A stretch of DNA of 51,052 nt, taken from NCBI GenBank assembly GCA_024742285.1, contig JANSYR010000026.1, positions 1-51,052 on the forward strand, in the 5' to 3' direction. Source of the DNA: a bacterium (lineage in GTDB: Bacteria > Myxococcota_A > UBA9160 > UBA4427). Positions 1 to 51,052 of the stretch are shown piece after piece (within the stretch, counting starts at the first letter, position 1; the number at the start of each line of letters is the position of its first letter). The notes beneath the pieces were generated by a model. The model did not search any database. It was not told the origin of the DNA and worked only from the letters and a program-made list of their open reading frames with translations. A program made the position numbers and the translations under genes.

Positions 1-30
1 AACCAAGCAACGTAAGGCACCACTGAACAT

Positions 31-2721
31 GTGCTCTCGCGCGGGGGGGGGGGGATCCGACCGAAGCCGCGCAACGCTGCGCGAAAGACCCCGCGACCGA
101 AGCCGCGCAACGCTGCGCGAAAGACCCCGCGACCGAACCCGCGCAACGCTGCGCGAAAGACCCCGCGACCGAAGCCGCGCAAGACGATCCGACTCCCGGA
201 GAGCGTCCGCGCCGAACGCATCGAGCTCCGCCTCGAGCTCGATCCCACGAAGCGACGGTTCCGAGGCGAGGCCGACTACGACCTGGTCCTGGGCCAGGCG
301 ACGGCCTGGATCGAGCTCCACGCGGTCGAACTCGACGTCCGGAACGTGCGCGCGCAGATCGGAGACCGCGTCGTCGAAGCGGCCGTCGAGGCGCACCCCG
401 AGTGCGAGACGATCGTGCTCCGCTTCGCTGCGCGAATCGCCCCCGGCGAGGTACGCGTCTCGCTGTCGTTTTCGGGGCACGTCCGGGACGACCTGCGCGG
501 TCTGTATCGCGGCAGCGACCGGCGCACGCCCTACCTGGCGACCCAGCTCTGCCCGACCGACGCGCGCCGCTTCTTCCCCTGCCTCGACGAGCCGGGCACC
601 AAGGCGCGCTACGCGATCGAGGTGACGGCCCCGGCGGATCTGTTCGTCCTCGCGAACGCGCCCGTCGCCAGGCGCGGTCCCGCCCGCGACGGGCTCCGGA
701 CGTGGCGCTTCGAGGAGACGCCGCCGCTCTCCGTCTACCTGGTCGCCCTCGCGGTCGGACCTTTCGAGGTCTCTCGCGTCGCCCACGCGGGCTCGACCCC
801 GATCCGCGTGATCACCCTGCCCGGCGGACGCAGGCTCGGCCGCTTCGCACGAGAGGCCGCGGTCGAGAGTCTCGTGCGGCTCGAGAAGTGGTTCGGGATG
901 CGCCATCCCTACGCGAAGCTCGACCTGCTCGCGATCCCGGATTTCGCCTTCGGGGCGATGGAGAACGCAGGGGCGGTCTTCTTCCGCGACTCGGTGCTGC
1001 TGCTCGACGAGAAGACCGCGAGCCCGGAGGATCGGCTGCGGGCGGCGGAGACGATCGCCCACGAGCTCGCGCACATGTGGTTCGGGAACCTGGTCACCAT
1101 GGCCTGGTGGAACGACCTCTGGCTGAACGAATCCTTCGCGACCTGGATGGCCTACGAGATCGTCGACGACTGGAAGCCCGAGTGGTCGATCTGGCACGAG
1201 TTCGTGAACCGGCGCGAGAACGCCCTCGAGCTCGATGCCCTCCCGAGCAGCCATCCGATCGCGCCGCCGGTCGAGACCGCCGACGAGGCCCAGGAGAATT
1301 TCGACGCGATCACGTACACCAAGGGCGCGTCGGTCCTGCGCATGCTCGAGCGCTACCTCGGACGACGTGCCTTCCGCGACGGCGTCCGTCGCTACATCCG
1401 GAGCCACCGCGAGGACGCCGCCGTCGCCGCCGACCTGTGGCGCGCGCTCGAGGCGGCCTCCGGCGAGCCGGTCGGGAAGATCGTCGGGCCGTGGACGAGC
1501 CGCACGGGACATCCGGTGCTTCGCGCACGCCAGGGTCGAAACGGTCGCCTCTCCCTCGAGCAGACGCGCTTCGGCCTGTTGCCGAGAAAGCGTTGGGCGG
1601 AGGAGCCGCCCTGGACGGTGCCGTGGATCGGTCGGGCGGGGCACGGCCGGAAGAGCCGACTCGAACGGCAGGTGCTCACGCGCCGACACACGCCCATCGA
1701 AGGCGACGTCGACTGGCTCTACGCGAACGCCGACGAAGCGGGCTTCTTCCGGATCGACCACGGCGCCGAAGGAACGGATGCCCTCCTCGGTCGCGTCGCC
1801 TCCCTCGCCGCGACCGAGCGGATCGGCTGGGTCGGTCACCAATGGGCGATGGTGCGGACCGGCCGAGCGGACGTGACCTCGCTCCTCGATCTGATCGCCG
1901 CGCATCGCGACGAGACCGAGCCCGAAGTCCTGCTCGCCATCGAACGCGTCCTCGGCGGCCTGCTCCGCCGGCTGGCGCCGGAAGCCGGAGAGGACACCGC
2001 GGAGCGCTTGCAGGGCTGGATCGCGCGCCAGTTCGGTCATCAGGTCGGCGCACTCGGGCTCCGCGCGAAGCGGGACGAGCCGACGGCCACGACGCGACGA
2101 CGCGCGCGCCTCCTGTCGATCGTCGGCGGGCTCGCGGGCAGCGAAGGGCTCGCGTCGCGCTGCCTCGATCAGGCCCGCGCGCACCTGGCCGAGGGTCGCG
2201 CCCTCACGCGCGGCGCCGAGCAGATCGTGCTCACCCTCGCCGCGCGGGCGGGCGACGCCGCGCTGCAGCGCGCACTCCTCGACGCGGCACGCGCGGCGAC
2301 GAGTCCGCAGGCGCGCCGACGTCCGCTCTTCGCGCTCGCGGGCTTCACCCACCCGGCCCGGGTCCAGCGGACCCTGAAGGCGAGCCTGGACCGCCGGCTC
2401 GCACCGGCGGTCGACCGGGCGACGCTGCTCATGCAGCTGCTCGCCGCCCGGGAGACGGCGAGTGCGACCTGGCGGCATCTCCAGGCCGCCTGGCCGCGAC
2501 TCGAGGGCGAGATGCCGCCGATCCTGCTGGCGCGGCTCGCGGGGGAAACGGCGGGCGCCCTGCCGCTCGAGGAGGCGCGAACGATCCGGCGCTTCTTCGA
2601 GACCCACCCCCTCGCGGCCGGGGACCGGGTGCTGCGTCAGATCGACGAGGAGCTCGCCCTCGCCCGCTCCGTCCAGCGGCACGCGGGGCGCGCGCTTCGG
2701 GACGCTCTGGGCGGAACCTGA
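31..2721 (+). CDS. M1 family zinc metallo-aminopeptidase (aminopeptidase N-like)
   Basis: An 896-residue gluzincin that removes N-terminal residues from peptides. The exopeptidase motif GAMEN is near residue 308. The zinc site HELAH is at 344-348, with the third ligand Glu near 367 inside a WLNESFA block. The catalytic Tyr (ITYTKG) is near 429. A C-terminal alpha-helical ERAP1-like domain follows, so the length fits the family. No signal peptide is visible; the product is probably cytoplasmic. The conserved N-terminal beta-domain starts near residue 52 (IRLPESVRAERIEL). Everything before it is poly-Gly and a basic 12-residue repeat that the family does not usually have. The GTG at 31 is only the longest option: a stop in frame at 13-15 limits the gene upstream, but the true start is uncertain because of the G tract. 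Confidence 0.88.
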   Translation: MLSRGGGGIRPKPRNAARKTPRPKPRNAARKTPRPNPRNAARKTPRPKPRKTIRLPESVRAERIELRLELDPTKRRFRGEADYDLVLGQATAWIELHAVELDVRNVRAQIGDRVVEAAVEAHPECETIVLRFAARIAPGEVRVSLSFSGHVRDDLRGLYRGSDRRTPYLATQLCPTDARRFFPCLDEPGTKARYAIEVTAPADLFVLANAPVARRGPARDGLRTWRFEETPPLSVYLVALAVGPFEVSRVAHAGSTPIRVITLPGGRRLGRFAREAAVESLVRLEKWFGMRHPYAKLDLLAIPDFAFGAMENAGAVFFRDSVLLLDEKTASPEDRLRAAETIAHELAHMWFGNLVTMAWWNDLWLNESFATWMAYEIVDDWKPEWSIWHEFVNRRENALELDALPSSHPIAPPVETADEAQENFDAITYTKGASVLRMLERYLGRRAFRDGVRRYIRSHREDAAVAADLWRALEAASGEPVGKIVGPWTSRTGHPVLRARQGRNGRLSLEQTRFGLLPRKRWAEEPPWTVPWIGRAGHGRKSRLERQVLTRRHTPIEGDVDWLYANADEAGFFRIDHGAEGTDALLGRVASLAATERIGWVGHQWAMVRTGRADVTSLLDLIAAHRDETEPEVLLAIERVLGGLLRRLAPEAGEDTAERLQGWIARQFGHQVGALGLRAKRDEPTATTRRRARLLSIVGGLAGSEGLASRCLDQARAHLAEGRALTRGAEQIVLTLAARAGDAALQRALLDAARAATSPQARRRPLFALAGFTHPARVQRTLKASLDRRLAPAVDRATLLMQLLAARETASATWRHLQAAWPRLEGEMPPILLARLAGETAGALPLEEARTIRRFFETHPLAAGDRVLRQIDEELALARSVQRHAGRALRDALGGT
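43..54. repeat. 12-nt poly-G tract at the 5' end of the aminopeptidase gene
   Basis: An uninterrupted run of 12 G lies just inside the GTG start used for the M1 aminopeptidase. An ATG at 29 is out of frame with the peptidase body by one base; a tract of 13 G, or 10 G, would bring it into frame. The tract could be a slippage-prone (phase-variable) site or a sequencing or assembly error. Confidence 0.7.
61..183 (+). repeat. 36-bp tandem repeat, 3.4 copies, in the aminopeptidase N-terminus
   Basis: Three full 36-bp units (61-96, 97-132, 133-168) and a partial fourth (169-183) are nearly identical; the third differs by a Lys-to-Asn change. Each unit encodes the 12-residue basic peptide PKPRNAARKTPR. 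The reading frame stays open through the repeat into the peptidase domain. Confidence 0.9.
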
Positions 2722-2766
2722 TCCCGGTCATTGCGCCGGGCGGACTTTCGTCATACTTTCGCCTCC

Positions 2767-4065
2767 ATGCGCTCCCCCCAGTCGCCGTCGAGCCCGTCGC
2801 CCGAGAAGACGCCCTCCCCGCAACCCCAGCCCCCCCGGACGAGCCCGCGGAGGCGCCCTCCGGCGGCCCAGACGCCGCGCCGGAGCACGCGTCGCGAGCG
2901 GAGCGAGCCCGCCCGACCCCGGCGTGCGGTCCTCCAGGAGACCGAGCCCGCGGCGCTCCAGCCGGCGCGCAAGGGACGGGGGGCCCGGACCAATCCGACC
3001 GGCCGGTTCGAGCGGGCGCGGATCGAGCCCGATCTCGATGCGCTCGCGGACTGGCTCTCCGGCGACGCCCCGGAGCCCGGGGACGACCCGACGGATCCGC
3101 GGGATGGGGCGGAACGCAAGTCGCGGACCCAGGCGATCCCGGACCCGTCGCGGACCGCGATCACGACGAACGACAGCCCGGACATTCCCTTCGACGCGAG
3201 CCTGAACCCGTATCGAGGCTGCGAGCACGGCTGTGCGTACTGTTATGCGCGGCCGACCCACGAGTACCTCGGCTATTCGGCGGGACTCGACTTCGAGACC
3301 AAGATCCTCGTCAAGGAACGCGCGCCGGAGCTGCTCCGCAGGGAGCTCTCCGCGCCTCGATGGAAGCCCCGGGTCGTCGTGCTCTCCGGGGTGACCGACG
3401 CGTATCAACCCCTCGAACGGAAGCTCGAGATCACGCGCCGATGCGTCGAGGTCTTCGCCGAGTTCCTGAATCCGATCGGCATCATCACGAAGAACGCCCT
3501 CGTCGCCCGCGACCTCGACCTCTTCCGCCCCCTCGCCGAGGTGAACGCCGTCTCGGTGAACCTGAGCATCACCACCCTCGACGCGCGGCTCCAGCGCGCC
3601 CTCGAGCCACGCGCCTCCGCGCCCCACGAGCGTCTGCGCGCCGTCGAGAAGCTCGCGAAGGCGGGCATCCCCGTCGGCGTGATGATCGCGCCGATCATTC
3701 CGGGGCTGACCGACGCCGAGACGCCGGCCCTCCTGCAGGCCGCCGCCGACGCCGGCGCCCACCACGCCGGACACATCGTCCTGCGTCTGCCCCACGGCCT
3801 GCGCGAGCTCTTCGACGACTGGCTGTTGACCCACCGCCCGATGCGCCGCGAGAAGGTCCTCCATCGCCTGGAGTCCCTGCGCGGCGGCAAGCTGAACGAT
3901 CCGCGATTCGGGACCCGAATGCGCGGCGAGGGGCGCTTCGCCGAACAGATCAGCGGCCTCTTCGAGCTGATGAAGAAGCGCTACGGCCTCGACCAGCCGC
4001 CGCCGGAGCTGTCGGCGGCTTCCTTCCGCAAGCCCGGCGGGACCCAGCTCGACCTCGACCTCTGA
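2767..4065 (+). CDS. PA0069-family radical SAM protein (SplB-like)
   Basis: 432 residues. The first ~130 are a Pro/Ser/Arg-rich, probably disordered tail. The radical SAM domain follows with the 4Fe-4S ligands in CEHGCAYC (CX3CX2C) after NPYRG. The Tyr-Ala-Arg-Pro sequence after the cysteines and the later LSGVTDAYQPLE and IITKNALVARD motifs are typical of the PA0069 subgroup related to spore photoproduct lyase. The substrate of this subgroup is not established; DNA or nucleotide repair has been suggested from the SplB resemblance. ATG 2767 is preferred over a TTG at 2731. The gene follows the aminopeptidase by 45 bp and converges on the dioxygenase gene. Confidence 0.85.
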   Translation: MRSPQSPSSPSPEKTPSPQPQPPRTSPRRRPPAAQTPRRSTRRERSEPARPRRAVLQETEPAALQPARKGRGARTNPTGRFERARIEPDLDALADWLSGDAPEPGDDPTDPRDGAERKSRTQAIPDPSRTAITTNDSPDIPFDASLNPYRGCEHGCAYCYARPTHEYLGYSAGLDFETKILVKERAPELLRRELSAPRWKPRVVVLSGVTDAYQPLERKLEITRRCVEVFAEFLNPIGIITKNALVARDLDLFRPLAEVNAVSVNLSITTLDARLQRALEPRASAPHERLRAVEKLAKAGIPVGVMIAPIIPGLTDAETPALLQAAADAGAHHAGHIVLRLPHGLRELFDDWLLTHRPMRREKVLHRLESLRGGKLNDPRFGTRMRGEGRFAEQISGLFELMKKRYGLDQPPPELSAASFRKPGGTQLDLDL

Positions 4066-4105
4066 AGGGCGCTGAGCCCCGATCGACCGCCGCGGCCGGC
4101 GGCGC

Positions 4106-5131
4106 TCAGTTCACCTGCATGCGGCTCGCGCTGCGTTGGTCGTTCCAGTGGGACATGCCCCCGGCGCCCTGGAACGGCGGCGGGCGATCGGCGAGGACCG
4201 AAGTCTCGAGCCAGAGTCGCTTCAGGTGGCGCACCCGCCCCTCGCCGCGAGCGTCCTCGTAGGCCGTCCGTCCATGCATCACGTGGAAGTTGTTGATGAA
4301 CTGGATGTCGCCCGGCTCGAGCCTCATGTGGACATGGAAGTCCGGGTCGTCCGCGAGCTCGACGACGCGCGCGAGCCCCGCCTTCTCGTCTTCGGACAGG
4401 CGCGGCGCTTCCGGATGGCGTTGGGAGGCCGCGATGTACGGCGGGATGCAGCGAACGAAGAGGCGATCGTTCCACTCGGTGAAGCACGGAACGGTGTACC
4501 AGGGCTTGCCGCCCTCCGCCTGCTCGCCCCGGTAGTCGTAGGGCAGCGGTGCGTAGAGCGCCTCGGCCAGCTCCGGGCTCTCTTCGACCATGAGATTGTG
4601 GATCGCGACCGTGTTCGCCACGGCGGAGAGCCCGCCCTCGAGTCCGTCCTGCAGACACATGAGCCCGACGAGATCCGAACCGTCGCAGTGGAAGGGCAGC
4701 GCGGACCCGCCGATCTCGTTGCCCCGGGCGGTCGGGTCGTCCGCCGCCTTCCCCTGGTCGGTCACGTCGCCCAGCACGTGGCCGTACTTGTTCTGGGGCC
4801 ACGGGGCGCCGAGGTGCATGCCGATCCCCCAGTAGAGCATCTCCATCTCGGTCTGGTCGTAGCGATCCCGGTCGATCCCTCGGATCCGGACGAAGCCCCG
4901 ACCGTCGATCAGCTCGCGCTCGATCGCAGCGAGGCGCGTCGCGAGCCCGGGCAGCGGGAAGTCGTCGCGCGTGATCTCGAGGACGTCGTTCGACTTCTCG
5001 AGTGCGGCACGCAGTGCGGCGTCGAGTTCTTCGAGCTCGGCCTGGGAGAGCATCTCCGTCCAGACGGACTCGTCGGCGACGTCGGCGGCGCGCCAGGTGC
5101 ACTGGGGCTCGAGGATTCGGGGCTTGGCCAT
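4106..5131 (-). CDS. TauD/TfdA-like Fe(II)/2-oxoglutarate-dependent dioxygenase
   Basis: 341 residues. The family couples 2-oxoglutarate decarboxylation to hydroxylation of a small organic acid or similar substrate at a mononuclear Fe(II). The facial triad is visible as His-Cys-Asp in LPFHCDGSD and a distal His in NNFHVMHGR, followed by the Arg region that binds 2-oxoglutarate. Start ATG 5131 has a GGAG about 10 nt upstream, so the longer frame upstream is ignored. It lies 49 bp downstream of an SDR gene on the same strand, and the two probably form an operon. The substrate cannot be read from the sequence; together with the SDR it would fit oxidation of a carboxylic acid or acyl side chain. 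Confidence 0.82.
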   Translation of the reverse strand: MAKPRILEPQCTWRAADVADESVWTEMLSQAELEELDAALRAALEKSNDVLEITRDDFPLPGLATRLAAIERELIDGRGFVRIRGIDRDRYDQTEMEMLYWGIGMHLGAPWPQNKYGHVLGDVTDQGKAADDPTARGNEIGGSALPFHCDGSDLVGLMCLQDGLEGGLSAVANTVAIHNLMVEESPELAEALYAPLPYDYRGEQAEGGKPWYTVPCFTEWNDRLFVRCIPPYIAASQRHPEAPRLSEDEKAGLARVVELADDPDFHVHMRLEPGDIQFINNFHVMHGRTAYEDARGEGRVRHLKRLWLETSVLADRPPPFQGAGGMSHWNDQRSASRMQVN

Positions 5132-5180
5132 GGTGGAGAGACTCCTTCGGATCGGGGGTGCGACACGAGGCGACGGGCGA

Positions 5181-6095
5181 TCAGCCGAGGCCGCCGTCCG
5201 AGTCCTTTCCCTGCATGTCCGCGTTGAGGCGCGCCTTCGACACGAGGTCACGCACGATCGGGCCGAGGGTCGTGGGGTCGTCGACGGGCTCGGTCGAGGG
5301 GCCGCGGTGCCAGCCCTCGGCGACGGCGAGGACGTTGCCGCTCGACTCGAAGACCCGGCCGGTCACGTCGCTCGACTCGCGACTCGCCAGCCAGGTCACG
5401 ATCGGCGCGACCCAGCGCGGGCTCTGCCGTTCGCGCATCTCGTCGGTGATCTCGCCGGGGTGCAGGTCCTCGGTCAGGCGCGTGAGGGCGCCGGGCGCGA
5501 TGCAGTTCACGGTCACGCCGTACCGCTTGAGCTCGCGGCTCGCGATGATCGAGAACGACGCGATCCCGGCCTTCGCTGCGCCGTAGTTCGTCTGACCGAC
5601 GTTGCCGTAGATGCCGGAGACGCTCGCCGTGTTGATGAGCCGCGCGTCGACGGGCTGGCCGGCCTTGCTCTGGTTCCGCCAATAGGCGCCGGCGTGGTGC
5701 GCCGGGGAGAAGGTGCCCTTCATGTGCACCTGGATGACCGCATCCCACTCCTCTTCCTTCATGTTGACCAGCATGCGGTCGCGCAGGATGCCCGCGTTGT
5801 TGACCACGACGTCGAGCCCGCCGAAGGTGTCGACCGCCTGCTCGATCATCTGCTTCGCCTGCTGGAAGTCGGAGACGTCCGCCCCGTTCGCGACCGCTTC
5901 GCCGCCGGCCGCCTTGATCTCGGCCACGACCTCGTCGGCCGGCCCCATGTCGCTGCCCGTCCCGTCGCGGGCGCCCCCGAAGTCGTTGACGACGACCTTC
6001 GCGCCGTGGGCGGCGAGCATGAGGGCGTATTCGCGACCGATGCCTCGGCCGGCGCCGGTCACGATGCAGACGCGGTCTTCGCAGAAGGTGCTCAT
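5181..6095 (-). CDS. SDR dehydrogenase, MFE-2-type (3R)-hydroxyacyl-CoA dehydrogenase-like
   Basis: 304 residues. A Rossmann fold begins at once with TGAGRGIG (cofactor loop) and VVVNDFGG, the latter typical of the (3R)-hydroxyacyl-CoA dehydrogenase domain of multifunctional enzyme 2 and of many steroid or lipid SDRs. NNAG and the catalytic Ser-Tyr-Lys set are present (INTASVSG, then NYGAAKAG). Start ATG 6095 is chosen because AGGAG lies about 9 nt upstream and the Rossmann fold starts right after. It is the first gene of a probable two-gene operon with the TauD-like dioxygenase. Oxidation of a hydroxyacyl-CoA or hydroxysteroid is likely; the exact substrate is unknown. Confidence 0.83.
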   Translation of the reverse strand: MSTFCEDRVCIVTGAGRGIGREYALMLAAHGAKVVVNDFGGARDGTGSDMGPADEVVAEIKAAGGEAVANGADVSDFQQAKQMIEQAVDTFGGLDVVVNNAGILRDRMLVNMKEEEWDAVIQVHMKGTFSPAHHAGAYWRNQSKAGQPVDARLINTASVSGIYGNVGQTNYGAAKAGIASFSIIASRELKRYGVTVNCIAPGALTRLTEDLHPGEITDEMRERQSPRWVAPIVTWLASRESSDVTGRVFESSGNVLAVAEGWHRGPSTEPVDDPTTLGPIVRDLVSKARLNADMQGKDSDGGLG

Positions 6096-6239
6096 GGGGG
6101 GCTCCTGGCGGCACGGGCGGATCGGAGCGAGCGCGCAGCCGCGGGCCGCGGCGCCGGCTGCGAGATCGACGGATAGCACGGGCGACCGGGCCGGGCGCGG
6201 AACGCCGCGTCGGGAGGAGGCGGCCACGCGACGGCGGCG

Positions 6240-6245
6240 TACACT
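6240..6245 (+). promoter_or_regulatory. candidate -10 box (TACACT) for the COG3044 ATPase gene
   Basis: TACACT lies 50 nt before the TTG start, giving a predicted 5' UTR of about 44 nt. The same TAYRCT pattern recurs before other plus-strand genes here (28891, 31010, 43019), which supports it as the housekeeping -10. No convincing -35 is visible. Confidence 0.35.
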
Positions 6246-6295
6246 CCGGCGCGTCGCGCCCTCTCGCCTCGGCGCGCCCTTCCGGAGACCCGACC

Positions 6296-8065
6296 TTGGC
6301 GGATGCCGCCCGACTCGCCACGACCCTCGAACGCCTCGACGGCCGGGGCTACAAGGCCTATCGCGACATCGAGGGCGCGTGGAATTTCGCCGAGTCCACC
6401 CTCTTCGTCGACCGCGTCCAGAGCGATCCCTTCGCCGCGCCGTCGAAGCTCCGGATCCGCGTCGACGCGGAGGTCGCCGCCCTTCCGGGCGGTCTGCAGA
6501 CCGACCGGACCCGCGAGATCGCGAGTGCCAGCTGGCTCGCGCGCGCCTTCCGCGAAGCGATCCGCGCGGTCGGCCCGAGGCGAACCGGCACCGGAAAGGG
6601 AGGCCTGATCGCGATCGACGCAGGCGGCCCCGAGGTCCTCGAGCGGACCGCCGTCGTGTTCGGCGACGGCTGGATCGAAGCCCGCATCGAAGTCGGCCTC
6701 CCCGCCGCCGGCCGCCGCGCGCTCGGTCGGGAGGCGGCGGTGCTGCTCACGCGCGCCCTGCCCGAGATCGTGACCCGGAGCTGGATCGACCGGTCCGCCG
6801 AGGACGATGCGCGGCTCGTCCACTTCGTCGACTGCGTCTCGAACCAGGAGGCCATCCGCGGGCGGCTCGCCGAGCACGGACTCGTCGCCTTCGTCGGCGA
6901 AGGCGCGATCCTCCCTCGCGAGAGCGGCGCGAGCGAGCGACCGATGGCCGCCGACGCCGCGATTCCGTTCGAGCCGCCGGACGCCTTCGCGGTCGAGCTC
7001 GAGGTGCCCCACGCCGACGCGGGCATGCCGGGCGCCCTCTGGCGCGGGATGGGGGTCCCGCGCGGCGTCGTCCTGCTCGTCGGCGGGGGCTATCACGGCA
7101 AGTCGACGCTGCTCCGTGCGCTCGAGCACGGCGTGGTCCCGCACGTGCCTGGCGATGGTCGCGAGACCGTCGTGACCGACCCGGCCATGGTCAAGGTCCG
7201 CGCGGAGGACGGCCGCGCCGTCACGGGCGTCGACATCCAGGGCTTCATCGACCGCTTGCCTCCGGGCGCCGGCGACGCTCCACCGAAGGACACCGCCGCG
7301 TTCTCCACGACCGACGCCAGCGGCAGCACGAGTCAGGCCGCGAACATCGCCGAGGCGATCGAGGCGGGGGCGACCGGACTCCTCGTCGACGAGGACACCT
7401 CGGCCACGAACTTCATGGTCCGCGACGCGAGGATGCAGGCGCTGATCCACCCGAAGGACGAGCCGATCACCCCCTTCGTCGATCGCGTGCGCGCGCTCCA
7501 CGACGAGCTCGGTCTCTCCACCGTCCTCGTGATGGGCGGGTCGGGCGACTACTTCGGACTCGCCGACGCCGTGATCGAGCTCAAGGGCTACCGGCCGCGA
7601 GACGTGACCGAGCGGGCCCACGCGATCGCGGCCGAGGCGCCGGACGGGGAACGCCCTGCCCCATCGACCCCGCTCCGCCGACCCGCGGATCGCGTCCCGT
7701 TCCGCGAGAGCTTCGATGCCCGCCGTGGCCGCCGCGACGTCAAGTTCTCGAGCCGCGACCGCGAGGAGATCGTCTACGGCACGACCGGGATCGACCTGCG
7801 CGCTGTCCCGCAGCTCTTCGACCCGAGCCAGACCCGCGCCATCGCCGGCGCCCTCCATTTCGCGGCGGAGCACTTCGTGGACGGGGAACGCAGCCTGGCG
7901 CAGGTGCTCGATCGCCTCGAAGCCTTCCTCGACGAAGAAGGCCTCGACGGACTCGATCCCTTCCACCGGCCGGGCCGACACCCGGGCGCCTTCGCCCGCC
8001 CGCGACGCTTCGAGATCGCGAGCGCGATCAACCGGATGCGGTCGCTGCGGGTGGCCGCGCGCTGA
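6296..8065 (+). CDS. ABC-class P-loop ATPase, COG3044 / ABC_ATPase family
   Basis: 589 residues. The N-terminal part contains the family signature RGYKAYRDIEG. The central nucleotide-binding region has a Walker A-like GGGYHGKST near residue 265, a signature-like region with FSTTDASGSTSQAANI near 340, and Walker B LLVDEDTSATNFM near 365. These match the stand-alone predicted ATPases of COG3044, which have no transmembrane partner and no firmly known function. A helical tail of about 130 residues follows. Start TTG 6296 follows a GGAG; no closer ATG is in frame. The gene is monocistronic, divergent from the SDR and convergent with the acyl-CoA dehydrogenase. Confidence 0.82.
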   Translation: MADAARLATTLERLDGRGYKAYRDIEGAWNFAESTLFVDRVQSDPFAAPSKLRIRVDAEVAALPGGLQTDRTREIASASWLARAFREAIRAVGPRRTGTGKGGLIAIDAGGPEVLERTAVVFGDGWIEARIEVGLPAAGRRALGREAAVLLTRALPEIVTRSWIDRSAEDDARLVHFVDCVSNQEAIRGRLAEHGLVAFVGEGAILPRESGASERPMAADAAIPFEPPDAFAVELEVPHADAGMPGALWRGMGVPRGVVLLVGGGYHGKSTLLRALEHGVVPHVPGDGRETVVTDPAMVKVRAEDGRAVTGVDIQGFIDRLPPGAGDAPPKDTAAFSTTDASGSTSQAANIAEAIEAGATGLLVDEDTSATNFMVRDARMQALIHPKDEPITPFVDRVRALHDELGLSTVLVMGGSGDYFGLADAVIELKGYRPRDVTERAHAIAAEAPDGERPAPSTPLRRPADRVPFRESFDARRGRRDVKFSSRDREEIVYGTTGIDLRAVPQLFDPSQTRAIAGALHFAAEHFVDGERSLAQVLDRLEAFLDEEGLDGLDPFHRPGRHPGAFARPRRFEIASAINRMRSLRVAAR

Positions 8066-8071
8066 AACGCA

Positions 8072-8116
8072 TCGAGGCAGGCGAGTCGCCGATACCGGTG
8101 ACCTGGCCTGCCTCGA
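8072..8116. terminator. 11-bp inverted repeat between convergent genes
   Basis: TCGAGGCAGGC (8072-8082) and its exact reverse complement (8106-8116) flank a 23-nt loop, directly after the ATPase stop and before the stop of the converging acyl-CoA dehydrogenase. The position suggests a bidirectional transcription terminator. There is no T-tract on either side, so the mechanism is uncertain. Confidence 0.5.
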
Positions 8117-8155
8117 GGGAACGCTGAGCAGAACTGGAGAAGCGGTGCTCGCCCT

Positions 8156-9247
8156 CTACCAGCCCGCCAGATCCGCGGCGCGATCCCGATGGAGGCGCGG
8201 CGTTCCGAGGAACACGCGGTTCTGCATGGCGCGCTTGAACCAGATCTGGGTGTCGCCCTCCCAGGTGTAGCCGATGCCGCCGTGGGCTTCGGTCGCGTCG
8301 CGCGCGATCCGGGAGTAGCGGTCGCAGAGGTGGCTCTTCGCAATCGCCGCCGTTCGAACGGCCTCGTCCGGCACGTGGTCGAGGGCGTGGGCCGCGAACC
8401 AGTAGAGCGCGCGGGCCGGCTCGATGTCGATCGCCATGTCGGCGAGCTGATGCTTCAGCGCCTGGAAGTGGCCGATCGTGACGCCGAACTGCTCGCGGCT
8501 CTTGGCGTACTCGACGCTCATGTCGACCAGCTTGCGAGCGCCGCCGAAGGCGTCGGCGGCGATCAGGACGAGACCGACGTCGCGGACGCGACCCGCCGTC
8601 TCGAGGTCGCTGTTCTCGAGCACCTCGCACTCGGCGTTCTCGAAGGTCACGATCGCGAGGCGCCGCGTGCGGTCGGCACCCTCGTAGCGCTGGATCTCGA
8701 CGCCCGCGGCGTTTCGATCCACGACGGCCATCCGACCCCCGGCGAGGCCGACGACGAAGTAGTCCGCCTGCTCGCCGAACTCGACGATCTCCTTGGTTCC
8801 GGAGATCGCCCCCGTCGTGCCGCTCGGCGCGGCGAGGGTCCACTGTTCGGGCAGCCAGACGCCGCCGTCTTCGGCGAAGGCGACGCTCGCGAGATGCTCA
8901 CCGCTCGCCAGGGAGGGCAGCATCCGGGCGCGCTGCTCGTCGTTGCCCGCGCGGTTGATCGACTCGGTCGCGAGGGCGTGACCCAGGAAGGGGACGGGCG
9001 CGGCGTGCTCGCCGAGGGTCTCGGCGACGACGGCGAGGTCGAGGATCTCGAGCTCGCTGCCCCCGAAATCTGCGGGGAGGTGGATCCCGGCGAGTCCCAT
9101 CTCGACGAGCCCCTTCCACAGGACCGGGTCGTAGCCCGAGTCGTCGTCGAAGAGCTCGCGGAGGCGGGCCATCGGGCACTCGTTCTCGATGAATTGCCCG
9201 ACGGTCTCCTGGAGGAGTTGCTGTTCTTCGGAGAGATCGAAGTCCAT
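8156..9247 (-). CDS. acyl-CoA dehydrogenase family protein (short, 363 aa)
   Basis: A FAD-dependent acyl-CoA dehydrogenase of 363 residues. The N-terminal helical domain starts with MDFDLSEEQQLLQETV. The middle beta-domain is short and divergent. The C-terminal domain contains KSREQFGVTIGHFQALKHQLADM and EAHGGIGYTWEGD, the last close to the region that carries the catalytic base in many family members. It lies 43 bp downstream of a second acyl-CoA dehydrogenase gene. Such adjacent short and long pairs often form heteromeric enzymes acting on CoA esters of sterol side chains or branched acids; that is inference. No housekeeping beta-oxidation partner genes are adjacent. Confidence 0.87.
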   Translation of the reverse strand: MDFDLSEEQQLLQETVGQFIENECPMARLRELFDDDSGYDPVLWKGLVEMGLAGIHLPADFGGSELEILDLAVVAETLGEHAAPVPFLGHALATESINRAGNDEQRARMLPSLASGEHLASVAFAEDGGVWLPEQWTLAAPSGTTGAISGTKEIVEFGEQADYFVVGLAGGRMAVVDRNAAGVEIQRYEGADRTRRLAIVTFENAECEVLENSDLETAGRVRDVGLVLIAADAFGGARKLVDMSVEYAKSREQFGVTIGHFQALKHQLADMAIDIEPARALYWFAAHALDHVPDEAVRTAAIAKSHLCDRYSRIARDATEAHGGIGYTWEGDTQIWFKRAMQNRVFLGTPRLHRDRAADLAGW

Positions 9248-9290
9248 GAGTGTTTCCTTTCGCCTTCGCGCTACTTCGAGCGCGGGGCTC

Positions 9291-10499
9291 TTACTTGGAG
9301 CGCTGGGCAGCCGCGTCGCGGGGCAGACCGAACCCGCGTTCGGCGATCACGTTCTTCTGGATGTTGGCCGTTCCGCCGGCGATCGCGACGCCGAGGCTCG
9401 ACATGTACTGCGAGGTCCAGAGACCGTCGACGTCGCCGGCCCCCGAGGCGAGGCCGACGATGCCGCGACCATCGGGCGCCGCGACGCCGTCGTCGCCGAG
9501 GATCTCCATCGCGAGCTTGGCGACCATGTTGCCCATGTTGGTCGAGTTGACCTTGTTCATGAGCTGGATCACGCCCGCGGACTCGCCCTTCAGGTCCTTG
9601 GTCATCTGGAGGAAGCCCGAGTACTGGTGGGACTTCACGTATCCCTCGAGCTCGGCGAGACCGCGGCGGATGCTCGCGTCCTCGATCGCCGGCTTGCCGT
9701 CGATCTTCTTCTCCTTCGCGAGCTTCACGAGGCCGTTGAAGAGGTTCACCACCTGCCCGGCGGCCCCGATCCCGTTGCGCTCGTGCTTGAGCGTCGTCCG
9801 CGAGACGAGCCAGCCTTCGCCGCGGTTGCCGACGATCCAGTCCTCCGGCGTCTTGACGTCGTTGAAGAAGACCTCGTTGAACTCAGAGGACCCGGTCATC
9901 TGCTTGAGCGGGCGGACGTCGATCCCCGGCTGCTTCATGTCGATCAGCAGGTAGGAGATGCCCGCGTGCTTGGCCGCATCGGGCTCCGTCCGGACGAGGC
10001 AGAACATGAAGTCCGCCTCCATCGCCGAGCTGGTCCAGATCTTCTGACCATTGATGACCCACTCGCCGTCCACGAGCTCGCCCTTGGTCTTGAGGCTCGC
10101 GAGATCGGAGCCGGAGCCGGGCTCGCTGTAGCCCTGGCACCAGGTGACGTCGCCTTCGATCGTCGCCTGGACCCACTTCTCCTTCATCCAATCTTCACCG
10201 CGCTCGAGGAGCGTCGGCACGAGCATCATCGTCCCGATACCGCGGGGCTCCATCGGCGCACGCGCCTTCGTGAACTCTTCCGAGATCACGGCGCCCTTCA
10301 TCGAGTCGGGGGGCTGCTCGGCGCCGCCGTACTGCTTCGGGATGTGGCGGTTCAGGTAGCCCGCCTCGGTCGCCTTGCGGCGGAAGGCGCGGGTCTGGTC
10401 GTCGCGGTTTCCGTCGTCTTTCGGCGGCCAGTTGTCCGCGAGGAAGGCCTGTACTTCCTTGCGGAAGGATTCGAGTTCTTCGCCGTAGCTTAAGTCCAT
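9291..10499 (-). CDS. acyl-CoA dehydrogenase family protein (402 aa)
   Basis: 402 residues. The N-terminal MDLSYGEELESFRKEVQAFL helical domain is followed by the FAD/substrate loop WCQGYSEPGSGSDLASL and the WVINGQKIWTS block of the beta-domain. The C-terminal domain ends with AGGTANIQKNVIAERGFGLP. This is the subtype with a long N-terminus commonly found beside a shorter paralogue in sterol- and terpenoid-degrading bacteria. Start ATG 10499 has a GGAG 9 nt upstream. It is the first gene of a pair with the downstream dehydrogenase, and the two are probably co-transcribed and may form a mixed oligomer. It introduces a 2,3-double bond into an acyl-CoA; chain and substrate are unknown. Confidence 0.87.
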   Translation of the reverse strand: MDLSYGEELESFRKEVQAFLADNWPPKDDGNRDDQTRAFRRKATEAGYLNRHIPKQYGGAEQPPDSMKGAVISEEFTKARAPMEPRGIGTMMLVPTLLERGEDWMKEKWVQATIEGDVTWCQGYSEPGSGSDLASLKTKGELVDGEWVINGQKIWTSSAMEADFMFCLVRTEPDAAKHAGISYLLIDMKQPGIDVRPLKQMTGSSEFNEVFFNDVKTPEDWIVGNRGEGWLVSRTTLKHERNGIGAAGQVVNLFNGLVKLAKEKKIDGKPAIEDASIRRGLAELEGYVKSHQYSGFLQMTKDLKGESAGVIQLMNKVNSTNMGNMVAKLAMEILGDDGVAAPDGRGIVGLASGAGDVDGLWTSQYMSSLGVAIAGGTANIQKNVIAERGFGLPRDAAAQRSK

Positions 10500-10653
10500 G
10501 GTCGGTCGACTCCGTGCTCGCGCACCCCGAGCCGTGTCGACCGGGGGGCGGGTCTCTCGCCGAGCGCGACGGCAGGTCGCGCGGGCGGAAGACGGAGTCT
10601 CGTAGGTGGAGCGAGCGCCGTCAATGGCGCACGCCGGCCCTCGGAGAGGACCG

Positions 10654-10671
10654 CGCGTGCGGTGACGCGCA
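10654..10671 (-). terminator. small hairpin downstream of sucA
   Basis: GCGCGT and ACGCGC form a 6-bp stem with a 6-nt loop, 13 nt beyond the stop of the 2-oxoglutarate dehydrogenase gene. It could be part of a terminator, but there is no T-tract and GC-rich DNA makes such stems common. Confidence 0.25.
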
Positions 10672-10684
10672 CTCGAACCGAGGC

Positions 10685-13600
10685 TCAGGCTTCGCCGAAG
10701 GCCTCGTCGAGGAGCGCCGCGAGCTGGGCGCGGTGGATCCGGGGCGAGCCGACCGCGGGACTGGCCGCCTCCGGCCGACCGGCGACCTCGAGGTGGCGCT
10801 TGTCGCCGATGATCGCCTGCAGGCGATCGCGAACGAAGGTCCAGGCGCCCATGTTCTTCGGCTCTTCCTGGGCCCAGACCCGGGACTCGGCGCGCGCATA
10901 TCGACCGTAGATCCCGGCGAGCTGCGCTTCGGGCCAGGGGTAGGGCTGCTCGATCCGGATGATCGCGACCTCGTGCTCACGCCCCGGGAGGCGCTGGGCG
11001 CGCGACTCGATCAGGTCGTAGTAGACCTTGCCCGTGCAGGCGATCACGCGACGGACGTCGTCGGCGCGCTCGGCGGCGATCGGATCGTCGATCACCTCCT
11101 GGAAGGTGCCACTCGTGAAGTCCTCGAGCTGCGATGCGGCCTTGGGATGACGGAGCAGGCTCTTGGGCGTGAAGACGACCAGGGGCGCGCGATAGCCGCG
11201 ACGCATCTGACGGCGCAGGACGTGGAAGTACTGGGCCGGATTGGTGCAGTTCACGACCTGCATCGCGTCTTCCGCGCAGGTCTGCAGGAAGCGCTCGACC
11301 CGCGCGCTCGAATGCTCGGGTCCCTGCCCTTCGTAGCCGTGGGGCAGGAGCATGACCAGGCCACTCATCCGGCCCCACTTCACGTGGGCGGAAGAGATGA
11401 ACTGGTCGATGATCACCTGGGCGCCGTTCACGAAATCGCCGAACTGCGCCTCCCAGAGGACGAGGGACGAGGGATCCGCCAGGCTGTAGCCGTACTCGAA
11501 ACCCAGGACGGCGGCCTCGGAGAGCAGGCTGTCGTAGACCTCGAAGCGCGCCTGGTTGTCCGAGACGTGATCGAGCGGCGCGTATTCCTCGCCCGAGTCC
11601 TGATCGACGAGGACCGCGTGGCGATGGGCGAAGGTCCCGCGCGACGAGTCCTGGCCCGAGAGTCGGACCGGCGTGCCTTCGAGCAGGAGCGAGCCGAAGG
11701 CGAGGGCCTCGCCGAGGCCCCAGTCGATGCCGGTCCCGTCGGTGGCGCATTTCGCTCGCGCGTCGAGAATCGCCTGCAGCTTCTTGTGCACGTTGAAGTA
11801 GGACGGAACGCGCGCCGTCCCCGCCGCGATCTCCGCGAGACGCTCCGCGGGGACCGCCGTCTCGACCACCTCGTCGGGACGGGTTCGCGAGAACCCGGTC
11901 CACGGCCCGCGCGGCTCGAAGGGCTCGTCCGGCCCGGGCGGCCGCGTGTGGATCGACTTGAGCGCTTCCTGCAGCGCCTCGTTCTGCTGCTCGTCGATCC
12001 GGGACGCCTCTTCCCGGGACACGCGCCCGCCGGTCACGAGCTTCTCGAGATAGAGCGTCTTGACCGACTTCTTCTCCCGGATCTTCCGGTAGAGGCGCGG
12101 CTGGGTGAACGCGGGCTCGTCGCCCTCGTTGTGGCCGTGCTTCCGGTAGCAGACGAGATCGATCACGACGTCGTCGCCGAAGCGCTGGCGATAGGCCATC
12201 GCGAGCTTCGTCACGTGGATCACCGCTTCCGGATGGTCCCCGTTCACGTGGAAGATCGGCACCTGGATCATCTTCGCGACGTCGGTGCAGTAGAGGGTCG
12301 ATCGCGCCTCGGCGGGGGTCGTCGTGTACCCGATCTGGTTGTTCACGATCACGTGGATCGTGCCGCCGGTGCAATAGCCGACGAGCTGCGAGAGGTTGAG
12401 GGTCTCGGCGACGATCCCCTGCCCGGCGAAGGCGGCATCGCCGTGGATGATGACGGGAACGATCGTCTCGCCGTCCGCGTCGCCGGCGCGCACCTGCTTG
12501 GCCTTCGCGCGCCCCTCGACGACCGGGTCGACCGCTTCGAGATGGGACGGGTTCGAGGTGAGGGTCAGGTGGACCCGTTCCCCGCTCTGGGTCCGGCGAT
12601 CGCTCGAGAAGCCCTTGTGGTACTTCACGTCGCCCGAGCCGAACGGGGCGTCGACGTCGGGGGAATCCTCGAACTCGGAGAAGATCTGCTCGTAGCTCTT
12701 GCCGAGGGTGTTCGCGAGGACGTTCAGGCGGCCGCGATGGGCCATGCCGATCACGATCTCGCGCACGCCGAAGGACGGCGAGTTCTCGACGATGTGGTCG
12801 AGGAGCGGGATCAGCGACTCGCCGCCTTCGAGGGAGAAGCGCTTCTGCCCGAGGAACTTCGTGTGGAGGAAGCCTTCGAAGAGCTCCGCGGCGGCGAGCT
12901 GCTCGAGGATCCGGCGACGTTCGCCGTCGTCGAGGTTCGGATGGTTCTGCCCTTCTTCCATCACCTCGCGCAGCCAGGCCTTGCGACCGGGATCCTGGAC
13001 GTGGGTGAACTCGACGCCGATCGGACCGCAGTAGGTCTTGCCGAGGCGCGTGAGGATCTGGCGCAGGGTCTGGACGGAGCCGCCGGGCAGGTCGCCGGCG
13101 ATGAAGGGCTCGTCGAGGTTCTCGTTGCCGAAGCCATAGTGGGCCGGATCGAGCTCCGGGAAGTAGGTCGACTGGCCGCCGAGCGGATCGCTCTGGGCGA
13201 TGCGGTGACCGCGGGCGCGATAGGAATGGATCATGCGCAGGACGCGGGCGTGCTTGTCGGCGGTGTGAAGGAGCGTCGTGTGGTCGGTCACTGCGCCCGG
13301 GGCCGCCGGCGCCGAAGCCAGGGCATCGAGGACACCGATGCTCGGTCCCTCGCTCGACGACTCGGTCGTTCCGATCGAGGCGGGAGCAGCGACCGGCGCC
13401 GCGGGACCCGGCGTCGACGGCGGTGCGGGGGCCGCCTGGGCGGGCGCGACGGGCGCGGCGGGCGCGGCGCGTCGGATCTCGTCGCGGACGGCGCGAGGGT
13501 CGACCACGCCGCCAAACTCCACGCGCCAGCTCTCGTCCACGGAGCGGGCGTCGACCCGGTACTGGTCCTCGACCTCCTCGACCCAGCCCGCGTTGATGCC

Positions 13601-13693
13601 GAACTGCTGGAGGTAGGGCGAATCCGGAGCCACCGGCTCGTCGAGCTCGGCCTCCGCGTTCGAGTGGGACGGGTTCGCGTCGGACTTTGCCAT
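10685..13693 (-). CDS. sucA: 2-oxoglutarate dehydrogenase E1 component
   Basis: 1002 residues. This thiamine-diphosphate enzyme decarboxylates 2-oxoglutarate in the TCA cycle and passes the succinyl group to the E2 lipoyl arm. The N-terminal segment SPYLQQFGINAGWVEEVEDQY is the usual E1o start. An Ala/Pro-rich linker (about residues 80-115) follows. The core contains HRGRLNVLANTLGK, GDAAFAGQG and the cofactor-binding NNQIGYTT. The C-terminal pyrimidine-binding half ends in QEEPKNMGAW. It is slightly longer than the E. coli enzyme (about 930 aa) because of the linker. ATG 13693 is chosen over an upstream frame extension; an AGAGG precedes it. No E2 or E3 gene is adjacent, unlike the common sucAB order. 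Confidence 0.93.
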   Translation of the reverse strand: MAKSDANPSHSNAEAELDEPVAPDSPYLQQFGINAGWVEEVEDQYRVDARSVDESWRVEFGGVVDPRAVRDEIRRAAPAAPVAPAQAAPAPPSTPGPAAPVAAPASIGTTESSSEGPSIGVLDALASAPAAPGAVTDHTTLLHTADKHARVLRMIHSYRARGHRIAQSDPLGGQSTYFPELDPAHYGFGNENLDEPFIAGDLPGGSVQTLRQILTRLGKTYCGPIGVEFTHVQDPGRKAWLREVMEEGQNHPNLDDGERRRILEQLAAAELFEGFLHTKFLGQKRFSLEGGESLIPLLDHIVENSPSFGVREIVIGMAHRGRLNVLANTLGKSYEQIFSEFEDSPDVDAPFGSGDVKYHKGFSSDRRTQSGERVHLTLTSNPSHLEAVDPVVEGRAKAKQVRAGDADGETIVPVIIHGDAAFAGQGIVAETLNLSQLVGYCTGGTIHVIVNNQIGYTTTPAEARSTLYCTDVAKMIQVPIFHVNGDHPEAVIHVTKLAMAYRQRFGDDVVIDLVCYRKHGHNEGDEPAFTQPRLYRKIREKKSVKTLYLEKLVTGGRVSREEASRIDEQQNEALQEALKSIHTRPPGPDEPFEPRGPWTGFSRTRPDEVVETAVPAERLAEIAAGTARVPSYFNVHKKLQAILDARAKCATDGTGIDWGLGEALAFGSLLLEGTPVRLSGQDSSRGTFAHRHAVLVDQDSGEEYAPLDHVSDNQARFEVYDSLLSEAAVLGFEYGYSLADPSSLVLWEAQFGDFVNGAQVIIDQFISSAHVKWGRMSGLVMLLPHGYEGQGPEHSSARVERFLQTCAEDAMQVVNCTNPAQYFHVLRRQMRRGYRAPLVVFTPKSLLRHPKAASQLEDFTSGTFQEVIDDPIAAERADDVRRVIACTGKVYYDLIESRAQRLPGREHEVAIIRIEQPYPWPEAQLAGIYGRYARAESRVWAQEEPKNMGAWTFVRDRLQAIIGDKRHLEVAGRPEAASPAVGSPRIHRAQLAALLDEAFGEA

Positions 13694-13838
13694 CTGGGCC
13701 TCTACGTTCGCGGACGAGCGCGGGGGGTGGGTCGCGGCCTCGGGAACGAGGGGAGCATACAAGCCATCGGCGCGCGCGGCGCGATTCTCAACCCCGGGAA
13801 AGCCCGGTTTCCGCTGGCCAGGCCGACCCGCCTCGACC

Positions 13839-13844
13839 GATAAT
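13839..13844 (+). promoter_or_regulatory. candidate -10 box (GATAAT) giving a leaderless glycosylase mRNA
   Basis: GATAAT ends 6 nt before the GTG at 13851. Transcription would start at or next to the start codon, and no Shine-Dalgarno sequence is present. The -35 region is weak. Confidence 0.4.
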
Positions 13845-13850
13845 CCGGGC

Positions 13851-14492
13851 GTGCCCCTCGGTCCGCCTCTCCGCCGCTCCTTCTACGCCCGGGACGCCCG
13901 CGACGTCGGCCCCGCGCTGATCGGCTGTCGCCTGGTCCACCGCCTCCCGGACGGTGAACGCCTGATCGTCCGACTGACCGAAGTCGAAGCCTATCTCGGC
14001 GACGGCTCCGACCCCGCCTCGCACGCGCACCCGGGACCGACCCCGCGCAACCGCACGATGTTCGGCCCGGCCGGGCGGCTGTACGCCTATCGAAGCTATG
14101 GCATCCACACCTGCGTGAACGTCGTCTGCGAGGTCGAGGGGCGGGCGGCGGCGGTCCTGCTCCGTGCGGCGGAGCCCCTCGCCGGCCTCGAGGCCATGCG
14201 GCACCGGCGCGGCCTGCCGGTGGAAGCGCGCCGAACCCAGCTCACCGTCGGTCCGGGTCGACTCGGCCAGGCGCTGGGACTCTCTCTCGCCGACGACGGT
14301 CGCTCCCTCCTCGGTGGCGTGCTGACGCTCCACGCGCGGGAGGAAGACGCGGTCTCCGTCGCCGCCGGTCCCCGGGTCGGGATCACGAAGGCCCCCGACC
14401 TGCCCTACCGGTACTTCGAGGCTTCCGAAGGCACACGGCCGACGCGATGGGTCTCGGCCTTCCGCCCGGGACGGCGCAAGCCGCGTCCGTAG
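13851..14492 (+). CDS. DNA-3-methyladenine glycosylase (AAG/MPG family)
   Basis: 213 residues, the usual length of bacterial Mpg homologues. The enzyme flips out alkylated purines (3-methyladenine, hypoxanthine, ethenoadenine) and cleaves the glycosidic bond to start base excision repair. Visible family motifs are FYARDARDVGPALIG, the catalytic Glu region LTEVEAYLG, the intercalating-Tyr region AYRSYGIHTCVNVV and the late ITKAPDLPYRY. The GTG start is preceded by a -10-like GATAAT rather than a ribosome-binding site. The gene diverges from sucA and converges on a cupin gene, and no other repair gene is nearby. Confidence 0.9.
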   Translation: MPLGPPLRRSFYARDARDVGPALIGCRLVHRLPDGERLIVRLTEVEAYLGDGSDPASHAHPGPTPRNRTMFGPAGRLYAYRSYGIHTCVNVVCEVEGRAAAVLLRAAEPLAGLEAMRHRRGLPVEARRTQLTVGPGRLGQALGLSLADDGRSLLGGVLTLHAREEDAVSVAAGPRVGITKAPDLPYRYFEASEGTRPTRWVSAFRPGRRKPRP

Positions 14493-14530
14493 CGGCTCGC
14501 GCGGGACGATCTCCCGGGCCGGGCGAGCCG
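14493..14530. terminator. extended hairpin between convergent glycosylase and cupin genes
   Basis: CGGCTCGC (14493-14500) pairs with GCGAGCCG (14523-14530); inside, GGGA pairs with TCCC around a 5-nt loop. It fills the gap between the two stop codons and so is well placed to end transcription from both sides. No T-tract is present. Confidence 0.45.
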
Positions 14531-14532
14531 GG

Positions 14533-14880
14533 CTACTTCTTGCCCGGTCCCGGCGCCAGGATCGCGGAGACGACGAGCCGCGCGCCCCCGTCGTTGCGGA
14601 TCCCGTGCGGGACGCCGGAGGGCGCGATCAGCATGACGCCGGGCTCCATCGGCAGCTCACGATCCTCGAGCAGGAACGTGCCCCTTCCCTCGAGCACCTG
14701 ATAGACCTTGTCCATGCCCTCGTGCGCGTGCAGCGCGTGCTCCTGCCCGGGCTCGAAGCAGTTCAGTCCGACCAGGATCCGGTCGGACTCGAACAACGTC
14801 GACTTGCCCATCTTCTCGTCCTTGAAGACGGCGAAGGATTCGGGGCGCAGGGTATCCGGATGTTCGGGCAGGTCGGGCAT
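14533..14880 (-). CDS. small cupin-domain protein
   Basis: 115 residues from ATG 14880; ATG 14892 would add four residues but has no ribosome-binding site, while GGAAG sits about 8 nt before 14880. It is a single conserved beta-barrel (cupin_2): motif 1 is seen as GQEHALHAHEGMDKVYQVLEG, giving metal-binding His, His and Glu, and motif 2 as PSGVPHGIRND with the last His. The family includes sensors, isomerases and dioxygenases, so the reaction cannot be assigned. It lies 45 bp or more downstream of an alpha/beta hydrolase on the same strand and is probably co-transcribed. Confidence 0.8.
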   Translation of the reverse strand: MPDLPEHPDTLRPESFAVFKDEKMGKSTLFESDRILVGLNCFEPGQEHALHAHEGMDKVYQVLEGRGTFLLEDRELPMEPGVMLIAPSGVPHGIRNDGGARLVVSAILAPGPGKK

Positions 14881-14937
14881 GAGATCTTCCATTTCGTGGC
14901 GAACGGTCGCGAAGGGTTCGAGGCGATTCTGGGTGAT

Positions 14938-15894
14938 TCAGGGAATAGCGCGACCCGATCGATCGTCTCGTAGGAGCGCGGCCACGCAGTCGAGCGCCGC
15001 CTGCGGTGCTTCGAGCGGGAAGAGATGGCCGAGGTCCCGGCTCTCCACCCACGCGTCCGGCATCCGCGCCGCGATCGCCTCGTAGGTCGCGAGCGCGAAA
15101 TTACCGCGCTGGGCGTGGACGAACAAAGTGCGGGCGCGCACGTCCTCGACGTCCTCGGCACAGACGCTCGAGCTGTCGCCGTCGAAGATCGCCGCCTCGA
15201 TCTCGCGATCGCACTTGAGCCTGATCTCGTCCCCGTCGTCGGTCTCGACCATCCCCTCGCCGACGTAGAGCGCGAGCGCTTCGGGCGTGAAGTCGGCGAA
15301 GAGTCCGCGGGTGCGACAGTGGTCGTAGGCCGCGGCGAAGGACGGGAAGCGGTCCCGGCGCTTGCGCGTCGCCTCGGCGAGACCGGACCCACGGCGAGCG
15401 TGCGTGCCTCCCTCGACGGGCTTCGGACGGAGGACGGGATCGCAGAGCAGGAGCCGGTCGATCGGGGTCCGCCCCAGGCTCGCGGCCCGCAGGAGCAACG
15501 CGCCGCCGAAGGAGTGGCCCAGGGCCAGCGCGACCCGGTCCTGACCGGTCTGCTCGCGCGCGGCTGCGACTGCCCGTTCGACGTCGCGCGCGAGGACATC
15601 CCAGTGGTACGCGTCGCGCTCCGGCACGACGGGGGTCGAGTTGCCGTGTCCCCGACAGTCCATCGCGACCACCCGGAAGCGGTCCCGGAGCGCATGCGCG
15701 ATCGGCGCCAGCGTCTCGGCGCAGAAGCCATTGGCGTGATGGAAGAAGGCCAGCGGCCCCTCGCCGCCCCAGTCGATCAGCGCGATCTCGACGTCGTCGC
15801 TCGCCCCGGGCACCCGCGTCCGCGTGATCCCCGAGAGCGTCTTCCGGGCGCTCGCCCAGGCCTCGCCCCAGTCGGTCTCCTGCACCGTCGCCAC
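14938..15894 (-). CDS. alpha/beta hydrolase fold protein
   Basis: 318 residues. The oxyanion-hole region is FFHHANGFCAETLAPI, the strand-5 nucleophile elbow is LGHSFGGALLL (Ser nucleophile), and a late His near ESRDLGHLFPLE likely completes the triad. MDCRGHGNS is the usual strand-4 motif. No secretion signal is seen, so it is probably cytoplasmic. The start is a GTG at 15894. An esterase or C-C hydrolase role is possible and fits the surrounding degradative gene set, but the substrate is unknown. It is probably the first gene of a unit with the downstream cupin. Confidence 0.82.
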   Translation of the reverse strand: MATVQETDWGEAWASARKTLSGITRTRVPGASDDVEIALIDWGGEGPLAFFHHANGFCAETLAPIAHALRDRFRVVAMDCRGHGNSTPVVPERDAYHWDVLARDVERAVAAAREQTGQDRVALALGHSFGGALLLRAASLGRTPIDRLLLCDPVLRPKPVEGGTHARRGSGLAEATRKRRDRFPSFAAAYDHCRTRGLFADFTPEALALYVGEGMVETDDGDEIRLKCDREIEAAIFDGDSSSVCAEDVEDVRARTLFVHAQRGNFALATYEAIAARMPDAWVESRDLGHLFPLEAPQAALDCVAALLRDDRSGRAIP

Positions 15895-15974
15895 GTCGCC
15901 CGTCCCCTGCCCAGCCGGGGTCGCCCCGCCGGCCTGTTCCGATCGATTCCGCGCCCGGACCCGTGCGAACGGCC

Positions 15975-15980
15975 TATGCT
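15975..15980 (+). promoter_or_regulatory. candidate -10 box (TATGCT) for the NUDIX gene
   Basis: TATGCT ends 6 nt before an in-frame GTG at 15987, so the mRNA would begin at the start codon. It overlaps the extra eight codons that a GTG at 15963 would add, which argues for the downstream start. Confidence 0.4.
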
Positions 15981-15986
15981 CGCCTC

Positions 15987-16625
15987 GTGCCGAACCCCCT
16001 GCATGCCTTCGATTCTTCGCTCCGAACCCGCGTGGGTACGCACCTCGACGGATTCGAATCCCGCTGCCTCGCCGACGCGCGTCCGGACCTCCGCCCCGCC
16101 GCCGTCGCCCTCGTCATCACCGCCGACGCCGAGGGCCGCGCCTGCTTCCTGATCACCCGTCGGCCGGGCAACCTCCGTCGCCACGCGGGACAGTGGGCGC
16201 TGCCGGGCGGTCGCCTCGATGAAGGCGAGACCGCGGTCCAGGCAGCGCTCCGCGAGACCCACGAGGAGATCGGATTGACGCTCTCCGAGGAGAACGTGCT
16301 CGGCCGGCTCGACGATTTCCCGACGCGCTCCGGATTCCGGATGACGCCGATCGTCTGCTGGTGCGAGCCGGGGCAGACCCTACGCCCGAATCCCGAGGAG
16401 GTCGAGCGACTCCACGTCGTGCCCCTCGACGAGCTCGAGAAGCCCGAGGTGCCGGTCCTGCGAGAGATCCCGGAGAGCGATCGGCCCGTCCTGTCGATCC
16501 CGATGCTCGGGACGCTGATCCATAGCCCGACCGCCGCCGTCCTCTACCAGATGCGCGAAGTCGTCCTGAACGGGCGCGACACGCGCGTCGCCCACTACGA
16601 ACAACCCCTCTTCGCCTGGAAATAG
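15987..16625 (+). CDS. NUDIX hydrolase, CoA-pyrophosphatase-like (NudL type)
   Basis: 212 residues. The Nudix box is complete: GGRLDEGETAVQAALRETHE continuing EEIGL, with all catalytic Glu residues. The upstream ITRRPGNLRRHAGQWALPGG resembles the NudL/Nudt7 group that hydrolyses CoA and acyl-CoA to phosphopantetheine and 3',5'-ADP. The nearby acyl-CoA genes fit that role, but other diphosphate substrates are possible. GTG 15987 is preferred over GTG 15963 because a -10-like hexamer lies between them. The next gene begins about 20 bp downstream on the same strand. Confidence 0.82.
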   Translation: MPNPLHAFDSSLRTRVGTHLDGFESRCLADARPDLRPAAVALVITADAEGRACFLITRRPGNLRRHAGQWALPGGRLDEGETAVQAALRETHEEIGLTLSEENVLGRLDDFPTRSGFRMTPIVCWCEPGQTLRPNPEEVERLHVVPLDELEKPEVPVLREIPESDRPVLSIPMLGTLIHSPTAAVLYQMREVVLNGRDTRVAHYEQPLFAWK

Positions 16626-16645
16626 ACCGGGCCCGGGAGATGCGC

Positions 16646-17809
16646 ATGCCCCTCGACTCCGTTCCGCGAAGCGGCCAGCACATCGTCGAAGCCGTCCGTG
16701 CCCTCCACGAACCGATTCGAGCCGCCGCCGACGAGATCGAGAAGCTCGGCCGGATGACCGAAGGCGTCGTGGACGCGCTCCGCGACGCGGGCGTCTTCGG
16801 CATGGCGATGCCCCAGGCAATGGGCGGCCCCGAGGCGGATCCGATCACGCAGTTCGAGGTCTCGGAGACCCTGTCGAGAGCGGACGCCTCGGTCGGCTGG
16901 ATCGTCACGATCGCCTCGGATACCGGCTTCTACGCCGCGCGCCTTCCCCAGGCGACGGCGGAAGAGATGTTCGAGGACCGCGAGACGATCACGGCGAGCG
17001 TCCTCGTTCCCAAGGGCATCGCCCGCCCGGTCGACGGCGGCTACCGCGTCTCCGGCCACTGGGGCTTCGGCAGCAGCAGCCTCCACGCCGCCTGGTTCGG
17101 CGGCAGCTGCCTGATCGTCGACCCGGACGGGAAGCCCGCCGAGGGGGCCCCGCCGAACATCCGGACATTCTTCTTCCCCGCCCGCGACGTCACCGTCCAC
17201 GACAACTGGCACACGACGGGCCTGACCGGAAGCTGCAGCAACGACTGGAGCGTCGACGACGTCTTCGTGCCCGCGGATCGGACGCTCTCCATCTTCGAGC
17301 CCGCGCGAATCGATCGCCCGCTCTACGCGTTCCCGTGGCTCCTCATCTCGAACACCCCGGGCGTGGCCCTCGGGCTCGCGCGCGCCTCGATCGACGCGCT
17401 CGTCGAGCTCGCCCACGAGAAGACCACCATGGGCGGCGGCCGCCTCGAAGACGACCTCCACGTCCAGACCCGCGTCGGCCGCGCCGAGGCCGAGCTCGCT
17501 GCGGCTCGTGCCTACATCTACGACGCGACGGCCACGATGTGGGGCCGACTCTGCGAGGGCCGCGAGCCTTCGATGGAGGAGCGCGCCCACTTCCGCGTGG
17601 CCGGTGTCCACGCCTTCAAGACCGGCCAGCGGATCGTCGCCGACATGTACCAGTCGGGGGGCGGATCCGCGCTCTACCGGAAGAGCCCCCTCGATCGCTA
17701 CTTCCGCGACTCCGCCACCATCTCCCAGCACGCCTTCGCCAACGAGAATGCCTTCGGCGAAGTCGGCCGCGCCTTCATGGGCCTCGACCCGAAATCGGCG
17801 CTCCTCTGA
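16646..17809 (+). CDS. acyl-CoA dehydrogenase-like flavin-dependent monooxygenase (HsaA/DszC-like)
   Basis: 387 residues from ATG 16646, which has GGGAG about 7 nt upstream; an ATG at 16640 is too close to it. The fold is that of acyl-CoA dehydrogenases: N-terminal helices (EIEKLGRMTEGVVDALRDAGVF), FAD/FMN beta-domain and type-2 C-terminal domain. YRVSGHWGFGSSSLHAAW and the lack of the usual GYSEPGSGSD loop place it with the two-component hydroxylases (HsaA, DszC, HpaB-like), which use reduced flavin from a separate reductase. No reductase gene is adjacent. Hydroxylation of an aromatic or other hydrophobic substrate is likely; a true dehydrogenase is the alternative. Confidence 0.75.
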   Translation: MPLDSVPRSGQHIVEAVRALHEPIRAAADEIEKLGRMTEGVVDALRDAGVFGMAMPQAMGGPEADPITQFEVSETLSRADASVGWIVTIASDTGFYAARLPQATAEEMFEDRETITASVLVPKGIARPVDGGYRVSGHWGFGSSSLHAAWFGGSCLIVDPDGKPAEGAPPNIRTFFFPARDVTVHDNWHTTGLTGSCSNDWSVDDVFVPADRTLSIFEPARIDRPLYAFPWLLISNTPGVALGLARASIDALVELAHEKTTMGGGRLEDDLHVQTRVGRAEAELAAARAYIYDATATMWGRLCEGREPSMEERAHFRVAGVHAFKTGQRIVADMYQSGGGSALYRKSPLDRYFRDSATISQHAFANENAFGEVGRAFMGLDPKSALL

Positions 17810-17813
17810 GAGA

Positions 17814-19328
17814 TCAGTTCACCGCGCGGTCGCGGCCTTCCCAGTACGGCGCGCGGAGGTTCCGCTTGAGGAATTTTCCGGGGCCCGACTTCGGCAGCAC
17901 GTCGTCGTGCAGATCGATGCCCTTCGGAACCTTGTAGCCGCCGAGAGAAGCCCGGCAGAACTCGACGAGATCCTCGGGCGTCACGCCCCCGGTGCCCGGT
18001 CGGAGATGGACCGCGGCGTAGACCGCCTCGCCCCACTTCTCGTCCGGCACGCCGAAGACGGCGGCCTCGAGCACGTCGGGATGTCTGTAGAGCACCTCTT
18101 CGACCTCGGTCGAATAGACGTTCTCTCCGCCGGACACGATCATGTCCTTCGAACGGTCGACCAGGAAGACGTAGCCGCCCTCGTCCATGTAGCCGAGATC
18201 GCCGGTCCAGTAGGCGCCGTCGCGCAAGGCCTCCGCCGTCTGCTCGGGCTTGTTCCAATAGCCCTGCATCACGTTCGGCCCGCGTACGACGACCTCGCCG
18301 ACCGCGCCCGCCTGCAGCGGCGACCCATCTTCCGCGAGGATCTCGATCGCGACGCCGACCGCCGCTGGCCCACAGGATCGGATGCGGTCGTCGTCGAAGA
18401 GATCCTGCTCCCCACGAAACACGGTCGCGAGGGGCGACAGCTCCGTCGCGCCGTAGATCTCCACCAGCTCGGCCGAAGGAATCGCCTCGTGGACGCGTTT
18501 CAGGAGGGGACTCGCGATCGGCGAGCCGCCGTGGGCGATCCATCGCATCGAGTCCAAACGTCGAGGTCGCGCCTTCTGCGCTTCGACCATCGCGCCCAGC
18601 ATCGTCGGCACCCCGATCGTGCCGGTGCAGGCCTCCTGCTCGATCAGGTCGAGGGCCGCGTCGGGGGCGAACGCGGGAAGCAGCACCTGCTTCCCCCCGG
18701 TCCAGATGCTCCCCATCACGCCGTTCGACCCGGCCGCATGGAAGAGGGGCGCCATCACGAGCATCGAATCGCTCGCCCGCTGCGGAATCGCGTTCAACCA
18801 GTGCCAGGTATTCGCGAGCAGGTTGCGGTGGCTGAGCATCACGCCCTTCGACGCCCCGGTCGTCCCGCCCGTATAGAAGAGGCCCGCGAGGTCGTCCTCC
18901 ACGACGTCCGTGGCGAAGTCGGCTTGATCCGCAGCGGCCAACAGCGACTCCCACTCGTCGGGAATCCGGATCACGCGGTCGACGCAATCGGCCAGCTTGC
19001 CCGGCTCGCGATCCGTGAGCAGGACCTTCGCGCCCGCGTCGTTCAAGGCGTAGACGAGCTCCGGCTCGGCGTGTCGCGTGTTGAGCGGAACCACCACGCG
19101 CCCGTGGGCGGGAACGGCGGCGTAGACCTCGACGTACTGACGGCTGTTGTCCGCCCAGATCGCGACACGGTCGCCGCGACCGATCCCGAGCTCGTCGAGG
19201 ACGCCACCGAGCCGACGACACCGCCCCACGAACTCGGCGTACGTGTGGCGCTCGTTTCTGCAGACCGTTGCGGTCCGCTCGGCATGGGTTCGCAGCGCGT
19301 GTCGAAGCGGGTCGGCGAACGTGTGCAC
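17814..19328 (-). CDS. fatty-acid/aryl-CoA ligase (class I adenylate-forming)
   Basis: 504 residues. It activates a carboxylic acid as acyl-AMP and transfers it to CoA. The P-loop is FYTGGTTGASKGVML, the A5 motif is VEIYGATELSP, the hinge motif is YWTGDLGYMDEGGYVFLVDR followed by SKDMIVSGGENVYS, and the late catalytic Lys is in KSGPGKFLK. Start GTG 19328 has GGAGG upstream. Its stop lies 4 bp from that of the converging monooxygenase-like gene. A prohibitin-like gene is 28 bp upstream on the same strand. Substrate chain length is not evident. Confidence 0.87.
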   Translation of the reverse strand: MHTFADPLRHALRTHAERTATVCRNERHTYAEFVGRCRRLGGVLDELGIGRGDRVAIWADNSRQYVEVYAAVPAHGRVVVPLNTRHAEPELVYALNDAGAKVLLTDREPGKLADCVDRVIRIPDEWESLLAAADQADFATDVVEDDLAGLFYTGGTTGASKGVMLSHRNLLANTWHWLNAIPQRASDSMLVMAPLFHAAGSNGVMGSIWTGGKQVLLPAFAPDAALDLIEQEACTGTIGVPTMLGAMVEAQKARPRRLDSMRWIAHGGSPIASPLLKRVHEAIPSAELVEIYGATELSPLATVFRGEQDLFDDDRIRSCGPAAVGVAIEILAEDGSPLQAGAVGEVVVRGPNVMQGYWNKPEQTAEALRDGAYWTGDLGYMDEGGYVFLVDRSKDMIVSGGENVYSTEVEEVLYRHPDVLEAAVFGVPDEKWGEAVYAAVHLRPGTGGVTPEDLVEFCRASLGGYKVPKGIDLHDDVLPKSGPGKFLKRNLRAPYWEGRDRAVN

Positions 19329-19356
19329 GGGCGATCCTCCGGCCTGTCGAAGGCGA

Positions 19357-20238
19357 CTACTTGCCGGCGCCGCCCAGGTTCAGAAGCGGAAGCGGCGACG
19401 GTGAGTTCGAGTCCATGAAGTAGAGCTTCGCCGCCGGGTCCTCGGCCATCTTCTTGAGGGCCTCGAGGCTCTGGAGCTGGATGTAGGCCGGGTTCCCGGA
19501 CGCCGCCTTGTTGATCGTCGCGATCTCGTAGGCCTTCGCGTCGGCGAGGATCCGGAGTCGCTTGGCGTCTTCTTCCGCGGCGCGACGCGACGCGACGGAC
19601 TGGGCCACCTGCTGCTCCTGCTCGAGCTTCACGCGTTCGAGCTCGGCACGCTGGCGCTCGACCTCCTGCTCGCGCTCCTTCTTCCGGCCGATCGCCTCGG
19701 CGAGCACGAGCGGCAAGTTGATGTTCCGGAGCAGGACCTCTTCGACGAGGATGCCCTTCGACGCGACGTACTCGGAGAGCTGCTTCTGGATCTCTGCCGC
19801 GAGGGCGACGCGGACCTCGTCCTTGAAGAGGTCCTCTGCGCGTTCGACGGTCGTGCCGAGCTCGCGCACCAGCGACCGGACGGTCGGCTTGAGATGGACG
19901 TCCTTCAGGCGCTCCTTGTCGCCGGTATCACGGATGATCTCGGCGGCGCGGGTCGCGTCGAGGCGCCACTGGATCGAGAGGTCGACCGTCGAGAGGAGCT
20001 GATCGCGAGTCGGGACCTCCATCTTCGACAGCTGGTACGTGTCCTGGCGAGCGTCGAGGTCCTTCCACGAGAGGAGCGGGTTCACGAAGTGGAGACCTTC
20101 GGGATAGGACTCGTCGTGGACCTCACCGAAGAGGATCGCGACACCGACGTGGCCAGCGGGCACGGCGTGCAGGAAACGCTGGCCGAACATGAGCACGAGC
20201 AGCGCGGCGAGAAGAATGATGGCGAACTTCGGATTCAC
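19357..20238 (-). CDS. SPFH/prohibitin-family membrane protein
   Basis: 293 residues. A single N-terminal hydrophobic anchor (about residues 5-24, FAIILLAALLVLMFGQRF) is followed by the SPFH domain (about 28-200) and an Arg/Glu-rich coiled coil (about 195-245, KEREQEVERQRAELERVK). The tail LYFMDSNSPSPLPLLN resembles other bacterial prohibitin homologues. Such proteins form large ring-like membrane assemblies that modulate FtsH-type proteases or lipid microdomains; no protease gene is adjacent. Start GTG 20238 has GGAGGGG upstream. It lies between a CoA transferase and a CoA ligase on the same strand. Confidence 0.85.
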   Translation of the reverse strand: MNPKFAIILLAALLVLMFGQRFLHAVPAGHVGVAILFGEVHDESYPEGLHFVNPLLSWKDLDARQDTYQLSKMEVPTRDQLLSTVDLSIQWRLDATRAAEIIRDTGDKERLKDVHLKPTVRSLVRELGTTVERAEDLFKDEVRVALAAEIQKQLSEYVASKGILVEEVLLRNINLPLVLAEAIGRKKEREQEVERQRAELERVKLEQEQQVAQSVASRRAAEEDAKRLRILADAKAYEIATINKAASGNPAYIQLQSLEALKKMAEDPAAKLYFMDSNSPSPLPLLNLGGAGK

Positions 20239-20358
20239 GAGGACCCCTCCAAGCGACCGGTCCGGGCCGACCGACCGTGGCGGACTCTATCAGATCCGCG
20301 TACGGGCGTCCGAACCGGAACGAGGCTAGGCGGGGTGTCGCCAGCGGCCAGCGGCGCG

Positions 20359-21507
20359 TCAGGCGATGGCCTTGGCGTCTCTCAGCTTCGCGATGTCTTC
20401 GTTCGAGAAGCCGAAGTCGCCGAGGACCTCGTCGGTCTGATCGCCCGGGTGGGGCGGCACACGCTCGAGGGTCGCCTCGGTGCGGCTGAAGCGCGGCGAC
20501 GGCGCGGGCTGGACCACGCCGGCGAAATCCACGTAGGTCTTGCGCGCCTTGATGTGCGGATGGTCCGGCGCCTCGTCCAACGAGAGGACGGGGGCGAAGC
20601 AGATGTCGGTCCCCTCCATCAGCTCACACCACTGATCCCGGGTCCGCGTCTTGAAGAGCGTCTCGAAGCGGGCCTTGAGGAGCGGCCAGCCGGACCGGTC
20701 CATCTGGGCGGGCACGTTCTTGTCGTCGGCGAGGCCGAGCTTGTCCATCAGCTCCGCGTAGAACTGGGGTTCGATCGAACCGAGGGAGATGAATTTCCCG
20801 TCGCTCGTCTCGTAGGTCTCGTAGAAGTGGGCGCCGGTATCCAGGAGGTTGGTCCCGCGACCGCCGTCGCCCCAACCGCCCATGGCCTTCATCCCCGAGA
20901 AGAAGGCCATCAGCGTCGATGCGCCGTCGACCATCGCCGCGTCGACGACCTGCCCCTTCCCCGAGTTCGCCCGCTCCGCCAACGCGCAGGCCACGCCGAA
21001 CGCGAGGAGCATGCCGCCACCGCCGAAGTCGCCGACCAGGTTGAGGGGCGGCACCGGGTTCTCGCCCTGGCGGCCGATTCCCTCGAGGGCCCCGGCGAGG
21101 GCGATGTAGTTGATGTCGTGGCCGGCAGCGTGGGCCATCGGACCTTCCTGCCCCCAGCCCGTCATGCGACCGAAGACGATCTTCGGGTTGCGCTCGAGGC
21201 AGACGTCCGGCCCGAGTCCGAGGCGTTCCATCACGCCCGGCCGGAAGCCTTCGACGATCACGTCCGCCTGCTCGACCATCTTGAGCACGGTCTCGATTCC
21301 GTCGGGCGACTTGAGATCGACCGCGACGCTCCGACGTCCTCGGGCGAGCACGTCCTTCGACGGCCCGCTCATCTCGCGAACGTTGCCGGCGCGATCGATT
21401 CGCACGACGTCCGCCCCCATGTCGGCGAGCATCATGCAGCAGAAGGGGCCGGGGCCGATGCCCTGGATTTCGAGGACTTTCACGCCAGCGAGGGGGCCAG
21501 TGGACAT
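20359..21507 (-). CDS. CaiB/BaiF CoA-transferase family protein, alpha-methylacyl-CoA racemase-like
   Basis: 382 residues, the AMACR length. The start [20 protein letters not shown] continuing [12 protein letters not shown] is diagnostic of the alpha-methylacyl-CoA racemase branch of family III CoA transferases. [17 protein letters not shown] contains the conserved His and Asp region of the racemase active site, and [14 protein letters not shown] follows. AMACR epimerises 2-methyl-branched acyl-CoAs so that beta-oxidation can proceed, as needed for sterol side chains, phytanate and isoprenoids. ATG 21507 has GGAG upstream. The neighbouring acyl-CoA synthetase 200 bp upstream fits a branched-acid activation and epimerisation unit. 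Confidence 0.87.
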
Positions 21508-21663
21508 CGAGCGATTCTCCGTGCGCGGGTTGGAATGGGTGCGCGAGCATACCCGATTCCGCGGCAGGCGATCGGCGTCGAGGGAGACCCTGCGAAACGG
21601 CCGAGTTCGGTAGCCAGAGGCGCCGGAACGAGACGCGACACGCGAGGCCGCCGGGCAATTCGG

Positions 21664-21686
21664 CGTTCGGATTCTCGAGCCGAACG
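21664..21686 (-). terminator. hairpin downstream of the acyl-CoA synthetase gene
   Basis: CGTTCGG and CCGAACG form a 7-bp stem around a 9-nt loop, 18 nt after the stop codon of the synthetase on the minus strand. It may end or attenuate transcription before the AMACR-like gene. No T-tract follows. Confidence 0.35.
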
Positions 21687-21704
21687 TGCCGATCGCGCGG
21701 CGCC

Positions 21705-23378
21705 CTACTCCTCGAAGGTGTTCTCCGCCTCGCCCGTGAGCACCGCCTTCAGGACCTTCCCCGTCGCGTTGCGCGGGAGCGGCTCGTCGGTGAACTCCAC
21801 GTAGGTCGGGACCTTGTAGTAGGCGAGGGTCTCGGCGACGAAGTCCTTGAGCGTCTGCTCGTCGAGGGTCTGCCCGGCTCGCAGGCGGACGATCGCCTTC
21901 ACCTCCTGGCCGAGCGTGCGGTGCTCGACGCCGACGACCGCGACCTCCTCGACGGCGGGGTGGTCGTCGATCCGGTTCTCGATCTCGAGCGGATAGATGT
22001 TCTCCCCGCCGCGGATGATCATGTCGCGCTTACGCGAGGCCAGGAAGAGCAGACCGTCGCGCATCTGTCCGATGTCCCCGGTGCGCAGCCAGCCGTCGTC
22101 GAAGAAGGTCTCCTTCGTCGCCGCTTCGTTTCGCCAATAGCCGAGCATCACGTTCGGGCCGCGAACGCAGATATTGCCGTCGACCCCGTCCGGCAGGCGC
22201 TTGCCCTCGTCGTCGAAGATCGCCACGTCGTTGCCCGGCAGGGTCCGGCCGGCCGTATCCGGATGCTCCGCGAGCATCGGGCCGAGCGCCATCGAGCACA
22301 GCCCGCCGCACTCGGTCAGGCCGTACCCGACGTTGAAGTCCTTCGCGGCGTTCGGGAGCTTCTCCCGGATCGTGCGCTGGAGGTCGGGGGAGAACGCGGA
22401 GCCGCCGCCGCCGACCGATCGCACGTGCGCGAATCGCTTCGGGTCGAAGGAAGGATGCTCGAGCAGCCGCCAGAGCTGGGTCGTGATCCCGCCCCAACGC
22501 GTCACGCCCTCTTCCTCCGTCAGACGGAAGATCTTCTCCTCGTCGAATCGCCCGGTCGTCCACACGGACTTCATTCCGGCGGCCGGCCCCATGAGCGCAC
22601 CGCTCTGGAACCCCGACACGTGGAAGAGCGGATTCGAGGCGATCCCGACCAGCGGCGGAAGGTTCTGCGCCTCCGGTCCCGGCGGGTTCATCATGAACTT
22701 GACCGCACCATTGCAGAAGTTGATCTGCAGGAAGGCGATGAAGTTGCGGTGGGAGATCATCGCCCCCTTCGGCCGTCCCGTCGTCCCGCTCGTGAACATG
22801 AGCGCCGCGCAGTCGTCTTCGTCGATCGGCGTGTCCGGAAGCGGCGCCCCCTGGTCGTGGTTCACGTACGCGTCGAACGCGTCTTCGAAGAGGACGGTCG
22901 GAACCCCGAAGTCCTTGCCCTCGAACCGCTTCAGGCGACCCCGGTCCACGAAGAGGACGTCGGGCTCACCGAGCTCGACGCCGTACTCGATCTCGTCACC
23001 CTGCCACCACCCGTTCATCGCGACGACCGTGCCGCCGAGCACGAGCGTCCCCCAGGCGGTCAGGATCCACTCGGGGCAGTTCGCGGCGAGGATCGCGACG
23101 CGGCTGCCTTGTCCGATCCCGTGCTTCTCTGCGAGCGCGGCGGCGACCGAAGCGACCATGCGCTCGTGCGACGCGAAGGTCCAGCGCTCGCCGGTGTCCC
23201 AGATCGCGAGATCGGCGTCTCCGTGCTCGAGCGAATTCACGAGTACTTCGCGCAGGTTCCGCGGTCGGTTCTTGAACACGGGCATTCGGACCCCGCGCAC
23301 GTCCTCGAGAGCGAGCTCGAAGGGGCTCCCGGGACCGGTGATGCGCGCGACCGCTTCGTCGTAGTTCAGCTCGGACAT
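21705..23378 (-). CDS. acyl-CoA synthetase (FadD-like, class I adenylate-forming)
   Basis: 557 residues. P-loop [21 protein letters not shown]5-like [11 protein letters not shown], hinge [20 protein letters not shown] with [18 protein letters not shown], and C-terminal catalytic Lys in NATGKVLK. It activates a carboxylic acid with ATP and CoA. Start ATG 23378 has a GAGGGAGAG about 8 nt upstream, so the longer frame beyond it is not used. It is transcribed in the same direction as, and 84 bp after, the lytic transglycosylase gene, and 197 bp before the AMACR-like gene. Confidence 0.87.
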
Positions 23379-23462
23379 GGATGCTCTCCCTCGCGAGGAG
23401 AGCCTCGGTCTCCTCGCCGTCCAACGGTAGGCGCTGGCTCGACCGGAGACCACGCGGTCCGG

Positions 23463-25547
23463 CTAGCGGTAGAAGCGCTCGTAGACGTGGAGGCTCCGCT
23501 GAACGCGCTTCACGTACGCGCGCGTCTGGTCGTAGGGGATGTTCTCGACCCAGACGTCGTCCTCGAGCTTCCCGGCGTCGCCCTGCAGCCAGATCGAGAC
23601 CCGCCGCGGTCCCGCGTTGTAGCTCGCGATCGCTGCGGAGAGTCGTCCGTCGAAACGGCGGGCCAGCTGGTCGAGATAACGCGCGCCGAGGGCGATGTTG
23701 GTCTCCGGGTCGAAGAGGTCCTCGACCTCGAAGTCCGGGCGATCGTGCTGGCGGGCGAGCTGCGTCGCGGTCGAGGGCATGAGCTGGAGGAGACCCAGCG
23801 CGCCGACCGAGGAGCGCGCGTCGACGCGGTAGTGGCTCTCCTCGCGCATGATCGCCTGGACGAGCGCGGGCTCGATCGACGCCTCCGCCGGGAAGACCGC
23901 CTCGATCGTCTCGCGGTGGGCCGGCGGCCAGGCGAGCCACCAGAGGGCTTCGCGTCCGGGCTGGAGTCCGCGGGCGAGCGAATCCGCGTAGGCGATCACC
24001 ACGAGCTCGTTCGCGCGGTGGTAGTCGCCGACCCGCGCGAGCAGGACGCCGACCTGCGTGCGGTCGTGGAAGCCGCGCACCCGCCTCGCGGCGAAGCGCA
24101 GCTCGTCCCGGGCGAGGTCGTCGAGCCCCGCCTCGATCAACAGGGCCGCGCGCTCGATCGTCTCGTCGTCGATCCGGCGCGTCCCCTCCGCGAGCGCTCG
24201 CCCCTCCGGCGCGAGCCCCCCGTCGTCGAGGCCGAGTCGCTCGCGGGCGCGCCAGCCGTAGTACGTGAGCGGGAAGTCGCGGGCGAGCGCTTCGAGCCCG
24301 CTTCGCTCCGCCTTCCGGTCCCCCGCCCTTCCCGCCGCACGTGCCCGCCAGTAGGTCGGCCGGAGCGCGGCGATCGGATCGTCGGTCCGTTCGACGAGGA
24401 CCGAGAACGTGTCCCGCGCATCGCCGAACGCTTCCGTCTTGAACTGCGCCCAGCCCTCCCGCCAGAGCGCGAGTCGCGTCCGCTTCGGATTCACGTCGAT
24501 CGCCGCGGCCAGACGGAACCGGTCGATGGCGCGATCCATCTCGGCGCGATCCTCGTAGAGCGTCCCTGCCAGATAGAGCGCCCAGCTGGCGAGCTCGCGA
24601 TCGTCCCCCTCGGCCACGCGTGCGAACTCTTCGAGGGACCCGTCGACGTCTCCGCTCCGCGCCAGGCTGCGGGCACGCCAGAACCGGGCCTCGACATCGG
24701 GAAGGAGGGATCCGAACGCCTTCGCAGCGGAGGGGTACTTGCGTTCGCGGAAGAGCGCCCGCGCCCGGCCCATCTTCGCACGGCGCACCTGCGACGGATC
24801 GAGGGTCTTCGCGATCGCCGTTTCGTAGAGCTCGAGCGCCTCGCCCGGATGGCCCGCCTCGAGGGCGGCCTGCGCGCGCTCGAGCACGACCGGCCCGGCG
24901 AGCAGAGAGGCCGGCACCTGCTCGGTCGCGACCGCGACGTCCCCGAAGTTTCGATCGAGCAATACGCGCGGATCGACGCCGGCCTCGAGGCTGCCGGTTC
25001 GCTGGCGCGACTCGACGATCGCGAGCTGGATCGACTCGCGAACGGCCTGATCCTCGGGCCCGGCCTCTCCGAGCACCGCGTTCCAGGCGAGCTCGGCGCC
25101 CCGCGGATCCCCGCCCATCGCGAGCGCCTCCCCGCGCAGCACGCCGAGCGCCGCGCGCAGCGCATCGCTCTTCGCCGCCATCGGGTCCTCGAGCGCGCTC
25201 GAAGCGACGCGAACCGCTTCGTCCCCGCGCCCTTCTGCGATCAGGATCCGCACGCGAAGCAGCTCCGCGTAGCCGGCGAGCGCTTCCGCGGGACGCACGT
25301 GCGCGAGGGTCGCGCGCGCCTTCGCGATCCGGCCCGCGTCGAGGTGGGCGCGCGCCATGCCGAGCGCCTTCGCGCCGGCGCGCTGGGCCGGGGTGAGCGC
25401 GGCGAGCGGATCCGCACCGCCGGGCCCTTCGTGGAGCGGCCCTGCAATCACCGCGGGAGCGAGCGCGAAACAAGTCGCGATCAGGAGAGCGAGGACGGTG
25501 AGCCCCTGACGCCCTCGACGTTCGATTGCCCTCTCCACTCCGCGCAT
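23463..25547 (-). CDS. Slt70-type soluble lytic murein transglycosylase
   Basis: 694 residues, close to Slt70 length. A Sec signal peptide is clear (basic RRGRQG, then LTVLALLIATCFALAPAVIAG, cleavage near residue 36). Residues of about 40-540 are helical TPR-like repeats, as in the U-domain of Slt70. The C-terminal SLT domain begins near 560 with VQAIMREESHYRVDARSSVG; the catalytic Glu is about residue 569. GLLQLMPSTA, NIALGARYLDQL and AIASYNAGPRRV are the other family motifs. It cleaves periplasmic peptidoglycan to 1,6-anhydro products. Start ATG 25547 is chosen because the signal peptide follows directly. Confidence 0.9.
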   Translation of the reverse strand: MRGVERAIERRGRQGLTVLALLIATCFALAPAVIAGPLHEGPGGADPLAALTPAQRAGAKALGMARAHLDAGRIAKARATLAHVRPAEALAGYAELLRVRILIAEGRGDEAVRVASSALEDPMAAKSDALRAALGVLRGEALAMGGDPRGAELAWNAVLGEAGPEDQAVRESIQLAIVESRQRTGSLEAGVDPRVLLDRNFGDVAVATEQVPASLLAGPVVLERAQAALEAGHPGEALELYETAIAKTLDPSQVRRAKMGRARALFRERKYPSAAKAFGSLLPDVEARFWRARSLARSGDVDGSLEEFARVAEGDDRELASWALYLAGTLYEDRAEMDRAIDRFRLAAAIDVNPKRTRLALWREGWAQFKTEAFGDARDTFSVLVERTDDPIAALRPTYWRARAAGRAGDRKAERSGLEALARDFPLTYYGWRARERLGLDDGGLAPEGRALAEGTRRIDDETIERAALLIEAGLDDLARDELRFAARRVRGFHDRTQVGVLLARVGDYHRANELVVIAYADSLARGLQPGREALWWLAWPPAHRETIEAVFPAEASIEPALVQAIMREESHYRVDARSSVGALGLLQLMPSTATQLARQHDRPDFEVEDLFDPETNIALGARYLDQLARRFDGRLSAAIASYNAGPRRVSIWLQGDAGKLEDDVWVENIPYDQTRAYVKRVQRSLHVYERFYR

Positions 25548-25637
25548 TCCCTCTCGACTCCCCCGACCCGACGGTTCGTGCAAGACTAGCCCGCCCGGTG
25601 CGCCGGTGAGGGCACTCGGGAGGAAGGCGGGACGACG

Positions 25638-26603
25638 TTGGACATCGCGATCTGGGGAGCAGGATCCGTCGGCCTCGGGCTCGCCACGTGCCTCGCGCGC
25701 GAAGGCGAGCGCCTCCTGATCGTCGGACGCGATCCCGAGACGATCGCTGCGATCGAACGGGATGGCCTCACGCGAACCGGGATCTTCGGCGAACGGCACG
25801 TCCCCGCGCGCGGGCTCGCGCCGAGCCGGGACCCGGCCGCCCTGGTCGACGTGGCGCCCGAGTGGATCCTCGTCTGCACCAAGGCCTTCGCGTCCGCGGA
25901 CGTGGCCGAAGCGCTCGCACCGCTCCATGCGTCCCTCCCCGATACGACCCGCATCGTCCTATGCCAGAACGGCTGGGGCAACGAAGCGCCCTTCCTGCCC
26001 TTCTGGCCCCGGGAGCGTCTCTTCCACGCGCGCGTCATCACCGGCTTCCACCGGCGCAGTCCGAGCCGCGTCGAAGTCACGGCCCACGCGTCCCCCATCG
26101 CCTTCGGGAGTGTCTTCGGCGTCGATCCGGGTTCCGTCCCCGGCCTCGACGCCCTCGCCCACCGGGTCTCCCGCGGCGGAATCCCCGCCGAGACCACCGC
26201 GGACATGCGCGCCGTCCTCTGGGGCAAGATGCTCTACAACTGCGCGCTCAACCCGATCGGGGCGCTGACCGGACGACGCTACGGCGAGCTGACGGAGGAC
26301 CCGACGACGCGGCGGCTGGTCGACGGCGTGATCCGCGAGATCTTCGCCGTCCTCGAGGTCGCGGAGATCCCGGTGGGCTGGTCGGAGGCCGGGGCGTACA
26401 CCAAGCACTTCCACGACGTGCTGATCCCACCGACGGCCCAGCACGAATCGTCGATGCTCCAGGATCTGCGGGCGGGACGACGGACCGAGATCGACGCCCT
26501 GTGCGGAGCGGTCGAGCGACTCGGGCAGGAGGCGGGCGTCGACACGCCGATCGTATCGGGCCTGGCCGCCCTCGTTCGCGCCGCCGAGGGGCCGGGCGGA
26601 TGA
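25638..26603 (+). CDS. ketopantoate reductase (PanE/ApbA) family protein
   Basis: 321 residues. It is an NAD(P)H-dependent 2-ketoacid reductase by family, most often reducing ketopantoate to pantoate for CoA synthesis. The N-terminal MDIAIWGAGSVGLGLATCLA is the Rossmann motif. The catalytic Lys is in LWGKMLYNCALNPIGALTGR and a second conserved Lys in CTKAFASADV. The late HESSMLQDLRAGRRTEIDALCG is the typical C-terminal signature. Start TTG 25638 has GGAGGAAGG upstream. Many PanE-family proteins are not the pantothenate enzyme, and no panB/panC is nearby, so no symbol is given. It diverges from the transglycosylase. Confidence 0.83.
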   Translation: MDIAIWGAGSVGLGLATCLAREGERLLIVGRDPETIAAIERDGLTRTGIFGERHVPARGLAPSRDPAALVDVAPEWILVCTKAFASADVAEALAPLHASLPDTTRIVLCQNGWGNEAPFLPFWPRERLFHARVITGFHRRSPSRVEVTAHASPIAFGSVFGVDPGSVPGLDALAHRVSRGGIPAETTADMRAVLWGKMLYNCALNPIGALTGRRYGELTEDPTTRRLVDGVIREIFAVLEVAEIPVGWSEAGAYTKHFHDVLIPPTAQHESSMLQDLRAGRRTEIDALCGAVERLGQEAGVDTPIVSGLAALVRAAEGPGG

Positions 26604-26610
26604 CGTTCGC

Positions 26611-27228
26611 CTAGCGAAGCGTCGAGATCACGCCGGTCACGGATCCCCATCCGATGCAGCGCGTGAGGCGCGACCGGGTCGACGCGGGCACCCGGGAGAG
26701 ATCCCGATTCCAGGGCCGATCCATGAGCGCGACCGGCAGGTCGAACTCCTCGACGAGACGGACGGCCGTATCCAGGCTGTCTTCGACGGCGAAGTCGAAC
26801 TCCATCGTCCGAAGCTCGTCGAAACGGAGCGCCGGCAGGCCCGCTTCGTTCCAGGTCGGCCGCGACCACTTGTCGAGGTGATGGAGGGCCGTGTGGGCCA
26901 CGTCGTAGCGCGCGAGCCAACGTCGCGAGGCGGCGTTGGACGCGGGCGGACGGCCCGTCACCAGATGGACCTCGTGCCCGGCTCCGTGCCAGTCGCCGAC
27001 GGTCCGCACGCCTTCGCCGACGGGCTCGATCCGCTCGAGGACTTCGTCCTCGTGGGCGCGCGCCATGAACGCCCGGATCTCCGCCTCGTCGAGCGCGAAG
27101 GACTTCTCGAGATCGAAGTGCCGGACCTCCTCGACCTCGACACGGCGGCCGTGGGTCTCGTCGAGCAGATCGATCAGGGACTCGATCGTCCGCGCGAGGA
27201 CGTCGTCGATGTCGACGTAGATCCTCAC
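26611..27228 (-). CDS. HAD-superfamily phosphatase, 5'-nucleotidase-like
   Basis: 205 residues. Motif I is at the N-terminus as YVDIDDVLA, with the nucleophile Asp and general acid Asp two residues apart (D6, D8). Motif II is VTGRP, the conserved Lys lies in LDKWSRP, and motif IV is FAVEDSLDTA. This layout matches 5'(3')-deoxyribonucleotidase-like HAD proteins. Its GTG start overlaps the pabB stop in a GTGA junction, so translation is probably coupled. It could be a phosphatase of the folate pathway, such as for dihydroneopterin phosphate, or a general nucleotidase; this is inference from the overlap only. The gene converges on the PanE-like gene, 7 bp apart. Confidence 0.75.
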   Translation of the reverse strand: MRIYVDIDDVLARTIESLIDLLDETHGRRVEVEEVRHFDLEKSFALDEAEIRAFMARAHEDEVLERIEPVGEGVRTVGDWHGAGHEVHLVTGRPPASNAASRRWLARYDVAHTALHHLDKWSRPTWNEAGLPALRFDELRTMEFDFAVEDSLDTAVRLVEEFDLPVALMDRPWNRDLSRVPASTRSRLTRCIGWGSVTGVISTLR

Positions 27229-28805
27229 GTGGCGCGGGGGCGCGCGGCGAGCGCGGCCAGCGGCGCCTTGGCCTTGTCGAGGGATTCGACGTACTCCGCC
27301 TCGGGCTTCGAGTCGGCGACGATCCCGCCGCCCACGTGGAGGTGGGCCTGCGTTCCGTCGTGGACGATCGTCCGGATGACGACCGACAGGTCCAGTCCAC
27401 CGCGGACGTCGAAGTACCCGAGCGCCCCGGCGTAGACCCCGCGTCGGACGGATTCGAGCTCTTCGAGGAGCTGAACCGCCGCGAGCTTCGGTGCGCCGGT
27501 CATCGAGCCCGGCGGGAAGGTCGCGCGCACGAGATCGAAGGCATCGCGTCCGGTCGCCAGCTCGCCGACCACGGTCGAGACCATCTGGAAGACCGCGGCA
27601 TAGGTCTCGATCTTCATGAGCTCCGGCACGTCGATCGAGCCGGGCTTGCAGACCCGCCCGAGATCGTTCCGCACGAGATCGACGATCATCAGGTTCTCGG
27701 CGCGATCCTTCAGGCTCGCGGCCAGATCCCGAGCGAGCCGGTCGTCCTCTTCCGGGTCGGCGCCGCGCGCCCGGGTGCCCTTGATCGGGCGACTCTCGAC
27801 CCGCCGGGCCTGGTCGACGCGCAGGAACCGCTCCGGCGAACTCGACAGGATCGTCGCCTCCGGAAGCGAGAGGTAGGCGCCGAAGGGCGCCGGATTGTGG
27901 TCGCGAAGCCGCTGGTAGAGATCGAAGGGCGGTGACGAGACCGGAACCGAGAGGCGCTGGCTGAAGTTCGCCTGGTAGACGTTCCCCTTCCCGATCTCCT
28001 GGAGAACCGTGTCGACCGCTTTCACGTAGCCACTCGCGTCGACCGTCGAATCGATCTCGAGCTCGAGGGGCGGGAGCGGCTTGGGAACACGCTTCGGTGT
28101 CGGCCCCTCGGAGAGGATCCACTCGATCCGGGCCGCCACCTCGTCGACCACGTGCCGCGAGCGGGCGATCGCCGTCTCGCGCGGTCCGGCGCCGTCGCTC
28201 GACCGCGCGTCGCCGAAGCCGAGACCGAAGACCCAGAGGCGCTCCGCTTCGTGGTCGTAGGCGAGCACGCGATCGACGAAGGCCAGGGAGAGATCCGGGA
28301 GACCGACGTCGTCGGGATTGCCGAAGTGCATCCGCTCTTCGATGGCGCTCCCGAGCTCGTAGCCGAAGTACCCGACCGCGCCGCCCAGGAACGGCAGGTC
28401 GAGCCCCGCCGAGAGTCCCGCGACCTCGTGCCATCGTCGATTGCCGGAACGACTCGAGGTCCGCGTGGAGTACACGAGGGAGTCCGCACGCGGAAGGAGC
28501 GCGCGCGCGGTCTCGATCGGATCGGCTTCGACGCGGTGGTACCCGCGATCGAGGCCGGCGCGCACGCCTCGCTGGACGTCGATCTCGACGAGCGCGTCGC
28601 CGTCTCGTTCGACGCGCGCCGACAGCCGCAGGTAGGGGTCCGTTCCGGCGAAGGAGGTCCGACCCAGCCGGCCCGCTTCGAGGGCGCTGTCGAGCCACCA
28701 GAAGCCCGGATCCGCGTGCAGACCATCGACGATCCGGAGCCACTCGGCGGCCTGGGCGGGCCGGTCGAGGGCCGCGAGGGCGATTCGTTCGATGGGGTGG
28801 AACAT
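27225..28805 (-). CDS. pabB: aminodeoxychorismate synthase component I
   Basis: 526 residues of the chorismate-binding family. It aminates chorismate to 4-amino-4-deoxychorismate on the way to 4-aminobenzoate and folate. PIKGTRARG identifies PabB rather than anthranilate synthase: the Lys in PIKGT is the PabB nucleophile, where TrpE has Ala. LMIVDLVRNDLGRVC, FPPGSMTGAPKLAA and the late HVGGGIVADSKPEAEY are the other conserved blocks. Start ATG 28805 has GGAG 7 nt upstream. No pabA or pabC is in the window; the downstream overlapping gene is a HAD phosphatase. Confidence 0.9.
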   Translation of the reverse strand: MFHPIERIALAALDRPAQAAEWLRIVDGLHADPGFWWLDSALEAGRLGRTSFAGTDPYLRLSARVERDGDALVEIDVQRGVRAGLDRGYHRVEADPIETARALLPRADSLVYSTRTSSRSGNRRWHEVAGLSAGLDLPFLGGAVGYFGYELGSAIEERMHFGNPDDVGLPDLSLAFVDRVLAYDHEAERLWVFGLGFGDARSSDGAGPRETAIARSRHVVDEVAARIEWILSEGPTPKRVPKPLPPLELEIDSTVDASGYVKAVDTVLQEIGKGNVYQANFSQRLSVPVSSPPFDLYQRLRDHNPAPFGAYLSLPEATILSSSPERFLRVDQARRVESRPIKGTRARGADPEEDDRLARDLAASLKDRAENLMIVDLVRNDLGRVCKPGSIDVPELMKIETYAAVFQMVSTVVGELATGRDAFDLVRATFPPGSMTGAPKLAAVQLLEELESVRRGVYAGALGYFDVRGGLDLSVVIRTIVHDGTQAHLHVGGGIVADSKPEAEYVESLDKAKAPLAALAARPRAT

Positions 28806-28890
28806 CCGGACTCCAGGGGCGGGCGGAAGCTAGCTCGCGCCCCACCCGGCGTCATCGAATCCCGGCGATTCCCCTGTGATTCCGGGCCGC

Positions 28891-28896
28891 TACACT
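28891..28896 (+). promoter_or_regulatory. candidate -10 box (TACACT) for the DHH gene
   Basis: TACACT in the 141-bp divergent region gives a predicted transcription start near 28903 and a 44-nt UTR, the same geometry as the COG3044 ATPase promoter at 6240. No strong -35 is visible. Confidence 0.35.
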
Positions 28897-28946
28897 CTTC
28901 CGACCTCCCGTGACGAAGCCCGACCGGACTCGGCGGAACCACCGAC

Positions 28947-29801
28947 TTGAAGAAACGCTGCATCTATCACGCGGGCTGTCCGGACGGATTCGGCGCGGCG
29001 TGGTCCGTCCGCCAGGCGTGGGGCGACGACGCGTGGTACATCGCGCGCAACCACGACGATCGCGTCACCCTCGCCGACCACGAGGACGCCCTCGTCGCCT
29101 TCGTCGACATCGCCCCGGCGGAGGACGAGCTCCGCGCGCTCGCGGACGTCGCCGCCCAGGTCCTGATCCTCGACCACCACGTGACCGCCCGGGATCGCCT
29201 CGCGAGCGACCCGAGCGTCGTCAACGAGTACGAAGCCGACGGCCACGTCCTCCACTTCGACATGGGCCACTCGGGGTCCGTGCTCGCCTGGCAGGCCTTC
29301 CATCCGGAGACCGAGACGCCGGACCTGCTCCGCTACATCGAGGACCAGGACCTCTGGAACTGGGCCCTGCCCGACTCCGAAGCGGTGAACGCCGCGATCG
29401 CTTCCTATCCCCGCGACTGGGAGACCTGGGACCGCCTCGCCACCTGGCCGGTCGAGCGGCTCGTGGCCGAGGGCGAGCCGATCCTGCGCGCCAACCGGAT
29501 GGAGATCGCGCGCCGCCTCGAGCACGTCCGCCCGATCGCCCTCGGAAACGAACGGATCGAAGGCGTCAACGCCTCGATCAACCGGTCCCGAATCGGCCAC
29601 GAGATCGCGAAGCGTGCCGCCTACGGCAAGGAGTGGGGGATCGTCTATCGGGTCGAGGGGGCAGAGGTCTTCGCGACGATCTACTCGATCGGCGACCTCG
29701 ACGTGTCCGAGGTCGCCGTGCGCTACGGCGGCGGCGGCCACAAGAACGCGTCGGGGTTCCACGTCCCGCTCGAGACCTGGCTCGCCGACTTCGTCGTCTG
29801 A
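28947..29801 (+). CDS. DHH/DHHA1-family phosphoesterase
   Basis: 284 residues. The N-terminal DHH domain shows YHAGCPDGFGAAW in place of the HADADG motif, then Asp in FVDIAP and the family signature LDHHVTA. The C-terminal DHHA1 domain carries RYGGGGHKNASGF, the substrate-binding loop. Family members are Mn-dependent phosphodiesterases acting on short oligonucleotides, cyclic dinucleotides or DNA ends. The HxxCPDG variant belongs to a subgroup often annotated only as DHH phosphoesterase. Start TTG 28947 gives a family-like start (KKRCIYH). It diverges from pabB. Confidence 0.83.
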   Translation: MKKRCIYHAGCPDGFGAAWSVRQAWGDDAWYIARNHDDRVTLADHEDALVAFVDIAPAEDELRALADVAAQVLILDHHVTARDRLASDPSVVNEYEADGHVLHFDMGHSGSVLAWQAFHPETETPDLLRYIEDQDLWNWALPDSEAVNAAIASYPRDWETWDRLATWPVERLVAEGEPILRANRMEIARRLEHVRPIALGNERIEGVNASINRSRIGHEIAKRAAYGKEWGIVYRVEGAEVFATIYSIGDLDVSEVAVRYGGGGHKNASGFHVPLETWLADFVV

Positions 29802-29807
29802 CGCGAT

Positions 29808-30119
29808 TCAGCTCCCGGGCGGCGTGATCTTCATCGGACCGTAGGGATCGAGGAGCGTGACCGAGACCAGCTCCGCGACCTGCATGAGCGCGGGCATCGT
29901 CTCCCGGAACTTGTCCGTCGATTCGTGGGCCTTGCGCGCCTCCTCCGACTCGTAGATGTCGTAGAAGTAGAAGTCGTCGGGGCTGTCCTGCGCGGTGGAG
30001 AACACGTAGACCGGGATCCCGTCCTCGCCCTGGGTCTGTTCGAGCATGCCCGTCGTCAGGCGGATCACTTCGTCGCGCTGTCCGGGCTTGGCGCGCATGT
30101 GGGTCAGGAAGGCGTGCAT
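29808..30119 (-). CDS. antibiotic biosynthesis monooxygenase (ABM)-domain protein
   Basis: 103 residues, a single ferredoxin-like ABM domain. MHAFLTHMRAKPGQRDEVIR and the later FYFYDIYESEEARKAHEST with the conserved His are typical of small cofactor-free quinol monooxygenases such as YgiN. Start ATG 30119 has AAGGAG 9 nt upstream, so the long frame that continues upstream is not used. It lies 23 bp downstream of an SDR gene and is probably co-transcribed with it. The function may be quinone or aromatic detoxification; many family members have no known substrate. Confidence 0.82.
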   Translation of the reverse strand: MHAFLTHMRAKPGQRDEVIRLTTGMLEQTQGEDGIPVYVFSTAQDSPDDFYFYDIYESEEARKAHESTDKFRETMPALMQVAELVSVTLLDPYGPMKITPPGS

Positions 30120-30142
30120 CGTGTTCTCCTTGTCTCGATCTT

Positions 30143-30976
30143 CTAGAGGGCGAACCCGTCGTCGTCCCGTCGTTTCCAGCCGCCCGCCGCCCAGGTCCCG
30201 CCGTCGAGGTGGATCGTCGAGCCGGTCATGAAGCGCGACGCGTCGCTCGCGAGAAACACGACCGTGGCGGCGCAGTCGTCGGGATGTCCGGCTTCGGGCC
30301 AGGGCGTCGGCTCGATCCCGGGGATCCCCGGATCCGCATCCCCGCCCACCGCGTCGATCCCGCCGGTCGGAATCATGTCGGGGGCGATGCAGTTGATCCG
30401 GATCCGCCGCGGCGCGAGCTCGAGGGCGAGGCTCTTCGTCAGACTCGCGACCGCGGACTTCATGGCGGAGTAGACGGCGAAGCCCGGCCCGGCACGGTGG
30501 GCCTCGACGCTCGTCACGTTCACGATCGAGCCCCCCGCGCGCATGTGCGGAACGGCCGCACGGATGCACCCGGTCACCGTCCCGAAATTCTCGCGCACGA
30601 GGGCGTGCTCTCCCTTCGCGCTCACGTCGAGGAACGGAGACCAGAAGCCACCCCCCGCGTTGTTCACCAGCACGTCGACGGAACCGAGTGCGCTTACCGC
30701 CGCCTCGACCCACGCGTCGACGGCTTGCTCTTCGCGTACGTCGATCGTCGCCGAGTGACTGCGGCGCCCGAGGGCCTCGATCGACCTCGCGCAATCCGCC
30801 AACCCCGCCTCGTCCCGATCACAGATCGAGACGTCGGCCCCGCAGCGCGCGAGCCCGAGGGCCGTCGCGCGCCCCAGCCCTGCAGCCGCGCCGGTCACCA
30901 GGGCGACCCGGCCTTCCAGCGAGAAGGCGGCCGGGCCGAAGGAGCGATCGGACCAGATCGAAGGATCGAGGGGCAT
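30143..30976 (-). CDS. short-chain dehydrogenase/reductase
   Basis: 277 residues. TGAAAGLGRA is the cofactor loop, ICDRDEAG suggests an acidic residue selecting NAD(H), and VNNAGGG and the catalytic set NVTSVEAHRAGPGFAVYSAMKS (Ser, Tyr, Lys) are present. GSTIHLDGGTWAAGGW is the classical-SDR C-terminal motif. The start is ATG 30976: the sequence upstream has no ribosome-binding site but has a CACACT hexamer 6 nt before the ATG, suggesting leaderless transcription. The substrate is unknown; the downstream ABM gene suggests redox processing of a cyclic or aromatic compound. Confidence 0.83.
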   Translation of the reverse strand: MPLDPSIWSDRSFGPAAFSLEGRVALVTGAAAGLGRATALGLARCGADVSICDRDEAGLADCARSIEALGRRSHSATIDVREEQAVDAWVEAAVSALGSVDVLVNNAGGGFWSPFLDVSAKGEHALVRENFGTVTGCIRAAVPHMRAGGSIVNVTSVEAHRAGPGFAVYSAMKSAVASLTKSLALELAPRRIRINCIAPDMIPTGGIDAVGGDADPGIPGIEPTPWPEAGHPDDCAATVVFLASDASRFMTGSTIHLDGGTWAAGGWKRRDDDGFAL

Positions 30977-30982
30977 CGCGCG

Positions 30983-30988
30983 AGTGTG
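30983..30988 (-). promoter_or_regulatory. candidate -10-like hexamer (CACACT) for the SDR gene
   Basis: On the minus strand, CACACT is separated by 6 nt from the ATG at 30976. The match to a -10 is imperfect (C at the first position), but the spacing equals that seen at other genes here that lack a Shine-Dalgarno sequence. Confidence 0.25.
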
Positions 30989-31009
30989 CGACACCGACGT
31001 CCGACCGGC

Positions 31010-31015
31010 TACGCT
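31010..31015 (+). promoter_or_regulatory. candidate -10 box (TACGCT) for the SRPBCC gene
   Basis: TACGCT lies 38 nt before the ATG at 31054, giving a UTR of about 32 nt that includes a GAGGA ribosome-binding site. Confidence 0.3.
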
Positions 31016-31053
31016 CGATCGCCCCGAATCACCCCCGTCCGCCGAGGAACGCA

Positions 31054-31518
31054 ATGAGTCTCGTCCACACCGAAGTCATGCAGCTGAACGCCACCCCGGA
31101 GCAGGTCCGCGCCTTCATCATGACGCCCGACCGCATCCTCGACTACTTCCCGCAGCCCGTGGAGGGCGGCGTCCTCGAGCCGGGCCGCGCGATCTGGTGC
31201 CGGGGCGAGATGGGCGTGTCGATGCTCGAGGTCGTCGAGGCGGAGACGACGGACGCGGTCGTCGTCGTGAAGGTCTCGACCGCCTTCGGTCTCGAGGCGC
31301 CGTTCACGCGCGAGCGGATCGAGGAGAACACGGTCTTCACGATGGTCGAGGACTGGGCGCTCGAGGCGAAGGGCGGCGGCACGGAGCTCACGAAGTCCTG
31401 GCGCGACGTCCAGTCGAAGGGACCGGAGCCCTTCCCGATCGCCGATGCCGTCAAGGAGGGCGCGATCCACGAGAGCGCCCAGCTCGTCGAGGGCTGGAAC
31501 GCGGCGGCGGCCGGATGA
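31054..31518 (+). CDS. SRPBCC (START-like) domain protein
   Basis: 154 residues, one Bet v 1-like helix-grip domain. The N-terminal strand-helix MSLVHTEVMQLNATPEQVRAF and TPDRILDYFPQPVEGGVLEP are the common start of polyketide-cyclase/dehydratase-type SRPBCC proteins. These bind hydrophobic ligands in a deep pocket; some are enzymes and others carriers. Start ATG 31054 has GAGGA upstream. It diverges from the SDR and precedes the DAHP synthase leader region, from which it is separated by a promoter of its own. No ligand can be named. Confidence 0.78.
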   Translation: MSLVHTEVMQLNATPEQVRAFIMTPDRILDYFPQPVEGGVLEPGRAIWCRGEMGVSMLEVVEAETTDAVVVVKVSTAFGLEAPFTRERIEENTVFTMVEDWALEAKGGGTELTKSWRDVQSKGPEPFPIADAVKEGAIHESAQLVEGWNAAAAG

Positions 31519-31586
31519 GACGGCGCTCAGGCGCGCCTCGGCGCGCTCGCTTGCCCGCTCCGACGGCCGGGTGTATACACCCGGCC
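31519..31586 (+). promoter_or_regulatory. promoter of the DAHP synthase attenuator transcript
   Basis: A -35 TTGCCC at 31551-31556 and a -10 TATACA at 31574-31579 are separated by exactly 17 bp. The predicted start point, about 7 nt after the -10, is at or next to the ATG of the leader peptide at 31587. No ribosome-binding site fits between, so the leader mRNA appears leaderless. The -10 lies inside a palindrome (separate entry). The rest of the stretch after the SRPBCC stop shows nothing further. Confidence 0.6.
31565..31586. promoter_or_regulatory. 22-bp perfect palindrome overlapping the -10 box (probable operator)
   Basis: The half-site GGCCGGGTGTA is followed directly by its exact reverse complement, centred on TGTATACA and ending one base before the leader ATG. 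A dimeric repressor bound here would cover the -10 and the start point. TGTATACA cores are typical of some GntR-family operators; the regulator itself is not identified in the window. Confidence 0.6.
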
Positions 31587-31700
31587 ATGGCGGCGACCTT
31601 CTTTTCGTATCCCTTCTTTATGGACGCCCGGGGCTGGTATGCCTTTGGCGCCGCGGAAGGGGCCGTGGAAGGATGCGCCCGTCTCAGAGCAGAGGTCTAG
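31587..31700 (+). CDS. leader peptide of DAHP synthase, rich in Phe/Tyr/Trp
   Basis: A 37-residue peptide. Its first 20 residues, MAATFFSYPFFMDARGWYAF, contain eight aromatic residues (five Phe, two Tyr, one Trp), the end products that control the first step of aromatic synthesis. Three of the five Phe codons are TTT and both Tyr codons are TAT, although the downstream DAHP synthase uses TTC and TAC throughout. The remaining 17 residues are ordinary. It ends with TAG at 31698-31700, 50 nt before a strong terminator. The peptide is probably not functional itself: its translation would sense charged aromatic tRNAs. Confidence 0.75.
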   Translation: MAATFFSYPFFMDARGWYAFGAAEGAVEGCARLRAEV

Positions 31701-31758
31701 ACGCGAGAAGCGCAGGACAGACCGAAGAGAAGACGGCCACCGAAGCTTTCACGGCCCC
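31651..31758 (+). promoter_or_regulatory. antiterminator and competing hairpin of the aromatic attenuator
   Basis: GGGGCCGTG (31659-31667, inside the leader reading frame) is exactly complementary to CACGGCCCC (31750-31758), the left arm of the terminator, so the two structures exclude each other. The same segment can also fold locally: CCGCGG (31651-31656) with CCGTGG (31663-31668) around AAGGGG. A ribosome stalled at Trp17-Phe20 (31635-31646) would cover the 5' half of that local hairpin and free the antiterminator strand. GGGGCCGT recurs in the terminator right arm, as expected for competing strands. Confidence 0.6.
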
Positions 31759-31791
31759 GAGAGGACAGACCTCTCGGGGCCGTTTCTTTTT
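31751..31791 (+). terminator. intrinsic terminator (attenuator) before DAHP synthase
   Basis: A perfect 14-bp stem (31751-31764 with 31770-31783), loop ACAGA, followed by TTTCTTTTT (31783-31791). It is the clearest rho-independent terminator in the window and the only one with a T-tract. It lies 62 bp before the DAHP synthase start, where it can only act on transcripts entering that gene. Confidence 0.88.
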
Positions 31792-31852
31792 CGGGCCTCG
31801 CCGACGCCGGAAAGCACGGACGGCGCGGCCGAGACGAAGCACGGAGATTCCG

Positions 31853-32929
31853 ATGAGTTCCCTGGAAGACCGCAACCTGACGGCGATCGACCCCCTGCCC
31901 ACTCCGGCAGAGCTGAAGACCGCCCATCCCATCTCGACGAACGGGGCGCGGACGGTCCTGCGCGCCCGGACGGCGATCCGGGACGCGATGCACGGACGCG
32001 ATCCGAACCGCCTCGTGGCGATCGTGGGCCCTTGCTCGCTCCACGACCCCGAGGCGGCGATCGAGTACGCGCAGCGCCTGGTTCCGCTGGCGAAGGAGCT
32101 CGAGGGCGAGCTGATCGTCGTGATGCGGACCTACTTCGAGAAGCCGCGGACGACCGTCGGCTGGAAGGGGCTGGTGAACGACCCGCGCCTCGACGGCTCG
32201 TGTCACGTCGACGAAGGCCTCGCCCTCGCGCGGCAGCTGCTCCTCGAGGTCAACGACCTGGGCCTCCCCTGCGCGACCGAGTTCCTCGATCCGTTCGCGC
32301 CGCAGTTCCTCGCCGACGCGATCGCCTGGGCTGCCATCGGTGCCCGCACGACCGAAAGCCAGACCCACCGCGAGATGGCGAGCGGTCTGTCCATGCCCGT
32401 CGGGTTCAAGAACGGAACGGACGGGGGACACCAGGTCGCGATCGACGCGATGACCGCTTCGAGTGCGCCGCATTCCTTCCTGGGGGTCCGCGCGGACGGG
32501 ACCGCAGCCGTCGTCAAGACCGCCGGCAACCCCGACACCCACGTCGTGCTGCGCGGCGGGGGCGGCCGTACGAACTACGACCGCGAGAGCGTCCTGGCCG
32601 TCGCCGAGAAGCTCGACAAGCGCGGGGTCATGGTCGACTGCTCCCACGGCAACTCGAAGAAGGACCCCGCCCTCCAGGGCGAAGCGCTCCGGGACGTCGC
32701 CCGGCAGATCCGGAACGGCTCGAACGACGTCCTCGGGATCATGCTCGAGAGCCACCTCGAAGAGGGGCGCCAGGACTGGAAGCCCGGCAGGGAGCTCCGG
32801 TACGGAGTCTCGATCACCGATGCCTGCATCGGCTTCGAAGAGACCGACGGCCTCCTCCGCGAGCTCGCCGCGTCCGTCCGGAGCCGGCGAAGCGGGCGCG
32901 TCGGACGGCGCGTGATCGACGCGGCCTAG
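31853..32929 (+). CDS. 3-deoxy-7-phosphoheptulonate (DAHP) synthase, class I (AroG/F/H type)
   Basis: 358 residues, the normal length of class I-alpha enzymes. It condenses phosphoenolpyruvate and erythrose 4-phosphate in the first step of the shikimate pathway. Motifs: LVAIVGPCSLHDPEAAIEYA, MRTYFEKPRTTVGWKG, the metal and substrate residues in GARTTESQTHREMASGLSMP, VGFKNGTDG, and MVDCSHGNSKK. The N-terminal segment that forms the allosteric site in E. coli paralogues is present, so feedback control is possible. Start ATG 31853 has GGAG about 7 nt upstream. Which amino acid inhibits it cannot be told. Expression should depend on the leader/terminator upstream. Confidence 0.93.
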   Translation: MSSLEDRNLTAIDPLPTPAELKTAHPISTNGARTVLRARTAIRDAMHGRDPNRLVAIVGPCSLHDPEAAIEYAQRLVPLAKELEGELIVVMRTYFEKPRTTVGWKGLVNDPRLDGSCHVDEGLALARQLLLEVNDLGLPCATEFLDPFAPQFLADAIAWAAIGARTTESQTHREMASGLSMPVGFKNGTDGGHQVAIDAMTASSAPHSFLGVRADGTAAVVKTAGNPDTHVVLRGGGGRTNYDRESVLAVAEKLDKRGVMVDCSHGNSKKDPALQGEALRDVARQIRNGSNDVLGIMLESHLEEGRQDWKPGRELRYGVSITDACIGFEETDGLLRELAASVRSRRSGRVGRRVIDAA

Positions 32930-32933
32930 CGAC

Positions 32934-32973
32934 GACCCGGACGGCGGGCGCGATTGCCCCGCCGCCCCGGGTC
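32934..32973. terminator. two-part hairpin after DAHP synthase
   Basis: GACCCGG (32934-32940) pairs with CCGGGTC (32967-32973), and CGGCGGG (32942-32948) with CCCGCCG (32958-32964), giving 14 pairs with a small bulge and a 9-nt loop. It starts 5 nt after the stop codon. No T-tract follows, but the position suggests 3' end formation or mRNA protection. Confidence 0.45.
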
Positions 32974-33006
32974 CACCTACCGTCCCCGGTCGAGGAGGCG
33001 AATTCG

Positions 33007-33378
33007 ATGAGCGACGACGCGCGGCGATCGAGGGCGAAGGCGATGTTCGAGGAGGTGAACGGGTTCCCTGCCCCGGATCCGCCGGACTTCTTCCAGGAGA
33101 CGACCCTCGACCACATCTTCGGGGACGTGTGGACGCGACCGGGGCTGACGCGCAAGGAGCGGCGCCTCATCACGCTGACGACGATCGCCATGACGGGGGC
33201 GGCCACGGCGATGGAGGTTCACGTCCGATCGGCGCTCGAGAGCGGAGACCTCTCGCGCGAAGAGATGGGCGAGTTCGCCGCCCACTTCGCCCACTACGCC
33301 GGCTTCCCGATCGCGACCCAGCTCTACACGACGTTCCAACGGATCGCGGCGGAGCTCGACGCGGCCGAGGTGAGCTAG
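33007..33378 (+). CDS. carboxymuconolactone decarboxylase (CMD) family protein
   Basis: 123 residues, a single CMD helical domain. TRPGLTRKERRLITLTTIAM followed by EVHVRSALESGDLSREEM and GFPIATQLYTTFQRI is the classical gamma-CMD pattern. There is no CxxC pair, so it is not an AhpD-type peroxidase. Start ATG 33007 has GAGGAGG 7 nt upstream. CMD itself acts in protocatechuate degradation, but no other beta-ketoadipate gene is here and the domain is widespread with unknown substrates. It follows DAHP synthase after a hairpin. Confidence 0.8.
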   Translation: MSDDARRSRAKAMFEEVNGFPAPDPPDFFQETTLDHIFGDVWTRPGLTRKERRLITLTTIAMTGAATAMEVHVRSALESGDLSREEMGEFAAHFAHYAGFPIATQLYTTFQRIAAELDAAEVS

Positions 33379-33521
33379 CCGATCCGCGGCTGACCGAGGA
33401 CCCGGGACCCGGTTTCCGACAGCTGGGCGTGACCGCCCGGCAGCGAGCCCGCAGCCGATCGGCATCTCCGCGTCGTGTCGTCAGTCACCTGGAGCGTTCG
33501 ACCGATTCCGACTGGACCTCT

Positions 33522-33548
33522 CTCCCGAGTCCGTTCGGGAGCGAACGG
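33522..33548 (+). promoter_or_regulatory. two mutually exclusive hairpins ahead of a membrane-protein gene
   Basis: CTCCCGA (33522-33528) pairs with TCGGGAG (33535-33541); CCGTTCG (33531-33537) pairs with CGAACGG (33542-33548). Both are perfect 7-bp stems and they share 33531-33541, so only one can form at a time. The second ends 3 nt before the GGAAGGG ribosome-binding site of the next gene. The rest of the 33379-33563 gap shows nothing clear. Confidence 0.45.
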
Positions 33549-33563
33549 ATCGGAAGGGTCCCC

Positions 33564-34649
33564 ATGCAGACCATCCTGCTCGTCGCCGCCGGCGTCGTCC
33601 TCGGTGTCCTCGTTCTCGTCGTGCTCGGGTTCGGCTTCCTCAAGCGGAAGCTCGGCGACTTCTGCGACTCGATCGCACGGCTCGTCCAGGCGGGAGGCAT
33701 CCCGCCCTTCCGGATCCATCTCGACGCCAACGCGGCGCCCGAGTGGAGTGACCGCGAGACGATCGACGCGGCGACCGCCGACTTCGAGTCCATCGGCTAC
33801 ACGCCGGTCGGAGACTTCGACATCCGCGAGATGGAAGGCGTGCGGCTGCGCGCGATGTGGAACCGCGAAGCGGGCACCTGGGTCGCGCTCTACGACCATC
33901 CGGAGGCCGGACTCTGGGCCGATGCGTTCCAGGAATTCCTCGACGGGACTTCGGTCACGGTCTCGACGGCACCCGAGACCGGAATGGACCGCCCGCTCCA
34001 CGCGAAGCTCTTCCGCGTCGACGCGGAGATCACGGAGGCGGGCTACGCGGCCGCGCTCCACGGCCGGCTCGCCCACGAAGCCATCGGCCTCGAGGCGACC
34101 CCCTCCTCTCCCGAGGAATTCGTCGAGGTCTACACGGAGTTCTACGCGCAGGAGATGGACTGGCGGATCGCACGCGGCGGCGTCCTCCGGTCCGAGATCG
34201 AACGGATCGCCGAGCTGTCGGGCCAGACGCCCCCGAGCGAGGCGTCGATCGAGCTGATCCAGGACCTGTGGCGCGGCGCGATGACCTGCTTCATCGACGA
34301 CGAGGTCCGGAACGCCTGGCTCTCCGACTGCGGCCTCTCCGCCCTCGAGTGGGAGCGTCTCCAGGACCGCATCCACGTCGTTCACGACCACCACGCGACC
34401 GAGGACCTGATCGAGGCGCTCGCCTGGGCCATGGTCGAGACCGACGCCGACGAGGACGCCGACTACGACGACGAAGCCGCCTGCGAGGCGGCGCGGGAGA
34501 CGCTTCGTCCCTGCTTCGAGACTTCGAACCGCGAAGGGTTCGGTCGCGCCCAGGCCTTCCTGTCCGAGAAGCGGCAGTACGAGAAGCTCGGTTCGACCGA
34601 GGATCCGTGGCCGGCGGACATCTGGGCCGCACCGGAGCCGATCGACTGA
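33564..34649 (+). CDS. membrane-anchored protein of unknown function
   Basis: 361 residues. I do not recognise a family. One N-terminal membrane segment (about residues 3-26, ILLVAAGVVLGVLVLVVLGF) is followed by KRK, which would place the rest in the cytoplasm. The remainder is soluble, acidic, and rich in Glu/Asp and Trp, with the stretch TDADEDADYDDEAACEAA near 300. A motif-like block GMDRPLHAKLFRV and a late HVVHDHHATEDLIEAL with several His might bind metal. Start ATG 33564 has GGAAGGG upstream. It stands alone and converges on an azoreductase-like gene. No function is proposed. Confidence 0.7.
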   Translation: MQTILLVAAGVVLGVLVLVVLGFGFLKRKLGDFCDSIARLVQAGGIPPFRIHLDANAAPEWSDRETIDAATADFESIGYTPVGDFDIREMEGVRLRAMWNREAGTWVALYDHPEAGLWADAFQEFLDGTSVTVSTAPETGMDRPLHAKLFRVDAEITEAGYAAALHGRLAHEAIGLEATPSSPEEFVEVYTEFYAQEMDWRIARGGVLRSEIERIAELSGQTPPSEASIELIQDLWRGAMTCFIDDEVRNAWLSDCGLSALEWERLQDRIHVVHDHHATEDLIEALAWAMVETDADEDADYDDEAACEAARETLRPCFETSNREGFGRAQAFLSEKRQYEKLGSTEDPWPADIWAAPEPID

Positions 34650-34655
34650 CGCGTT

Positions 34656-35324
34656 TCATGCGGCTTCGGAGGTGACGTGTCGCGAGAGGTGGTCGACGAG
34701 CCGACCGACTTCGACGTGGGCCGCCTCCACCGATCGACGATGACGGTCGTCCCCGAATTCCTGGTACTCGATGGCGACGCGGTGCATCTCGGCGACGCCG
34801 AAGTAGCGGGAGACCGTGCGTAGATGGGGTGTGAGGTGGTCGTGCTCGGCTCGCACGCCGCCCGGCGCGAATCCGAACTCGCCACTCGAGGTGAGCAGCA
34901 CGAGCGTCTTCCCCTCGAGGACCGGCTCGATCGGCCAGTCGCCGCGCGCCAGATCGAAGCTGAAGGTCTCCTGCACGCGGACGACCTGATCGACCCACGC
35001 CTTCAAGCTCGCGGGCATCCCATAGTTGTACAGGGGCGACGCGATCAGCAGCAGATTCGCCTGCCGCACCTCTCCGATCAGCTCGTCGGAGAGCGAGAGT
35101 ACCGCCCGCTGCCGAGGCGTCCGCTCCGAGTCCGAAGTGAATGCCGCATCGATCCACGGCTCGGAGACCGGCGGCGGCGGAGCGACCCCGACGTCGCGCA
35201 GCAGGATGCGGTCACCTGGACGGCGCTCCTGCCAGCCTCGAACGAAATCGTCGGCAAGACTTCGAGAGAGCGATCGCGATGTCCTCGCGCTCGCATCGAT
35301 GCGGAGAATCGTGAACTGAGACAT
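34656..35324 (-). CDS. FMN-dependent NAD(P)H oxidoreductase, azoreductase (AzoR)-like
   Basis: 222 residues with a flavodoxin-like fold. ILRIDASARTSRSLSRSLAD is the phosphate-binding start of AzoR-type flavoproteins, PLYNYGMPASLKAWVDQVVR is the flavin-contacting signature, and LLTSSGEFGF is the second flavin loop. The family reduces quinones and azo compounds with two electrons, protecting against redox-cycling quinones. Start ATG 35324 has AAGGA about 10 nt upstream. It lies 36 bp downstream of a DUF1348 gene and is probably co-transcribed with it. Confidence 0.87.
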   Translation of the reverse strand: MSQFTILRIDASARTSRSLSRSLADDFVRGWQERRPGDRILLRDVGVAPPPPVSEPWIDAAFTSDSERTPRQRAVLSLSDELIGEVRQANLLLIASPLYNYGMPASLKAWVDQVVRVQETFSFDLARGDWPIEPVLEGKTLVLLTSSGEFGFAPGGVRAEHDHLTPHLRTVSRYFGVAEMHRVAIEYQEFGDDRHRRSVEAAHVEVGRLVDHLSRHVTSEAA

Positions 35325-35360
35325 CAGATGAATCCTTCCAAGAAGATGGTTTTGGTGGGT

Positions 35361-35831
35361 TCACAGGCCCAGCGCGCCCAGGCCCGGATGACCTTCGGGG
35401 CGGCTCCCCAGCGGCCAGAGGAAGACGCGCTCGGCGCTCGTGATCGAGAGGTCGTTGATGCTCGCGATCCGTCGCCGCATCAGGCCGCGCTCGTCGAACT
35501 CCCAGTTCTCGTTTCCGTAGGAGCGGAACCACTCGTCGTCGTCGTCTCGCCACTCGTAGGCGAAGCGGACGGCGATCCGGTTCTCCGCGAACGCCCAGAG
35601 CTCCTTGATCAGTCGATAGTCGAGCTCGCGCGACCACTTCCGCTCGAGGAACGGCACGATCTCGGCGCGACCGCGGAGAAACTCCGAGCGGTTTCGCCAC
35701 TCGCTGTCCTCCGTGTAGGCGAGGGCCACGCGGGCGGGATCGCGTGTGTTCCACGCGTCCTCGGCGAGACGGACCTTCTCGGCAGCGGACTCGGCGGTGA
35801 AGGGCGGGAGCGGGGGCCGGGATTCGTCCAT
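35361..35831 (-). CDS. DUF1348 / NTF2-like protein
   Basis: 156 residues. [51 protein letters not shown]-type block and [20 protein letters not shown] are the DUF1348 signature; the fold is NTF2/SnoaL-like. These cytoplasmic proteins are widespread and of unknown activity. Start ATG 35831 has GAGGAG upstream. It is the first gene of a probable pair with the azoreductase-like gene, a combination that suggests response to redox-active or xenobiotic compounds, which is inference. Confidence 0.82.
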
Positions 35832-35865
35832 GACGGTCTCCTCGAAGCAGCGCTTCGGAGCGGGT

Positions 35866-36399
35866 TCAGCAGGTCGAGGCGCGTTCGATCGGTCGGGTCT
35901 TCACACCGTCGATCGGGATCGCGAGCAGAAACGGCGCCTGACGCTCGAAGACGCGAGCCCGGGCGACGGCCTCCGCGTGTGAAGGGGTGCCGTCCGAACG
36001 CACGCGGCAAGCCGGCCGCTGTACGAGGCCGTGCCCGATCTCCCCTCCGAGCCGGGGCCCGGCGACGCCGATGCAACGCGCGTCCCGGGACTCGAGACAG
36101 GCTTCGAGCACGTTTCGAGGCGTGAAAGACCGCCGCAGGGAGAACACGTCCACCGCGTCATCGTCGAGATGGAAGAGCGGATCGCCGCCTGGATGGAGGA
36201 CGGGGAGCTCCGCCCCCGCCTCCCGAGCCACGCTCGGTGAAGCCGGGCTCGCCTCGCGCGCCGGGGAGGCCTCCTCGAAGGTGTGGATGATCGCCTGCGC
36301 GGACGCGTCGTCGCCCTCGGCGACCGGGGACGCGTCGCCCGAAGCGAAGGCCGGGCCAGAGAGGGTCAGAGCCAGAAGGATTCCGAGACCGATTCGCAT
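35866..36399 (-). CDS. small secreted protein of unknown function
   Basis: 177 residues. A signal peptide is clear: [20 protein letters not shown], cleavage after AFA. The mature part is acidic at first, rich in Ala/Ser/Glu, then has [19 protein letters not shown] and four Cys (in ACLES, DARCIG, PACRV and the last residue), which could form disulfides in the periplasm. I do not recognise the family. Start ATG 36399 has AGGAGG 8 nt upstream. It diverges from the sigma-54-dependent 68-aa gene, with a hairpin-forming repeat in its leader. Confidence 0.7.
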
Positions 36400-36416
36400 G
36401 TCGAACCTCCTCTTCG

Positions 36417-36433
36417 GGGCGGGTCTCCCGCCC
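36417..36433. repeat. 7-bp inverted repeat in the divergent region
   Basis: GGGCGGG and CCCGCCC are separated by TCT. It sits just upstream of the ribosome-binding site of the secreted-protein gene on the minus strand and may be an operator or a leader hairpin. The rest of 36434-36517 holds several short GC-rich palindromes and no gene. Confidence 0.4.
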
Positions 36434-36517
36434 GATCCGGAACGAGCGCGATCTTCGATAGAGCAAGGCCCGTGCCAGCCCCGAGCAGGCGTGAAACGCC
36501 ACCTGGCGCCGCATGCG

Positions 36518-36532
36518 ACGACGACCCGTCGT
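36518..36532. promoter_or_regulatory. candidate enhancer site (ACGACG-N3-CGTCGT)
   Basis: A perfect 6-3-6 palindrome centred about 120 bp upstream of the sigma-54 -12 element at 36643-36647. The same RCGACG-N3-CGTCGT pattern lies about 105 bp upstream of the second sigma-54 promoter at 38587, so it is a likely binding site for the sigma-54 activator encoded between them. Confidence 0.5.
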
Positions 36533-36631
36533 GGCGCACCGAAAGGCCGTTGTCGGGCCGCGGCCACAACGCGCCTTCGTGGCGCGCCCCGAGGCTCGCC
36601 GGTGGAGAGCGTCCAGGAGCCATCGAGCGCT

Positions 36632-36647
36632 CGGCACGCGACTTGCT
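36632..36647 (+). promoter_or_regulatory. sigma-54 promoter of the 68-aa membrane protein
   Basis: CGGCACG at -24 and TTGCT at -12 with GG-N10-GC spacing, one base from the consensus TGGCACG-N4-TTGCW. The start point would be near 36658, leaving an 18-nt UTR that contains GAGGAGG before ATG 36676. It also excludes an ATG at 36655 as the start. Confidence 0.72.
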
Positions 36648-36675
36648 CTCAGGGATGTTCGAGGAGGATGCTCGA

Positions 36676-36882
36676 ATGCAGGAGCCCGATCGAAGAGGAA
36701 GAGTGAAGACCTGGGTTCGCGAGAACCCGCTGCCGACGGTCTGTCTGATCGCGGGCCCGCTCGTCGGTCCGTTCTACGCGCAGTTCGCGTTCCCGGACGC
36801 CGAGCTCTGGCGCCAGCTCGTTGGCGGCGCGATCGCGGGGGGCTACTTCGCGCTGTGCGCGATCCCGCACCGCTACATGTGA
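36676..36882 (+). CDS. 68-aa membrane protein under sigma-54 control
   Basis: 68 residues; no recognised family. A charged N-terminus (MQEPDRRGRVKTWVRENP) precedes two hydrophobic segments, about residues 19-39 (PTVCLIAGPLVGPFYAQFAF) and 47-63 (LVGGAIAGGYFALCAIP), ending HRYM. The start at 36676 is fixed by GAGGAGG at 36661-36667 and by the sigma-54 promoter just upstream. The gene stops 20 bp before the stop of the converging sigma-54 activator gene. Control by a sigma-54 promoter suggests an inducible role, but the function is unknown. Confidence 0.68.
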   Translation: MQEPDRRGRVKTWVRENPLPTVCLIAGPLVGPFYAQFAFPDAELWRQLVGGAIAGGYFALCAIPHRYM

Positions 36883-36901
36883 CGTCCGCCGGCGGAGGCC
36901 G

Positions 36902-38467
36902 TCAGGCGCCTTCCTGCTCGCGGATCTTCGCGAGCCGGGAGGTCACGGTCGTCGGCTTCATGCCGAGGAGCTCGGCGGCGCCGCCGGGGCCGTAGATCCG
37001 CCCCTCCGCCTGCTCGACGGCGGCGAGCAGGTTGCGTCGCTCGATGTCCCGGAGCTCCGCGTCGGTCAGAACGCGACCGGAAGCTTCCACTTCGGGGGAG
37101 GCGGCCGCGGAAGGCGCGCCCGGGAAGTGGAACGTGAGCGCGCCCGCCTGCGACGTGATGACGGCGCGCTCGATCGCGTTCTGGAGCTCGCGAACGTTGC
37201 CCGGCCAGTCGTAGGCCGCGAGCGCGCGGCGATTGGCTTCGTCGAGCTCGGCGGGGCGGCGGTGCTTCCGGGTCAGTCGCGCCAGGAAGTGCTCGGCGAG
37301 GAGCGGGATGTCCTCGCGGCGTTCGCGGAGCGGCGGAACCTGGATCGGGAACACGTTCAGCCGATAGTAGAGGTCCTCGCGGAAGCGGCCCTCCTTGACC
37401 TCGACCGCGAGGTCGCGATTCGTGGCGGCCACGATCCGCACGTCGACGGTTCGCGTCCGGTCCTCGCCGACGCGCTCGAACTGCCCCTCCTGCAGGACAC
37501 GCAGAAGCTTGCTCTGGAGTTCGAGCGGGATCTCGCCCACCTCGTCGAGGAAGAGCGTGCCTCCATCCGCCGCGGCGAAGCGGCCGACGCGATCCTTGAC
37601 GGCACCGGTGAACGCTCCGCGAACGTGACCGAAGAACTCGCTCTCGTAGAGCTCCTTCGGAACCGAGGCGCAGTTCACGCGAACGAGCGGGTGTTCCGAG
37701 CGGTCGCTGGCGCAATGGACCTCGCGCGCCACGAGCTCCTTGCCCGAGCCCGACTCGCCCAGGATCAGGACCGATGCGTCGGTCGACGCCACCTGGCGGA
37801 TCTGCTGGGCGACGTCCCGGATCGCGGGGCTCACGCCGAGGATGTCGCCGAAGGCCTGCGCGTCCTCGATCTCCTCGCGCAGGTACTCGTTCTCGGCTTC
37901 GAGCTGCTGGCGGAGACGGGCGTTCTCCTCGAAGGCGCGGGCCGTCGCGAGGGCCGCGGCGACGTGGTCGGCGACGACCCGGAGAGAAGTGAGCGGCGCC
38001 TCGGCGAGGACCTCACGGGTGAAGACGCCGAGCACGCCCAGGACTTCGCCCCGGAAGACGAGCGGCTGCCCGCCGAAGCCGAGGATGCCTTCCTTCTCCG
38101 CCCACTCGGGTCGCGAGATCCACGACGAGTCCTCCCGGGTATCACGGACCCAGACCGTTGCGGAGTTCTCGGCGACGCTCCCGACCTTCCGCTCGCCGAT
38201 CGCGAAGCGCGAGAAGTCGCCGTCGATCCGGCTCCATTCTCCGCTGCTCGCGTCGAGCGGCGCACCCGCGGAGGCCACGAGCTGGAGGTAGGGCTTCGAA
38301 TCCGCCTCGTCCTCCCGGACGAGCCAGACCCGGGCGAGCGCGACTTCGTCGATCGCCGCGAGGCGCTTCACGACGAGTTCGAGAAGCGCTCCGAGCTCTC
38401 GCTGCCCCGCGAGATCGAGCAGGAGATCCTGGATCGATTCGTAGAGCTCGAGCGTCGTGGCCTGCAT
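36902..38467 (-). CDS. sigma-54-dependent enhancer-binding regulator (GAF-AAA+-HTH)
   Basis: 521 residues. The N-terminal ~170 residues form a GAF-type sensor ([38 protein letters not shown]), followed by a coiled-coil linker ([20 protein letters not shown]). The AAA+ domain has Walker [17 protein letters not shown] near 235, the sigma-54 contact loop GAFTGA near 282 and Walker [15 protein letters not shown]-terminal Fis-like helix-turn-helix ([20 protein letters not shown]) ends the protein. There is no receiver domain, so it senses a small ligand as FhlA and NorR do. Start ATG 38467 has GAGGA upstream. It is flanked by two sigma-54 promoters, its probable targets. Confidence 0.88.
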
Positions 38468-38488
38468 CGCGATCGAATCCTCATCAGG

Positions 38489-38541
38489 GCGACGATTCGT
38501 CGTTGTACGACGAGTCCTCGTGGCGACGGATCGTCCGTCGC
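38489..38541. promoter_or_regulatory. cluster of overlapping palindromes, probable enhancer (UAS)
   Basis: Three elements lie in 53 bp: GCGACG-ATT-CGTCGT (38489-38503), TCGTCGT-TGT-ACGACGA (38497-38513) and an 8-3-8 palindrome with half-site GCGACGGA (38523-38541). All contain CGACG/CGTCG. They sit about 60-110 bp upstream of the sigma-54 promoter, the usual enhancer distance, and just upstream of the activator gene, allowing autoregulation. Confidence 0.6.
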
Positions 38542-38586
38542 GCGGAAGGCGGCGCGAATCCAAAGGATATTCGAGCCCGAGGCGAT

Positions 38587-38603
38587 TGGCACGACTCCTG
38601 CTT
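38587..38603 (+). promoter_or_regulatory. sigma-54 promoter of the flavoprotein gene
   Basis: TGGCACG at -24 and CTGCT at -12 with correct GG-N10-GC spacing. The predicted start is near 38612, 25 nt before the ATG, with a GAGGAG ribosome-binding site between. Confidence 0.72.
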
Positions 38604-38636
38604 GGTCAGTTCCACGAACCACGAGGAGAATCGGAC

Positions 38637-39992
38637 ATGACCAACGAATACGATGTGATCGTGCTCGGCGCGGGCAACGCGGGCATGGCCGCCGCGAGCG
38701 CGGCGCAGGAAGCAGGACTTCGAACGCTGATCGTCGAAGCGCAGGACGCCGGCGGCGTCTGCCCGAACCGAGGCTGCGTCCCCAAGAAGGTGCTCGTCGC
38801 CGCGGCGCAGGCCCTCGACGCGATCGCCCGCGCCTCGTCCCACCAGATCGCGGTCGGACCGGCGACGCTCGACTGGCCGAGCCTCATCGAACGGAAGGAG
38901 ACCTTCGTCGATGGCGTCCCCGCCGAGTTCGAGGCGAGCCTCGAGCGACGAGGAATCGATTTCGTGCGCGGAACGGCACGCTTCGTGGAACGTAACGCGG
39001 TCTGTGTCGAAGGAAGCGAATTCCGCGCGGAGCGCTTCGTCGTCGCGACCGGCTCGTCCCCTCGCCCGCTCCCGATCCCGGGCGCGGAGCATCTGCTCAC
39101 GAGCGACGATCTGCTCGAGCTCGCCGCGCTCCCCGAGTCGATCAGCTTCGTCGGCGCCGGCGTGATCGCCTTCGAGTTCGCCCATGTCCTGGCGCGCGCG
39201 GGGACGCGGGTCACGCTCCTCGAGGTCGCCGACCGGGTCCTGCCCGCGCTCGACGCCGACGCGGCGCGGGTGATCGAGGACGCGACGCGCAAGCTCGGTG
39301 TGAACATCGAGTCGGGCGTCTCGATCGAACGCGTGGCCGCGACCCGGGACGGCATCGACATCGACTACCGGACCCGGAAGGGATCCCCGCGACGCATCTC
39401 GAGCACCGTCGCCGCGAACGGTGCCGGTCGCGTCGCCAACCTCTCCAGGCTCGACCTGCACTTCGCCGGGATCACCCTCGATCGAGGCCAGGTGAAGCGC
39501 GACGACGCGCTCCGGAGTCTCGAGAACCCCGACGTCTACTTCGCGGGCGATGCGCTGACGGGCGTGCCTCAGCTCTCGCCGCTGGCGAGCTACGAGGGAC
39601 GCGTCGTCGGGTACAACCTGACCCACGAGACGCCGATCGCCGCGGAGTACGGCTACCAGCCCGCCGCGATCTACACGATCCCGTCGGTCGCGACGGTCGG
39701 GCTGACCGAAGAAGCGGCCCGAGAGCGCGGGCTCGCCTTCGACGCCCACGTGAACGACCTCCGCGAATGGCGTTCGGCGCGGACCCACGCCGAGGAGACC
39801 GCCTGGGCGAAGGTCCTCGTGGAACGCGGCTCGGACCGGATCCTCGGGGCCCACCTGGTCGGCCACGGCGCGGAGGAGACGATCCACACCTTCGCTCTCG
39901 CGATCGAGAAGGGCATGAAGGCGTCGGAGCTCCGCGAGCGGGTCTACGCCTACCCGACCTTCCACGCCGACATCAAGTATCTCGTCGGCTAG
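38637..39992 (+). CDS. glutathione-reductase-like pyridine nucleotide-disulfide oxidoreductase
   Basis: 451 residues. FAD motif IVLGAGNAGMAAASAA at the N-terminus; redox-active Cys pair in GGVCPNRGCVPKK (CX4C); NAD(P) motif FVGAGVIAFEFAHVLARAG; second FAD motif VYFAGDALTG. The C-terminal dimerisation domain reads YAYPTFHADIKYLVG where glutathione and lipoamide reductases have HPTxxE, so the usual His-Glu acid-base pair is missing and the true substrate is probably not glutathione. Transcription is from a sigma-54 promoter. Its 3' end overlaps a small minus-strand gene by 20 bp. Confidence 0.85.
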   Translation: MTNEYDVIVLGAGNAGMAAASAAQEAGLRTLIVEAQDAGGVCPNRGCVPKKVLVAAAQALDAIARASSHQIAVGPATLDWPSLIERKETFVDGVPAEFEASLERRGIDFVRGTARFVERNAVCVEGSEFRAERFVVATGSSPRPLPIPGAEHLLTSDDLLELAALPESISFVGAGVIAFEFAHVLARAGTRVTLLEVADRVLPALDADAARVIEDATRKLGVNIESGVSIERVAATRDGIDIDYRTRKGSPRRISSTVAANGAGRVANLSRLDLHFAGITLDRGQVKRDDALRSLENPDVYFAGDALTGVPQLSPLASYEGRVVGYNLTHETPIAAEYGYQPAAIYTIPSVATVGLTEEAARERGLAFDAHVNDLREWRSARTHAEETAWAKVLVERGSDRILGAHLVGHGAEETIHTFALAIEKGMKASELRERVYAYPTFHADIKYLVG

Positions 39993-40203
39993 CCGAGGAC
40001 GCGGGACTCGGAGACGACGGCCGCCCGGGCGACGCCGCCTCGGGCGGCGCGTCCGTCTCCGCGTCGCCCACGCGCCGCAGTCCGGCCCACGAGCCACCGA
40101 ACTCTTCGAGGCTGACGTAGTAGACGCCGGCGCTGTCGAGATCGACGGGGCGCTCGCTCTCGGGCGCTTCCCCTTCGTCGTCGCCCTTCCCCTCCGTCGC
40201 CAT
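39973..40203 (-). CDS. 76-aa acidic protein, translationally coupled to the SnoaL-like gene
   Basis: 76 residues, no recognised family. The ATG overlaps the stop of the upstream SnoaL-like gene in an ATGA junction, which supports real translation. The N-terminal half is acidic (MATEGKGDDEGEAPESER), a short structured part follows (DSAGVYYVSLEEFGGSWAGL), and the tail is Ser/Pro-rich. The gene runs 20 bp into the 3' end of the convergent flavoprotein gene. It could be a small partner of the SnoaL-like protein. Confidence 0.5.
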   Translation of the reverse strand: MATEGKGDDEGEAPESERPVDLDSAGVYYVSLEEFGGSWAGLRRVGDAETDAPPEAASPGRPSSPSPASSASRRDT

Positions 40204-40664
40204 CAGTCGACCTGCGGCGGCGTGTCCAGCAGGTGGGCGCGCACGTCGCCGGGCAGGTGTCCGAAGCCGCGGCGGTGGGCGTAGCGCCACTTCCCGTTCT
40301 CGCGGACGAAGCGGTCCTCGTAGCGGTTGGCCCAGACCGGCTGGAGCGGGAAGGCGTCGGTCCGCTGGAAGACGGTCACGTAGTAGCGGACGGCCGCCGT
40401 GTTCCCGGGCTCGTCGATCTCGACGATCGGGTTCATCACACAGTGGCGCGTGTGGGGCGTGCCGTCGTCGGGATAGCGGCGCGTCCAGCGCTCGAAATTC
40501 TCCTGGACGGCCTTCGCGCCCACGAGCGGCTCGCCCCCCTCGGTCTCGAAGACCGCGTCGGCGAAGAGTTCGCCCACCCCCTCGAAGTCCCCCGCGTCGA
40601 TCCGCTCCGGGTAGGCGTAGACGAGGTTCATGATCTCGATGTAGCTCTCGGTGATCGCGCTCAT
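40203..40664 (-). CDS. SnoaL-like / NTF2-fold protein
   Basis: 153 residues, one cone-shaped NTF2-like domain. The start MSAITESYIEIMNLVYAYPERID, GDFEGVGELFADAVFET and TRHCVMNPIVEID are typical of SnoaL_4-type proteins found beside degradative oxidoreductases; the conserved His in TPHTRHCV may be catalytic. Start ATG 40664 has AAGGAG 8 nt upstream. It diverges from an LLM flavoprotein gene by 143 bp, and the two may share regulation and substrate. A polar aromatic or sterol-like ligand is possible but not shown. Confidence 0.8.
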   Translation of the reverse strand: MSAITESYIEIMNLVYAYPERIDAGDFEGVGELFADAVFETEGGEPLVGAKAVQENFERWTRRYPDDGTPHTRHCVMNPIVEIDEPGNTAAVRYYVTVFQRTDAFPLQPVWANRYEDRFVRENGKWRYAHRRGFGHLPGDVRAHLLDTPPQVD

Positions 40665-40807
40665 GGATCTTCTCCTTGCTGTCCGAGCCGACAGGATCGC
40701 AGCCGCGCCGGACGACCGCGAGCGTCTTTGCCGTGCCGATCCGGGCCGTCGCCGCGGCCGTTCGAGCGCTAGCGTTCACTCCGACCTCGAACGAGACGGG
40801 AGAAACG

Positions 40808-41686
40808 ATGGAAGTCGGAGTCGGTCTACCCACCAACCTGCGCGGCACGAGCCGGGACCTGGTCCTCGATTGGTCGAGGCGCGCCGAAGAGGCGGGCTTC
40901 GCCTCGCTCTGCATGGGCGAGCGCCTGACGTACTCGGGCTACGACTGGGTGTTGTCGCTCACGGCGGCCGCGAGCGTCACGAACACGATCCGCCTCCTCT
41001 CGAACGTGATCATCCTGCCGATCCATCCGCCCGGCGTCGTCGCCAAGCAGGCGCTCAGCCTGGACGACTACTCGGGCGGGCGATTCTCCCTCGGCGTCGG
41101 CCTGGGCACGCCCCTCGACGACTACGACGTCGCGCCGATCCCGCGCGAAGGTCGCGGTCAGCGTTTCGAGGAGAGCCTCCGGACGATCCGTGAGCTCTTC
41201 AAGGGCGAGTCCCTCGTCGAGGGAACCCGCGCGATCGGCCCCGCCCCGGTCCGCCCGGGCGGCCCCGAGATCCTGCTCGGATCGAATGGCCACAAGGCGC
41301 TCCGTCGGACCGGCCCCTTCTGCGACGGCGTCGTGACCTGGAGCTTCGGCGCGGACCCGGTCGAGGCCCGCGGCATGTTCGACGTCGCCGAAGACTCCTG
41401 GCGCGAGTCCGAGCGAGAAGGCAAGCCGCGCCTCGTCTGCGGCTGCTACTACTCGGCCGGCCCGCGCGCCGCGGAAGACCTCGAGGCGTACTTCCGGGAG
41501 TACTACCCGAACGTCCTTCCCGGCCAGGTCGACCAGCTGCTCGCCGCCGTCCGAACCGTCACGCCGGAAGCGATCAGGGATACGGTCAAGCGCTTCGAGG
41601 ACATCGGGTGCGACGAGTTCATCTTCGTCCCGACCACGCCGGATCTCGTGCATCTGGATGGGCTGGCCGAGATCGTGTTCGGCTGA
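40808..41686 (+). CDS. LLM-class flavin-dependent oxidoreductase (F420/FMN luciferase-like)
   Basis: 292 residues, a single TIM-barrel bacterial-luciferase-like domain. MEVGVGLPTNLRGTSRDLVL, FASLCMGERLTYSGYDW, LLSNVIILPIHPPGVVAKQA and GGRFSLGVGLG are the family blocks. Members use reduced FMN or F420; no F420 genes are in the window, so the cofactor is undecided. Start ATG 40808 has GGGAG 7 nt upstream. Its 3' end overlaps the end of the convergent LamG-protein gene by 68 bp. Confidence 0.83.
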   Translation: MEVGVGLPTNLRGTSRDLVLDWSRRAEEAGFASLCMGERLTYSGYDWVLSLTAAASVTNTIRLLSNVIILPIHPPGVVAKQALSLDDYSGGRFSLGVGLGTPLDDYDVAPIPREGRGQRFEESLRTIRELFKGESLVEGTRAIGPAPVRPGGPEILLGSNGHKALRRTGPFCDGVVTWSFGADPVEARGMFDVAEDSWRESEREGKPRLVCGCYYSAGPRAAEDLEAYFREYYPNVLPGQVDQLLAAVRTVTPEAIRDTVKRFEDIGCDEFIFVPTTPDLVHLDGLAEIVFG

Positions 41687-42728
41687 TCGGCGTCTCGCTC
41701 GCCGATTTCGACCGCGAAGGACTCTCAGGGTGCGCCCGCGCCACAGCCCGACTTCGCGCCCCGAGTCCTCCGGCCGCGAGCAATGCGAGCGCGCCGCCGA
41801 CGAGCCCGAGGCCGGGAACGTTCGCGGGCGGTTCGAACGCCAGCTCGAACTCCGTTCGCACGGCCGAGGAGTAGCGAAACTCGTCCAGCTCACCGCCGAG
41901 AGCGCGCGTGCTCCCGAGGAGCGTATAGCCGATGAGGATGTCGCCGTTGGCTGCGCCGTCGAAGGGCGTGACGTCCGCCAGACCGGACACGGTCGTGAGC
42001 AGCGTGCCCGGTCGAAGCGGATCCGAACCCGCATCCGTCTCCGCGTCGAGGTAGAAGCGGGCGACGCCGTCGTCCAGACCCGGCGCGTTTCCCTCGTACG
42101 TGACGGCGACGTGGTACCACACGTCCGGTAGGAGCGTCGGAAGCACGTCCGAGAACACCTGCTCCGCCCCACCCGACGAGAAGTAGAGCAATCGGAGCCG
42201 CGTTTCTCCGCTCGGAGATTCCTCGACGAACTGAAGCTGGACCAGCTCGTTGAAGGAGGTGGGCGGCCCGGCCACGGAGTCACTCGTGTGCACGGTGAAG
42301 ACGGTCGCCTGTCCCCCCGCGTCCGGCGCCACGTTGCGCACCCAGGCCTCGGCGGTGAACTCGTCGACCGCGATGAGCGACGCGTCGGTCACGTCGGACG
42401 TGTAGCCGCGAAAGGTGCGATAGGCGTCGGTGGCCGTCAGGGCGCGGCCCAGACCGGACGGTCCCGGTGTGCCGAGAAAGGGGCTCGAACCCCCGCTGTT
42501 TCTCAGATCGAGCTGATTCGTCGATTCGTCGACCACGTAGAAGGGATCGCCGGGGTCGCTGATCGAACCGATCGGCTCTTCGAACGAATACAGCAGATCC
42601 GTGTCCGGGTCCGCGACATAGGGACGCACCTCTGCGTGGACCGCCGCCGTCCAGCCGAAGCTCGCGGTCATCACGAGACACGCCACCCTCGCCCGGGTGT
42701 GGCGCCCGGCAAGCAGCTCGTTGCCCAT
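41619..42728 (-). CDS. secreted LamG/concanavalin-like protein with PEP-CTERM-like tail
   Basis: 369 residues. A signal peptide (RARVACLVMTASFGWTAAVHA) follows the chosen ATG 42728, which has a GAGGGT about 9 nt upstream; other ATGs at 42749, 42776 and 42812 are possible. The central LamG domain is seen in FTAEAWVRNVAPDAGGQAT, WYHVAVTYEGNAPG and LGGELDEFRYSSAV. Near the C-terminus VPGLGLVGGALALLAAGGL then ARSR looks like an exosortase-type sorting tail (short motif, hydrophobic helix, basic end), but 35-40 Ser/Arg/Pro-rich residues follow where such tails normally stop. That extra part overlaps the LLM gene on the other strand. Confidence 0.68.
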   Translation of the reverse strand: MGNELLAGRHTRARVACLVMTASFGWTAAVHAEVRPYVADPDTDLLYSFEEPIGSISDPGDPFYVVDESTNQLDLRNSGGSSPFLGTPGPSGLGRALTATDAYRTFRGYTSDVTDASLIAVDEFTAEAWVRNVAPDAGGQATVFTVHTSDSVAGPPTSFNELVQLQFVEESPSGETRLRLLYFSSGGAEQVFSDVLPTLLPDVWYHVAVTYEGNAPGLDDGVARFYLDAETDAGSDPLRPGTLLTTVSGLADVTPFDGAANGDILIGYTLLGSTRALGGELDEFRYSSAVRTEFELAFEPPANVPGLGLVGGALALLAAGGLGARSRAVARAHPESPSRSKSASETPISRTRSRPAHPDARDPAWSGRR

Positions 42729-42828
42729 GGTCTGCACCCTCGACCGCATGGCGCCCAGCCGCGCCGCGTGCCTCATGATCCGCCGCCCGCTTGCTCTCGT
42801 GGAATTCCGCATCGTCCCGCGCTCCCTC

Positions 42829-43008
42829 GCCACCCCCGAGGGTGGCTCACCGCCGGCGGACGCTTCGTTCGTTCGGTGTCCGCCGCCGTCTCGACGCTGT
42901 CAGATTATTCGGGGAGTCCTGGCGCTGCTTGGCGGAAACGTGGGGATCCGCTGGTTCTTGCGCATCGACGACCAGAACGCGCCCTGGATTCGGTCCACCC
43001 CGGGGTGG
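42829..43008. promoter_or_regulatory. two palindromes sharing the half-site CCACCC/GGGTGG
   Basis: At 42829-42846 GCCACCC and GGGTGGC are separated by 4 nt; at 42995-43008 CCACCCC and GGGGTGG are adjacent. Both lie in the divergent region between the LamG gene and the winged-helix regulator; the second covers the -35 position of the regulator promoter. They may be operators for that regulator. No gene was found in 42729-43030. Confidence 0.45.
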
Positions 43009-43018
43009 CTCGACTTTC

Positions 43019-43024
43019 TATACT
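43019..43024 (+). promoter_or_regulatory. -10 box (TATACT) giving a leaderless regulator mRNA
   Basis: TATACT ends 6 nt before ATG 43031 and no ribosome-binding site is present. The -35 position is occupied by a palindrome rather than a TTGACA-like hexamer, so an activator may be needed. Confidence 0.5.
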
Positions 43025-43030
43025 GGCGTC

Positions 43031-45682
43031 ATGTCGTCGCCGTCGAGCGAGCTGCGCGCCTCACCGCCCCTCCGCCTGAAGCTCGGGGCCTCGGGCGAGT
43101 TCGTCCTCGACCTGCAGAATCTCGAGCTGCGACGGGGGGACGAGGCCGTCGCCCTCGAGCCGCGCCCCTTCGAGCTGCTCGTCTATCTCGTGCAGCATCG
43201 GGATCGGCTGATCGCCAAGGACGAGCTGCTCGACTGCGTCTGGCCGGGGGTAGCGGTCTCCGACACTGCCCTCTCTACCGCCCTCAAGCACGTGCGTCGG
43301 GCGCTCGGGGATCGCGGCAGCGACCCGCACTGGATCGAGTCGCGCAGGGGCCGCGGCTATCGCTTCGTCGCGCCGGCGGCGGCGCTCGGCAGCGCGGACG
43401 ACGAGACCCCCACCGTGGATCGCGATCGGTCGTTCGGGCGGAAACCCGAGCTCGAGACGCTTCACGCGGCCATGCGCTCGGCGGTCGACGGTCAGGGGCG
43501 GATGGTGCTGCTCTCGGGCGAGCCGGGGATCGGCAAATCGTTCCTCATCGAGCGCCTGCTCGAAGCCACCCCGTCCGAGGACATTCATCTCCTGCGCGGC
43601 TGGGGGCGAACCGGCCTCGAGGAGCGGCCCCTGTCATTCTGGGAGCCGATCGCGCGAGCCGATCTCGCAATCGACCGGGAAGCCGGTGACACCGCGTCCG
43701 CGGCTGCGCGGGACGCGCTCGAGCAACTCGTCTCGGGGCAGCTCGACCCGGACGATCTCGCGAGCCGGAACGCGGTGGAGACCGCGCTCGTCGAGGCCGT
43801 GCAGCGCTTCGCCCGGCGTCGACCGACGGTATTGGTCTTCGAGGACGTCGATCTCGTCGACCGCGTCTCCCTTCGCGTGCTCGAGCGGATCCTGCCCGAG
43901 CTGCCCGACGGCTCCTGCCTGGTGATCGGCACGCTGCGGACGTCGCGTCCGCGCGCTTCGGATCCGATCGCTTCCACCCTCGCGAACCTCCACCGTCATC
44001 CGTGGTGCGCACTGCTACGCCTCGACGGACTCGACGCCGATGCGATCCGGACGTTGGCGGAGCCTCTCGGCCTCGAGTCGCCGAGCGAAGCGCTCGTCGA
44101 TCGGCTGCGAGAGCGGACCGCCGGCAATCCCTTCCAGCTTGGCGCGCTGATCTCGGATCCGCGCGGTCTCGCCGTCGCGCTCGAGGACCAGACGCCGCCC
44201 GACGCGGTCCGAGACGAAGTGCGCGGTCGACTGGCCTCGCTCGGACCCGCCCGAACCGAGATCCTCGGCGCCGCCGCGACGGGGAGTGAATCGGTGGGGG
44301 CGGAGTACGTCGCGTTCGCCGCCAAGTGTCCCGTCGACGCGGCAAGGGATTCGCTCGCCGCGGCGGATCGCTCCCTGCTCGGCCGCCTCGCGCCGGACGG
44401 CGACTTCCTCTTCGCGTCGCCGCTCGTGCGGGAAGCGATCTACGCCGAGCTGCCCCCGGATCGCCGCGTCGAGATCCACCGCCGCGTGGGTCACCACCTC
44501 GAGGACCCGTCCGCGGACACCGACCCGCTCGCTTGGATGCAGGACGGGGACGACCAGAGTCAGGACTGGCGCGACACCTCTTTCCTGCACGTGCGACGGG
44601 GCTTCGACGCGCTGGGTCACCTCGACGACGGTCGCACACGAGACCAGTTCGAGATCGAGCTGCACATGACGCTGGCGCGCGCCATGGCCCGCTCCCAGGG
44701 CTGGGGCGGCGAGACCCTCGCCGCCTGGCAGCGAGCGGGAGAGCTCTGTGCGCGCCACGGGGAGGCGCGGCGCGAGGGCATCGTCCGCTTCGGTCTCGCG
44801 GCCGGCCTGCTGAGCCTCGGGCGGATGGAAGAGGCCCTGCACCGCTACGACGAGATCCTGGTGCTGGGAGACCGCGCGGACGACCGCATGCTCCAGGTGG
44901 CGGGCTGCGTGCGGGCGGGTCCGCTGCTCTATCTCGGCCGCGCCGCGGAGAGCGTCGCCAACGCGCGGAACGGCCTCGGGCTGGTCCTCCCGAGCGACGA
45001 TTTCGGCGCGTCGGGATTCTCCGAGGACTGTCATGTGACCCTGCGACAGTGGCTCGGATGGTCGTCGTGGTTCACGGGAGAGACCGACGCCGGCCGGGCA
45101 GCGCTCGCCGAGGCGGTCGCGCTCGCGCGGGGCCGTGACTCCTTCGCACTCGCCTACTCCCTGATGTGGAGCGCCGTCTTCGAGGTGCTCTGCGAGCAAT
45201 GGCAGGCCGCCGCTCGACTCGCGAGCGAGTCTCTCGAGGTCGCGACGAGCGAGCGCTACGCGGTCGTCGACTCCGTGGCGCGGATGGTGGTCGCCATGAC
45301 GGAAGGCATGTGCGGAGACGCCGCGCAGGCGGCACGATCCGCGCAGGTCTTCGCGGCCGCGCTCGGGGGGATGGGCGACTCCGGGAACCGGTCCGGCGCG
45401 CCCCTGATGATGGCCTGCCTCGCCCGCGTGCAGATCCGGGCCGGCCTCGACGACGATGCGTCCCGGACGATCGCGCTCGGCCTCGCGCTCGCGAAGGAGA
45501 CCGGACGTTTCGTCGACGCCGAGCTGCTGCGGCTCGATGCCGAGCTGGCGGAACGGCGCGGCGAGCCGTCGGCCGGTCGGGACCGACTCGAACAGGCGCT
45601 CGCGCTCGCACAGGCGCAGGGGGCGGTGGCGCTCGAACGACGGGTCGCGGCCTCGATGCGTGCAAGCGAGAGCCGGGCGTAG
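43031..45682 (+). CDS. winged-helix (OmpR/CadC-type) regulator with STAND/AAA ATPase and TPR region
   Basis: 883 residues. Residues of about 20-115 are a Trans_reg_C DNA-binding domain (EPRPFELLVYLVQHRDRLIA, LDCVWPGVAVSDTALSTALK, IESRRGRGYRFVA). An AAA_16-like NTPase follows with Walker A LLSGEPGIGKSFLIERLLEA near 163 and Walker B VLVFEDVDLVD near 270. The second half is helical, TPR-like (AGLLSLGRMEEALHRYDEIL). No membrane segment is seen. Such proteins act as ATP-dependent scaffold regulators whose repeat region senses a ligand or partner. It lies between two genes for secreted, tail-sorted proteins and may control them. Confidence 0.82.
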   Translation: MSSPSSELRASPPLRLKLGASGEFVLDLQNLELRRGDEAVALEPRPFELLVYLVQHRDRLIAKDELLDCVWPGVAVSDTALSTALKHVRRALGDRGSDPHWIESRRGRGYRFVAPAAALGSADDETPTVDRDRSFGRKPELETLHAAMRSAVDGQGRMVLLSGEPGIGKSFLIERLLEATPSEDIHLLRGWGRTGLEERPLSFWEPIARADLAIDREAGDTASAAARDALEQLVSGQLDPDDLASRNAVETALVEAVQRFARRRPTVLVFEDVDLVDRVSLRVLERILPELPDGSCLVIGTLRTSRPRASDPIASTLANLHRHPWCALLRLDGLDADAIRTLAEPLGLESPSEALVDRLRERTAGNPFQLGALISDPRGLAVALEDQTPPDAVRDEVRGRLASLGPARTEILGAAATGSESVGAEYVAFAAKCPVDAARDSLAAADRSLLGRLAPDGDFLFASPLVREAIYAELPPDRRVEIHRRVGHHLEDPSADTDPLAWMQDGDDQSQDWRDTSFLHVRRGFDALGHLDDGRTRDQFEIELHMTLARAMARSQGWGGETLAAWQRAGELCARHGEARREGIVRFGLAAGLLSLGRMEEALHRYDEILVLGDRADDRMLQVAGCVRAGPLLYLGRAAESVANARNGLGLVLPSDDFGASGFSEDCHVTLRQWLGWSSWFTGETDAGRAALAEAVALARGRDSFALAYSLMWSAVFEVLCEQWQAAARLASESLEVATSERYAVVDSVARMVVAMTEGMCGDAAQAARSAQVFAAALGGMGDSGNRSGAPLMMACLARVQIRAGLDDDASRTIALGLALAKETGRFVDAELLRLDAELAERRGEPSAGRDRLEQALALAQAQGAVALERRVAASMRASESRA

Positions 45683-45951
45683 CCACACGACGCGGTGGCG
45701 AACGACCGATTCGAGCTGCGTTTCGGGCAACGGTGACACGAGGCAGTTCGTCCGGAATGCCTGCCGGGCCGAGCAGGTCGCATGCGGGGAACCGGCCGCC
45801 ACGAAGGGGTGGGGGCGTGCCTCCCCGCTTCGGGAGTTTCGATCGAGATCTCGCGCCGTCTCCTTCTCTCTGGCGGTGCTTGCGCGTCTTCCGGTCGCGC
45901 GCATCGTCGTCCTCGCGCCAGTGAGGTCGGCGATCGTCACCCCGTCGGCAA
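45683..45951. other. 269-bp intergenic region without a recognised feature
   Basis: Between the regulator and the end of the FG-GAP gene, which converge. No reading frame with family resemblance, strong hairpin or T-tract was found. Confidence 0.5.
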
Positions 45952-48900
45952 TCACCGCCAGCGCGCAAACGCCGCGAGCAGGAGCGCGCCGGCGACGAGC
46001 AGGGATCCGGTCCCGGGCTCGGGCAGATCCACGACGCGCGGGAGTGCGCCCGGCCCGGGACCGCGGCGGAGCGCGACCTGCGTTCCCACGTACTCCGCGA
46101 CTGTGCCGTCGGCGAGCGGGCGGATCCGCAAGGCGATCGGGTCCGCGGCGCTCGCTGCGGCGCCGAGCGTGGCGATGACGAAGAACCGACCGCCGGCGCC
46201 GGCGGCGAGTCGCGCCTCGGGCGCTCCGTCGTCGAGCGCGATCGTCTGGACGCCGTTCACCAGAGAGAACGCGACGACGTCCCCGACCCGGGCGTCGAGG
46301 CCGACCTCGAAGGCGCCCGAGCCGTCGTCGCGGTAGACGTCGAGGCGATCGATCAGCGCGCTCGCTTCGGCGACGGTGAGCGCCGGCGTCGGCTCGACGT
46401 CCACGCTCGTTCGCGGAGCACGCTCGAGCCGCAGCGCGATCGAAGCGACCTCGAGGTCGGGATCGCCGGCCTCTCCCTCGTGCTGGAAGTCGAGGGTGAG
46501 CAGCTCGATCACCTCGGCGTCTCCGGCGGTCGCGGGCGCCACGTTCGTCGTCGCCATCGAGTACTGGCCGGCTCGACTCGGCCTCCAACGGATCCCCCTG
46601 TCGAGCGGGGGCGCCGCGTAGATCAGGTCGGGGTTGCCGTCCCGGTCGAGGTCGGTCGAGGCGATCGCCTCGACGCCGCCCGCGTTGCGCGTGAGCTCCT
46701 CAGCGGGTGCGAAGCTGCCGAGGCCGTCGGTGTTCTCGAGCCAGGAGACCGTGCCGCTCGCGCTCGAGGACACCAGCAGATCGAGGTCGCCGTCGACGTC
46801 GAAGTCGGTCGCGACGAGCTGGCCGGCAGCGCCCGCGATCGGCGTGATCGACTGCGCCGGTCCGAAGGTCGCCTGTCCGTCCGTGTTCTCGTACCACGCC
46901 AGCTCCGTCGAGCCCGTCGCGGCGACGTCGGGGTCGCCGTCGCCGTCGAAATCGGCGACGGCGAGCGCCCAGGCCTCGTCGAGGTTGGTCGTCACCGTGC
47001 GAATCCCGAAGCCGCCCAGGCCGTCGATGTTCTCGTACCAGTCGACCGTGTCGTCGTCGGGCGACGTCGAGAGCACGTCGAGGTCGCCGTCGCCGTCGAG
47101 GTCCGCCGCTGCGACGGTTCGGACCGACCCGGCGCCGCCCGAGATGACCCGTCGGACACCGAAGCTGCCGAGCCCGTCCGTGTTTTCGTACCAGGCCACC
47201 ACGTCGTCCAGGGCGGATCCGACGATCACGTCGACGTCGCCGTCACGATCGACGTCCGCAGGCTCGAGCGTTCGCGCGCCGTCCGCGACCGTCGTCACGA
47301 CCTGCGGCGACGTGTCATAGAGCCGGGATCCGGCGATGTTCTCGTACCAGACGACCGTGTCGTCGTCGGCCGTCGCGGCGAGGAAGTCGAGGTCGCCGTC
47401 GCCGTCGATGTCGGCCGCTCGCACGGCGCTCGGGCCGAAAGCCGTGAACGTCAGGGTCTCGCCGGTCCAGCTCCAGTCCTCGCCCTGCGGGTTGCCGTAC
47501 CAACGTAGGGTGCCCCCCAGTGTGGACGCGGTGAGCACGTCGTCGTCGCCGTCGCCATCGAGGTCGCCGATGTCGAGCGCGTCGGTCGGCAGGCTCTGCG
47601 AGCCGGCGATCGTCGGAGCCCGGATCGCGGGCGATTCGGTTTCGCGGATCTCGTACCAGGCGAGCTCGGAGTAGGCGTCGGCGCCGCTTCCGAGCTGGAA
47701 CGCCGTGAGGGCGTCGATGTCGCCGTCGCCGTCCATGTCGGCCGGAAAGGCGGCGTTGCGTCCCTGGCGGCCCCCTTCGACGACGCGCGCCTCCGCGAAC
47801 GAGCCCAGGCCGTCGACGTTCTCGAACCAGATCGCGGCACCGTTGGACTCACGGGTCGCGAGGAAGTCGACGTCCCCATCCGCGTCCAGGTCCGCAGCCT
47901 CGAGACCCGTGACGGCAAAGGTGGGGCCGTCGCCCGGGGTGACCGGATGGGTCGCGCCGAACGTGCCCTGACCGTCGGTGTTCTCGTGCCAGTCGACCCT
48001 GCCCGGCGACGTGATGCTGAGCGAAGCGACGTCGAGGTCCCCGTCGCCATCGTAGTCGGCGGCGAGCCCGAACAGCACACTGACGATCGCGCCGGGCGAC
48101 ACCGGTTGGGGCGCGCCGAAGCTCCCTTCGCTGTCGGTGTTCTCGTACCAGAAGAGCTCGGTCGGTCCGCCGAATCCCGGGTAGTGGCTCGCGATCACGT
48201 CGAGGTCGCCGTCGGCGTCGAGATCGGCACAGGAGGGGCCGCCGGTTCCCCAGTGCCCTCCGGCGCTGCTCGTGATGATCCGCTGGACCCAGGCCCCCCC
48301 GGCGAAGTCCGCGTTCTCGTACCAGTAGATCGTCTGCGCGTTCGAGGACGCGACGACATCGACGTCCGTGTCGCCGTCGAGGTCGGCGGCGCAGACCCGA
48401 TTCGTGTGGGGAACGAGATCCGAGACCGTCCGGACCGAGCCGAAGGTGCCCGCGCCGTCCTCGTTCTCGTACCAGAGGATCTCGCCCGAGGGCTGGAGCG
48501 TCGCGAGCAGGTCGAGGTCACGGTCGAGATCCATGTCGACCACGACGACGTGGGCGAACAGCTCTTGTGCCGCTGTCGTCGCGACGGCCTGCTCGACGCC
48601 CATCCCGCCGCGGCCGTCGAGGTTGGGGTACCAGGCGAGCGTGGATCGAAGCTCGTTGGTGGAAGGGTCGCGATATCTGCGAACGACGACGCCGTCGGTG
48701 TCGCCGTCCGCGTCCAGGTCGCCCGCCGCGAGCCGAACGCCTTCGGAGAACGACTTCGGATCCCACCGCTCGCCCGCTCGCCCGAACGCCACGCGGCGGC
48801 CGATCGATTCGTTGGCCAGCCACACGACGTCGCCGCCGAGTCGGGCCGAGCCGAGCACGTCCGCGTCGCCGTCGCCGTCGAGGTCGGCCACGCGCACGTC

Positions 48901-49959
48901 GATCGCGCCGTCGACGGCGGTCGAGAGGACGAGCGGTCCCGCGAAGGTGCCGTCGCCGTCGGTGTTCTCGAACCACGCGAGGCGGTCCTGACCGAACTCG
49001 GCGGCGACCAGGTCGAGGTCTCCGTCCTGGTCCAGATCGGCGGCCATGGCGGACTGCGGCGCGAGGCTCCCGGGCATGCTCTGCGCGGTACCGAAGCTGC
49101 CGTCGCCGTCGAGATTCTCGTACCACGCCAGCCGATCGCCCGAGCCGGCGCTGCCCACGGCGTCCAGATCGCCGTCCCCGTCCACGTCGACGGCGCCCAC
49201 CGCGCGCGCCGAGTTCGCCCCGGTCGTGATCGTCCCGCCCAGCGCGAAGCTGCCCGCCCCGTCGAGGTTCTCGTACCAGGCGTGGGTAGCGTCCTGGGAC
49301 GACGAGACCAGCACGTCGAGGTCGCCGTCGCCGTCCACGTCCGCGGGCTCGGCCCAGATCGGATCATTCGGACCCGAGGCGACCGGCACGCCGGCCGCGA
49401 AGTTGCCGAGACCGTCGGTATTCGCATACCAGAAGACCGCGTCCGAGCCGCGGGCGGTCGCCACCACGTCGAGGTCGCCGTCGCCGTCGACGTCCGCGGC
49501 GGCCACGAAGCGGGGGCCGTTCACCGAGGCCACCACCGTCTGCGCGGGTCCGAAGGTGCCATCACCGTCTGTGTTCTCGTACCAGAGAACGGTGTCTGCG
49601 ATTTCCGCGCCCACCAGCACGTCGAGGTCTCCGTCGCCGTCGAGATCAGCGGCCGCCACGCCCCAGGCGCCGTCGGCCAGGGCCGAGAGGGCCCGCTCCG
49701 GCCCGAAGAGTCCGGCTCCGTCGACGTTCTCGAACCAGGCCACCGTGTCGTCGCCGGAAGCGGTCGTCAGGACGTCGAGGTCACCGTCGCCGTCGAGGTC
49801 CGCGGGCACGGCCTGCGCCGGCTGCGTGGCGGTCGCGGTGATCGACTGATCGCCACCGAAGACCGTCGCGGCGGCGACTCCCTGCGGTCCGAGCCCCAGG
49901 AGTCCCAGGGGTAGCGCGAGGACGAAGAAAATCGTGTGAACACGGTAGAAGCGAGGCAT
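45952..49959 (-). CDS. large secreted FG-GAP/VCBS repeat protein with PEP-CTERM tail
   Basis: 1335 residues. Signal peptide at the N-terminus (TIFFVLALPLGLLGLGPQGV then AAA). Residues of about 50-1115 contain 21 copies of a ~50-residue repeat with a Ca-binding loop of the type DLDGDGDLDVL, followed by WYENTDGxGxF, as in FG-GAP beta-propeller blades. A separate domain of about 180 residues with DFQHEGEAGDPDLEVASIAL follows. The C-terminus LPEPGTGSLLVAGALLLAAF then ARWR is a standard PEP-CTERM sorting tail for an exosortase. Start ATG 49959 has AGGAGG upstream. It is probably exported and surface- or matrix-associated and needs calcium. No exosortase gene is in the window. Confidence 0.9.
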   Translation of the reverse strand: MPRFYRVHTIFFVLALPLGLLGLGPQGVAAATVFGGDQSITATATQPAQAVPADLDGDGDLDVLTTASGDDTVAWFENVDGAGLFGPERALSALADGAWGVAAADLDGDGDLDVLVGAEIADTVLWYENTDGDGTFGPAQTVVASVNGPRFVAAADVDGDGDLDVVATARGSDAVFWYANTDGLGNFAAGVPVASGPNDPIWAEPADVDGDGDLDVLVSSSQDATHAWYENLDGAGSFALGGTITTGANSARAVGAVDVDGDGDLDAVGSAGSGDRLAWYENLDGDGSFGTAQSMPGSLAPQSAMAADLDQDGDLDLVAAEFGQDRLAWFENTDGDGTFAGPLVLSTAVDGAIDVRVADLDGDGDADVLGSARLGGDVVWLANESIGRRVAFGRAGERWDPKSFSEGVRLAAGDLDADGDTDGVVVRRYRDPSTNELRSTLAWYPNLDGRGGMGVEQAVATTAAQELFAHVVVVDMDLDRDLDLLATLQPSGEILWYENEDGAGTFGSVRTVSDLVPHTNRVCAADLDGDTDVDVVASSNAQTIYWYENADFAGGAWVQRIITSSAGGHWGTGGPSCADLDADGDLDVIASHYPGFGGPTELFWYENTDSEGSFGAPQPVSPGAIVSVLFGLAADYDGDGDLDVASLSITSPGRVDWHENTDGQGTFGATHPVTPGDGPTFAVTGLEAADLDADGDVDFLATRESNGAAIWFENVDGLGSFAEARVVEGGRQGRNAAFPADMDGDGDIDALTAFQLGSGADAYSELAWYEIRETESPAIRAPTIAGSQSLPTDALDIGDLDGDGDDDVLTASTLGGTLRWYGNPQGEDWSWTGETLTFTAFGPSAVRAADIDGDGDLDFLAATADDDTVVWYENIAGSRLYDTSPQVVTTVADGARTLEPADVDRDGDVDVIVGSALDDVVAWYENTDGLGSFGVRRVISGGAGSVRTVAAADLDGDGDLDVLSTSPDDDTVDWYENIDGLGGFGIRTVTTNLDEAWALAVADFDGDGDPDVAATGSTELAWYENTDGQATFGPAQSITPIAGAAGQLVATDFDVDGDLDLLVSSSASGTVSWLENTDGLGSFAPAEELTRNAGGVEAIASTDLDRDGNPDLIYAAPPLDRGIRWRPSRAGQYSMATTNVAPATAGDAEVIELLTLDFQHEGEAGDPDLEVASIALRLERAPRTSVDVEPTPALTVAEASALIDRLDVYRDDGSGAFEVGLDARVGDVVAFSLVNGVQTIALDDGAPEARLAAGAGGRFFVIATLGAAASAADPIALRIRPLADGTVAEYVGTQVALRRGPGPGALPRVVDLPEPGTGSLLVAGALLLAAFARWR
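46620..49810 (-). repeat. 21 degenerate ~150-bp coding repeats of the FG-GAP protein
   Basis: The repeats recur as GTCGAGGTCGCCGTC-like blocks on the plus strand, each the reverse complement of an Asp-Gly-rich Ca-binding loop. I count 21 such loops; several are degenerate (for example DMDLDRDLDLL and DLDRDGNPDL). They are coding and not spacer-repeat structures. Confidence 0.8.
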
Positions 49960-50238
49960 GCGTGTTCCTCCTGAAACACACCTAACCCAGCGCCGACTCC
50001 CGATCTTGTGGGGAACGTGGTGATTGGGTGGTTGTTCGGGAACCTCTCTATGCGGAGCGCGCGGATCTCATCGCCCATGCGGTCGTCGACGACTCCGTAG
50101 ACGAGTCGGCCCTTCCGTTCGTTCGCCCCGCTGGGACGAACGGGCCGGTCAAGGGCCCGATCCGTGAGACGTGGACCGATGATTGCGCCTCACCTGACCA
50201 GACTCGCCCGGAACGCGACGTCTCCCCCCCCGAACTCC
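49960..50238. other. 279-bp intergenic region before the transposase-like gene
   Basis: It holds the upstream region of the FG-GAP gene and the 3' flank of the transposase-like gene. A run of eight C (50222-50229) is present. No terminal inverted repeat of an insertion sequence could be identified with only one end of the element visible. Confidence 0.4.
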
Positions 50239-51052
50239 CTAGATCGCGAACCTCGCCCGATGCTCTCGGCAGTTCTCGATCGCCCGCGTCCGGATCCGAC
50301 CGAAGTAACACTCCGCCAGCCAGCCCCGGACCGAAGCGATCCGACCTGCGAACAGCCGCTCACGAAGCACGTCCTTCAGTTCCAGCACCCGCCTCGTGAT
50401 CCCCAACGCCTGCGCCGGTGTCCCTTTCCTTCGGTTCTCCGACCGATCCTTCAGGTAGTTCCGCCACACCGCCCAGATCGCCATCCGGTACAGCGCCGAC
50501 TGCCGCCGCTTCGAGAACGCGATCGTTTCTCGCTTGTGGTTCGCACTGCAGTGGCGGATCAGCAGGTCCGACAGGTTCACCGGGAAGAGCGGGTTCTCGG
50601 GCGTCCTCGCTTCCTTCGAGCTCGTCTGCCCATGAACGAACTTCCGATCCGTAAGACGCGCCATCGCCCGCGGGTAGGCCTGGTGCTCGTCGCTCCGTAG
50701 CTCCACGACGCCTCTCGGCGGGACGACTCGGCGAAGTAGCTCCTCCACCCGCTTCCGCGTCGCCTGCGGGTCCGGGCGGCCGAATCTCTTCTCCAGGATC
50801 TGTCGTTTCACGGCCTGAGAAGGCCTCATCGTGCCGCTTCGACGAAGCTCGGCCTCGTTGAAGCCGTAGACGAAAAGGCTTCTTCCCACGACCAGGTTCA
50901 GGTCCATCGGCCAGTACGGGCTGTGCTCGAAGGTCCGGAAGCCGTCCAGAACGAGGGGCTCGTTCGGGCACGTATTCGGCCGCATGGACTCGTGGAACAG
51001 CAGACAATGCCGACCCAACCGGTCGCTGAGCCTCCGAACGGTGGAGTGCGAG
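50239..51052 (-). CDS. transposase-like DDE protein, 5' end outside the window
   Basis: At least 271 residues; the frame stays open to the window edge (residues before LGRHCLLFHE read SHSTVRRLSDR), so the start lies outside. VLDGFRTFEHSPYWPMDLNL, GRPDPQATRKRVEELLRRVV, LRSDEHQAYPRAM and NHKRETIAFSKRRQSALYRM resemble a widespread transposase-like family with an N-terminal zinc finger; from memory, LDGFxxFE and SDEHxAYxRA are its most conserved blocks and may hold the acidic residues. No passenger genes or terminal repeats are visible, so whether it is a mobile element or a domesticated copy is open. Confidence 0.6.
   Translation of the reverse strand, partial: SHSTVRRLSDRLGRHCLLFHESMRPNTCPNEPLVLDGFRTFEHSPYWPMDLNLVVGRSLFVYGFNEAELRRSGTMRPSQAVKRQILEKRFGRPDPQATRKRVEELLRRVVPPRGVVELRSDEHQAYPRAMARLTDRKFVHGQTSSKEARTPENPLFPVNLSDLLIRHCSANHKRETIAFSKRRQSALYRMAIWAVWRNYLKDRSENRRKGTPAQALGITRRVLELKDVLRERLFAGRIASVRGWLAECYFGRIRTRAIENCREHRARFAI

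Follow-up and report, generated by a model that had tools for sequence, protein, structure and literature searches.

The gene for a type I DAHP synthase in the window (the whole 51,052-nt stretch of bacterial DNA analysed here) follows an aromatic-rich leader peptide whose mRNA is very probably leaderless or nearly so, with at most about 3 nt ahead of the ATG (a probability of roughly 80%). This reading is well supported by comparison, namely by the spacing of the -35 hexamer, -10 hexamer and start codon in relatives, by leaderless starts across the genome, by the lack of a Shine-Dalgarno (SD) site and by a preference for ATG. Leaderless ribosome-mediated attenuators are a kind already known; what is new here is a further bacterial lineage. 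Our computations demonstrate the promoter geometry and its conservation, a genome-wide leaderless signal, and the complementarity of terminator and antiterminator, for which the relevant features are:

31551-31556, + strand: -35-like hexamer TTGCCC (read directly; promoter matrix scan; alignment of leaders)
31557-31573, + strand: spacer of 17 bp (read directly)
31565-31586, no strand: perfect 22-bp palindrome GGCCGGGTGTATACACCCGGCC covering the -10 hexamer (repeat search; absent from the first-pass annotation)
31574-31579, + strand: -10-like hexamer TATACA, 7 nt from the leader ATG (read directly; promoter scans)
31580-31586, + strand: CCCGGCC, the stretch from the -10-like hexamer to the ATG (read directly)
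31587-31589, + strand: leader start codon ATG (read directly)
31587-31700, + strand: leader peptide ORF, 37 codons plus TAG, with A31587 as the proposed transcription start (ORF translation; read directly)
31599-31619, + strand: Phe-Phe-Ser-Tyr-Pro-Phe-Phe codons, proposed stall site (from the sequence; a role we infer)
31659-31671, + strand: 5' arm of the antiterminator, within the leader ORF (pairing computed)
31746-31758, + strand: 3' arm of the antiterminator, overlapping the terminator 5' arm (pairing computed)
31751-31792, + strand: intrinsic terminator with a 14-bp stem, a 5-nt loop and a T-rich tail (terminator scan; sequence)
31853-32929, + strand: DAHP synthase, type I, AroFGH family (PF00793, TIGR00034)

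Probable promoter, leader and attenuator before the DAHP synthase gene

The first-pass annotation had placed TTGCCC, 17 bp and TATACA just before the leader ATG, and these coordinates hold: scored with a sigma-70 weight matrix whose frequencies are textbook values rather than fitted to the host, the pair reaches 9.8 and is the top promoter-like site in 31250-31640, with a runner-up of 4.7. Scores of at least 9.75 occur at 156 of the 1,651,052 positions on one strand of our own-genome sample, which corresponds to a chance of about 5 in 10,000 for a 5-nt window. TATACA occupies -13 to -8 relative to the leader ATG, that is, it lies about 12 nt before the start codon. A stricter consensus promoter scanner, which accepts only -10 boxes ending in T, listed zero promoters in 31400-31900 and so passed over TATACA, an imperfect -10 box. 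The claim that a ribosome-binding site has no place between promoter and ATG is also borne out, as the only sequence there is the 7-nt CCCGGCC, with no SD site. In the E. coli trpL and pheL attenuators there is a 5'UTR with an SD site, unlike in the window's leader. The weak anti-SD energy of -3.8 at -20 of the leader lies upstream of the presumed start and was computed with an anti-SD not read from the host 16S; a 16S search of the own genome gave no match.

Because the promoter ends 7 nt before the ATG, the RNA would begin at the leader's A31587, the eighth base past TATACA. Transcription usually starts at the sixth to ninth base after the -10 hexamer, and the choice of start is flexible. 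Gaps of 8-11 nt in relatives (e.g. L004, L007, L022 and L026) would likewise be compatible with initiation at a G (31583-31584), leaving a 5'UTR of 3-4 nt that is too short for an SD site, yet such a start is distinctly unlikely here, since G31584 is only five bases past the hexamer and A31587 is the sole purine among the sixth to ninth bases.

The mechanism that we infer, with its exact start point, its 70S initiation and its response to aromatic amino acids, would run as follows. A sigma-70-type promoter ending 7 nt before the leader ATG would set the mRNA 5' end, most likely at A31587 (within 0-3 nt), where a ribosome would initiate without an SD site and then read the Phe/Tyr/Trp-rich leader; leaderless mRNAs are generally initiated directly by 70S ribosomes. 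The unusually tight coupling of transcription start to sensing that the first-pass annotation drew from this is conjecture. When charged aromatic tRNAs are scarce, the ribosome would stall on the Phe/Tyr codons at 31599-31619 and free 31659-31671 to pair with the terminator 5' arm, so that the DAHP synthase gene would be transcribed; without a stall, the terminator would form. The 37 codons of the leader include five Phe, two Tyr and one Trp, ahead of a DAHP synthase gene, and the intrinsic terminator sits between the leader ORF and that gene. The antiterminator duplex in the window has a computed energy of -28.8 kcal/mol (z -3.07) and competes with the terminator for its 5' arm. Covariance models of the Rfam leader families gave 0 matches in the window at the gathering score.

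The antiterminator arm has a near-tandem copy within the leader (31647-31671), reading GGCGCCGCGGAAG and then GGGGCCGTGGAAG, while the nearest relatives (L004-L006) have a single copy of the arm and leaders of 29 codons versus 37 here. The terminator stem (31751-31783), with its core CCCCGAGAG, is almost identical in many genera.

The palindrome at 31565-31586 raises the question of an operator, with a repressor over the -10 box as the main control and attenuation secondary. Perfect palindromes of this kind are rare (four of at least 22 bp in 1.65 Mb of the own genome, this one among them), and for C. glutamicum a review (PMC11802643) places a repressor site within the -10 region of aromatic promoters. 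On the other hand, the palindrome is absent in L005 and L006 though the promoter persists, it is only part-formed in L004, and its core GTGTATACAC was found once in 1.65 Mb. We consider repressor control most improbable and rejected the palindrome as an operator because it is not conserved; its absence from L005 and L006, where the promoter persists, leads us to read it as a probable species-level feature.

Orthologous leaders and start signals across the genome

Searching the order (79 genomes), we obtained 38 DAHP synthase matches with E values no higher than 1e-118, among which 27 loci are of the attenuated type (L003-L027, L029 and L030). L030 was dropped for Ns, leaving 26 leaders that come from related genomes and are not independent of one another. 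An aromatic-rich leader and a terminator are present at all 26 readable orthologous loci. For the antiterminator duplex, z falls below -1 in 21 of the 26 leaders (mean -2.31); the other five exceed -1. It could be argued that the ATG frame is untranslated and that leader and promoter arose by chance in intergenic DNA of high GC content, where a frame that stays open well ahead of the ATG, as here (ORF 30984-31700), is common. However, the recurrence of leader and terminator at every readable locus, the antiterminator pairing and the conserved promoter spacing render the chance of this negligible.

We then scored promoters from -100 to +30 while ignoring the position of the start codon. In this start-blind scan, 14 of the 26 leaders have their top site 5-9 nt ahead of the leader start, compared to a mean of 1.0 and a maximum of 4 in 300 shuffles. 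The 12 leaders that fail the test comprise six leadered ones, two intermediate ones and four that fit by eye only. The leadered ones (L011, L013, L014, L016, L018 and L020) have gaps of 19-48 nt, with a clear SD site in five and a poor one in L011; at L016, moreover, a stretch beyond the other end of the gene is masked with Ns. The intermediate gaps measure 10 nt (L026) and 11 nt (L007). In L006, L008, L010 and L029 a better-scoring site exists elsewhere, and TTGNNN, 17 nt, TANNNN and a gap of 6-8 nt are visible by eye. When seven leaders (L003-L009) are aligned, the -35 TTG, present in all, and the -10 TA are the main blocks common upstream of the ATG.

These data bear on whether the transcript begins further upstream, from another promoter or as read-through of the preceding gene (end at 31518), giving the leader a 5'UTR and some other SD-independent start or re-initiation. 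The same-strand upstream gene ends just 68 nt before the leader ATG and six of the 26 orthologous leaders are indeed leadered, but 31250-31550 contains no comparable promoter by the sigma-70 matrix scan. Moreover, the promoter-to-start spacing is kept in relatives whose upstream genes differ (by eye), and a longer RNA would presumably put a stable palindrome hairpin directly before an AUG devoid of an SD site. An upstream start is thus unlikely. A start point at or next to the leader ATG, as originally proposed, draws support from sequence comparison, through the spacing in relatives and the genome-wide signal at -12 and -13 described below.

Beyond these loci, a script recovered a similar leader and terminator in one of 80 named homologues (L039, a Myxococcales record, with a -10-like box 14 nt before its ATG by eye) in a set with little upstream DNA at some loci. 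Inspection by eye led us to discard five other script matches (L046, L065, L087, L089 and L099), and it showed neither a leader nor a terminator at L028, L031, L032 and L113-L133, of which L123 and L129 have too little sequence.

For the genome-wide signal we sampled about a quarter of the own genome (1.65 Mb), in which 1362 genes were called with a home-made, unvalidated codon model that is blind to SD and -10 signals. Among 894 likely first-gene starts, TANNNT peaks at -12 (27 genes) and -13 (15 genes), compared to shuffle means of 2.4 and 2.5, respectively, and it occurs only 0-3 times per position at -25 to -19. The 296 operon-internal starts have one TANNNT at -12 and two at -13. An in-frame TAG stop at -12 contributes to the -12 peak; TA[CT]NNT alone still accounts for 14 at this position. 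Only 2 of the 42 genes with TANNNT at -12/-13 have an SD-like 4-mer versus 482 of the 894 first genes overall, and 38 of the 42 start with ATG versus 642 of 852 others (p 0.025). On this sequence evidence leaderless transcription seems to be part of the organism's normal repertoire. A TA-like signal some 12 bp ahead of starts is also described in PMC3160421, in agreement with the peak, along with leaderless genes in 8 of 33 delta-proteobacterial genomes. Within the window, the + strand gene at 43031-45682 has a TATACT box 6 nt before its ATG and is another likely leaderless gene.

Apparent changes between leaderless and leadered starts

The well-supported branches of the DAHP synthase tree require three or more changes of mode, with 18 rows labelled leaderless and 6 leadered; the labels are our own, and 4 of the 18 leaderless rows were labelled by eye. 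Close relatives can be of opposite mode, as with L020 (leadered) versus L021 (leaderless) and with L011 (leadered) versus L015 and L017 (leaderless). The start codon is ATG in 17 of 18 leaderless leaders versus one of six leadered ones (p 0.0008); when every in-frame ATG is counted, three of the six leadered leaders start with ATG (p 0.035 against the same 17 of 18). The L020 leader starts with GTG behind an SD site, and an inverted repeat, AAGAAACGGGGACGGTCC and its complement, occupies the expected place of the promoter 40-100 nt before the leader start (by eye).

Genomes with a leadered leader still show leaderless starts elsewhere: in G069, TANNNT occurs 5 times at -12 and 3 times at -13 of 164 first genes (shuffles 0.6 and 0.7), and in G030 twice at each position of 197 first genes (shuffles 0.3 and 0.3). 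For this reason the start mode looks like a property of the individual locus rather than of the genome, a suggestion resting on small numbers from two genomes. Among the open-licence papers listed by our searches, we found no printed case of one attenuator switching between leaderless and leadered forms. The same attenuator in both forms in close relatives offers a natural comparison for asking whether the mode of translation start affects attenuation. Since intact 70S ribosomes would bind a leaderless leader at the 5' end of its RNA, leaderless initiation might itself be part of the sensor: the attenuator would then read the free 70S pool besides charged aromatic tRNA, and a switch of mode would give a lineage this second input or take it away; we regard this idea as speculative and improbable.

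Known attenuators and the remaining loci of the genome

The first-pass annotation had pointed to leaderless attenuator peptides in actinobacteria, and the leaders of Streptomyces lividans (trpL1, trpL2, leuL1, leuL2, ilvL, metL and thrL), described as leaderless in PMC8079986, agree with this; unlike the window's leader, they are actinobacterial, belong to other pathways and have start sites mapped by RNA-seq. As a statement of precedent it was too narrow, however, because trpL of Sinorhizobium meliloti is leaderless as well. According to PMC7298713 and PMC10117765, the S. meliloti attenuator RNA (rnTrpL) begins with the ATG of trpL, and like the leader in the window it is a translated attenuator leader outside the actinobacteria. 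It differs in being a 14-codon Trp leader before trpE(G) that also acts in trans and whose start was mapped experimentally.

In Corynebacterium glutamicum, aroR-aroF is likewise described as a case of ribosome-mediated attenuation before a DAHP synthase gene, with Phe-Tyr-Phe in the leader (PMC11802643, PMC4046766), but it is actinobacterial and the leader is a different one. The E. coli trpL and pheL attenuators share leader codons, alternative hairpins and a terminator with our system (PMC11802643) and regulate other genes. The present case would add another diderm lineage to those with leaderless attenuators, with the enzyme that opens the aromatic amino acid pathway as the target there. 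That the genome is of another kind than the actinobacteria, as the annotation had supposed, is consistent with the presence of LpxC, an indication of a diderm that makes lipid A; of 14 control genomes searched in the same way, 4 gave LpxC, and the actinobacterial control (Corynebacterium) was not one of them.

Elsewhere in the own genome, no leaders were seen upstream of leuA, a leuA-like gene, ilvB, a PDT-domain gene and trpE, and a terminator-scan match 491 nt before leuA was taken as spurious, as it lies inside coding sequence. A second DAHP synthase gene (G000:C8:16091-17164, L122), with no leader or terminator seen by eye, encodes a protein 52% identical to that in the window.

Follow-up and report, generated by a model that had tools for sequence, protein, structure and literature searches.

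A predicted aromatic amino acid attenuator conserved upstream of DAHP synthase in a class of uncultivated bacteria

A ribosome-mediated transcription attenuator almost certainly precedes a DAHP synthase gene in the DNA studied here, because its parts recur, with matching compensatory changes, throughout a class of bacteria. The analysed stretch, called the window below, is 51,052 nucleotides long, has 70% G+C, and lies within the 6.5-Mb genome G000. Of the 33 orthologous DAHP synthase genes with an aromatic leader ORF and a terminator ahead of them, 32 belong to one class. The parts are conserved, they co-vary, and they are linked exclusively to one of two DAHP synthase paralogues. A stalling attenuator at this gene had been proposed from the window's letters alone, and the conserved and co-varying leader, antiterminator and terminator support that original prediction, whose coordinates all hold.

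Results

Parts of the attenuator in the window

The window contains the following elements, all on the forward strand.

31551 to 31579, + strand: promoter-like site by consensus match, with TTGCCC (31551-31556), a 17-nt spacer, TG before the -10, and TATACA (31574-31579)
31587 to 31700, + strand: leader ORF of 37 codons, MAATFFSYPFFMDARGWYAFGAAEGAVEGCARLRAEV, from ATG at 31587 to TAG at 31700, read from the sequence
31625 to 31650, + strand: putative switching hairpin of the 1:2 type, 31625-31628 with 31647-31650 and 31630-31634 with 31641-31645
31650 to 31673, + strand: 12-nt in-frame tandem duplication (GCCGCGGAAGGG / GCCGTGGAAGGA), private to this genome
31659 to 31671, + strand: antiterminator segment (segment 2), pairing with segment 3 (31746-31758) over 13 bp with G-U, 9 of them exact and consecutive
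31746 to 31764, + strand: segment 3, in which 31746-31758 pair with the antiterminator segment and 31751-31764 are the terminator left arm
31770 to 31792, + strand: segment 4, the terminator right arm (31770-31783) and the U-tract (31784-31792)
31853 to 32929, + strand: DAHP synthase, class I alpha (AroFGH type), 358 aa, the presumed regulated gene

The enzyme matches PF00793 with 279.9 bits and TIGR00034 with 477.6 bits against a cut-off of 173.2. The leader is a short ORF rich in codons for the products of the pathway and lies upstream of a biosynthetic gene of that pathway. As first described, it has eight aromatic residues in codons 1-20 (F5, F6, Y8, F10, F11, W17, Y18 and F20). The window has 792 short-ORF starts over its two strands, and no other one reaches this number, the runner-up having six.

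Between the leader ORF and the gene lies an intrinsic terminator (31751-31764 with 31770-31783), and the perfect 14-bp stem with a U-tract reported earlier is borne out at 31751-31783. It has 14 perfect pairs, a loop of 5, the tail TTCTTTTTC and a folding energy of -30.8 kcal/mol, and it is the only terminator in this 70% G+C window with a stem of at least 11 pairs. The segment GGGGCCGTG at 31659-31667 matches the reverse complement of CACGGCCCC at 31750-31758 exactly, as had been claimed; the antiterminator itself is longer than these 9 nt, for 31659-31671 pairs with 31746-31758 in a helix of 13 bp (-26.7 kcal/mol, G-U allowed). Of 5000 dinucleotide-shuffled leaders, 63 also have an exact 9-nt complement, which alone is therefore only mildly unusual. 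Unlike that complement, the conjunction of the parts together with their conservation is beyond chance.

Might the terminator merely end transcription of the upstream gene, the aromatic ORF being a chance frame? Terminators between co-directional genes are ordinary, and the SRPBCC-like gene upstream, which ends at 31518, is on the same strand. The terminator, however, lies more than 230 nt past the stop of that gene and downstream of the promoter-like site. What is more, the neighbour varies by genome, and yet the leader, the terminator and DAHP synthase remain linked: in G006 the gene directly upstream is a DHH-type gene, which in the window is found at 28947-29801 with other genes intervening. 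The aromatic codons are also kept in register with the antiterminator, and the leader ORF and the antiterminator are kept with compensatory change. We therefore consider this explanation extremely unlikely.

Distribution among relatives and paralogues

How far does the arrangement extend beyond the window? An enzyme profile (A1) was searched over 80 genomes of the order. Its scores fell into two clearly separate sets, 27 orthologues above 520 bits and a paralogous group at or below 500 bits, and several genomes have members of both. All 27 orthologues have the terminator, whose core is GCCCCGAG or a variant of it; 26 also have an aromatic-rich leader ORF, and the 27th has unread bases at that place. 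Five more attenuated DAHP synthases were found in a second order of the class. The device also precedes a divergent DAHP synthase copy in G015, which is of the window's own family, and the DAHP synthase of a metagenome genome labelled Myxococcales (L009). On an rpoB tree the window's genome and its order-mates form one clade among Myxococcota, Desulfobacterota-type and Binatia genomes.

The paralogues served as a control. One of 40 paralogue upstream regions was positive, namely that of G015, which the tree places in the attenuated clade; the control count is thus 0 of 39 sampled regions, one of them truncated where its contig stops. The second DAHP synthase of the window's genome (L161) is among those that lack the device. 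Of 61 genomes, 15 contain the exact stem GCCCCGAGAG-N-CTCTCGGGGC, each of them a single time, and in all 15 it lies ahead of this DAHP synthase gene, including a case at a contig end (G083) that was checked. Outside the class, the device was absent from 14 DAHP synthases of the same phylum (G168 and G192 of the same enzyme clade, and 12 others) and from Nitrospirota and Binatia DAHP synthases of the same enzyme clade. Among trpE/pabB-type chorismate-binding enzymes and pheA in 12 genomes, it was found at 0 of 41 loci except for one trp-like candidate in G030.

Co-variation of the pairing segments

Co-variation was measured on an alignment of 33 leaders (A2), and in this alignment over related genomes the aromatic codons, the terminator and the antiterminator are conserved with compensatory changes. 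In the terminator 89% of pairs are kept, and 10 of the 14 pairs have changes on both sides somewhere. There are 35 double-change cells against 10.0 in shuffles, and none of 500 shuffles was as high. For the antiterminator, whose pairing with the terminator left arm excludes the terminator stem, 81% of pairs are kept, and the covariation score is 0.155 against 0.111, again with 0 of 500 shuffles as high; its pair and pair-type counts are not clearly above shuffles (41 and 52 of 500). Since segment 3 must pair with both segment 2 and segment 4, compensatory changes fall in three places.

A further measure compares each leader with its own left arm. Cognate pairs give -19.6 kcal/mol and swapped pairs -17.1 kcal/mol, a gain of 2.5 kcal/mol that none of 20,000 permutations equalled. 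When the leaders were shuffled one by one the combined p was about 3e-20, a value that is overstated as the relatives are not independent. The variants of the antiterminator can be read directly: CGGGGC/GCCCCG in most leaders, CAGGGC/GCCCTG in L109, L124 and L009, CGGGGT/ACCCCG in L129, and GGGCTCGG with CCGAGCCC in L122. In L210, L211 and L217 the best antiterminator found has just 5 bp.

Aromatic codons and their register

Of the 33 leaders, 32 have codons for every one of Phe, Tyr and Trp. When codons are counted from the one holding the first conserved G of the antiterminator, the aromatic share over the 33 leaders is 79% at codon -10, 64% at -8, 82% at -4 and 73% at -3, and it drops to 9% at -2 and to 6% or less later. 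The leading edge of a ribosome lies about 12 nt past the first base of the A-site codon. With codon -4 in the A site, the ribosome edge would thus reach just to the start of the antiterminator.

Does one leader then respond to all three amino acids? That it reads all three, as originally suggested, holds for its anatomy in the 32 leaders, and the use of all three as signals is what we infer from it. It is possible, though somewhat doubtful, that the attenuator is a true one with a single effective signal (Trp at codon -4, or Phe) and that the remaining aromatic codons are passengers. Trp stands at codon -4 in 18 of 33 leaders, and Phe is the commonest leader residue (15% of leader residues), as such a single signal would have it. 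Against it, the three residues are retained together in 32 of 33 leaders across two orders, and the leaders of L113 and L135 have Phe-Phe at the stall position where others have Trp.

The choice among synonymous codons is also biased. TTT and TAT are enriched in the leaders relative to the DAHP synthase genes of the same genomes (odds 13 and 9; for TTT, 59 of 127 leader Phe codons versus 9 of 147 in the enzyme genes), and both codons are rare in these G+C-rich genes. This excess in the 33 leader ORFs may tune ribosome speed.

Local hairpins and a private duplication

The original prediction had the antiterminator segment hidden in a local hairpin whose 5' half is 31651-31656. That sequence, CCGCGG, can indeed pair with CCGTGG at 31663-31668, but the hairpin is private to this genome, because it is the product of a 12-nt tandem duplication; the putative switching hairpin, which is conserved in kind among relatives, lies just upstream and encloses the Trp codon. 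In the window its loop TGGTAT would be formed by the Trp17-Tyr18 codons (hairpin 31625-31650). Most relatives have a hairpin with Trp or Phe codons in the loop or the 5' arm and a 3' arm that extends into the antiterminator, and it is formed in changing sequence: CCGGGGC-TGGTTT-GCCTCGG in L116, GGGGGT-TCTTT-ACCTCC in L113, CCCTGG-TTCGAGA-CCAGGG in L124 and a CTGGTGG-CCC-ACCGG-type hairpin in L129. A count over fixed alignment columns was dropped because the register of this hairpin shifts among species, and per-sequence folding was used. Folding over the 33 loci gives a mean z of -1.19 (p = 9e-6), while the window sequence alone gives z = -0.05, which is not significant.

The duplication lies within the leader ORF and copies the antiterminator segment. 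Its two copies, 31650-31661 and 31662-31673, are identical at 10 of 12 positions, the first having drifted to GGCGCCGCG, and the nearest relatives are without it. The duplication puts Phe20, the last aromatic codon, 15 nt ahead of the antiterminator in the window, versus about 8 nt in most relatives; with this shift, a ribosome stalled at any aromatic codon would leave the antiterminator segment clear. The duplication hairpin probably supplements the conserved hairpin or takes over its task.

Promoter and start of the leader

Transcription of the window's leader is predicted to start at about 31585-31587, at the leader ATG, the -10 ending 7 nt ahead of this codon. The promoter-like site of the window outscores 100 of 100 shuffles. 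Across the 33 loci the best promoter-like site outscores shuffles as well (Wilcoxon p = 8e-6), many of the sites being weak, and at about half of the loci it ends 6-8 nt ahead of the leader start codon. A Shine-Dalgarno sequence was sought at the leader starts and is absent in the window leader and in most of the 33 loci. Because the predicted -10 sits 6-8 nt off the start codon and Shine-Dalgarno signals are mostly absent, the window leader ORF is probably leaderless.

Discussion

Proposed mechanism

From this arrangement we infer translation of the leader, stalling, termination, readthrough and a response to each of the three amino acids. RNA polymerase would begin at or beside the leader ATG, and a ribosome would load on the leaderless or nearly leaderless transcript and trail the polymerase. 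With charged Phe-, Tyr- and Trp-tRNA ample, the ribosome would pass the aromatic codons, the antiterminator segment would be held by the ribosome or by local hairpins, 31751-31764 would pair with 31770-31783, and transcription would end at about 31790. If one aromatic tRNA were uncharged, the ribosome would stall at the aromatic codons and open the hairpin that holds them. The stall would free 31659-31671 to pair with 31746-31758, no terminator would form, and DAHP synthase would be made. What, then, would keep the antiterminator closed in the replete state? The leader stop codon is 27 nt past the antiterminator segment, and a ribosome halted there would leave the segment uncovered. The replete state must therefore depend on the local hairpins or on a closely trailing ribosome.

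Could the device sense something other than aromatic supply? One candidate is a general slow-down of translation, by antibiotics or cold. Leader-peptide attenuators can answer to inhibitors, and the rare codons TTT and TAT are enriched here; such leaders, however, are without amino acid bias, while here an aromatic bias goes with a gene for aromatic precursors, and we find this reading very unlikely. Another is an attenuator that binds a protein or ligand (T-box, riboswitch or TRAP-like), with an incidental ORF. Pairs of terminator and antiterminator are common to these classes as well, but Rfam (amino acid leaders, T-box, riboswitches) gave nothing credible: no family reached the gathering threshold in the window, and hits of the leader at E up to 10 were at chance level only. 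What is more, little is conserved besides the aromatic codons, the antiterminator and the terminator, and such a binding device has hardly any likelihood. Stalling on aromatic codons stays our reading of the attenuator. That it goes further, being a class-wide leaderless attenuator that works as an OR gate, responding when Phe, Tyr or Trp is short, and that is the principal control over entry to the shikimate pathway, is a proposal for which we hold belief and doubt to be evenly balanced. If the OR gate is true, one switch does the job of the three separately regulated DAHP synthases of enteric bacteria.

Relation to known systems

The closest known case is aroR-aroF of Corynebacterium glutamicum, an attenuator with a Phe-Tyr-Phe leader before DAHP synthase (Neshat et al. 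2014, as described in PMC11802643; also PMC4046766). Going by these literature descriptions, which are the only basis of the comparison, the two systems share an aromatic leader before DAHP synthase, ribosome-mediated transcription attenuation, and control of one of two DAHP synthases. They differ in that C. glutamicum is an actinobacterium with Phe-Tyr-Phe, whereas here Trp is kept in 32 of 33 leaders. In Sinorhizobium meliloti the trpL ORF is leaderless and its transcript starts with the ATG (PMC7298713). The trpL-trpE(G) system resembles ours in attenuation and in a leaderless leader ORF (here probable), but it reads Trp only, belongs to an alphaproteobacterium and precedes anthranilate synthase. 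For Shewanella, a report describes a predicted structure before aroF and cites an old suggestion of a Tyr-tRNA attenuator, and an actinobacterial survey gave no conserved RNA structures ahead of Phe or Tyr operons.

The E. coli pheL-pheA and trpL-trpEDCBA attenuators resemble it in the alternative pairings 1:2, 2:3 and 3:4, of which the first is putative here, in the U-tract terminator, and in the control codons, which lie within or beside the 5' arm of the 1:2 hairpin. Each of them, however, reads a single amino acid at a terminal-branch gene, while here the gene encodes the first common enzyme, and, unlike in E. coli, the pheA- and trpE-type genes of the 12 genomes searched are without an attenuator, the G030 candidate apart. 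In the ilvGMEDA and thr leaders of enterobacteria several related amino acids are read by one leader. These are multi-amino-acid leaders like the present one, but with branched-chain or Thr/Ile codons.

The device is thus a new example of a well-known mechanism. The claim that it had no description in this kind of lineage stands, in that no report of such an attenuator there was found in a literature whose coverage was incomplete, most subscription journals lying outside it; attenuation of DAHP synthase as such had already been described in C. glutamicum. It places classic leader-peptide attenuation at the first aromatic step across an entire class of uncultivated bacteria formerly counted among the Deltaproteobacteria, and in the literature searched an actinobacterium was the only established case for DAHP synthase. 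A single leader that retains all three aromatic residues ahead of the first common enzyme is a natural arrangement for monitoring the pathway as a whole. The aligned family also gives a testable consensus (codon register, antiterminator and terminator) for annotating other genomes.

Other loci

About 3 kb from DAHP synthase, at 27225-28805 on the - strand, the window has a chorismate-binding enzyme of the aminodeoxychorismate/anthranilate synthase component I kind; no attenuator was found ahead of its coding frame. A similar chorismate-binding enzyme gene lies close to the attenuated DAHP synthase in G006.

The trp-like candidate in G030 (contig C1, locus L285) lies at about 550-675 on the reverse strand. 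It has the leader MVLAAHRAVFGWWRSPIG, the terminator GAGCCGCCTCGAACAGGCGGCTC with a U-tract, and GGCGGCGGG beyond the leader stop, which could be an antiterminator. Its downstream gene, a chorismate-binding enzyme with a 766-aa frame, is probably a fused anthranilate synthase, and the other genomes examined are without this candidate. In an Anaeromyxobacter metagenome genome (L032) the DAHP synthase groups in the tree with gamma- and betaproteobacterial ones, which suggests that the gene was transferred or wrongly binned. In L079, a metagenome genome with the label Anaerolineae, the region 197-107 nt ahead of the DAHP synthase start has a leader-like ORF, MSRYFSFFSWYGYFAAGQVERAVVRPRDV, and a long hairpin rich in G+C whose U-tract is poor, with no clear antiterminator; it is a possible independent case of an attenuator.
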